A stretch of 38,267 bases of DNA, from positions 1 to 38,267 of the forward strand of contig JAJRQQ010000018.1 of the NCBI GenBank assembly GCA_024280155.1, written 5' to 3'. Origin of the DNA: Bacteroidota bacterium (GTDB lineage Bacteria; Bacteroidota; Bacteroidia; Flavobacteriales_D; Crocinitomicaceae). The notes under the pieces are model-generated. The model was not told where the DNA came from. It did not search any database and saw only the letters and a list, made by a program, of their open reading frames with translations. Below are positions 1 through 38,267 of the stretch, piece by piece. The translations under genes and the position numbers were made by a program. The number at the start of each line of letters is the position of its first letter. Within the stretch, counting starts at the first letter, position 1.

Positions 1-346
1 ACAGTTGTTTAAATTTACGAATTTTGCGTTGTTTTGGTATCCGCTAAATTTATGAATGCACTTTTTAGTTCTTCGTATTTTTTTATTCATTGCAATGATT
101 TTTAATTCGAAGCGAAATCTAAAAGTGCGTTGGCCTGTCGAAACAGCGGGCCGGTGGGGTATGAATGATGAAAATCACAATAATTGCACAAAAGTGCTCC
201 GTCATTGTGTTTGCAAAACACTTCTTTTGTAGGAATTATTGATTTTCAGCAGAGCGCGAGGAAGTATTGTTTCGACTTGATTTTACATCGACTACGCTCA
301 GCATAAATTTTCTTTCTTTTTCATCAAGGAAAAAGGAAACAACAAA
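1..346. other. Gene-free stretch with a long inverted repeat
   Basis: I find no convincing gene here. The stretch lies downstream of the minus-strand DUF4159 gene. Positions 137-276 form a nested imperfect inverted repeat (separate entry). Around 288-303 the string TCGACTACGCTCAGCA resembles short dispersed repeats I associate with Bacteroidota genomes, but with one copy in view this cannot be tested. A minus-strand frame opens at an ATG at 90-88 and stays open for 30 codons to the window edge. It is too short and too biased in composition to call. Confidence 0.5.
137..276. repeat. Nested imperfect inverted repeat, about 140 nt
   Basis: The outer arms GTCGAAACA (137-145) and TGTTTCGAC (268-276) are perfectly complementary over 9 bp. 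Inside them GAAAATC (170-176) pairs with GATTTTC (241-247), and AATAATT (179-185) with AATTATT (234-240), leaving a 2-nt bulge. Further in, ACAAAAG (188-194) pairs with CTTTTGT (224-230), and GTGTTT (207-212) with AAACAC (216-221) closes a small loop. A G-rich internal loop (146-169) faces 248-267. The nested order suggests a folded RNA or a single-stranded DNA hairpin element. No family is recognised. Confidence 0.55.
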
Positions 347-991
347 TTATTGCATAAAAGCATACATTAAGATATTTGCTCCCATTTTTAATGCTTCATC
401 ACGTTTGTGTGTTGGGTCGTTGTGAACTTCTGAATTTTCCCAACCATCACTTAAATCTGTTTCGTAGGTGTACAAACAAACAATTCTTCCGTCTATGATA
501 ATGGCGAAAGCTTGTGGTCGTTTTCCGTCGTGTTCGTGAATTTTTGGTAAACCATTAAAATCATATTTTTGATGAAAGATTGGGTGGTCGAAAGGCAATT
601 CAACTAAATCGTTGTTGGGAAATACTTTCTTTAATTCTACTCGAATGAACTGGTCCATTCCATAATTGTCATCAATGTGCAAAAAACCACCACCTAAAAG
701 GTAGTTTCTTAAATTTTCTGCTTCGTCGGAAGAAAAAACTACATTTCCATGTCCTGTCATGTGAATAAAAGGGTAGAGGGACAAATCGGAGCTTCCAACT
801 TCTACGTAAGGAACGTCTTTTTTTATAGTAGTGTGAAGGTTAGTGTTACAAAACTCAATCAAGTTGGGTAGAGCAGTAGGATTTGCGTAATAATCTCCAC
901 CTCCACTGTATTTTAGAACGGCCAATTGATAACTGTTTTGACTAAATACAGAAAATGATGCAAAGAAAAGAAAAGCAAGCAGTAATTTCAT
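347..991 (-). CDS. DUF4159 domain-containing secreted protein
   Basis: This 214-residue protein has a clear N-terminal signal peptide (about residues 1-17, ending FSVFSQ). The rest matches the DUF4159 family, which in Bacteroidota is found alone or within larger membrane proteins and has no established biochemical role. Visible family features are the start QLAVLKYSGGGDYYANP, the HMTGHG segment, the YLLGGGFLHIDDNYG stretch and a late EVHNDP segment. The fold is reminiscent of glutamine-amidotransferase-like domains, but no catalytic triad can be argued. The ATG overlaps the rsmE stop by 4 nt (ATGA), so it is probably the last gene of a pepT-holA-rsmE operon and translationally coupled. The mature protein should be periplasmic or surface-exposed. 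Function unknown. Confidence 0.88.
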   Translation of the reverse strand: MKLLLAFLFFASFSVFSQNSYQLAVLKYSGGGDYYANPTALPNLIEFCNTNLHTTIKKDVPYVEVGSSDLSLYPFIHMTGHGNVVFSSDEAENLRNYLLGGGFLHIDDNYGMDQFIRVELKKVFPNNDLVELPFDHPIFHQKYDFNGLPKIHEHDGKRPQAFAIIIDGRIVCLYTYETDLSDGWENSEVHNDPTHKRDEALKMGANILMYAFMQ

Positions 992-1683
992 TCGGTTAAT
1001 AATTTAGCACGCATACAAACATATAATCCTGCGGTTTCTGTTCGCAGTCTATTTTCTCCTAAAGTAATGGTTTTGTATCCATTCTCCAGAGCAAAATCAA
1101 TTTCTTCTTTCGTAAAATCTCCTTCTGGACCAATAAGAATAGGGCAATTGTTCTGTTGAAATGAATTTTCAAATTTTTCTTTTGGTTCTTCGTAGCAGTG
1201 TGCAATCAGCCCGTTTGGGTGTTCTGAAATAAATTTCTTTACATCCGTAAGTTCATTGATTTTTGGTAAGAATAAACGGTGTGATTGTTTTAATGCTGAA
1301 ATAGCTCGTTTGCGAAGACGTTCAATTTTAACTTTTGAGCGTTCTTGATTTTTGCAAGAAATTAAAGTGATTTCAGTAACACCGATCTCAGTTGCTTTTT
1401 CAATAAACCATTCCATTCTGTCTAGTTGCTTGGTCGGACCAATAGCGATGTGAATCGAATATTTAGGTTTTTCTTCCTTTTGAATAGAGTCAATGGAAAG
1501 TTGACAGCGTTTTGGATGTGCATCGATGATGGTGCAAGTAAATGATTCTCCTTTGCCATTGACGAGCATTAATTGCTGCCCTTCTTTCATTCTCAATACA
1601 CGAACGATGTGTTTCGATTCATCCTCACAAATTGTGAAAGATTTTAAAGAATTATTAATGTTTTCGTCAAAGAATACGCGCAT
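988..1683 (-). CDS. rsmE: 16S rRNA (uracil-1498-N3)-methyltransferase RsmE
   Basis: RsmE is a SPOUT-class, SAM-dependent methyltransferase that methylates N3 of U1498 in 16S rRNA of the small subunit. The 231-residue length is normal. The N-terminal PUA-like part opens MRVFFDENI and carries the HIVRVLRMKEGQ segment. The C-terminal SPOUT knot shows the GPEGDF motif followed by LGENRLRTETAG, which builds the cofactor-binding trefoil knot. The start ATG overlaps the holA stop by one base and the stop overlaps DUF4159 by four, so it sits mid-operon. No anomalies are seen and the identification is firm. Confidence 0.95.
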   Translation of the reverse strand: MRVFFDENINNSLKSFTICEDESKHIVRVLRMKEGQQLMLVNGKGESFTCTIIDAHPKRCQLSIDSIQKEEKPKYSIHIAIGPTKQLDRMEWFIEKATEIGVTEITLISCKNQERSKVKIERLRKRAISALKQSHRLFLPKINELTDVKKFISEHPNGLIAHCYEEPKEKFENSFQQNNCPILIGPEGDFTKEEIDFALENGYKTITLGENRLRTETAGLYVCMRAKLLTE

Positions 1684-2681
1684 TAGTGCATGAGTTTATA
1701 AAACATTTCTTTCATTAAGTCGCCTTGAGAGAAATTGGAATTGCCAACGCCTTTTGCTTTTAAATCATATTCGTGCAGAACGCTAATGTTGTAGGCAATT
1801 TTCTTTGGGTTGTAAATTTTTGCTGTCTGAGCAATTTTCTTTACCAAGAATGGAGCAACGCGTAGAACAGATGCTGCATTTTGTTTGTTGGGTAGAAAAT
1901 GATATTTCATTAACTGAATATGGGAATTGAACAACATCGAAATGATAGGGATAATATTCCCTGCTTTTGGATTGTGTTCAAAATGATCAATGATTCTATA
2001 TGTTTTATTAATGTCGCGAATGGAAAAAGCATTGCTCAACTCAAACATATTGTAATCTTTTGAAATTCCAATGTTGTCTTCGATGTGAACATCATTGATT
2101 GTAGTTCCTTTCTCAATGAGCAAGGATAATTTATCGATTTCTTTCGAGATTAGTCCTAAATCAGTACCTAAAAATTCTGCCAGAAGCATACTCGCTTTTT
2201 CTGTGATTCCAAATCCTTTTTCTTTCACAAATCCAGAAATCCATTTGGATAAATTCCATTCTTTTATTTTCTCAGAATGAAAAACGACACCTACTTTTTG
2301 GGCTAATTTGAAAACTTTTTTTCGAGAATCGAATTTTTTGTACTTGTAATTGATGACTAAAACCGTTTGTTCAGGAGGAGCTTTCAAGTATGCCTCAAGA
2401 TGTTCGAAATCTGAAGGTTTAATATCTTGGGCTTCTTTGATGACTACCAACTTTCGTTCTGCCATCATTGGATAACCTTTGGCGTCAGAAAGTACATTAA
2501 GAATGTCGCAATCTTTTCCATAATAAATGGATTGATTGAAGTCTCGTTCGTGCTCCTCTAAAACATTTTCAACTAACATTTTCGTAATTTTATCCATGAA
2601 GAATCCTTCTTCTCCGTGGAGAAAGTAAATCTTTTCAAATTGCTTTGATTGGATATTTTTTAAAATGTTAGCGTAGTCCAT
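1683..2681 (-). CDS. holA: DNA polymerase III delta subunit HolA
   Basis: This 332-residue protein fits the delta subunit of the replicative clamp loader, which opens the beta sliding clamp. The N-terminal domain shows the degenerate nucleotide-binding region KIYFLHGEEGFFMDKI, as expected for delta subunits, which lack a functional ATPase site. Next comes the segment around PMMAERKLVVIKEAQDIKP that is typical of the family. The middle contains EFLGTDLGLISKEIDKL, the usual delta signature, and the C-terminal helical collar domain carries the FSQGDLMKEMFYKL ending. The gene begins immediately after the pepT stop with no gap and overlaps rsmE by one base. Function is cytoplasmic and housekeeping. 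Confidence 0.93.
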   Translation of the reverse strand: MDYANILKNIQSKQFEKIYFLHGEEGFFMDKITKMLVENVLEEHERDFNQSIYYGKDCDILNVLSDAKGYPMMAERKLVVIKEAQDIKPSDFEHLEAYLKAPPEQTVLVINYKYKKFDSRKKVFKLAQKVGVVFHSEKIKEWNLSKWISGFVKEKGFGITEKASMLLAEFLGTDLGLISKEIDKLSLLIEKGTTINDVHIEDNIGISKDYNMFELSNAFSIRDINKTYRIIDHFEHNPKAGNIIPIISMLFNSHIQLMKYHFLPNKQNAASVLRVAPFLVKKIAQTAKIYNPKKIAYNISVLHEYDLKAKGVGNSNFSQGDLMKEMFYKLMH

Positions 2682-3929
2682 TTATTTATGTTGTGTCCAA
2701 ATTTTAACCAATTCTGTTAAAGTAGCTGTTCCTTTTTCCATGTCTTGAATACTTACATATTCATGTCTCGAATGAATGGCTAATTCTCCAGTGAAGATAT
2801 TCGGACAAGGCATTCCCATAAAAGAAAGTCGAGAGCCATCTGTTCCACCACGGATGATTGTAGGCAAAGGTTTTATTTCTGCATTTTCCATCGCTTGAAT
2901 TGCATAATCAGTCACAAAAGGAACTTTTACAATTTCTTCCTTCATGTTTCGATATTGCTCTTCCACTTCAAAAGAAGTATCTAATTTTGGATATTTTGCT
3001 AATGTATCATTCAAGATTCCTTCTAAACGATCTTCGTATTCTTTTAATTTTGCTGTGATATGGTCACGAATAATGAATTGAACAACCGTTTGCTCCATTC
3101 CTCCGTTAATAGCAACTGGGTGAACGAAACCTTCTCTGTCTTGGGTTGTTTCAGGCGACCATTCATTCTTCGGTAATGCAGCAATAAATTCAGAGGCAAC
3201 TTTCATCGCACTGACCATTTTACCTTTTGCATATCCAGGGTGAGCAGTAATTCCATTAATGGTAATTGTCACAGCATCGGCAGAAAAACTTTCATCTTCT
3301 AGAGAACCTAAAACACCACCATCGAGTGTATATCCAAAATCGGCATTTAATTTTTTCATATCTAAATGCTCAACACCACGACCCACTTCTTCGTCTGGTG
3401 TAAAAAGGATTCTAATAGTAGGGTGTGGAATTTCTGGGTTGGCCTTTAAATGTTGAGCTAAATCCATAATGATTGCAATTCCTGCTTTATCATCTGCTCC
3501 AAGTAAGGTTAATCCACTTGCAGTAATGATATCGTCACCAATTCTTTCTTTTAAATAAGAATGTTTTTCTGTGGTGATAACTTGCGTAGAATCGTCTGGA
3601 AGAGTAATAGGATTCCCATCGTAATTTCTGTGAACAATAGGTTTTACATTTGTCCCACTACAATCGGGTGCCGTATCCATGTGTGCACAAAAGCAAATGG
3701 TTGGCAAGTTCTTATTTTCTGTATTATTTTCTAATGTACCAAAAACATAACCCCATTCATCCATTTCAGCATCATTGATACCTAAATCAAGTAATTCTTG
3801 CACCAAACCTTTTGCTAAATCTTTCTGCTTCAATGAAGAAGGGAAACTTTCAGAATTAGGATCAGCAGTGGTGTCAATTTTTGCGTATTTTATAAATCGT
3901 TCTTCGACGGATGAGGTATAATTTTTCAT
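2682..3929 (-). CDS. pepT: Peptidase T (tripeptide aminopeptidase)
   Basis: Peptidase T is a zinc-dependent M20B exopeptidase that removes the N-terminal residue from tripeptides in the cytoplasm. From the ATG at 3929 the protein is 415 residues, close to the usual 408. The dinuclear zinc site is intact: H83 and D85 in CAHMDTAPDCSG, bridging D146 in LLGADDKAG, the general base E180 with E181 in FTPDEEVGRG, D203 in LDGG, and a late histidine in AIHSRHEY (about 386). The dimerisation lid insert GITAHPGYAKGKMVSA is present. An upstream TTG would add seven residues, but the ATG gives the normal PepT N-terminus. It appears to head the pepT-holA-rsmE-DUF4159 operon. Confidence 0.95.
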   Translation of the reverse strand: MKNYTSSVEERFIKYAKIDTTADPNSESFPSSLKQKDLAKGLVQELLDLGINDAEMDEWGYVFGTLENNTENKNLPTICFCAHMDTAPDCSGTNVKPIVHRNYDGNPITLPDDSTQVITTEKHSYLKERIGDDIITASGLTLLGADDKAGIAIIMDLAQHLKANPEIPHPTIRILFTPDEEVGRGVEHLDMKKLNADFGYTLDGGVLGSLEDESFSADAVTITINGITAHPGYAKGKMVSAMKVASEFIAALPKNEWSPETTQDREGFVHPVAINGGMEQTVVQFIIRDHITAKLKEYEDRLEGILNDTLAKYPKLDTSFEVEEQYRNMKEEIVKVPFVTDYAIQAMENAEIKPLPTIIRGGTDGSRLSFMGMPCPNIFTGELAIHSRHEYVSIQDMEKGTATLTELVKIWTQHK

Positions 3930-4037
3930 TGATATTTTGTTTGAACTCAAAAATAATAATTTGAAGTGATTAATTTGTGAAAAAAGAAAAATAAGATTTT
4001 CAAAATCAACAAACTCAAATGCTCTAGCCTTTTAAAT

Positions 4038-4071
4038 AAAAAAACCGATCCATTTCTGAACCGGTTTTTAA
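4038..4071 (-). terminator. Rho-independent terminator for the T9SS-sorted protein gene
   Basis: On the minus strand, about 20 nt after the stop of the gene at 4089-4841, an AAAAACCG arm pairs with CGGTTTTT across a 14-nt loop and continues into a T-rich run toward TTTATTT. It separates this gene from pepT, which lies further along the same strand, so pepT should have its own promoter. Confidence 0.75.
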
Positions 4072-4088
4072 AATCTAAGGGATAATTC

Positions 4089-4841
4089 TTATTTCTTCAC
4101 GAAACGAATTGTTCTTAATTCATTGTTTTCGATAATTTTCACGAAATAGATTCCACTTTCTAAAGAAGAAACATTCATGTCAAATTGAGTTGCTTGAACA
4201 GTAGAATAAGACATCATTACTTGTCCGTTTGTGTTTAAGATGGCGATAGATTCAGTAGAACCATTTAATCCGTTCAAAGTAAGTACATCTTCTGTAGGAT
4301 TAGGAAATGCTACAATGTTTGATAAAGCATTTTCGTTGATTCCTGAAGAGGCACAATCCAATACTTCAATTGAATAATAATCAATAATAGTTTGTGAAGT
4401 TTGACCACCTGCATATGAATCAGTTATGATAGTTAAGTTGTGGACACCAATGTCCGCAGACGTTGGGTTTCCAGCAATTGAAAGACAGCCTGTCGTTCCT
4501 CCTTCAAAAGCACCTCCGTCTATAGGACTAATTGTGTTTTGAGGTGAGTTAGGAGAATATGTAAATCCTGTAGGAAGACCTGTAACGCTAGTGATGACAA
4601 CACTATCAATTGTAATTGTTGTACATGGAAATAATGGGCCTAAAATAAAAACACAAGTATCAACCGGTACAATAACAGTAACCAATTGGTCATAAGCTTG
4701 TCCTATACAAGCATCAGAAAGTCCTGTTGCAGAATCTGGATAAACACCAGGAGTCGTGTATTGTGGGTCAGGAGTACATTGAGCATTCAATGTTGCAATG
4801 CTGATAAAAGTTACAGCAACTAAAAGTAATAGTTTTTTCAT
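4089..4841 (-). CDS. Secreted protein with T9SS type A sorting domain
   Basis: This 250-residue exported protein has a signal peptide at residues 1-20 (MKKLLLLVAV..., cleavage near LNAQ-C). Its C-terminal T9SS type A sorting domain starts around residue 172, with the typical FPNPTEDVL at 179-187, the NTNGQV turn at 203-208, and the final GIYFVKI...RFVKK. Such domains direct translocation through the outer membrane and are usually cleaved or modified at the cell surface. The central 150 residues are cysteine-bearing and beta-rich, with GLPTGFTYSPNSP and GGTTGCLSIAGNPTSADIG. I recognise similar regions in other Bacteroidota T9SS cargo, but no function is known. A consensus promoter lies just upstream and a terminator just downstream, so it is a single-gene unit. 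Confidence 0.88.
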   Translation of the reverse strand: MKKLLLLVAVTFISIATLNAQCTPDPQYTTPGVYPDSATGLSDACIGQAYDQLVTVIVPVDTCVFILGPLFPCTTITIDSVVITSVTGLPTGFTYSPNSPQNTISPIDGGAFEGGTTGCLSIAGNPTSADIGVHNLTIITDSYAGGQTSQTIIDYYSIEVLDCASSGINENALSNIVAFPNPTEDVLTLNGLNGSTESIAILNTNGQVMMSYSTVQATQFDMNVSSLESGIYFVKIIENNELRTIRFVKK

Positions 4842-4865
4842 AGTGTTTGTTTAAAAATTATATGT

Positions 4866-4896
4866 CAAAAATACATTATTCTTTGATAATGAACAA
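4866..4896 (-). promoter_or_regulatory. Bacteroidota-type promoter for the T9SS-sorted protein
   Basis: On the minus strand TTG (4896-4894) is followed by 20 nt and then TATTTTTG (4873-4866), which matches TAnnTTTG exactly. The gap to the ATG at 4841 leaves a short leader of roughly 20 nt. The match is by eye to the known Bacteroidota sigma-ABfr consensus. Confidence 0.7.
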
Positions 4897-4960
4897 ATGT
4901 AACTGCTAAAGTTATAAACTTCTTGTTCTCGAAGAGTGATAATTTTTAATGAATTAGTCT

Positions 4961-4968
4961 TACTTTTG
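4961..4968 (+). promoter_or_regulatory. -7 element (TACTTTTG) before rluF
   Basis: TACTTTTG fits TAnnTTTG exactly and ends only 7 nt before the rluF ATG at 4976. No TTG is seen at the expected upstream spacing. If used, transcripts would be nearly leaderless. Confidence 0.5.
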
Positions 4969-4975
4969 TTGTAAT

Positions 4976-5704
4976 ATGGAAATCAAAAGATTAAACAAAG
5001 CAATTGCTCAAACGGGATATTGTTCTCGTAGAGCTGCAGACAGATTGATAGAAGAAGGTCGAGTAAAAGTGAATGGAGAAACAGTAGGCTTAGGCGTTCA
5101 GGTAACGGACGCAGATGAAATTTCTGTCAACGGAGAAGTGGTGACAAAGAAAGATGAAACGGTCTATTTAGTGTTCAATAAACCTACAGGGATTACTTGC
5201 ACAACCGACACTTCCATTCAAGGCAATATCATCAGTTATATTACTTATCCTTTTCGAATTTTCCCTATTGGTCGTTTAGATAAACCCAGTGAAGGATTAA
5301 TTTTCTTAACCAATGATGGAGATATTGTCAATAAGATTCTTCGTTCGAGAAATAACCACGAAAAAGAATACATCGTGGGTGTCAATAAAAAAGTAACAGA
5401 TTGGTTTCTTAAAAAAATGAGCAATGGAATTCCGATTTTGGAAACTGTAACGAAGAAATGCAAAGTGGAGCGAATTGATGATTATTCTTTTCGCATTATC
5501 CTAACACAAGGTTTAAATCGTCAAATTCGTAGAATGTGCGAATATCTTGACTTTGAAGTCAGAACGTTGAAGCGTGTTCGTATAATGAACGTTGAGGTGG
5601 GAAGGTTAAGGAAAGGAAGTTTACGTGAATTCACTAAAGAAGAAATGGAAGGGTTGCTTGAATTGATTGGTGATTCTAGTAAAACAGAAGAAGCATCGAG
5701 GTAA
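4976..5704 (+). CDS. rluF: 23S rRNA pseudouridine(2604) synthase RluF
   Basis: RluF isomerises a uridine of 23S rRNA (U2604 in E. coli numbering) to pseudouridine. An S4 RNA-binding domain occupies about residues 4-57 (RLNKAIAQTGYCSRRAADRL). The RsuA/RluB/E/F-type catalytic domain follows, with catalytic aspartate D102 in FPIGRLDKPSEGL. RluF-specific features are KPTGITCTTDTS, NDGDIVNKILRSRNNHEKEY, ETVTKKCKVE and the late GLNRQIRRMCEYL. At 242 residues it is shorter than the E. coli enzyme because it lacks the C-terminal extension. It diverges from the T9SS-sorted protein gene and is followed by aqpZ about 55 nt later. Confidence 0.92.
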   Translation: MEIKRLNKAIAQTGYCSRRAADRLIEEGRVKVNGETVGLGVQVTDADEISVNGEVVTKKDETVYLVFNKPTGITCTTDTSIQGNIISYITYPFRIFPIGRLDKPSEGLIFLTNDGDIVNKILRSRNNHEKEYIVGVNKKVTDWFLKKMSNGIPILETVTKKCKVERIDDYSFRIILTQGLNRQIRRMCEYLDFEVRTLKRVRIMNVEVGRLRKGSLREFTKEEMEGLLELIGDSSKTEEASR

Positions 5705-5759
5705 TATTGGATATTCAAAAAAAATAAATATCTTTCAAGAATAAACTAAAACAAAAAAT

Positions 5760-6452
5760 ATGTCAAAAAAATTAGTAGCAGAATTTATAGGAACTATGTG
5801 GTTAGTTCTAGGAGGTTGTGGAGCAGCAATGTTAGCAGCAGGCTTACCAGATGTTGGAATTGGATACATCGGAGTTGCGTTTGCTTTCGGTTTAACAGTT
5901 TTGACCATTGCTTATTCCCTTGGTTCAATTTCAGGAGCTCATTTGAATCCTGCCGTTTCAATCGGTTTGTGGATGGGCGGACGTTTTGACGCAAAAGAAT
6001 TATTGCCTTACAGTGGAGCGCAGATTCTTGGTGGTATCGCTGGTGCACGTGTTTTGTATCTTATTGTGACAGGAAACGGTTCTGCAATAGGGAACTTTGC
6101 CGCAAATGGATATGGTGAACATTCTCCATCTGGTTATGATTTGAACGCAGCATTAATCACCGAAGTTGTGATGACCTTCTTTTTCTTAATCATTATCTTA
6201 GGAGCAACAAGTAAAAAAGCATCGCCTGGATTTGCTGGTTTAGCGATTGGTTTAGCCTTAACATTGATTCATTTAATCAGTATTCCAGTGACAAATACAT
6301 CTGTGAATCCTGCAAGAAGTATCTCACAAGCTATTTTTGTAGGTGATTGGGCAATGTCGCAACTGTGGTTGTTTATCGTTGCACCAATTGTTGGAGCGTT
6401 GATTGCAGGAGTTGTTTCGAGATTTTTGTTTCCGGTAGAAGAAGAAAAATAA
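5760..6452 (+). CDS. aqpZ: Aquaporin Z (water channel)
   Basis: This 230-residue inner-membrane MIP-family channel has six predicted membrane segments and two half-helices bearing NPA boxes: HLNPAVS (NPA at 63-65) and SVNPARS (NPA at 183-185). The aromatic/arginine selectivity filter can be read as F43, H171, T180 and R186, the water-selective AqpZ set, rather than the glycerol-facilitator pattern. The N-terminus opens [21 protein letters not shown], standard for the family. Length and motif spacing are normal. It follows rluF and converges on the glsA/glsB pair across the palindromic repeat at 6471-6536. Confidence 0.95.
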
Positions 6453-6470
6453 ATAAAAATTAAAATAAAA

Positions 6471-6536
6471 GTAGCGTCAGGTCGCGATAGTAGCGTCAGG
6501 TTGCGATAGTAGCGTCAGGTCGCGACCTGACGCTAC
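6471..6536. repeat. GC-rich tandem 19-nt repeat ending in a perfect 28-bp palindrome
   Basis: Two 19-nt units, GTAGCGTCAGGTCGCGATA (6471-6489) and a one-base variant (6490-6508, GGTTGCG for GGTCGCG), are followed by a third copy. The third reads straight into its own reverse complement, giving a perfect palindrome at 6509-6536 whose half is GTAGCGTCAGGTCG. It lies between convergent genes, 8 nt past the glsB stop, in otherwise AT-rich spacer. The palindrome could act as a bidirectional terminator, but there is no good T-run. It looks like a REP-like or fold-back mobile repeat. Confidence 0.8.
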
Positions 6537-6543
6537 TATAATT

Positions 6544-7455
6544 TTAATACACCATGTGTCTTTCTTTCTTTTCTTCGTAAATATCCTCTAGTGAAACCAG
6601 TATTCCTGTTTCTTCTACATTCCCAAATTCATGATTCACAGCTGTCCCAAAAGTCTTCATTGAAGATGATAAGTTCATGTAAATACTCATTAATGGTGGA
6701 ATAAATTCACCATGATCTCGAACAAAAGAATTTAACACTTTATATCCCTCTTTAAATTCTAGACCAGCTAGAAGTTGGTCGAATTCTTTGGGGTCATAAT
6801 TTTGTTGCAAAGGATGGTATGGTGAGATTAAATTTTCATTGTCAGGAAAATAATGTTTCATGAAATGCAATAAGAAATCACGAGCTTCTGTGTTGTAACT
6901 TGGGTACATTGTAACTTTTCCGAAGAAAAATTTAATCAATGGGTTGTTAATTACAACAGCAGCAAGACCATCCCAAATATTATCTAGAGCAAATAATCCT
7001 TTTCTTGGATTAACAGCTGGTTGAAAATTAGGTTGTACCCACGAACGACCTAACTCAATCGTATTAGGTAAGTAATTTTTAATAAATTTATCAGAGAATT
7101 CAAAATAATGACTGGTTGAAAGCTTGATAGAATCTCCAAGCATTGCATTCTTGCAAAGAATAAAACGATATCCTCCAATAATTTCTTGATCTTCGGGTGA
7201 CCAAACAATCAATTGGTCGTAGCAATGTTCTGAGGTGTCAAATTCGTCTAAATCAATCGAAAGACCAGTGCCGCCACCAGAGTCACGGAAAGTAACCTCT
7301 CTTAAACGTCCAATTTCTTTGAGTACATTTGGAGCGTTGTGGTGATTGATACAGTAAATTTCATTTCCTCCTTTGCGTGTGGTTCGTAAAAAACGGTCTT
7401 TTGTCAATTCTTTTAATAAAATTGATTTATCAATAGGTGCAATTATTTCTTCCAT
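6544..7455 (-). CDS. glsB: GNAT-type N-acyltransferase of amino-acid lipid synthesis (GlsB/OlsB-like)
   Basis: This 303-residue protein belongs to the hemolysin/OlsB-type GNAT acyltransferases. By homology it would transfer a 3-hydroxy fatty acyl group to the amino group of an amino acid, the first step of ornithine-, glycine- or serine-glycine-type lipids. Visible family motifs are LREVTFR (51-57), the acidic SIDLDEFDTSEHCYDQLIVW region (66-85), EIIGGYRFI (91-99) and ELGRSWVQPNFQP (134-146). It sits one base downstream of a PlsC-type acyltransferase. That pairing is the glsB/glsA arrangement known from Bacteroides and other Bacteroidota. The accepted amino acid cannot be told from sequence. 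Its product is likely a membrane lipid. Confidence 0.8.
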   Translation of the reverse strand: MEEIIAPIDKSILLKELTKDRFLRTTRKGGNEIYCINHHNAPNVLKEIGRLREVTFRDSGGGTGLSIDLDEFDTSEHCYDQLIVWSPEDQEIIGGYRFILCKNAMLGDSIKLSTSHYFEFSDKFIKNYLPNTIELGRSWVQPNFQPAVNPRKGLFALDNIWDGLAAVVINNPLIKFFFGKVTMYPSYNTEARDFLLHFMKHYFPDNENLISPYHPLQQNYDPKEFDQLLAGLEFKEGYKVLNSFVRDHGEFIPPLMSIYMNLSSSMKTFGTAVNHEFGNVEETGILVSLEDIYEEKKERHMVY

Positions 7456-7456
7456 C

Positions 7457-8281
7457 TTAAATTTGATTTCGAAGTTCGTAATTTATTTCTTTAATTTTCT
7501 TAGATAATTTTTTGTCATCTTTTTCGGAGAATAAAAAATCTTTGGAGATTGGTTCACCAACAATAAATTGAAAGTGTTTCCCATGTTGCTTGAAAAGTTC
7601 GTTGGATAAGTATAGCATTTCAATATTTGCTTTAATTCCCAAGAATTCTCTAAAATTAGATAGTCGATAGAAAAAATTGGATAATTCCCCATCGATATGA
7701 ATCGGAATAATGGTACGGTCAAATTCTTTGGAATAAGTTACGAAAGTTTTTTTCCAAAGTAAATCCTTAACAATACCTTTCTTCTTACGGCTCACCATTC
7801 CTGCAGGGAAAATACAAACAGCATTGTCTGATTGGAACAATGTTTTTACTTTTTGCCGAATGGATGATTTTTTGTCCTTTCCGTGCTTGTCAATTCCCAT
7901 GAAAAACGGTTGCATTGCTTCAAGGTTCATTAATAAATCATTTACGATAAATTTTAAATCGGGTCGTTGCTTTCTCAATGCGTCAATAAGGATAATTGCA
8001 TCCATCCCACCGAGAGGATGATTCATAACTAAAGTGATTTTTCCATTTTTTGGAATGTTTTCAATGTTTTTTACAGTATAAGAAATGTCTAAGTATTTCT
8101 TTACCGCCTCACACCATTCAAATCCTTCTTTGTCTTTGTTTTTTTCAATAAATTCATTGATGTCCTTTTGATGAAGGATGTGTTTCAAGTAGCGAATAAC
8201 AAAACGAGGAAGCCATTTTAAGACTTTTTCATTCTTACTCGCGATGAGTTTTTCCATATCGATTAATTTCTTTTTTTCCAT
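7457..8281 (-). CDS. glsA: PlsC-like O-acyltransferase of amino-acid lipid synthesis (GlsA/OlsA-like)
   Basis: This 274-residue LPLAT-family acyltransferase carries the HX4D catalytic motif NHPLGGMD (H88, D94) and a downstream FPAGMVSRKKKG segment (the usual FPEG block). By homology with GlsA/OlsA it would esterify the hydroxyl of the N-acyl amino acid made by the adjacent gene, giving a diacylated aminolipid. A generic 1-acylglycerol-3-phosphate acyltransferase is the alternative, but the 1-nt spacing to the GlsB-like gene favours the aminolipid role. There are two near start codons: the upstream ATG was kept, and the ATG eight codons later (MEKLIASK) is equally plausible. It is membrane-associated. 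Confidence 0.78.
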   Translation of the reverse strand: MEKKKLIDMEKLIASKNEKVLKWLPRFVIRYLKHILHQKDINEFIEKNKDKEGFEWCEAVKKYLDISYTVKNIENIPKNGKITLVMNHPLGGMDAIILIDALRKQRPDLKFIVNDLLMNLEAMQPFFMGIDKHGKDKKSSIRQKVKTLFQSDNAVCIFPAGMVSRKKKGIVKDLLWKKTFVTYSKEFDRTIIPIHIDGELSNFFYRLSNFREFLGIKANIEMLYLSNELFKQHGKHFQFIVGEPISKDFLFSEKDDKKLSKKIKEINYELRNQI

Positions 8282-8362
8282 TGATAATCCAATTTACTTC
8301 AAATCCTGTTTACGAGGACTATTTATTTTATTTTTTTTCCACATTGAATTCTTCTTAACTTA

Positions 8363-8383
8363 CTTTCTAGTTATTCTAGAAAG
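8363..8383. repeat. Inverted repeat in the glsA/aminotransferase divergent spacer
   Basis: CTTTCTAG (8363-8370) and CTAGAAAG (8376-8383) are perfect inverted arms around TTATT. The element lies in the 191-nt divergent spacer, about 35 nt upstream of the aminotransferase promoter, and has no T-run. It is a candidate operator for a dimeric regulator. This is inference only. Confidence 0.45.
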
Positions 8384-8415
8384 GATTTGCGAATGAGAAT
8401 AAAAAAACGATTTTT

Positions 8416-8448
8416 TTGTATGCACTTTCTTACTTTATTGTAAATTTG
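8416..8448 (+). promoter_or_regulatory. Promoter before the aminotransferase
   Basis: TTG (8416-8418), a 22-nt spacer and TAAATTTG (8441-8448) fit the Bacteroidota consensus. This placement puts the transcription start near 8453, so codons upstream of 8473 would not be translated. It therefore supports the ATG at 8473 as the aminotransferase start. Confidence 0.6.
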
Positions 8449-8472
8449 TTTAAAATAGCTGAAGCAATAATT

Positions 8473-9666
8473 ATGATACAATTATCAGATCGCTTAAATG
8501 CGATGGAAGAGTCTGCAACAATTGCAATGTCTCGAAAGAGTAGAGAGTTAAAAGCACAAGGAATTGATGTAATTTCTTTAAGTTTAGGTGAACCTGATTT
8601 TCATACACCTGAGTTTATTAAAGAAGCTGCTAATCAAGCATTGGTAGACAATTACACAACCTACACACCTGTCCCAGGTTACGATGATTTGAGGGAGTCA
8701 ATTTCTGCTAAATTCCTGAGAGATAATAATTTAAAATACGATAAAGATCAGATTGTAGTTTCTACAGGAGCAAAACAGTCGATTGCGAATGTTGTACTGA
8801 GTATTGTGAATAATGGTGATGAGGTTTTAATTCCTGCTCCATTTTGGGTTTCTTACATTGAAATTGTAAAAGTTGCAGAAGGAACACCTGTTATTGTTAA
8901 TGCTGGGATTGAAAGTGATTTTAAAATTACACCAGAGCAATTAGAACAATCCATAACTCCTAGAACAAAAATGATGATTTTCTCGACTCCCTGCAATCCA
9001 ACAGGTTCGGTTTATAGTCGAGAAGAGTTACGTGCATTGGCCGATGTTATAGTAAAACACCCTAATCTTGTCGTAATTTGCGATGAAATATATGAGCACA
9101 TTAACTTTACAGATGCTAAAGCTAGTTTAGCTGAGTTTGACGATGTGTATGAGCAAGTAGTTACTGTAAACGGTGTTTCAAAAGCTTGGGCAATGACAGG
9201 TTGGAGGTTAGGTTATATTGGAGCGAGTAAGCAAATTGCAAGTGCTTGTTCTAAGGTACAAGGACAATTTACTTCTGCTCCTAGTTCAATCAGTCAACGT
9301 GCGGCTAAAGCTGCTGTAGATGCTGATCCTATTGTTTTGAAAGATATGATTTCTGCTTTTAAAAGTAGAAGAGAATTGGTGTTGAATGCACTTCGAGAAA
9401 TTGATGGAGTTCAAGTGAATGTACCAGAAGGTGCATTTTATGTTTTTCCGGATGTTTCTTCATTTTATGGAAAATCTTTCAACGGTACGGTGATTAAAGA
9501 TGGAAATGAATTGACAATGTATCTTTTAAATGAAGCCAATGTTGCTTTAGTTACAGGGGAAGCTTTTGGAGATAAAGACTGTATTCGGATTTCTTATGCG
9601 GCATCAGAAGAAACTTTGACTGAAGCAATGAAGCGTGTGAAAAATGCACTTGAAAAACTAAAATAA
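8473..9666 (+). CDS. PLP-dependent class I aminotransferase (aspartate aminotransferase-like)
   Basis: This 397-residue fold-type I aminotransferase is of the I-gamma AspC/AspB kind, transferring the amino group of aspartate or a similar amino acid to 2-oxoglutarate. PLP-site residues are visible: N175 in TPCNPTG, D204 and Y207 in ICDEIYEH, the Schiff-base K237 in GVSKAWAMTGWRLGYIG, and the N-terminal SLGEPDFHTP motif (37-46). The frame is open further upstream, but the extra 19 residues are unlike the family and overlap the promoter, so I start at MIQLSDRL. The stop overlaps the next start by one base. Exact substrate (aspartate versus others) is not settled by sequence. Confidence 0.9.
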   Translation: MIQLSDRLNAMEESATIAMSRKSRELKAQGIDVISLSLGEPDFHTPEFIKEAANQALVDNYTTYTPVPGYDDLRESISAKFLRDNNLKYDKDQIVVSTGAKQSIANVVLSIVNNGDEVLIPAPFWVSYIEIVKVAEGTPVIVNAGIESDFKITPEQLEQSITPRTKMMIFSTPCNPTGSVYSREELRALADVIVKHPNLVVICDEIYEHINFTDAKASLAEFDDVYEQVVTVNGVSKAWAMTGWRLGYIGASKQIASACSKVQGQFTSAPSSISQRAAKAAVDADPIVLKDMISAFKSRRELVLNALREIDGVQVNVPEGAFYVFPDVSSFYGKSFNGTVIKDGNELTMYLLNEANVALVTGEAFGDKDCIRISYAASEETLTEAMKRVKNALEKLK

Positions 9667-10655
9667 TGAACGTAGAAGCACTATTCTCTTCTTTTTCTCA
9701 AAAACGCATTATTGTTCTCGGTGATGTGATGATTGACGCATACCTCAGAGGGACGGTCACACGAGTTAGTCCAGAAGCACCGGTGCCGATTATTGAATTG
9801 AGCAAAAGTGAAGATCGTTTAGGAGGGGCTGCAAACGTTGCGTTAAATCTACTGGAACTAGGAGCAACACCGATTCTTTGTGCTGTTATTGGAGAAGATG
9901 ATGGAGCGAAAAAGTTTGATAACTTACTTAGAGAACGAGGTCTTTCTTCAGAAGGAATTGTGAACGATGGAAATCGAAAAACGACGATTAAAACAAGGAT
10001 TATTGGAAATAATCAACACCTGCTTCGAATTGATGAAGAAGAAACAGGATTTATTTCTGAAAGCCAAGAAGATGCAATTATTCTTCGTGTGAAAAAATTA
10101 ATCGATGAAGGTGTTGATGCTTTGATTATTGAAGATTATAACAAAGGATTATTATCTGAACGTGTGATTGTAGAAACGATAAAATTAGCAAATGCTAAGA
10201 ATGTTATTGTTACTGTTGATCCCAAAAAAGAAAATTTCTTTGCTTTTAAAAATGTCACCCTATTTAAGCCAAATTTAAAAGAATTAAAAGAAGGGTTGAA
10301 TGTAGAATTTGATTTCGAAAAAAATCCAACAGCTTTTGAAGATGCTATTCTTCGGATGGAAGAACGGTTGAACAATAAAATGAGCTTTGTTACACTTTCT
10401 GAACATGGTGTTTTCATTAAAGACGCATCAGGCAAACATTATTTGCCAGCACATGTTCGTAATATAGCAGATGTAAGTGGAGCTGGAGATACTGTGATTT
10501 CTGTTGCAACACTCTGTTTAACGGCAGGACTTTCACCGAAATTGGTCGCAGAAATAGCAAACCTGTCTGGAGGATTGGTTTGTGAATTTAGTGGTGTTAT
10601 CCCAATTGATAAAGAATTATTGATGAATGAAGTGAAACAAATCATCGAAGAATGA
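9666..10655 (+). CDS. rfaE1: D-glycero-beta-D-manno-heptose-7-phosphate kinase (RfaE/HldE domain I)
   Basis: This 329-residue PfkB/ribokinase-family kinase matches the kinase half of HldE, which phosphorylates D-glycero-D-manno-heptose 7-phosphate on the way to ADP-heptose for lipopolysaccharide. Visible features are the N-terminal VLGDVMIDAYLRG motif, VSPEAPVP (34-41), the sugar-binding RLGGAANVALN (51-61) and the C-terminal anion-hole motif DVSGAGDTV with catalytic base D275. The C-terminal nucleotidyltransferase half of HldE is missing, so it is a stand-alone kinase. It could also be a related sugar kinase, though VSPEAPVP is characteristic of RfaE. It overlaps its neighbours on both sides by 1 and 4 nt. 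Confidence 0.87.
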   Translation: MNVEALFSSFSQKRIIVLGDVMIDAYLRGTVTRVSPEAPVPIIELSKSEDRLGGAANVALNLLELGATPILCAVIGEDDGAKKFDNLLRERGLSSEGIVNDGNRKTTIKTRIIGNNQHLLRIDEEETGFISESQEDAIILRVKKLIDEGVDALIIEDYNKGLLSERVIVETIKLANAKNVIVTVDPKKENFFAFKNVTLFKPNLKELKEGLNVEFDFEKNPTAFEDAILRMEERLNNKMSFVTLSEHGVFIKDASGKHYLPAHVRNIADVSGAGDTVISVATLCLTAGLSPKLVAEIANLSGGLVCEFSGVIPIDKELLMNEVKQIIEE

Positions 10656-12482
10656 CAATCAAAGAGATTCGAGAAAGTATCAATATTCGTATCTACGATA
10701 AGAAAAAAAAGGTTCTTGCGGGATTAACAATTTTGAATATTATAGTTTCATTGATTGCGTTATCAACCTTGGTATATTACTATGGCTATGAATTGACAAT
10801 AGAGCAAAAGGAGTTTAGTTTTTCAATTCTTGAAGCAAGTTTTGTCTTTTATATTTTTCGTTTTTTTGTGAAATTGTTTTTTGATTTCCATCCTCCTACA
10901 TTTATTAAAGACAACTGGTTTGAAGCATCTGTAATTCTTCTTCTTTTGGTTGAAGGGATTTCGTATAATTTCTTCGGAAGGATGATTATTGAACCCTTGT
11001 TTATCTACATTGGATTCAAAGATTTTGGAGCTTTTTCCATGGTCTTTATTCAAATATTCATCTTCGTTTTAATGTTGAACGGCATCTTTAAGCAAAGAAA
11101 TTATAGACCTTGGATGAAAATTCATCCCGGTTGGTTGTTTACAATTTCGATTGCAATGATGACCTTGGTAGGAGGTTTACTTTTAATGTTGCCCGAAATG
11201 TCAATCTATGAGAATGGAATGAGTTTTATTGACTCCCTTTTCCTTTCGATGTCTTCCGTGAGTGTTACAGGGCTCTCTACGGTAGATTTAGCTTCTGACT
11301 TTACATTTAAAGGACAAATGATTGTCCTGATTTTAATAAAACTTGGTGGATTGAATACAATTGCTTTTGGAGCATTGATGTTAATTGTTGCCAAATTTGG
11401 TGTGGGAATTAAATACCATGAAGTCATTGAGGATTTTGTAAATAAAGATTCGATTCTTAAAGCAAATTCTATGCTTCTTAAAAATTGTACTATGGGCTAC
11501 AACAATTGAGGTATTAGGAATTGTAGCATTGTTTATTGGTTTTGGAAATGAAGGAGTTTTTGCAGATACAGGAAATCGATTTTATCAAGCTGTTTTTCAT
11601 GGGGTTTCAGGATTTAATAATGCAGGACTTTCTATTCTAGAAGGAGGAATGATGCATCCAGATGTAATCAACAATACATTTGTGCATACTGTAATTATGA
11701 TTTTATTTTTCTTCGGTGGTTTTGGTATGATATACATGTTTGATTTGTTTGAAATTAAACGTTTAAGAGAAAGAATGAGAAAACCATGGAAAACCATTGA
11801 GTTTGGAACAAAAATTTCCCTTTACTTTACCCTTGGGTTATTGTTCTTTGGAGCACTGGTATTTATCATCTTTGAATGGAATAATGGATTGAGTGATGGA
11901 AGCGTCACGGATGCTGTAATAAAAGCATTGTTTGAATCAATGACAACGAGGAATGCAGGGTTTAATGTAGTCGATACTTCAGCTTTAACTCTTCCTGTAA
12001 TGATTGTTTTCTTATTTCTCATGTTTATTGGTGCATCTTCTGGTTCTGCCGGAGGTGGTATTCGAACATCTACTTTTGCAATCATGTGGGCATCATTAAT
12101 TTCAACAGTAAAAGGAAGAAAACATACCGAATTATTCAAGCGAACGATCACGAACGATACTATTTTGAAAGCCTATGCTATTTTCTTGTTTTTTGTGATA
12201 GGAAATGTGTTCGGAACTTTTGCCTTAGTAATTACAGAACAAGATCTAATCGCTTCAGGGCAGTATGATTTTATGGACATTGTCTTTGAACATGTCTCCG
12301 CAGCAAGTACAGTAGGGCTATCTACCGGGTTAACTGCTGATTTAAGTGTTGGAGGAAAGATTATACTCATCATAGCCATGTTTATTGGTCGTGTAGGAAC
12401 GTTAACATTGGCATACCTTGTCGGTAAGAAAGTTATTAGTAGAAATTATAAATACCCAGAAGGCCATACAATGGTCGGTTAA
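10652..12482 (+). pseudogene. trkH: TrkH-family potassium uptake protein, interrupted by a frameshift
   Basis: A TrkH/KtrB-type K+ channel subunit is encoded in two frames, 10652-11509 and roughly 11485-12482. Deleting one A from the run at 11480-11484 restores a continuous protein of about 609 residues reading ...SMLLKIVLWATTIEVLG.... All four selectivity-filter P-loops are readable: SVTGLST, NNAGLS, RNAGFN and STVGLS. The frameshift falls between the first and second loops, so a truncated product could not be a channel. The N-terminal 150 residues add extra membrane helices before the core, as in several Bacteroidota homologues. No TrkA/KtrA gating partner lies in the window. It may be a true mutation or a consensus error. 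It overlaps the kinase gene by 4 nt. Confidence 0.88.
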
Positions 12483-12486
12483 GAGA

Positions 12487-13221
12487 ATGGAAAAATCAAA
12501 AGTGGTAAAACCATACAATAAGAAAGAGACTTCGAAGAAAGAAGAAGTTGCAGAAATGTTTAACAATATCTCGAAAAAATATGATTTTTTGAATCACTTC
12601 CTTTCAATGGGGATTGATAAATTATGGAGAAAAAAAGCGATTAAAATTCTTGGAGAAGTACAGCCGAAAAGAATTTTAGATATTGCTACAGGAACTGGGG
12701 ATTTTGCTCTAGCAGCATTGAAATTGAACCCAACAGAAGTGGTTGGTGTTGATATTTCTCAAGGAATGCTTGATGTAGGAATTGAGAAAATGAAAAAGAA
12801 AGGGGTCGACAACATCATCAAAATGAAATTGGGAGATTCTGAAAAATTACCTTTCGAAGATGCTTCGTTTGATGCTTTTACGGTTGGGTTTGGTGTTCGG
12901 AACTATGAGAATCTTGAAAAAGGTCTTGGTGATATGTTGCGTATTCTCAAGAATGATGGAAAAGCCGTAATTTTAGAGTTTTCAAAACCAAAAAGCTTTC
13001 CAGTAAAACAAGTTTTTGGTCTGTATTCTAAAAGAATTATTCCTTTTTTAGGAAAAACAATTTCGAAAGATAAAAGAGCGTATGCGTATTTGCCCGAATC
13101 AGTTGAAGCATTTCCAGAAGGGCAAGAATTTATGGATATCATGTCTAAAGTTGGATACAAAAACGTGAAAGCGATTCGTGTATCTGGTGGAATAGCAACA
13201 ATTTATTCAGGAGTAAAATAA
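12487..13221 (+). CDS. ubiE: Demethylmenaquinone methyltransferase (UbiE/MenG)
   Basis: This 244-residue SAM-dependent methyltransferase catalyses C-methylation of demethylmenaquinone, the last step of menaquinone synthesis, which is the quinone expected in Bacteroidota. Typical features are [20 protein letters not shown], the SAM-binding [25 protein letters not shown], the [26 protein letters not shown] region and the C-terminal [17 protein letters not shown]. The frame is open upstream into trkH, but MEKSKVV is the natural start, only 4 nt past the trkH stop. PorT follows, an order I associate with other flavobacteria. Confidence 0.94.
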
Positions 13222-13253
13222 CAATAAGCTAGTAATATTAACGTTCTGCATCT

Positions 13254-13961
13254 ATGAAATTTATTTCCGTCGTATTTATCTTGTTTGCTTTCTCTGCTTT
13301 CAGCCAGCGAGAAAAACCGAAAAATTATAGACGATTTGATGAAAAAACAATCCATTTTGGGTTTATGCTAGGTGCTAATACTTCTAATTTTACGGTTTAC
13401 CAGAAAGTTAACGCTTACAGTGATTATGGCTTGAAATCTTTAACAGCAAGATCTTCACCTGGTGGCCAAGTTGGCATTGTTACAACCTTAAAATTAGGAA
13501 CACCAGTAGTGCGATTACGATTGATTCCAACGCTTTCTTTTCAAGAAAGAGTTTTAAATTATCAATTTGATACGCTCATGACAAATGGTCCAGAGTTTAA
13601 TGAAGAACGAATAAACTCAACCAACATTGATTTTCCATTGATGTTTCAATTTCGAACATTAAGAGTGAATAATTTTGCAGCTTACGTTTTAGTTGGTGCG
13701 CAATATTCCATTGATTTACAATCTCAAGAGGATGCAAGTCAGGATTTTAATGATCCATTTATAAAAATTCGTAAATACGATTATCAAGGACAATTAGGGA
13801 TAGGTGTCGAATTTTTTGCCCCTTATTTCAAATTTGGAATGGAAGTGAAATATTCTCAAAGTTTTAGAAATTCTTTTGTTCCAGAAAATACATTCATCGC
13901 AAGCCCGATTGATAAATTATACAATAAAACATGGTGGTTTTCAATCATCTTTGAAGGATAA
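13254..13961 (+). CDS. porT: PorT/SprT-like type IX secretion outer-membrane barrel protein
   Basis: This 235-residue protein has a signal peptide (residues 1-17, ending SAFSQ) and a beta-barrel body ending in an aromatic strand (WWFSIIFEG). PorT is an outer-membrane-associated component required for type IX secretion and gliding in species studied. Family-like segments are TIHFGFMLGANTSNF, LRLIPTLSFQER, NIDFPLMFQFRTLR and the late LGIGVEFFAPYFKFGMEVKYSQSF. Placement directly after ubiE strengthens the assignment. It would support export of the two T9SS-sorted proteins in this window. A generic PorT-family barrel is the alternative. Confidence 0.85.
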   Translation: MKFISVVFILFAFSAFSQREKPKNYRRFDEKTIHFGFMLGANTSNFTVYQKVNAYSDYGLKSLTARSSPGGQVGIVTTLKLGTPVVRLRLIPTLSFQERVLNYQFDTLMTNGPEFNEERINSTNIDFPLMFQFRTLRVNNFAAYVLVGAQYSIDLQSQEDASQDFNDPFIKIRKYDYQGQLGIGVEFFAPYFKFGMEVKYSQSFRNSFVPENTFIASPIDKLYNKTWWFSIIFEG

Positions 13962-15526
13962 TGATAACAACAATTCAATTTCAGGTAACACCTGAACAAG
14001 CAAAAGACGATGCGTTTTTAAAGCTTAAAATTCGAAAAGAATTAAAATTAAAATCAAATGATTTTACATTTCAATGGCGAAAACGCTCTCTTGATGCACG
14101 TCAACGTAAAATAAAGATGAATTGTACTTTCAATGTAGGGACATAAGGAGAGGACTTGCCTAAAATTAATGAAAGTTTTCAACCCAAGAATGAATTGAAT
14201 GGCGAAGTTGGAATTGTTGGTTTCGGTCCTGCGGGAATGTTTGCAGCATTGAGAGCACTTGAGTTGGGTTTAAAACCAATCATTTTCGAACGAGGAAAAG
14301 ATGTTCGTTCTAGAAGAAGAGATTTAGCTATTCTCAATAAAGAGTCTATCGTTAATCCAGAATCAAATTATTGTATTGGAGAAGGTGGAGCAGGAACTTA
14401 TTCTGATGGTAAGTTATATACTCGCTCGAAAAAAAGAGGAGATGTGCAACGTACATTGGAGTGGTTTGTTCAATTCGGAGCAGAAGATGATATCCTCGTA
14501 GATGCTCACCCTCATATCGGAACCAATAAGTTGCCCCAAATTATTGTAGCCATGCGAGAAGCCATTCTTGAAAATGGTGGCGAGGTTCATTTTGAGTCTA
14601 AAATTACCGATTTCTTTTCAGAGAATGGTAAAATCACAGGACTAGAGATAAACGGCAAGGAAAAAAGAAACTTTGAGAATGTAATTCTAGCAACTGGGCA
14701 TTCTGCTCGAGATATTTTTGATTTAATTCATAAAAAAGGTTGGCAGTTGAATGCGAAATCTTTTGCTCTTGGAGTAAGAATTGAGCATCCACAAGAATTG
14801 ATCGATAAAATTCAATACCACGGACGAGTGAATGATGATTTTATTCCACCGGCATCTTATAGTTTGGTAACCCAAGTGAATGGTCGAGGAGTGTATTCTT
14901 TTTGTATGTGTCCAGGAGGAATTGTTGCACCATGTGCAACGGCTGAAGGCGAAGTAGTAACAAATGGTTGGTCTCCTTCGAAAAGAAATAATCCTTTTGC
15001 GAATTCAGGAATTGTAGTCAGTATATCTCCCGATGATTTAGAAGATAAAAGTCCGTTTGCTTGTTTGAATTTTCAGAAAGAAGTGGAGCAAAAATGCTGG
15101 GAAATGGCTGGAAAAGAACAAAAAGTCCCTGCACAAAGATTGTTGGATTTTATTGAAGGAAAACAATCGAAAGATCTACCAATAAGTTCTTACCAACCAG
15201 GAATGACTTCTCTAGATTTGAATGAAGTATTACCAAAGATTATTTCAGATAATTTAAAAGAAGCCTTTTTGTCTTTTGGTGAAAAAATGAAAGATTTTAT
15301 GACAAATGAAGCGGTTATTCATGCGCCAGAATCAAGAACATCTTCTCCGATACAAGTTCCAAGAGGAAAAGATTTGCAGCATCCAGATGTAAAAGGATTG
15401 TATCCTTGTGCAGAGGGTGCAGGTTATGCAGGAGGTATTATTTCTGCCGCTATTGATGGAATGAAATGTGTGGATGAGATTGTGAAAAAAGAATATTTTT
15501 ATTATTTTTACAAAAAAAACAGATAA
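13961..15526 (+). pseudogene. FAD-dependent dehydrogenase (COG2509-like), interrupted by in-frame TAA
   Basis: A 521-codon reading frame is broken by one TAA at 14144-14146, with no frame change. The first 61 codons match the N-terminal domain of the uncharacterised FAD-dependent dehydrogenases (PEQAKDD...RKRSLDARQRKIK). The remainder is the FAD part, with the Rossmann motif VGFGPAGMFAA, an acidic FERGKDVRSRRR, PESNYCIGEGGAGTYSDGKLYTRSKKRG, DAHPHIGTNKLP and a C-terminal CAEGAGYAGGIISAAIDG. The only ATG near the second part lies inside the FAD motif, so a separate downstream gene would need the TTG at 14156. Substrate unknown in the family. The start overlaps the porT stop by one base. Mutation, readthrough or consensus error are possible. 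Confidence 0.82.
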
Positions 15527-18500
15527 ATGGTTAAATTATTCTCAATATTAATATTAATTACCTTTAGCTTTAACGGATTTAGTCAAAATGTACCAATGTA
15601 TTCAAAATACGAACATACATTCAATTTTCAATCATTAAGTTTGAGTGAGGCACAATTAATTAATAATAAAAATCCATTTGATAAAAATGAAATAATTGTT
15701 CAAATAAATATAACAAGACCTAACGGTGATATTGACACTATTAATGCCTTTTATTATGAGGATTATGTTATTGTAGATGATATTAATAATCACCACAACA
15801 AATGGCCTTTCTTATCTAACCAGCAACTCTTTTCTACAAATAATTTTGTATGGAAATTTAGATATTCCCCAACTGTTACCGGAGTTTTTAATTATAGTAT
15901 ACGAGTTATTTTACCTAATGAAAATCTTAATCTTTTTTTAGAAAGTGGAAGTTTCAATTGTTTTTCTTCACAAAACAAAGGTTTTGTTAAAATGGTTAAT
16001 GAACAGTTCACTTTTAATAATGGTGAAATATTCAAACCTGTTGGTATTAATGTTAATGTATATCCCCCATGGTCACAAAATGGACCAAAAGTAAACTTTT
16101 ATGATTTAATGTTCAAGAGGCTACATGATAATGGAGGGAATTTTGCTAGAATATGGGTCAATTTTTGTGGGTCGATGTCACTTGTAGGTGTGCAGGATTT
16201 TAGAAATAACATTTTTTTTGAAAAATTTTCTTTGGAAGATTCTTACGTTTTTGACAGGATTTTGATGTTAGCAGAGTATTATAATGTTAAGTTACAAGTT
16301 TGTTTTTTTTCAGCTAATAATTTTAATACAAACGATATAAATGGTTATTCTTTTTGGTCAAACTATAACTCTTATAATGTTGTTAATGGAGGGTCTTGTG
16401 TTAATCCTGTTGATTTTTTTAGTAATATTACTGCTTTAAGACAACAAGAAAACTTTTTCAAGTATGTGATCGACAGATGGGGCTATTCAACCTCTATTCA
16501 ATCTTGGGAGTTCTTTAATGAATTAGATTTCCTTTTACCAAATGGTATTAGTACTAATGATTATAACGTTATAAATTGGCACCATGATATGTATTCTTTA
16601 ATTAAAGGATACGATATAAATCAACGAGCCATTACTACTTCGTTTGGTGGAGGTGGAGATTCCCCCACCCCTTTTATGATAAATGTTATTAATACTGTAG
16701 ATTTCTCTTCAGTTCATAGGTATACAGACCCTATTAGTAACCCTAATCAATTAAGTTATGATGTCTATAAGTCAAGTGTTAATAATTATCGTAGTTTAAC
16801 TAACGTACCTATAACAATTGGAGAAGGGCAATGCTTTATGCAACCTCACTTGTATCCTGGTTTTGATTCTGTTGCTTTGAACTATCATTCTGACTTATGG
16901 AGTACTTTGTTTATGGGGTCTGGTCCCTTATTTTATTGGAGTTATGATATGTTGATTAAAAGAAATTCTCCGACTATGGAATCAACAAATTATTTTAAGC
17001 AATTGAAAGGTATTCGTGAATTTATAAATTTAATCGACGATGGAGAAAATTTTTTATATAAAACGATTAATCCCATTAGTAATGATGGTTTAAGGTCTTT
17101 TTATATGCAGGATAATGTGAAATCAAAACTTTATGGTTGGATTCAAGATGAATCTTTTACTATAAATAATTTAATTGATTATTCTAATGGTACCACTGTT
17201 GATTATTTAATTGATTTTGATATTTCTCTTATGCCTATAAGAAGTTCTCAGGTGAAGCAACTTAAGTTGAATAATCTACCCAACTTAGGTCTTTATAAAG
17301 TATTGTGGTATGACACAGAAACAGGTGATAATGTTGGAGTTGATTATTCTGTTTCAACAAATACGAAAACGATTTTACTCAATTTACCTAATGAATTTAG
17401 TTTGTCTAAGTATGGTGATATTGCTTTCGTGATTGAACTTGTAGATTGTGGTTATGATATAGAAAGAATTGCGCCAACATTTTATAATGATGATGATGTT
17501 CAGATTTTTACTGAAATTAAACTGCAAAATAATAAAATATTTTACACAAGAGCAGATGGTGTAATTTATCATAAATATAAAGATGTTCAGACTGGAAGTT
17601 GGGTTTCTAATCCTTTGTGTATACAAGCCCCTAAAATGTTAAATTATACCTTTAACTCTTTTCAGATCTCGGTTGGTCTTGAGGTTATTGATTCAGATAT
17701 ATTTTATGTTTCATATAATGGTTTTTTGAATCATATTTATTATGATTATAGTTCAAATACTTGGCAATGGGAGCCTTTAAGTTTGGATGTTGATTCTAAA
17801 GCGAGAGTTGATTCTGAAGTACATTATAAAGATGGTATTGTTTATTATATTGGTAGAGATAATAAAATTAAAAGTCAAGAGTTACTTCAAGGTAATTGGG
17901 TGTGGAGTTATTTGGATTTCAGTTTGCCTGACTGCTGGAGCGGAACTGGTTCATTTACTATTTCAGAATCTTTTTCGTCACTGATTTATTGTATTTCTAA
18001 TACGGCATTTCAAAAATTTGAGTTAGTAAGCTCAAACTCTGAAGTAATTAGTATAGGATCAACCTATAATTTTATTAATTCTTCCTCTAAATTGAGGGAA
18101 ATTGACAATGGTTTTTACTACGTTAGAGAAGATGGTCGAATTATTTGTTTTATTTATTATAATAATTCTTGGTTGTTTTATTGGGTTGCTCCTAACGCGC
18201 CTAGAGTTAAGGAAGGTTCATCAATAGTGTTAAATAAACTCGCCAACTATTCATACACTTTATTGTATTCTTCAATAGATAATAATATTATAAAACTGAG
18301 TAAGAGTCCTTCTTCTTCTTCTTCTTGGGATTATAAATTTTTTAATTTGAATTTTTCTCATTCATATGGTGTTAATACCCAATTAGTTTCTAATGATGAA
18401 TATATTTTCTATGTTGGTTATGGAATTGATAATTCTTATAATGTATTTGATAATCATTTTATTTTTGGTTTGAAAAATAATTGTGCTACTGTCGATCCAA

Positions 18501-18781
18501 ATGTAGACTATAAACCAACTAAGAAAGAACTAGAAATAGAAAATTCAAATGAAGAAACTATTCTTTTATATCCCAATCCTTCATCTAATCACATTGTTTA
18601 TTTTAATGTAAATAATGATTTTAGTATAAAAGTTTTTGATAATTTGGGTCGTGTTTTAGATGTTGAATTTGATGTTAGTCTAAATGGGATTGACTTATCT
18701 CCCTACAAAAGAGGTGTTTATTATGTTGAGTTTATCAAAAATAATAATAAAAGAGTTTTAAAGAAAATAATTTTGTTATGA
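15527..18781 (+). CDS. Secreted DUF5060/glycoside-hydrolase-like protein with propeller repeats and T9SS sorting domain
   Basis: This 1084-residue secreted protein starts with a signal peptide (1-19, ending GFSQ). Residues about 25-155 resemble DUF5060, a beta-sandwich that precedes putative glycosidase barrels. Residues 160-505 look like a clan GH-A TIM barrel: the acid/base glutamate would be E332 in WEFFNELD and the nucleophile E433 in ITIGEGQ, 101 residues apart as expected. From about 645 to 985 there are repeated FYxxxxG-type units resembling a beta-propeller, probably carbohydrate-binding. It ends in a T9SS type A sorting domain (LLYPNPSSN at 1013-1021; GVYYVEF). The target glycan is unknown. 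It abuts the FAD gene without a gap and overlaps the next gene by ATGA. Its base composition is strikingly AT-rich. Confidence 0.82.
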   Translation: MVKLFSILILITFSFNGFSQNVPMYSKYEHTFNFQSLSLSEAQLINNKNPFDKNEIIVQINITRPNGDIDTINAFYYEDYVIVDDINNHHNKWPFLSNQQLFSTNNFVWKFRYSPTVTGVFNYSIRVILPNENLNLFLESGSFNCFSSQNKGFVKMVNEQFTFNNGEIFKPVGINVNVYPPWSQNGPKVNFYDLMFKRLHDNGGNFARIWVNFCGSMSLVGVQDFRNNIFFEKFSLEDSYVFDRILMLAEYYNVKLQVCFFSANNFNTNDINGYSFWSNYNSYNVVNGGSCVNPVDFFSNITALRQQENFFKYVIDRWGYSTSIQSWEFFNELDFLLPNGISTNDYNVINWHHDMYSLIKGYDINQRAITTSFGGGGDSPTPFMINVINTVDFSSVHRYTDPISNPNQLSYDVYKSSVNNYRSLTNVPITIGEGQCFMQPHLYPGFDSVALNYHSDLWSTLFMGSGPLFYWSYDMLIKRNSPTMESTNYFKQLKGIREFINLIDDGENFLYKTINPISNDGLRSFYMQDNVKSKLYGWIQDESFTINNLIDYSNGTTVDYLIDFDISLMPIRSSQVKQLKLNNLPNLGLYKVLWYDTETGDNVGVDYSVSTNTKTILLNLPNEFSLSKYGDIAFVIELVDCGYDIERIAPTFYNDDDVQIFTEIKLQNNKIFYTRADGVIYHKYKDVQTGSWVSNPLCIQAPKMLNYTFNSFQISVGLEVIDSDIFYVSYNGFLNHIYYDYSSNTWQWEPLSLDVDSKARVDSEVHYKDGIVYYIGRDNKIKSQELLQGNWVWSYLDFSLPDCWSGTGSFTISESFSSLIYCISNTAFQKFELVSSNSEVISIGSTYNFINSSSKLREIDNGFYYVREDGRIICFIYYNNSWLFYWVAPNAPRVKEGSSIVLNKLANYSYTLLYSSIDNNIIKLSKSPSSSSSWDYKFFNLNFSHSYGVNTQLVSNDEYIFYVGYGIDNSYNVFDNHFIFGLKNNCATVDPNVDYKPTKKELEIENSNEETILLYPNPSSNHIVYFNVNNDFSIKVFDNLGRVLDVEFDVSLNGIDLSPYKRGVYYVEFIKNNNKRVLKKIILL

Positions 18782-20498
18782 TTTTTGATAAAAAAAACAG
18801 TAATATTTTAGTCTTTCTTAGTCTGTTTATTCATCTGATTTTTTTATTTTTTTCTCAATCTATAGATGCTGATGCAACATCCCGTATATTAATAGCTGAA
18901 CGTTTTATTGATTCTCCAGAGTTTATAACTCATGGTATTTGGTTGCCAATTCATCATTATTACAATGTTTTAGGTATACTACTGACGGGAGAACATTTAT
19001 ACGGTCCGATTCTATTAAATATTCTCTTGGTTTCTTTAACGGTAATCCCTGTTTTTAAATTCACAGAAAGAGAATTTAGTGAAAAAGGTGCTTGGTTTGT
19101 TGCATGTCTATACATTTTGTCTCCCATTATTTTTAGAAATACTTATTTTGCATTATCAGGAATACCGTTCTTGTTTTTCGTTGCATGGGGTATGAATTTA
19201 GCCTCAAAATCGATTAAAGATAATAACTGGAAACTTGCTGTTTACGGCGGAATATTTATGACAATTGGAGCCGGTTTTCGATACGAAGGTTGGTTAATGA
19301 TTGCTCTATTAACATTGATTTATTTTTCGAGAAATAAATACAAATTACTGATATATTTCTGGTTTTTTGCAATGATTTTTCCAGCTTTTTGGATGATTGG
19401 TAATTTTATAGAAAATGGAGATTTCTTTTCAGGGTTAACAGGTGCGTATGATTGGAATATTGGCATGGAGGGAGTAAATGATGATATTACAGCAGTTGAT
19501 AAGGTTAAAAGAATCATTTTCTTTCCAATTTCGTGGTTTCTAATTTTTTCTCCCTTACTCGTTATTCCTTCTGTGATACTTGTGATAAAAAAATAAAATC
19601 AAAGAAATTTTCAACAAACACGTTGATTTGGTCAATTCCATTTTTTGTGTTTTTTATCTTCTTTATTTATAAGTCATTCAATGGAACTTTATTAAATCAA
19701 CACCGATTTACACAATCTTTAATTCTATTGTCAATCCCTTTTACTGCTCTTTTGTATGATTTTTTGATTCAGAAAAAATGGGGAAAATACTATTTAGGTT
19801 TTGTGTTATTCACTTTATTGCCCTTGTCTTATGTTTGGATGAAAATTCCAATAGAAAAAGTATTCAATTTCTCGTACAGTATGCAAACTGCACTGAAAGA
19901 GTTGAGATTGGAAGGTTTTCATAAGATTGAAGCTGTTCCGAGATTAGAGGATTTAGAAACGATTCTTTTTAAGAATAAAATTAAAGAACACAGTAAACCA
20001 GGAGAATCATTGATACTCGATTTTGAAAATTGGGACAACACATTTTATCTTGGGATAAGTGCTCCAACAGACAATGAACGATTATTTATACTTGATGGAG
20101 CAAAACATGGGGGAGGTTATATAAAAGAGCTACTAGATATTCTCCATAAGTCGAATAGTGGATTAATTCTTCTCAATAAAGCATCTCGATTCAGTGAATT
20201 CTATTCCGTAAGCGGAAAAGATTTAGTTTTTAAAGATGATGTAAGTTTTTTTCTTAGACTGAAAGAGGTTAAATCAACTGAATTTTTATCTCTGTTTTCT
20301 TTTGAAGTTTTAAAAGATCAAAAGATACTCAAAGCTCCTTCAGTTTTCGAAACATTTCCAATAGGGTCTTTAGAATATAAGAAAGCGAAAATCAAACAAG
20401 ATTCTTTTTGGTATAGAGATATTGTCTATAAATCGAAAGAGAATAATACAAGTGAAGAATTTGAAATAAATAAAGCAGCTGAAAATTGGAAATATTAG
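18778..20498 (+). pseudogene. GT39/ArnT-like membrane glycosyltransferase, interrupted by a frameshift
   Basis: Two frames, 18778-19596 and about 19597-20498, join into a 573-residue protein if one A is added to the A7 run at about 19587-19593 (...VILVIKKIKSKKF...). The N-terminal part has many hydrophobic segments and a first-loop acidic pair (D30, D32 in SIDADATSRI). Together with RYEGWLMIA these resemble polyprenyl-phosphate-sugar transferases of the GT39/PMT/ArnT superfamily. The C-terminal 200 residues are more soluble and unrecognised. The ATG overlaps the stop of the secreted glycosidase gene, implying coupled expression. A role in protein or surface-glycan glycosylation is inference. 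The break may be a mutation, RNA-polymerase slippage on the A-run or a consensus error. Confidence 0.72.
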
Positions 20499-20507
20499 TG
20501 GATTTTT

Positions 20508-21530
20508 TTAATCAAATAATCGTTGGTTTAACTTCTCTGATTTTTTTATTCCTTTAAAAAAGTATGCCCAGAGAATATTTCCTCGGTAAAATCCAGAAGA
20601 ATTATATTTCGTAGTATTTTTTTGAATTTCTCTCCTTTTTTTAAGAGTATATCGTGTATGTCCATGAAGGTACATGTGGGCTTTGAAAACTGCACCAAAC
20701 GCTTTGAATTGTCCTTTGAATAAGAATACCGCAGCAGCAACGCCATCCAATAACATTCTATAATATAATTTAGGTGCCCAGTATCCTTCATGATTTTTTA
20801 GAAGCATCACAAGGTTATTCCTGAAGTTATAATAAACTTTTTTAGGCGAAGAATAGGGGAGAGTACCACCACCGACATGATAAACCGTTGAACTAGGAAT
20901 TGCTTTAAAATTATAGCCCCATTTTTTTATTCTCCAGCACAAATCAATTTCTTCCATGTGTGCAAAGAAGTCTTCATCGAAACCATTGGCTTTCTGAAAT
21001 ACATCTGCCCGAATCATTAGACAAGCTCCTGTTGCCCAAAAAATATCAATTTCACCATCATATTGACCTTTATCTTTTTCAAAAGAATCCATTATTCTAC
21101 CACGACAAAATGGGAAATAGTTTTTATCAATAAAACCACCAGATGCACCGGCATGTTCAAAATGATCTCGTTGATGGTAAGATAACACCTTTGGTTGACA
21201 ACCTGCTGTTTCAGGGTTTCCCATTGCTTTAGCCAGAGGAATCAACCAATTTTCTGTTACTTCTACATCACTGTTCAGTAAAACATAAAATTCTGCATCA
21301 ACTTTTTTTAAAGCATCATTATATCCTTTCGCAAAACCGCCATTACTTTCGTTCTGAATAATTTCAACTGTTGGAAAATCTTTACGAATGACTTCGATGG
21401 ATTGGTCAGTTGAAGCATTGTCTGCAACAATAACTCGAGCATCACCAGAATAAGTAATTACCTTAGGTAAAAACTCTTGGAGCAATTTTTCTCCATTCCA
21501 ATTTAAAATGACAACGGCAATATTTTTCAC
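20508..21530 (-). CDS. Glycosyltransferase family 2
   Basis: This 340-residue GT2 enzyme, of the rhamnosyltransferase-like subgroup, should transfer a sugar from a nucleotide-sugar donor to a surface polysaccharide or glycolipid precursor at the cytoplasmic membrane. It shows the N-terminal VVILNWNGEK, the nucleotide-binding VADNASTDQS (D37), the DxD-type metal site NSDVEV (86-91), and the acceptor-side ATGACLMIRADVF and FFAHMEEIDLCWRIKKWGY. The C-terminal part has a hydrophobic stretch (DGVAAAVFLF) and basic tail suggesting membrane association. It converges on the GT39-like gene with a 9-nt gap. Donor and acceptor cannot be predicted. Confidence 0.88.
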   Translation of the reverse strand: MKNIAVVILNWNGEKLLQEFLPKVITYSGDARVIVADNASTDQSIEVIRKDFPTVEIIQNESNGGFAKGYNDALKKVDAEFYVLLNSDVEVTENWLIPLAKAMGNPETAGCQPKVLSYHQRDHFEHAGASGGFIDKNYFPFCRGRIMDSFEKDKGQYDGEIDIFWATGACLMIRADVFQKANGFDEDFFAHMEEIDLCWRIKKWGYNFKAIPSSTVYHVGGGTLPYSSPKKVYYNFRNNLVMLLKNHEGYWAPKLYYRMLLDGVAAAVFLFKGQFKAFGAVFKAHMYLHGHTRYTLKKRREIQKNTTKYNSSGFYRGNILWAYFFKGIKKSEKLNQRLFD

Positions 21531-21586
21531 AATGATAAAACTAATGAATTAAAAATTACGAGACACGAATTCTGAAACTTAAAATG

Positions 21587-22993
21587 TTACTCATTGTACA
21601 TTTCCTGACTACTCCCTCCAAATTGGTCATTATTTTGTCCATTTCTTCTTGATAATTCAGCTTGCCAATTGGTATTTTGTATCTCTCCAACCATGTCAGA
21701 ATGGAGGAGTTTGTAATTGTTATTGGTAAGTTCTGGGTTATAGAAAACAAACCGTCGATTGTTGTAAACACCGATTCTGTTGTACTGCCATATTTCGTAG
21801 GGGAGTTCTGTAGAAGAATTTTCATTTCGGTTGATATGAGTTGGGGGGCCGTACTGTAAGTAGACTCTCCCTCTGTCTGTTTCGTACCCGTTTTGAAATG
21901 TATTCGAATAGGATCGTTGAACTCTTTGAACCTGGTGTTTGTATTTTATCCAAGCTTCATAAGTGTTTTGTGGAGCTGTGTTCGCCCAATACAGTTGGAT
22001 ATATTTACGTGCGTTTGCAGCATTTCTTAGTTTACTTAGTTTAACAATGTTTCTAATTTCATTTGCTTTTGAAATTGGAATTAAACTTTCTAAATAGAAA
22101 CCAATACTATCATCTGTTATTGATTCTTGAAAAGCAGGGTCAAGAACAAGCTCCTCAGCAAGGTAAGAGTAATCAATGTCATTTGAGCGATCAAAGTCGT
22201 ATGATTGAGAGGACAATTGGATCATATTCTTGTTGATAATCGTAAAACTGAGAATGTATTTCCCTGAAGTTACATTTGAGATATCTATTTTTTTAAAATA
22301 AGGAACGACTTCTGCCGTATTTAATTTTGTGAATTCAGTAAAGTCTTGAAGAATTTCACTAGTAAGAGCGTTTGTAATGGTCTGTTTTATCGCAAAAATG
22401 GAATCTTCCAATTTGTTTGAATTATAAATCTCGAAGTAGGCAGGGATAATTGTTAATTCTTTTGGATAAAAAGTCACGAGTCGTGGAATAATATCGTAAC
22501 CAGATTTGTAAAAAACAGATGAGCCATCACCTTTCGATGCGAATTCAGCAATTACGATGTCAGAAATTGAGATAGAAGATGATAAATCCTCGATAAGAAT
22601 GTTTTGGGTTGCCTTAAGAGGTTCTTGGTCATTGTTTAAATCGAGCAACTCAATGTTGAATTGATATTCTCCTGGGTCTAAAGCAAAGCGTTTAATGTCG
22701 TAGAAATCAGATATGATACTGTCTTTCATAAAAGGAGATGATAACCGGTAAGCATCTGTCTGTACACTCTCTCCATTTTTTAGAATACTCATCTTAATCG
22801 CAACTTCTCCGATAAGCCCACCATCTTTTCCTATATATTTTAATGAAGGTCCGATAAATTCAATGTGGAATTCGATGTAATTCCCCTGTCCTGGTGCATA
22901 AAATTGCTTACTATCGAGATATGCTCTTAAATCAGAAGCAGCACTCGGGAATGAAAACAGTACGAGAAAGAATAAAAAAGATATATTTTTCAT
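21587..22993 (-). CDS. GWxTD domain-containing secreted protein
   Basis: This 468-residue exported protein has a signal peptide (1-19, ending FPSAAS). A central beta-rich region leads to the GWxTD domain, whose signature appears as GYETDRGRVYLQYGPP (369-384), with tyrosine in place of the usual tryptophan. The following PYEIWQYN and RRFVFYNPE segments are also typical. The family occurs widely in Bacteroidota and has no established function. The C-terminus is a short low-complexity tail rich in N, Q and G. A -7 element TACTTTTG lies about 20 nt upstream of the ATG. Confidence 0.87.
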   Translation of the reverse strand: MKNISFLFFLVLFSFPSAASDLRAYLDSKQFYAPGQGNYIEFHIEFIGPSLKYIGKDGGLIGEVAIKMSILKNGESVQTDAYRLSSPFMKDSIISDFYDIKRFALDPGEYQFNIELLDLNNDQEPLKATQNILIEDLSSSISISDIVIAEFASKGDGSSVFYKSGYDIIPRLVTFYPKELTIIPAYFEIYNSNKLEDSIFAIKQTITNALTSEILQDFTEFTKLNTAEVVPYFKKIDISNVTSGKYILSFTIINKNMIQLSSQSYDFDRSNDIDYSYLAEELVLDPAFQESITDDSIGFYLESLIPISKANEIRNIVKLSKLRNAANARKYIQLYWANTAPQNTYEAWIKYKHQVQRVQRSYSNTFQNGYETDRGRVYLQYGPPTHINRNENSSTELPYEIWQYNRIGVYNNRRFVFYNPELTNNNYKLLHSDMVGEIQNTNWQAELSRRNGQNNDQFGGSSQEMYNE

Positions 22994-23010
22994 TTAAAAT
23001 AGGTTTAAAA

Positions 23011-23018
23011 CAAAAGTA
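23011..23018 (-). promoter_or_regulatory. -7 element (TACTTTTG) before the GWxTD gene
   Basis: On the minus strand TACTTTTG matches TAnnTTTG exactly, 17 nt before the ATG at 22993. I see no TTG at the expected upstream distance, so strength is uncertain. Confidence 0.5.
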
Positions 23019-23150
23019 CAAAAAGTGAACCGTTTATAGTAATTAGTTAAGAGCTATTGATTATTCTGTTTTAATACATACTTAATCGGTTGATTATCTG
23101 ATGTCAGTAATTTTCATTAAAAATAAGTTGAAAAAATATTAAAAAAAGCA

Positions 23151-23180
23151 TTGCCATTCATAAAAGTATCAGTACTTTTG
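23151..23180 (+). promoter_or_regulatory. Consensus Bacteroidota promoter for tRNA-Ser
   Basis: TTG (23151-23153), exactly 19 nt of spacer and TACTTTTG (23173-23180) form a full consensus promoter. The -7 element ends 4 nt before the mature tRNA 5' end, so the primary transcript should carry almost no 5' leader. Confidence 0.8.
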
Positions 23181-23184
23181 GCGC

Positions 23185-23272
23185 GGAGAATTGGCAGAGT
23201 GGTCGAATGCACTGGTCTTGAAAACCAGCGTACCGCAAGGTACCGGGGGTTCGAATCCCTCATTCTCCGCCA
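23185..23272 (+). tRNA. tRNA-Ser (anticodon UGA)
   Basis: An 88-nt tRNA with acceptor stem GGAGAAT/ATTCTCC, discriminator G and an encoded CCA end. The anticodon stem CTGGT/ACCAG encloses loop CTTGAAA, giving anticodon TGA (23219-23221), which reads UCA codons. A long variable arm (GTACCGCAAGGTAC) and the T-loop GGTTCGAATCC are typical of class II serine tRNAs. It is followed directly by a strong terminator, so it is a single-gene transcript. Confidence 0.97.
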
Positions 23273-23278
23273 GACTTC

Positions 23279-23311
23279 AAAAAGCTTCACAGTCCGTGAA
23301 GCTTTTTTTTA
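23279..23311 (+). terminator. Rho-independent terminator after tRNA-Ser
   Basis: AAAAAGCTTCAC pairs with GTGAAGCTTTTT around a 5-nt loop and continues into a T-run. It lies 7 nt after the tRNA CCA end. Confidence 0.9.
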
Positions 23312-23332
23312 TTTTATTGGTTTTTAAAGCAT

Positions 23333-23366
23333 AAAAAAAGGTCATCCATTGGATGACCTTTTTAAT
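23333..23366 (-). terminator. Terminator for the Na/Pi cotransporter gene (possibly bidirectional)
   Basis: GGTCATCC and GGATGACC are perfect arms flanked by an A-run on one side and a T-run on the other, so it can end transcription from both directions. It lies 15 nt past the stop of the minus-strand transporter gene. Confidence 0.85.
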
Positions 23367-23380
23367 AATTGAGTTAATTA

Positions 23381-25498
23381 TTAATCAATGTTTTTATCAG
23401 CTACGTGTTCAGAAACATTGATGATGTGATCACCTACTTTTTCTAAAGAAGAGAAGATGTTACTGTAAATTAATGCATTCTTCATGTTGTTACCTTCACC
23501 AATAGATGTGAGGTGTTCTTCACGTAATATATCACGAAGGTGGTTGAGTTCTTTTTCTTTTGCAATTGCCTTCTCCAAAGAAATTGTCCCATACTCTGAA
23601 TTTAGGTTGAAATTCATAATCTCAAAAGATTCTCCAACTACTTCAATCATTTTATTTAAACCATTTCGTTGCTCTGGAGTAAAGTAAATTTTATCACCAT
23701 CCTTTTTCTCTAACGTTTTAGAAATTTGATAGAAAATATCTCCAATTCGTTCTAAATCAGTAGTGATATTTAACATACCTCTCATTCTTGTAGAAGCTTC
23801 AATACTCATTTCTAATCGAGCAGTTTTCCCTAAGTAATCTGCAATTTCGACTTCAACTTTATCTGTAATTTCCTCATATTTCTCCAATTTAGTGAGCATT
23901 TTGTATTTCTCTTTTTTATCGGAAGAATTGATATATGTTTCTACAAAAACATTCATTTTAGAAGTGATTTTACCAAATTTCGCAACTTCTTTCTTTGCTT
24001 CTAGAATACATAATTCAGCAGTAGAGCCGAGTGGACCATTAATAAAATCTAATTTGAATTCTTCATCAGATTCTCCTTTTGATTTAACAGTTCTTTCTGC
24101 TAAACTCACCAATTGAGGTACAAACCAAATCATTAATAATACATTAAGGAAGTTAAATGATGTGTGGAATAAAGCAATCGTTGTTCCAGCGACAGCAGTG
24201 TCTGTATATGGATCTCCAGTTACAATTAAAGATAACCCTTTAAGAAAGATTGGAAATACCAAGAGCATCCATGTTACCCCAATGATGTTGAACATAGAAT
24301 GAATTCTCGCAGATCTTTTCGCATGTACATTTGCAATCGTAGAGGCAATTTCTGCTGTGATTGTTGTACCAATATTCTCACCTAATACCATCGCACAAGC
24401 AACTTCAAAAGGAATTGTTCCTGTAGAAACCATGGCTAAAGTTAAAGCCATTGCAGCAGAAGAGGATTGAATGACAATCGTAACTAATGCTCCCAATAAT
24501 ACAAACATTACTGGTCCGTACCAAACATCTTTGAAGTTAATAAAAAATTGAACAATTTCTGAACCAGCGTCTAATGCAGGAACAGAGTGTTTCAATACAT
24601 CAAGACCGATAAACAAGATACAGAATCCAAAAATTGCACTTGCCCACGCTCTCGCTTTCCCTTTTTGGATAAATAATAATGGTGCAGCTAATGCAATAAT
24701 CATATAAGCATAACTCGAAATACTTACTTTAAATCCTAAAAGTAACACTAACCACCCTGTGATTGTTGTTCCGATGTTTGCTCCCATCATCACTCCTGCA
24801 GATTGTCTTAATGACATTAATCCTGCGTTTACAAAACTCACCGTCATTACTGTTGTGACAGATGAAGATTGTACGATAGAAGTGATTCGAAATCCAGTTA
24901 AAACACCTTTTACTCGGTTTGATGTAATAGAGCCTAACATTGCACGAAGTTTATTTCCAGACGCTTGCTGTAATCCTTCACTCATTAGTTTCATTCCATA
25001 GATAAAGAATCCTAAAGCACCAATTAGAATTAATAATTTAGCAACTCCCCATCCACGTTTTGTTTTAACTTTCGCTTCTTTCGACCAAATCATTTTTGAT
25101 TTGTCGGATTTAGCATGCTCAACGTCTCCATTTGGCGCGAAACCAACCTTTACATAATAGGTTTCATGTCCAGTTAATTCTTTTAAAGTATAACTTGTTT
25201 GGTCGATGTCTAATGGCTCAGTGTACATCCATTCACCACCTTCAATGTGTTTTTTAGCTCTTTTTTTACCAATTTTAGTGTTGTAAGTAATGATCAATTT
25301 ATCACCTCTGTCTTTTAATTCTTGGTAAGCGTCATAATCTAAAGACCAAGTAATCTTAGCACTTTCTTCACCAGCTTTTGCGTGGACATTAATAATGTGT
25401 TCTGGTTTGAATTCAAAATTACTATCTGTATCTCCACCAAATAGGAAAGATGAAAAGATGAATTGAATTGCGACTAAAATGTGAATTTTCTGAAACAT
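23381..25498 (-). CDS. Na/Pi cotransporter family protein with N-terminal FnIII-like domain and C-terminal PhoU domain
   Basis: This 705-residue protein combines three parts. An N-terminal signal or anchor segment (1-21) is followed by a fibronectin III-like domain (about 34-145: INVHAKAGEESAKITWSLD...YTLKELTGHETYYVKVGF). The transporter core (about 153-470) has the paired NaPi-II signature QSSS at 210-213 and 344-347, each in a repeat with GANIGTTIT or GENIGTTIT. The C-terminal 200 residues resemble PhoU, a four-helix regulator of phosphate systems. It should import, or possibly export, phosphate with sodium across the inner membrane, with the FnIII part in the periplasm. It diverges from the porin gene across a shared region with three paired 11-bp repeats. 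The FnIII extension is unusual compared with bacterial YjbB/NptA. Confidence 0.88.
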   Translation of the reverse strand: MFQKIHILVAIQFIFSSFLFGGDTDSNFEFKPEHIINVHAKAGEESAKITWSLDYDAYQELKDRGDKLIITYNTKIGKKRAKKHIEGGEWMYTEPLDIDQTSYTLKELTGHETYYVKVGFAPNGDVEHAKSDKSKMIWSKEAKVKTKRGWGVAKLLILIGALGFFIYGMKLMSEGLQQASGNKLRAMLGSITSNRVKGVLTGFRITSIVQSSSVTTVMTVSFVNAGLMSLRQSAGVMMGANIGTTITGWLVLLLGFKVSISSYAYMIIALAAPLLFIQKGKARAWASAIFGFCILFIGLDVLKHSVPALDAGSEIVQFFINFKDVWYGPVMFVLLGALVTIVIQSSSAAMALTLAMVSTGTIPFEVACAMVLGENIGTTITAEIASTIANVHAKRSARIHSMFNIIGVTWMLLVFPIFLKGLSLIVTGDPYTDTAVAGTTIALFHTSFNFLNVLLMIWFVPQLVSLAERTVKSKGESDEEFKLDFINGPLGSTAELCILEAKKEVAKFGKITSKMNVFVETYINSSDKKEKYKMLTKLEKYEEITDKVEVEIADYLGKTARLEMSIEASTRMRGMLNITTDLERIGDIFYQISKTLEKKDGDKIYFTPEQRNGLNKMIEVVGESFEIMNFNLNSEYGTISLEKAIAKEKELNHLRDILREEHLTSIGEGNNMKNALIYSNIFSSLEKVGDHIINVSEHVADKNID

Positions 25499-25524
25499 TC
25501 GTTTTTGTTTTTTGTTTTACTCTG

Positions 25525-25532
25525 CGAAAGTA
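25525..25532 (-). promoter_or_regulatory. Near-consensus -7 element for the Na/Pi cotransporter
   Basis: On the minus strand TACTTTCG differs from TAnnTTTG at one base and lies about 27 nt before the ATG at 25498. The nearest paired repeat (25563-25584) would be centred roughly 50 nt upstream of the predicted start, a workable activator position. Confidence 0.45.
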
Positions 25533-25562
25533 TTCTTATGATTTGGATTTCTTGTTATTTTC

Positions 25563-25645
25563 AATGTTAAGGAAATGTTATCAAATTCTAATTGTATTAA
25601 GATTATGTTAAGAGTACATGTTTAATGTTAGGCATATGTTAATTC
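25563..25645. promoter_or_regulatory. Array of three paired 11-bp direct repeats (PHO-box-like operators)
   Basis: Three 22-bp sites are each made of two head-to-tail 11-mers with core (A/T)ATGTTA. Site A is AATGTTAAGGA/AATGTTATCAA (25563-25584). Site B is TGTATTAAGAT/TATGTTAAGAG (25593-25614; its first half is degenerate). Site C is AATGTTAGGCA/TATGTTAATTC (25624-25645). Site starts are 30 and 31 bp apart, so all face the same side of the helix. The 11-bp direct-repeat layout is how PhoB/OmpR-family response regulators bind. The array fills the divergent spacer between the Na/Pi cotransporter and porin genes, and site C touches the porin -7 element. The regulator's identity is inference. Confidence 0.65.
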
Positions 25646-25649
25646 ATCG

Positions 25650-25657
25650 CATCTTTG
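25650..25657 (+). promoter_or_regulatory. Weak -7 element (CATCTTTG) for the porin gene
   Basis: CATCTTTG deviates from TAnnTTTG at the first base. It begins 5 nt after operator site C, which occupies the -33 position, as expected for a promoter that depends on an activator in place of a -33 box. Confidence 0.4.
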
Positions 25658-25702
25658 CCCCAACTTTTTAATAAATGCTAATATAAAAACAAATAAAAAC
25701 AA

Positions 25703-26980
25703 ATGAAAAGAATAATAGGTAGTACATTAATTTTATTTCTTGCAGTATCGAGTTTTGCACAAGGGCAAGAAGAAATTGTAAAAGTTAAAATAGAAAAAAC
25801 TACAAAGTCAAAACGCTCTTTTGGCTCAGGAATTATTAATTATACAGCTGAAGATGGTTCATGGAGCACTAAAATGACACTACGTTTTCAATCTTTATAT
25901 GTTTATGGTTTTAATGTTGATCCAAACGCAGGGGTAAATGGACAATATTCTAATTTTATGATTCGTCGTGCTCGTTTAAAATTTGGAGGATTCGTTTATA
26001 CACCTAAGTTGAAATATAAGTTCGAGTTAGGACAATCGTCTAGAGATGTCGGTACTTTTGCGATTAATTCAGAAACTAAAAATGCACCAGGTCTTGTATT
26101 TGATGCTGTTTTAAAATGGAATTTCTACAAAGGATTTGAATTATGGGCTGGTCAAACGAAATTACCGGGAAATAGAGAGCGTGTAATATCTTCGTCTAGC
26201 CTTCAACTGGTTGACCGTTCTTTACTGAATAGCAATTTTAATATTGACCGTGATATGGGGGTTCAACTTCATCACAAGTGGAGCATTGGTGGTAATAAAG
26301 AGAAATTCACGATGAAAGAAATGTTTGCTCTAAGTCAAGGTGAAGGTAGAGGGATTACAATCAACAATATTGGTGGATTTAGTTATACTGGAAGAGTGGA
26401 AATTTTACCGTTCGGTGAGTTTGACAGTAAAGGAAAAGATGACTACAAAGGGTCTTGTTTAAAAAGACAAGAAAAACTAAAATTAGTTATCGCTTTTGGA
26501 GGAGATTACAATGATAGGGCAGCTAAAACAAGAGGTCAAATGGGAAGTTTCATGCATAATGATAGTCCGCTGGGTTACTATACAACAAACATCACAACTT
26601 TATTTGCAGATTTAATGTTGAAATATAAAGGTTGGTCTTTAATGTCAGAATTTGCTCACAGAGATGCAACTTCTCCAATTGCAAGGAAAATGGATGGAAC
26701 TCCTACAGGGGATTACGTGCTTGAGGGCGTTTCTTTGAATGTAATGGGAGGTTATCTATTTAAAAAGAATTGGGAGGTTACTGGACGATACACTGTAATA
26801 GATTATAATTCTGACTACAATGCAAGTAAAAGTGTTGGAGATGTAATGCAATATACACTTGGTGTTTCGAAGTATGTCTTTAATCATAACTTAAAAGTAC
26901 AATTTGATGTTGGAATTTTGAAAACTGTTGGAAAAGCTGATGGTTTCTTATCTAGAATACAAATCGAAATGGAATTGTAA
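25703..26980 (+). CDS. OprO/OprP-like phosphate-selective outer-membrane porin
   Basis: This 425-residue protein has a signal peptide (1-19, ending SSFAQ) and a long beta-barrel with alternating aromatic strands. Segments such as MTLRFQSLYVYGF, FMIRRARLKFGGFVYTPKLKYKFELGQ, KGFELWAGQTKLPGNRERV and LFADLMLKYKGWSLMSEFAHRDA match the porin O/P family, whose best-known members carry phosphate or polyphosphate. The final strand ends in LSRIQIEMEL. Divergent placement from a Na/Pi cotransporter, with a shared repeat array between them, supports phosphate uptake across the outer membrane. The exact anion is not provable from sequence. Confidence 0.85.
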   Translation: MKRIIGSTLILFLAVSSFAQGQEEIVKVKIEKTTKSKRSFGSGIINYTAEDGSWSTKMTLRFQSLYVYGFNVDPNAGVNGQYSNFMIRRARLKFGGFVYTPKLKYKFELGQSSRDVGTFAINSETKNAPGLVFDAVLKWNFYKGFELWAGQTKLPGNRERVISSSSLQLVDRSLLNSNFNIDRDMGVQLHHKWSIGGNKEKFTMKEMFALSQGEGRGITINNIGGFSYTGRVEILPFGEFDSKGKDDYKGSCLKRQEKLKLVIAFGGDYNDRAAKTRGQMGSFMHNDSPLGYYTTNITTLFADLMLKYKGWSLMSEFAHRDATSPIARKMDGTPTGDYVLEGVSLNVMGGYLFKKNWEVTGRYTVIDYNSDYNASKSVGDVMQYTLGVSKYVFNHNLKVQFDVGILKTVGKADGFLSRIQIEMEL

Positions 26981-26997
26981 CTGAATAAATTATTTTA

Positions 26998-27031
26998 TAA
27001 GCCCTGAGAAGTTTTTCTTGGGGCTTTTTTC
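26998..27031 (+). terminator. Rho-independent terminator after the porin gene
   Basis: AAGCCC and GGGCTT, with inner AGAA/TTCT pairing, form a hairpin followed by a six-T run, about 18 nt past the porin stop. It suggests that the response regulator downstream has its own promoter. Confidence 0.85.
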
Positions 27032-27080
27032 GTTTAACACCGTTAATTTTATAATTTAGTACTTCATTAAATCGAAAGAA

Positions 27081-27767
27081 ATGAAAATTAAAATATTATT
27101 GGTTGAGGATGATGCAAGTTTAGGTTATATTATTTCAGATCAATTGAAATCTGATGGTTATGATGTTACACTTTGCATTGATGGGGCAGATGGATTTAAA
27201 AGATTTAATGAAGAAGATTTCCATTTGTGTATTCTCGATGTGATGATGCCAATTAAAGATGGTTTCTCGCTTGCAAAAGATATCCGATCAGTTAATACTC
27301 AAATTCCGATCTTATTTCTTACCGCAAAATCAAACGATGAAGATAAAATTGCAGGGTTCAAAGCAGGTGGAGACGATTATCTTACAAAACCTTTCAATGT
27401 AGAAGAGTTGCAACTTCGAGTTTCAGCTTTGTTGAGGAGAGTGAGTATTCAAAAAGAGGAGAAAGAGGACGTAATTGAAATTGGAGAGTACCTTTTTGAT
27501 ACACTGAATTTTAAATTATCGCACAAAAATTTTGAAAAAGTATTGACAAAAAAAGAAGCGAAAATTTTAACTATTCTTCGCAAGTTCATTAATCAAGTGT
27601 CGCCAAGAGAAATTATTTTGACAGCCGTTTGGGGACAAGATGATTATTTTGTTGGTCGTTCGTTAGATGTTTTTATCACTAAATTGAGAAAATATTTGAA
27701 AGAAGATAAAAGAATAAAAATAACAAATGTACACGGAATTGGTTTTAAATTAGAGGTTGAAAAATGA
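27081..27767 (+). CDS. OmpR/PhoB-family response regulator (RprY-like), no adjacent kinase
   Basis: This 228-residue transcription factor has a receiver domain (1-118) with acidic pocket D10/D11, phospho-acceptor D53 in ILDVMMP, T81 in FLTAK and K103 in LTKPF. A winged-helix DNA-binding domain (about 130-228) has the recognition region FVGRSLDVFITKLRKYLKED and the wing NVHGIGFKLEV. The closing segments resemble RprY-type regulators of Bacteroidota. No histidine kinase lies in the window; the next gene is tsaB, overlapping by 4 nt. Regulators of this class bind paired 11-bp direct repeats, so the array 1.4 kb upstream is a natural candidate target, though this link is inference. Confidence 0.9.
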   Translation: MKIKILLVEDDASLGYIISDQLKSDGYDVTLCIDGADGFKRFNEEDFHLCILDVMMPIKDGFSLAKDIRSVNTQIPILFLTAKSNDEDKIAGFKAGGDDYLTKPFNVEELQLRVSALLRRVSIQKEEKEDVIEIGEYLFDTLNFKLSHKNFEKVLTKKEAKILTILRKFINQVSPREIILTAVWGQDDYFVGRSLDVFITKLRKYLKEDKRIKITNVHGIGFKLEVEK

Positions 27768-28435
27768 GTACAATTCTTCACATAGAAACAGCAACAAAGG
27801 TTTGTTCGGTTGCATTATCAAAAGACGGTCAATTAATTCAATTAAAAGAAACTCAGGAGGATGGTTATTCTCATGGAGAAAACTTGAATCTTTTTATTGA
27901 AGAAGTGATAAGTAAAGAAGGACTTGAGTTGAAACAAATAGATGCCGTTTCAGTTACTTCTGGTCCCGGATCTTATACAGGTTTAAGAATTGGTGCTGCA
28001 ACAGCTAAAAGTTTATGCTACGCATTAGATATCCCTTTGATTGCAATTGACGCCTTAACTTCTCTGTCAGTAATTGCGAAAGAAAAATACACGAATCAGA
28101 ATTTATGTGCAGTTATTGATGCGCGAAGAATGGAAGTCTATAATTTATTCTTGGATAAGGATTTTGAACCGTTGAAAGAAATTTCTGCAGATATTATTGA
28201 TGAAGATTCTTACGAAGAATATACACCGTTTGTTTGTTTTGGAGATGGAGCCGAGAAATGAAAAGAGATTTGGAAAGAGAAAAATTGTACAATTGACTCT
28301 TCAATTCTGTCTTCTGCTAAAGGGCAGGTTCAGATAGCTTTTGAAAAGTTTAAAGCAAAACAATTTGAGGATGTTGCTTATTGGGAACCTTTCTACTTGA
28401 AAGATTTCATCGCAGGAAAGAAGAAAAAGGTTTAA
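27764..28435 (+). pseudogene. tsaB: tRNA t6A synthesis protein TsaB, interrupted by in-frame TGA
   Basis: TsaB is the non-catalytic, ASKHA-fold partner of TsaD in making t6A37 on ANN-decoding tRNAs. The N-terminal part is intact (ILHIETATKVCSVALS, SGPGSYTGLRIG at 66-77). A TGA at 28259-28261 stops translation after 165 residues. The same frame then continues for 58 codons with a normal TsaB C-terminus (GDGAEK-stop-KEIWKEK ... DVAYWEPFYLKDF) to a TAA at 28433-28435. The total of 223 codons is the usual family length. The gene is normally essential, so a consensus error or a tolerated truncation should be weighed. It overlaps the response regulator gene by 4 nt. Confidence 0.9.
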
Positions 28436-29301
28436 TCTTCGGTAACATATTCCCAGTTCTCGACTTCTTTAAATCGAGCTTGGCATTCGATATTGGAAGG
28501 GTGTTGCAAAAGTGATTCCACGGAAACTTCTTTAATTTCATCTTGAAGTAAATCGTTTCGTAAAAAAATGAAATTAAAACCCAGTTCATTTGCAGCAACT
28601 AAACGGTAACCTCTCTTCTTTGCAAGTTTGTTCATTGCAACAGGAGAAGCTCCATGGTAAGTTGGGTGCTTTCCAGGATAAAAGTAATCTGGGTCATAAG
28701 GAACGATAATGTCATTCAAACCAAACTCATTATGCGTTTCAATAATCACAACTTGAGGAGAAACGATGTCTATTGCTTTCCAAATCCAGTAGTCATTTCC
28801 GTCAATATCAATTGAAAGTAAACCAATTTCCCCTTCAAGACCTGCGTCTTTTATCAGAGAATTGATATTGTCTACTTTGATCATCGTTTCTTTAAAAATA
28901 GGTTGAATGTTGATAGAGTTTGGATGTTTACGAAAGAAATATCTACCACGCTCAATGGCTTTTTTATTTCCGTCCATAAATAAACCAGTAAAATCGTGGT
29001 TGTAATATAAGTTAGCAGAATTACTGTTTATACCATCATCAGAACCAAATTCAATAAATGTTTTATTTGTAAAACCAATTAAGGAAAAAAGATAAAGTAG
29101 TATCCCGTCTTCTTCAAATTGAGAAAATAATTTAAAACCTGTTTTTTGAATATCAGGGAGATTGTTATCTCTAAGTTGTTTTTGATACTGTTTAACTAAT
29201 TCCTGTTGATTGGTTTTTATTTCATCGCTACATCTATTTTTTATTTTGTAAAATTTTAGATACTTCTTTAACTGATGCTTAATCTCTGATCTTAATTTCA
29301 T
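28432..29301 (-). CDS. FkbM-like SAM-dependent methyltransferase
   Basis: This 289-residue protein has a class I methyltransferase core similar to the FkbM group: SAM-binding motif I FIEFGSDDG (82-90), an acidic residue at the end of strand 2 (LFMDG, D110), and the strand 4 motif LLSIDIDGNDYW (161-172) with VVIIETHNEFG after it. The first 60 residues are basic and unrecognised. Such enzymes often methylate sugars of surface polysaccharides or natural products; the acceptor here is unknown. Its stop overlaps the restored tsaB end by 4 nt in convergent orientation. Confidence 0.78.
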   Translation of the reverse strand: MKLRSEIKHQLKKYLKFYKIKNRCSDEIKTNQQELVKQYQKQLRDNNLPDIQKTGFKLFSQFEEDGILLYLFSLIGFTNKTFIEFGSDDGINSNSANLYYNHDFTGLFMDGNKKAIERGRYFFRKHPNSINIQPIFKETMIKVDNINSLIKDAGLEGEIGLLSIDIDGNDYWIWKAIDIVSPQVVIIETHNEFGLNDIIVPYDPDYFYPGKHPTYHGASPVAMNKLAKKRGYRLVAANELGFNFIFLRNDLLQDEIKEVSVESLLQHPSNIECQARFKEVENWEYVTED

Positions 29302-29363
29302 GGGATAAAGGTAATTAATTGTCTGCTATTCTTGAAATAAAAAAAAAATCATATTTTGTACAC

Positions 29364-30176
29364 ATGAAAATATTGAGTCTATTCATTACAATCTTGATTC
29401 CTTGGTGCCTTTTTTCTCAGGATACACTCTACAACGATGTGATCATTACTAAACTATCTAAAGAAAAGAAGGTTGCTATTATTAGTGAAGATAGGTCTAT
29501 TATTCGATACTATGAAGTAATCAATGGGAAAGTTTACAAAAAGAACATTCTAAAAAAAGATATCTATGCATATCGTCCTGATGGCATGCCGATGAAAGTT
29601 CTATCTCATTCTAAAATAAAACGCTACGGTGATTATTTTGTTTTAGATAAAAATGGTGTTTATTTAGGATTGAACATTGGTGGAGGTTATGCTCATTGGC
29701 AAGAGCATAATTCAGGTTCTATTCTCAAAAAGAATACAGGTAATACAACGTCTTTTGGTCTTGAGTTTGGAGCACGTTTTTATTTCAGGTCTTCTTTTTT
29801 TAAATATACACATGGCATCTCTATCGGACTACGAGCAGATGGGATTGTTGGGAATGGTGTCGGTATTTTCTCTCCAACACCTTTTGTAGGTTATACAAGT
29901 GTGTATAAGTTAAATAAAACACAAGCTTTAGAGTTTGGTTTAAAAATAGGGACAGCTATTTTTATAGATGATATTGGAGAGGATTATTTTATGCCGGTTT
30001 TTTATCCCATTATTGCAGTTGATAATGGAGTGACTGGAATTGCTTCAGTGAGATATAGATTTAAGCGTCTTAGTGTTGGAGTCGAATATTTAAATACTGT
30101 CGCAAGGTCGATTGGATTTGACTATGTTACTGCTTCGAGGCAATCTTTGGCGATTTCTATGGGAATTGTGTTTTAA
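29364..30176 (+). CDS. Probable outer-membrane beta-barrel protein, function unknown
   Basis: From the ATG at 29364 the protein has 270 residues and a signal peptide (MKILSLFITILIPWCLFSQ). An earlier in-frame start would add 15 residues before the signal and is unlikely. Residues 20-95 form a small lysine-rich domain with repeated short strands and a KVAIISEDRSIIRYYEV segment. From about 105 on, alternating strands (YLGLNIGGGYAHW, TSFGLEFGARFYFRS, HGISIGLRADGI, ALEFGLKIGTAIF, LAISMGIVF) suggest an 8-stranded barrel ending in F. I do not recognise a named family. It is transcribed alone, divergent from the methyltransferase gene. Confidence 0.7.
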   Translation: MKILSLFITILIPWCLFSQDTLYNDVIITKLSKEKKVAIISEDRSIIRYYEVINGKVYKKNILKKDIYAYRPDGMPMKVLSHSKIKRYGDYFVLDKNGVYLGLNIGGGYAHWQEHNSGSILKKNTGNTTSFGLEFGARFYFRSSFFKYTHGISIGLRADGIVGNGVGIFSPTPFVGYTSVYKLNKTQALEFGLKIGTAIFIDDIGEDYFMPVFYPIIAVDNGVTGIASVRYRFKRLSVGVEYLNTVARSIGFDYVTASRQSLAISMGIVF

Positions 30177-30240
30177 AAAATGATTTTTCTTTCAGAATAA
30201 TTAAAATTAAAGCATCTTTGTTATCAAAAATTGAACAGCA

Positions 30241-30633
30241 ATGACATTACAAGAAACGATTCAGGCCGTAGAAAAATTTCATAATTCTTTTAAAATTGAA
30301 AACAATTATTCTCCTACGACAGATTTATCACCCAATGATATAGAACTACGTCACCGTTTAATGGCGGAAGAAAATGAAGAATATTTAGAGGCAGCAAAAA
30401 ATGGCGATTTAGTTGAAGTTGCCGATGCGCTCGGAGATATGTTGTACATTCTTTGTGGAACGATTTTGAAACATGGGATGCAAGATAAAATCGAAGAAGT
30501 TTTTACGGAAATTCAACGTTCAAACATGTCAAAATTAGACGAGAATGGTCAACCTATTTACCGTGAAGATGGAAAAGTGATGAAATCAAAAATGTATTTC
30601 AAACCAAATATTCAAGCCATCTTAGAGAAATAA
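30241..30633 (+). CDS. MazG-like nucleoside triphosphate pyrophosphohydrolase family protein
   Basis: This 130-residue all-helical protein carries the metal-binding pattern of the MazG/phosphoribosyl-ATP pyrophosphohydrolase superfamily: E43, E44 and E47 in AEENEEYLEA, then E59 and D62 in EVADALGDM, with D66 close by. The C-terminal part (FTEIQRSNMSKL...YREDGKVMKSKMY) matches the short single-domain subgroup that hydrolyses NTPs or dNTPs to monophosphates and pyrophosphate. Substrate is unknown, with a house-cleaning role the usual inference. It converges on the cytochrome gene with a 2-nt gap. Confidence 0.85.
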   Translation: MTLQETIQAVEKFHNSFKIENNYSPTTDLSPNDIELRHRLMAEENEEYLEAAKNGDLVEVADALGDMLYILCGTILKHGMQDKIEEVFTEIQRSNMSKLDENGQPIYREDGKVMKSKMYFKPNIQAILEK

Positions 30634-30635
30634 AG

Positions 30636-31127
30636 CTACTCCTCCAAGTCTTTCTTTAACTCATCATGGTTGATGTTTTTTGAAGGGTATTTACCGTACA
30701 GGTAATTCGCAACAAGAATAAGGTCCTCTTTTGTGATGTTTTCCTTTTGACTAGGCATTACTCCAAAGCGTTTGATAGCCCCTTTTTCACAGAATGATTT
30801 TTCTGCAGATGGATAATGTGCGTAATCCACAATGAAGTCAATTACTTTTTGTTTTTTCTCTTCTGAAGAAGCTTTGACTCCATCATTTACATGAAACATC
30901 ACACCCATTATTGGTGGGGCAAGCATAGACATCCTTTCTTCTTTGTTCGAAGGACGTGAAGTACGGTGACATTTTGTACAAACTTCATTGAATATTTTTT
31001 CTCCTTGTTGTAAATCAACTTCTGTGAGTTTTTCATTGGTGTTGTCATTTTTTTCAACAAGTTTGTCTGATGTACAAGAAGTAATTGTTGCTAAGAAAAA
31101 AGTGGATATTAGAAATAATTTTTTCAT
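30636..31127 (-). CDS. Cytochrome c-type lipoprotein
   Basis: This 163-residue protein begins with a lipoprotein signal: hydrophobic residues 4-15, then TITS-C with the lipidation cysteine at 18. The mature part holds one class I cytochrome c domain with haem-binding CTKCH (C50, C53, H54) and probable axial methionine M124 in FGVMPSQ. It would sit in the periplasm, anchored to a membrane, and carry electrons. Its partner cannot be told from the neighbours. The C-terminal tail is acidic. A TATATTTG -7-like element at 31192-31199 (minus strand) may drive it with a leader of about 60 nt. Confidence 0.87.
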   Translation of the reverse strand: MKKLFLISTFFLATITSCTSDKLVEKNDNTNEKLTEVDLQQGEKIFNEVCTKCHRTSRPSNKEERMSMLAPPIMGVMFHVNDGVKASSEEKKQKVIDFIVDYAHYPSAEKSFCEKGAIKRFGVMPSQKENITKEDLILVANYLYGKYPSKNINHDELKKDLEE

Positions 31128-31271
31128 GATTAATTTTTATGATTGTTTTTTGTGAAGAATAATTCTCTTTTATATGCAATTATATATGTTACAAATATAA
31201 ACCTTTATTGTAAAAGTTAGTGTTTGTTAACTTCGTTAATGTTTAATTTAGTTTGCTTCTAAATAAGAAGT

Positions 31272-31354
31272 GTGAGAAAAAAGAGTGAGTCATAGTCAAC
31301 ATTTCCATGTGTATTAATATTTGAGAAGTTGCGTTTCTGACTCTTTTTTCTCAC
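31272..31354. repeat. 15-bp perfect inverted repeat with 53-nt spacer
   Basis: GTGAGAAAAAAGAGT (31272-31286) is exactly complementary to ACTCTTTTTTCTCAC (31340-31354). The second arm lies between the -33 and -7 parts of the promoter predicted for the gene at 31377. The 249-nt spacer otherwise contains only AT-rich sequence and the cytochrome promoter. Confidence 0.7.
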
Positions 31355-31362
31355 TATTTTTG
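31329..31362 (+). promoter_or_regulatory. Promoter for the propeller-like protein gene
   Basis: TTG (31329-31331), 23 nt, then TATTTTTG (31355-31362), an exact TAnnTTTG. The spacer is at the long end of the accepted range and contains one arm of the inverted repeat. Confidence 0.5.
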
Positions 31363-31376
31363 ATGAAAGTATTAAA

Positions 31377-33532
31377 ATGATAGGACGTTTTTTTTTAGGA
31401 TTGATTGTAATAGCTAGTTTATCTTGGATTGGTTACGTCGGTTTGGATATTCTTAATGTAAAAAGTAATTTTTCAGAAACTCAAATTTTCTCTTATGAAG
31501 ACGGGAAGGTATTGGTTGTTAACCGGCCTGAAGAAGTTCGTTTTGATTTGGTATATGATTTCCAAAGTTCCCCTTTTTATAGCCAGATTAAAGGTTTTAA
31601 TTTAAAAGAGTATGAAACTGCGTTCATCAGTTTCAAACGTTCTCAAATTTTATTGAAAAGAAATGATAATTGGACGCAAGAGAATATCAAATCCCTTTTT
31701 TCTTCTAACGAAATCTCATTCAATGGATCTGGATTCAAAATTGGAGAAATTGAAGGTGAGTTTTTCAAAACCAATCTTTACGTTTCTCAGGGAGAATTTA
31801 AAAGAGATAAACTTTCAGGATTAGAAATTTATTTTGATAAAAAGTCGAGTGCTTCTGTTATAGAAATTACCGAAAACAACAAAGTTAAATCTGTCGCTGA
31901 TCTTTATTTTATGGCAGAAGATACAGAAGAAGGAGAAGTCATTCGTTTCAAAACCATCGACGAATCTATTTTACAAGGGAAAAAATAAAGGATGAGGTTT
32001 TGTTTGCACCTGTGGTGTCTCAGAACTTTACGAGTTACCATTTTTACGAAAGAGATTATTTTGCTTCGCAAGATTCCGTATTTGCGAATGGTCCAATGTC
32101 GAAATGGATGCAAGATGGTTTTGTTGAATTAATTTATAAAGGAAAAAAGGCAATTATTTCGGATTATATCGGTGGACAAGATCCTGTTTTGGTATTGAAC
32201 GATTTGATACAGTCACAAGGTGAATATAAATTTTCTATTCCTCTAACATCAAAACTTCCTAGCAAAGAGAAAAATGAATATTTCGTGAAATATTTAGCTG
32301 ATTTTGTTGTGATATCAGAATCTGAACAAGTTTGTGATCAGTTAATTGCTGATTATAAGTTAGGGAAAACAATTGCATTAAATTCTACAGTTGTTGAACA
32401 TGTGTATGGGAGGTTGCCCAAAAGTGTCTCGGAGCGATTTGTTTCAAATGACTCGAATTATTCTCGTTCTGTTTTTCAAAAATACATCATGCAAACGCAA
32501 TTTGAAGGAGCAACTTTAATCGCAGAAGTTGAAAAAAAGGAAACCCAATCAGTAAATTGCAACTTTGATATATTAGATTTTATTGCTTTGAAAAAGGACG
32601 GTGAAATTGCAGTTTTAAGTAAAGAAAATGAAATTACCTTTTTGCAAGATGGTGAAATGAAATGGAAAAAAGCATTGAACGAAAAATGTTTAGGAGGAAT
32701 TCAGGTGATTGACTTGTACAGTAATAAAGAATTATTCATGTTAATCAATACTGAAAGTAAAATCCATTTAATTAATAGAAAAGGAGAATACTCTTCTGGT
32801 TTTCCTATTTCGCTTAATAATGAAGCAACTAACGAGGTGAAATTCTACCGATGGAAAGGAAAAAGTTATTTTATCATAGCCACAAATGATGGTAAAGTAA
32901 ACTTATTCGATGGCGAAGGACGAGAGTTAAATGTATTTAAAAGTCAACAAGCAGTTACCAAAAGAATTGATGTTTGGGCAAGTCAGAATAAATTGTTTGC
33001 AGGTTTCTCCAATGATCAATTCTTTGAAATGTTCAGTCTAGAGAAATTTAGGTCACACCGAGAATTTAATCTACCAACTCAAATGATAACAGCAAAAATA
33101 CCTAATGAATTAATCCAATTCGGAATTGAGGACGACTTTTTAATTAAAATAGATCAGAAAGGTGTGAAATATAAGTTTTCAGCATTGAAGAATGGAGAAG
33201 TTCTAAATGCTAAGCAAAATTCAAAAAATCCAATTGTTATTGTTCGCGTTGGGAATGAAATTCAATTGTTTAACAGTGAAGGATTGTTGTTTGGAACAGT
33301 GAAATTACCTTTCAACGAAATAGAGTACGTTGATATTTTAACCTCTTCTCAAGGAAAAACTATCGTAGCAATACTCGATGGTTTAGAGAATAATGTATAT
33401 TTGTATTCAACGAATGGTGAATTGATTAAAAAATCTATTGAAGGACAAACCAAAGTGGAACTTCAATCGTATATGAACAAAACGAGGTTGACTACAGTGA
33501 TAGACCAATTTATCGTTCAATATTATTACTAA
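31377..33532 (+). pseudogene. Unknown membrane-anchored protein with propeller-like C-terminus, frameshifted
   Basis: Two frames, 31377-31988 and about 31986-33532, join into a roughly 718-residue protein if one A is added to the A6 run at 31980-31985 (...LQGKKIKDEVLF...). An N-terminal hydrophobic segment (FFLGLIVIASLSWIGYVGL) anchors it. The first half has no recognisable domain. The second half has repeated short strands (GEIAVLSKENEITFLQDGE, SKIHLINRKGEYSSGFP, GKVNLFDGEGRELNVF, NEIQLFNSEGLLFGTV) resembling a WD/PQQ-like beta-propeller. Eleven bases separate it from the OmpA-family gene, so they are likely co-transcribed. I do not recognise a named family. Confidence 0.68.
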
Positions 33533-33549
33533 AAATAAACTACGTGCTA

Positions 33550-35988
33550 ATGAAATTATTCAGTAAATTATTAATTGTAGGTGCACTTTTTTCTGCGTTC
33601 AGCAGTAATGCACAATCTTACCTAGGGACGGCGAGCAGTAACTATGCAGGAGCAATGGGGATAGACCTTCAACCAGCAAGTTTCGTTGATGGTCGCTATA
33701 AATTTGACATGACGCTTGTCGGAACAAATTTTAACTTCTATCAAAATATAACAAAATTTGACACGAGAGATATGCCAAAGTGGTGGATCAAATCTTTTCG
33801 TCCAGATGATGCAGCATCGGGGTATAATAGTTCTCACAACGATTGGATGGATCCTGATTCAACTTTCCAAGAACGTTATATAGATTCATTAGATTACACG
33901 CGTTCAAAACCGTATGGTATTTACAATAACATGCAATTAGATGTACTGAATTTTATGTTTCACATCAATCCGAAAGTTGCGGTTGGTCTTTCTTTTAAAG
34001 TTAGATCTGTTACAAACATCGATGATGTTGATCCAACACTGGCTTACCTTGCTGATAAAGGATTAGATTACTCTTTATTGTGGAATCAAAGTTTTAACGA
34101 AGATTTGGTTCATGCCAATCACATGACTTGGGCAGAATATGGTTTTGTTTATTCGCAAGTTATTAAAGACGATGGTGAGCACTTTATGAAAGCAGGTGGG
34201 AAAGCTAAATGGATTTCTGGTTATGCTGCTGCTTATTTTAATTCTGATAATTTTAGTTATAACTTACTGAACAAAGATTCTGCGCAAGCTTTAAACGGTG
34301 ATTTCTCCTATGGTCACTCTACTGGTGTGTTAAATGGGGATGACCCAAGTACAAAAGCAGCTTCAAAATACGGTTGGGGTTTAGATTTAGGTTTTGTTTA
34401 CGAATGGAGACCTGAATGGAAAGAATATAAATACGACATGGATGGTGAAACAAACATCTGGCGTAGAGATAAAGAGAAATACAAATTACGTGCAGGTGTT
34501 TCTATCCTTGATATCGGTGGAGCTAAATTTGACAAAGGATCTTTGAGTCAAGATTTCTCTGTTAATACAAATAATATTTTTAACCTACGCGTTTTTGACG
34601 GAGCCAATAGTTTAGATAGTTTAGATAAAATTATTGATTCTTTAGTTGTGAATGATCCAGATTGGAGTTCAACAGATGATGATGGCACTTTCTTTATGGG
34701 GACTCCAACTGCTTTGAGTTTACAAGTAGATTATCACATTTGGAAATGGTTCTATGTGAATGCAACAGGAATGATTAATCTTCAAAATAGAAAGAAAGCA
34801 CACCGTGTTAGAGTTGCAAATCAAGTTTCATTAACACCTAGTTTTGATTATGCGTGGTTTGGACTTTCTGTGCCAATGTCTATCAATAATTATTCTGGCT
34901 TCAAAGCCGGTTTAGCAACTCGTTTAGGTCCTTTGACAATTGGTATGACAGATTTTAGAACAATCTTTGCTTCAGGAAAAGTGAGAGGTACAGAATTTTA
35001 TGCAGGTTTAAGAATTCCAATTCTTTACACGCATCCAAGTGATATTGATGGTGATAAAGTATCTGATGAAAAAGATGAATGTCTTGTAGTTCCAGGTGTT
35101 TGGGCGTTTAGAGGTTGTCCTGATACAGATGGTGATGGTATTCCAGATAAAGATGATGCTTGTCCAAACTTATACGGTGATACAATCTTCCAAGGTTGTC
35201 CAGATAGAGATCATGATAGTATTATCGATCCTAAAGATGATTGTCCTGATACATGGGGGTTGAAAAAATACAACGGTTGTCCTGATACGGATAATGATGG
35301 AATTATCGATAGCAAAGATGCTTGTCCGAATGATTCAGGACCAGCAATTTACGATGGTTGCCCTGATACAGATGGTGATGGTATCTTCGATTTCTTAGAC
35401 GGTTGTCCAGAAGTATTCGGACCAGAAGAAAACAATGGTTGTCCTTGGCCTGATACAGATGGTGATGGAATCCTCGACAAAGATGATGCTTGTCCAAATA
35501 ACCCAGGACCAGTTGAAAACCAAGGTTGTCCTTATATTGATACGGATGGTGATGGTGTGTTAGACAAAGATGATGCTTGTCCAAATACTCCAGGTCCAGT
35601 TGAAAACCAAGGTTGCCCAGTGATTGAGGCAGAGGTTCAAGAAATCTTGAAAACAGCATTTGATAACTTAGAATTTAAGTCAGGAAAAGATGTGATTAAG
35701 AACGAATCTTTTGAGTCACTAGACGCTCTTGCTGAAGTTCTTGTTAAAAAACCAGAATGGAAATTGCAAATTGCAGGTCACACTGATAACACAGGTTCTG
35801 CACAGAGTAATTTGATTCTTTCGAAAAAACGTGCAAATGCAGTGAAGAAGTATTTATCTTCGAAAGGTGTTGATGCAAGTCGTTTATCTGTTCTTTACTT
35901 CGGTGAAGCAGATCCAATCGCTGACAACAATACAGCAGAAGGTCGTCAGAAAAATAGACGAGTAGAAATGACGATTATTTTCGAATAA
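33550..35988 (+). CDS. DUF5723/OmpA-family outer-membrane protein with thrombospondin type 3 repeats
   Basis: From the ATG at 33550 this is an 812-residue protein with a signal peptide (MKLFSKLLIVGALFSAFSSNAQ); a GTG two codons earlier is possible. The N-terminal 500 residues match DUF5723 (YLGTASSNYAGAMG..., PASFVDGRYKFD) and are probably a barrel. About 500-690 hold seven calcium-binding thrombospondin type 3 repeats of DxDGDGxxDxxDxC form. The C-terminal OmpA domain has IAGHTDNTGSAQSN, LSKKRANAVKKYL and EGRQKNRRVEM, which bind peptidoglycan. It should tether the outer membrane to the cell wall. A strong terminator follows. Confidence 0.9.
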   Translation: MKLFSKLLIVGALFSAFSSNAQSYLGTASSNYAGAMGIDLQPASFVDGRYKFDMTLVGTNFNFYQNITKFDTRDMPKWWIKSFRPDDAASGYNSSHNDWMDPDSTFQERYIDSLDYTRSKPYGIYNNMQLDVLNFMFHINPKVAVGLSFKVRSVTNIDDVDPTLAYLADKGLDYSLLWNQSFNEDLVHANHMTWAEYGFVYSQVIKDDGEHFMKAGGKAKWISGYAAAYFNSDNFSYNLLNKDSAQALNGDFSYGHSTGVLNGDDPSTKAASKYGWGLDLGFVYEWRPEWKEYKYDMDGETNIWRRDKEKYKLRAGVSILDIGGAKFDKGSLSQDFSVNTNNIFNLRVFDGANSLDSLDKIIDSLVVNDPDWSSTDDDGTFFMGTPTALSLQVDYHIWKWFYVNATGMINLQNRKKAHRVRVANQVSLTPSFDYAWFGLSVPMSINNYSGFKAGLATRLGPLTIGMTDFRTIFASGKVRGTEFYAGLRIPILYTHPSDIDGDKVSDEKDECLVVPGVWAFRGCPDTDGDGIPDKDDACPNLYGDTIFQGCPDRDHDSIIDPKDDCPDTWGLKKYNGCPDTDNDGIIDSKDACPNDSGPAIYDGCPDTDGDGIFDFLDGCPEVFGPEENNGCPWPDTDGDGILDKDDACPNNPGPVENQGCPYIDTDGDGVLDKDDACPNTPGPVENQGCPVIEAEVQEILKTAFDNLEFKSGKDVIKNESFESLDALAEVLVKKPEWKLQIAGHTDNTGSAQSNLILSKKRANAVKKYLSSKGVDASRLSVLYFGEADPIADNNTAEGRQKNRRVEMTIIFE
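35040..35630 (+). repeat. In-frame tandem repeats coding for TSP3 units
   Basis: Seven related coding units, the last two nearly identical at DNA level (GATGGTGATGG and CCAGTTGAAAACCAAGG recur). They lie inside the OmpA-family gene and encode calcium-binding loops. Nearly identical neighbouring units may vary in number by recombination. Confidence 0.8.
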
Positions 35989-36005
35989 GAAATAAAACAA
36001 AACAG

Positions 36006-36045
36006 AGAAAGAGGGATGGTTGTAAAACTATCCCTCTTTTTTATT
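36006..36045 (+). terminator. Rho-independent terminator after the OmpA-family gene
   Basis: AAAGAGGGAT and ATCCCTCTTT form long arms with inner GTT/AAC pairing, followed by a T-run. It lies about 18 nt after the stop. Confidence 0.92.
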
Positions 36046-36056
36046 ACTTTTAGTCC

Positions 36057-37667
36057 GTGATAAATTTATCTAAAAAACAGCGCTACCTGCTCAGCATTAT
36101 TGCAGGTTTATTGATGGTGATTTCTTTTCCATTCTCGGGGAGTTTAACTCCTTTGGTTTTCATTGCTTGGGTGCCATTGTTATTTGTAGAAAGTTATATT
36201 TCGAAGAAAAAATATCGATCAGGGAAAGTCTTTCTTCATGCATACTTGACCTTTTTTATTTACAATGCAGGTTCAACATGGTGGGTTTTGAAAGCAGACG
36301 TGAATGGGGGAGCATTAGCCGTGATTCTAAATGCTTTATTAATGGCAACAACTTTCTATGCATTTCATTTGGCTAAAAAACACATCGGAGAAAAAGAAGG
36401 ATATCTGTCTTTGTTGTTTTTCTGGATTGGCTTCGAATATTTCCACCTCAATTGGGAAATGTCATGGACTTGGTTAAATCTGGGGAATACATTTTCTATC
36501 ACACCTTCTTGGGTGCAATGGTATGAATATTCAGGGATTTTAGGGGGAACTTTGTGGATATTAATAATCAATCTTCTATTTTTTAGAGCGGTTCAGAATG
36601 TCTATTTAAAAAAAGAATCTTGGAGAATTCAAACACCAATTGTTTGGAGTGCTGTTTTATTGGTGCTCATTCCTATTTCGATTTCATTGTTTACTTTTTA
36701 TAATTATGAAGAAAAAGGAAAGACAATTGAAGTGGTTGCGATTCAACCTAATATTGACCCGTACAATGATAAATTCTCTGCAGGTAGTTTCGAGCGACAA
36801 ATGAATACAATGGTTCGATTAGCCGATTCTTTAGTTACCAAGAATACTCAATTAATCTTAGCCCCAGAAACGGCAATTAGCCAAACTTTTAATGAAGCGG
36901 AAATTTATAGAATGCCCTTTTATCACTTCCTAGCAGAGAATAAAAAAGAGAAATTATTGAATACTCCCATATACATCGGAGCATCCACTTATCGTAATTT
37001 CACGAACAAAAATTCTCGTGCATCTCGTCCACTTGAAGATGGTACATTCTATGAAAGTTACAATACTTCAATGTTTATCACAAAGAATGATGATGTAGAA
37101 TTTATTCATAAATCGAAATTAGTTCCAGGAGTAGAAGTGATTCCTTTTTCTAATTGGTTTCCATTCCTAGAAGAATTATCAATCAATAACGGTGGAATTT
37201 CAGGAACTTTAGGAATTGAAGAATCTGCACAAGTTTTTAAAACAGAAAGTTTCACCTTTGCACCAGTTGTTTGTTATGAATCGATATATGGAGAATGGGT
37301 TGCTGAAGAATGTCGAAAAGGCGCAGAAATTATTTGTATTATCACAAACGATGGTTGGTGGGGAGATACTCCTGGGTATAAGCAACACAATAGTTTTGCA
37401 TCTCTACGTGCAATTGAAAATCGAAGAAGTATTGCTCGGTCAGCAAATACAGGAACCAGTTGTTTTGTGAATCAAAGAGGGGAAATTTCCCAACAAACAG
37501 ATTGGTGGGTAGAAGATGTGATAAAAGCAGATGTAAATCTGAACAATGAACTTACTTTTTATACTTTATATGGGGATGTTTTAGGTAGAACTTTCAGTTT
37601 CGCCTCAATATTGTTACTTTTATTTACGTTCTTGAAATGGTTTAAGAAGAAATTTATTCTGAAATAA
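36057..37667 (+). CDS. lnt: Apolipoprotein N-acyltransferase Lnt
   Basis: Lnt adds the third acyl chain to the N-terminal cysteine of lipoproteins in the inner membrane. This 536-residue protein has about six N-terminal membrane segments and a periplasmic nitrilase domain (about 222-515). The catalytic triad is visible: E271 in LAPETAI, K352 in HKSKLVPG and C406 in PVVCYESIYG. A WxWLNLGN stretch (138-144) also fits. The start is a GTG, 12 nt after the upstream terminator; no better start lies nearby. A last membrane helix (FASILLLLFTFLKW) closes the protein. It is followed by the sigma factor gene after one base. Confidence 0.93.
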   Translation: MINLSKKQRYLLSIIAGLLMVISFPFSGSLTPLVFIAWVPLLFVESYISKKKYRSGKVFLHAYLTFFIYNAGSTWWVLKADVNGGALAVILNALLMATTFYAFHLAKKHIGEKEGYLSLLFFWIGFEYFHLNWEMSWTWLNLGNTFSITPSWVQWYEYSGILGGTLWILIINLLFFRAVQNVYLKKESWRIQTPIVWSAVLLVLIPISISLFTFYNYEEKGKTIEVVAIQPNIDPYNDKFSAGSFERQMNTMVRLADSLVTKNTQLILAPETAISQTFNEAEIYRMPFYHFLAENKKEKLLNTPIYIGASTYRNFTNKNSRASRPLEDGTFYESYNTSMFITKNDDVEFIHKSKLVPGVEVIPFSNWFPFLEELSINNGGISGTLGIEESAQVFKTESFTFAPVVCYESIYGEWVAEECRKGAEIICIITNDGWWGDTPGYKQHNSFASLRAIENRRSIARSANTGTSCFVNQRGEISQQTDWWVEDVIKADVNLNNELTFYTLYGDVLGRTFSFASILLLLFTFLKWFKKKFILK

Positions 37668-37668
37668 T

Positions 37669-38220
37669 TTGAGCAAGAGCATTCATATTGACCAAACTAA
37701 ACTTGTAGAAGATAACAGTGATTATCTCTTGTCTTTTGCAATGTCTAAAATTAGGGATATTGATTTAGCGAAAGATTTAGTTCAAGATACGTTGATTTCT
37801 GCCCTTACAAAGTTAGATACTTTTGAACACCGAAGTAAATTAAGAACTTGGTTGACGAGTATTCTAAACCGAAAAATTATTGACCATTGGAGAAAGGCTG
37901 AAACGAGATATGTTGACCCAATTTCAAGTTTTTTCGACCAAGATGACCCAGATAAACATTGGATTCTAAATAAGCAAGAAAACAGTAATATCGCAAACTT
38001 TGTGGATGAAATAACACAAGAAGAAACATTAACAGAGTTGCAAGATTGTTTGGACACACTTCCTGAGAAATGGAGAGGAATTGTCGCTTCAAAATATTTA
38101 GAAGAAAAAGATAGTGAACAAATTTGTAATGATTTTGACATTACTTCGTCAAATCTTTGGGTAATTATACACAGAACGAAACTTTTACTTCGTGACTGTC
38201 TTAAAAACAAATGGGTATGA
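37669..38220 (+). CDS. ECF-type sigma-70 family RNA polymerase sigma factor
   Basis: This 183-residue alternative sigma factor has region 2 (about 16-80: DYLLSFAMSKIRDIDLAKDLVQDTLISAL...LRTWLTSILNRKIIDHWRK) and region 4 (about 125-180: LQDCLDTLPEKWRGIVASKYLEEKDSEQICNDFDITSSNLWVIIHRTKLLLRDCL). The linker between them is longer than usual and acidic (SFFDQDDPDKH), as in the group that pairs with short zinc-finger-like proteins. The start is TTG, one base after the lnt stop; the next ATG would cut into region 2. Its stop overlaps the following ATG. Target promoters are unknown. Confidence 0.9.
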   Translation: MSKSIHIDQTKLVEDNSDYLLSFAMSKIRDIDLAKDLVQDTLISALTKLDTFEHRSKLRTWLTSILNRKIIDHWRKAETRYVDPISSFFDQDDPDKHWILNKQENSNIANFVDEITQEETLTELQDCLDTLPEKWRGIVASKYLEEKDSEQICNDFDITSSNLWVIIHRTKLLLRDCLKNKWV

Positions 38221-38267
38221 AAACGTGTCAAGAAATAACACTCGACATAGAACGGGGCAAATACGAA
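38217..38267 (+). CDS. Partial gene: likely anti-sigma factor (zinc-finger-like), cut by window edge
   Basis: An ATG overlapping the sigma factor stop (ATGA) opens a frame of 17 codons, MKTCQEITLDIERGKYE, that runs off the window. Position directly after an ECF sigma gene and a cysteine at residue 4 followed by an acidic helix fit the small cysteine-bearing partners often found there. Only the first 17 residues are visible, so the role is inference from position. Confidence 0.55.
   Translation, partial: MKTCQEITLDIERGKYE

Follow-up and report, generated by a model that had tools for sequence, protein, structure and literature searches.

The PhoP box of Bacillus subtilis is built from 6-bp TTAACA-like repeats with spacers of ~5 bp. 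In Escherichia coli, the PHO box recognised by PhoB comprises two 11-nucleotide direct repeats, each with seven conserved and four less conserved positions, and several boxes can occur in one promoter (PMC4415409). Among the Flavobacteriales, DAP-seq and EMSA defined a motif for Riemerella anatipestifer PhoP in which the most conserved nucleotides are TTTAACA; PhoP also binds its own promoter, and phoPR expression rises in phosphate starvation (PMC9603813). The Riemerella study reported >500 peaks, with emphasis on Bat/MoxR genes, and its authors compared the motif with that of ArcA; the passages on the motif give neither a dimer consensus nor a spacing (PMC9603813). In a phoPR mutant, Riemerella pstS was 8-fold higher (PMC5399024).

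Bacteroides fragilis PhoB, also from the Bacteroidota, binds the pstC promoter in EMSA, and a porin O and pst genes are PhoB-dependent (PMC3547664). In low phosphate with phoB present, a Na+-dependent phosphate transporter dropped 101-fold, and one porin O rose as another fell; the part of the report drawn on here gives no box sequence (PMC3547664). In Flavobacterium johnsoniae, a TonB receptor and a lipoprotein in the phoBR neighbourhood are strongly upregulated on phosphate depletion, and an adjoining OprP gene is not induced (PMC8115612). The core promoter of the phylum also differs from that of E. coli, with TAnnTTTG as the sigma-A -7 box of F. psychrophilum (PMC9723704).

The window considered here is the whole 38,267-nucleotide stretch of Bacteroidota DNA that was analysed. 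Within it, an intergenic gap of 204 bp (25499-25702) separates a Na/Pi symporter gene on the minus strand from a Porin_O_P gene on the plus strand. The features of this locus are as follows.

23381..25498, minus strand: Na/Pi symporter with a C-terminal PhoU domain, 705 aa (PF02690, 6.4e-57; PF01895, 1.4e-11; NF037997 above cut-off).
25525..25532, minus strand: probable transporter -7 box, TACTTTCG, with one mismatch to TAnnTTTG, 30 bp from box A.
25561..25582, minus strand: box A, GATAACATTTCCTTAACATTGA, the strongest dimer site, 27.6 bits with a matrix built without this genome.
25591..25612, minus strand: box B, CTTAACATAATCTTAATACAAT, the second of three phased sites and the weakest, 11.6 bits.
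25622..25643, minus strand: box C, ATTAACATATGCCTAACATTAA, 14.5 bits, in the -33 zone of the porin promoter and facing the transporter.
25650..25657, plus strand: probable porin -7 box, CATCTTTG, with one mismatch to TAnnTTTG.
25703..26980, plus strand: outer-membrane porin of the Porin_O_P family, 425 aa (PF07396, 3.8e-11, above cut-off).
27081..27767, plus strand: RprY-like response regulator of the OmpR family (NF051850 RprY best of 91 models, 268.3 bits; cut-off 370).

The gap holds five exact copies of ATGTTA (25564, 25575, 25605, 25625 and 25636) and one degenerate copy, grouped as three pairs. The sixth half-site, GTATTA at 25594, carries two mismatches, which makes box B the weakest of the three. 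A reading of the sequence alone had proposed three phased, paired 11-bp repeats here, and the matrix confirms them, with site starts at 25561, 25591 and 25622 that are 30 and 31 bp apart. Read toward the transporter, each site is TTAACATT-N3 twice (TTAACATT-N3-TTAACATT-like), so that the boxes run along the direction of transcription for the transporter and are reversed for the porin. The B. subtilis PhoP box, from a different phylum, would be close to the array in sequence. It shares the 11-bp direct-repeat plan of the E. coli PHO box, but the core is TAACATT here and CTGTCAT there (PMC4415409).

Conservation of the array was assessed among relatives of the symporter, which is present in 54 of 60 genomes (this one included) and has a relative on 57 named contigs. 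Distances between TAACA copies within 250 bp upstream of transporter orthologues were counted in 79 regions, with this genome included and near-duplicates kept; eight of the 57 named loci, mostly non-Bacteroidota, were not used (L109-L111, L113, L114 and L119-L121). The top distance was 11 bp (30 pairs), and no other distance up to 40 bp exceeded the 9 pairs at 20 bp; the opposite strand gave 2 pairs at 11 bp. Smaller peaks at 20 bp, 31 bp (5 pairs), 50 bp (6) and 61 bp (7) lie near whole helical turns. These upstream-region counts, and the porin-side distances given below, include four loci with apparently miscalled gene starts (L046, L054, L034 and L039). The 11-bp peak, together with the pairs in the gap, bears out the OmpR/PhoB-type geometry that had been suggested for the array.

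A porin match was found on 58 of 87 symporter loci, some of which are cut short. The porin is divergent from the symporter in this genus and in others, and co-directional with it in 16 loci, mostly labelled as Saprospiraceae. In seven of these 16, an exact pair precedes the porin and always faces downstream, with no pair in reverse; two of the 16 lacked upstream sequence. In many distant relatives of the symporter, the N-terminal ~150 aa are missing and the match starts near residue 150.

The boxes also keep a recurrent distance to the core promoter. Across 60 sites, the best box lay 7 bp (6 sites), 8 bp (5), 18 bp (3), 29 bp (6) or 30 bp (3) from an exact TAnnTTTG, and the nine remaining distances were 33, 40, 43, 61 and five at 127-151 bp. 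When one mismatch was allowed, as both -7 boxes of the present locus require, 29 bp (16) and 30 bp (11) became the largest classes on the transporter side. A site upstream of the transporter promoter had been predicted from the sequence, and box A, at 30 bp, falls into this conserved class. On the porin side, boxes C, B and A lie 6, 37 and 67 bp from the -7-like box, which places box C in the -33 zone as had been proposed. With one mismatch allowed, and 27 of 28 loci used (L051 gave no porin start), the same three distances recur among relatives as 37 bp (17 pairs), 67 bp (13) and 6 bp (7), beside other distances to such words of -4 bp (12), 26 bp (7) and 15 bp (5 pairs).

A 22-bp weight matrix (consensus gtTAACatTnncTTAAcATTnn) was built from 59 sites in 68 regions from other genomes; 76 regions had been reduced to 68 by removal of near-duplicates, and the present genome and two truncated loci were excluded. 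In the 38-kb window, the three sites of the array were the only ones above 9 bits. At least 10 bits was reached in 61 of the 68 training regions, as against 0.5% of shuffles; conservation of the motif upstream of orthologues is supported. The same threshold was reached, among the matches listed, upstream of 19 of 29 phoB-like orthologues (shuffles 1.2%) and of 12 of 30 PstS genes drawn from across the class (shuffles 0.9%); all three shuffle comparisons ignore kinship among loci. The remaining 10 phoB-like and 18 PstS regions scored below 10 bits. Column-permuted matrices gave a mean of 0.22 (PstS) and 0.25 (phoB-like) regions with at least 10 bits, and a maximum of 2 and 4, respectively. PhoX genes are phosphate-induced in other Flavobacteriia. 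Among the PhoX matches listed from the order, 0 of 30 had a box of at least 10 bits, in contrast with the phoB-like and PstS genes. TIGR00975 (PstS) gave only sub-cut-off matches in the order, in 16 of 199 genomes, and was not used.

The proposed link to phosphate is thereby supported, in that the matrix marks phoB-like and pstS genes. The suggestion of an operator special to this lineage was not supported, because pstS genes are marked class-wide and the core matches the TTTAACA of Riemerella PhoP. For the latter reason, the array adds a good further case to a type of control site already known. Apart from the Riemerella PhoP motif, the literature matches listed showed no consensus for a Bacteroidota Pho box; likewise, neither the dimer consensus nor its phasing with the -7 box nor the divergent three-dimer array was found in print among matches that included few subscription papers.

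Beyond the window, 382,386 bp of the same genome were scanned. Scores of 20.0, 18.4 and 15.6 bits all fell in one gap of contig C43 (12529-12774), which was scanned because its regulators and one pattern match were already known. The other scores in this sequence were 17.1 bits, inside a reading frame, and then at most 12.9 bits. The C43 gap has a PhoB-like regulator gene on one side and, on the other, a divergent gene pair that encodes a 436-aa protein taken for a lipoprotein and a TonB-type receptor. By inference, these genes correspond to the F. johnsoniae phoBR neighbourhood.

Contig C43 encodes two PhoB-like regulators close together (11857-12528 and 17146-17811), which are 57% identical and may represent a duplicated phosphate regulator. 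PhoB models rank first for both; the former scored 188.3 bits with NF053854 and 189.1 bits with TIGR02154, and the latter 217.1 and 213.6 bits. All four scores are below the curated PhoB cut-offs (270 and 296.2, respectively), hence the term PhoB-like. The nearest solved relative of a C43 regulator is RegX3 (2oqr, E 4.5e-36), a mycobacterial phosphate regulator (PMC4415409). Many genus members have two PhoB-like matches among those listed. The first C43 gene (11857-12528) is probably autoregulated through the same box.

One of ten stretches compared, L317, has the full gene order: kinase, PhoB-like regulator, lipoprotein, TonB receptor, second PhoB-like regulator, symporter, porin, RprY and TsaB. 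Other stretches show parts of it, and the counterparts in the present genome are split over contigs C13 and C43. On C43, the kinase gene that adjoins the PhoB-like regulator gene (L122, ~10820-11860, minus strand) has an interrupted frame: one frame stops after the N-box region and another continues the ATPase part, through assembly error or in reality. The TonB receptor (L122 14157-17077, plus strand) is split into two frames, 14157-16022 and 16019-17077. In relatives, L316 and L317 among them, it is a single uninterrupted frame.

The best overall reading, with a probability of about 0.82, is that the gap carries a Pho box array for a PhoB-type regulator, common to the divergent symporter and porin genes. 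The operator would be the Bacteroidota Pho box, and its binder is most likely one of the two PhoB-like regulators encoded on C43. Under phosphate starvation, a PhoR-like kinase would phosphorylate this regulator. Head-to-tail dimers of it would then occupy the sites along a single face of the DNA, as the repeat geometry and the company of genes suggest. Box A is in phase with the transporter -7 box on the helix, and from there the regulator may activate the symporter. From box C, whose place in the porin promoter is the -33 zone but whose orientation is reversed, it may tune the porin up or down. The symporter and porin would provide phosphate entry across the inner and outer membranes, respectively. 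Neither PstS (PF12849) nor Pit (PF01384) turned up in the assembly, which is 88.8% complete; this agrees with a role of the symporter as a main phosphate importer.

The orientation of box C stands against this Pho box reading, as it is wrong for a classical PhoB activator. So do the mismatch in each -7 box, the sub-cut-off scores of both C43 regulators, the lack of the box at PhoX genes, the PstS and phoB-like regions below 10 bits, the uninduced OprP gene of F. johnsoniae and a motif count at up to two mismatches that does not exceed its reversed control. By analogy, the fall of the B. fragilis transporter and the rise of Riemerella pstS in the phoPR mutant may both serve as warnings against assuming activation. 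A fuller proposal, somewhat short of an even chance, is that the array represents a PhoB operator shared across the Bacteroidota (TTAACATT-N3, twice), with a spacing from the -7 box that comes in steps of helical turns. In this genus, three dimers would then serve two facing promoters, forward on the transporter and backward on the porin, as a two-membrane phosphate switch. A usable phosphate-control motif for the Bacteroidota, with a register to the -7 box of the phylum, is gained, and the matrix could predict phosphate regulons of uncultured lineages. The conserved backward box raises the question of whether a PhoB site that points away from a promoter can still control it.

A repressing or reciprocal Pho operator would also fit a box that faces backward at the porin promoter. 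Here, PhoB would shut off a low-affinity symporter in starvation, move the porin in the opposite direction, or both. The precedent is B. fragilis, in which the phoB-dependent decrease of the transporter accompanies a 3.6-fold increase of one porin O (PMC3547664). Nevertheless, boxes at 7-8, 18 and 29-30 bp recur at the promoters of symporters, porin-symporter operons and, by eye, pstS genes, and repression of the symporter sits poorly with a genome in which no Pst- or Pit-type importer was found. Repressing or reciprocal control is considered fairly unlikely.

Binding of the array by the RprY-like regulator at 27081, one of the candidates of the sequence-only reading, or by another OmpR-family regulator in response to a non-phosphate signal, is distinctly improbable. 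Tandem repeats are a general target of OmpR-family proteins, whose DNA-binding domain occurs at eight places in this genome. The product of 27081-27767 is called RprY-like because its score is below the NF051850 cut-off. In a count that used 50 of 53 relatives, leaving out three with weak or partial symporter matches, the symporter had an RprY-like gene no more than 10 kb away in 18 of 29 genus members, the same number as for a PhoB-like regulator. Outside the genus, however, the RprY-like link was found in 0 of 21 genomes, as against 9 of 21 for the PhoB-like regulator, and the box is still there. Among the RprY matches listed, 1 of 30 upstream regions reached at least 10 bits, and that one is the symporter-RprY gap itself. 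The DNA-reading helix region of the 27081 regulator, GRSLDVFITKLRKYL, is also unlike the RTIDVHIRKLREK of both C43 regulators, and it is phoB-like and pstS genes that the box marks. On these grounds, with RprY as its best model, the 27081 regulator was rejected as the main binder. In the window (27081-28261), the RprY-like gene is directly followed by TsaB, a 165-aa frame covering model positions 1-149 of 212, and no adjoining kinase was noticed.

Chance repetition in AT-rich intergenic DNA deserves next to no weight and was rejected, since sequence, spacing, strand and distance to promoters are all conserved upstream of orthologues and neither the two exact TGTTA-N6-TGTTA pairs (either strand) nor the five ATGTTA copies were reproduced in any of 5000 dinucleotide shuffles of the gap. 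A repeated 5-mer at 11-bp spacing alone was equalled in 1.3% of 2000 shuffles. With any single spacing of 6-40 bp allowed, 24% of 1000 shuffles equalled it, and this unremarkable result makes the repeat alone suggestive and moves the weight of the argument to conservation. Genome-wide, exact pairs numbered 19, compared with 27 for the control pattern in reverse; nowhere but in the window do two of them lie close together. With up to two mismatches allowed, the genome-wide count showed no excess over the reversed control (103 versus 126), and for this reason no wide regulon is claimed. Exact TAACATT-N4-TAACATT occurs three times in the genome: in box A, at the phoB-like gene beside the C43 gap and in coding DNA.

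Eight further stretches of the genome with pattern matches were scored, and a non-coding box above 11 bits was present only on C32 (L312). This box, at 386-408, is near-palindromic, scoring 17.6 bits on one strand and 16.8 on the other. It lies ~80 bp 5′ of a 224-aa reading frame and is a possible further target.
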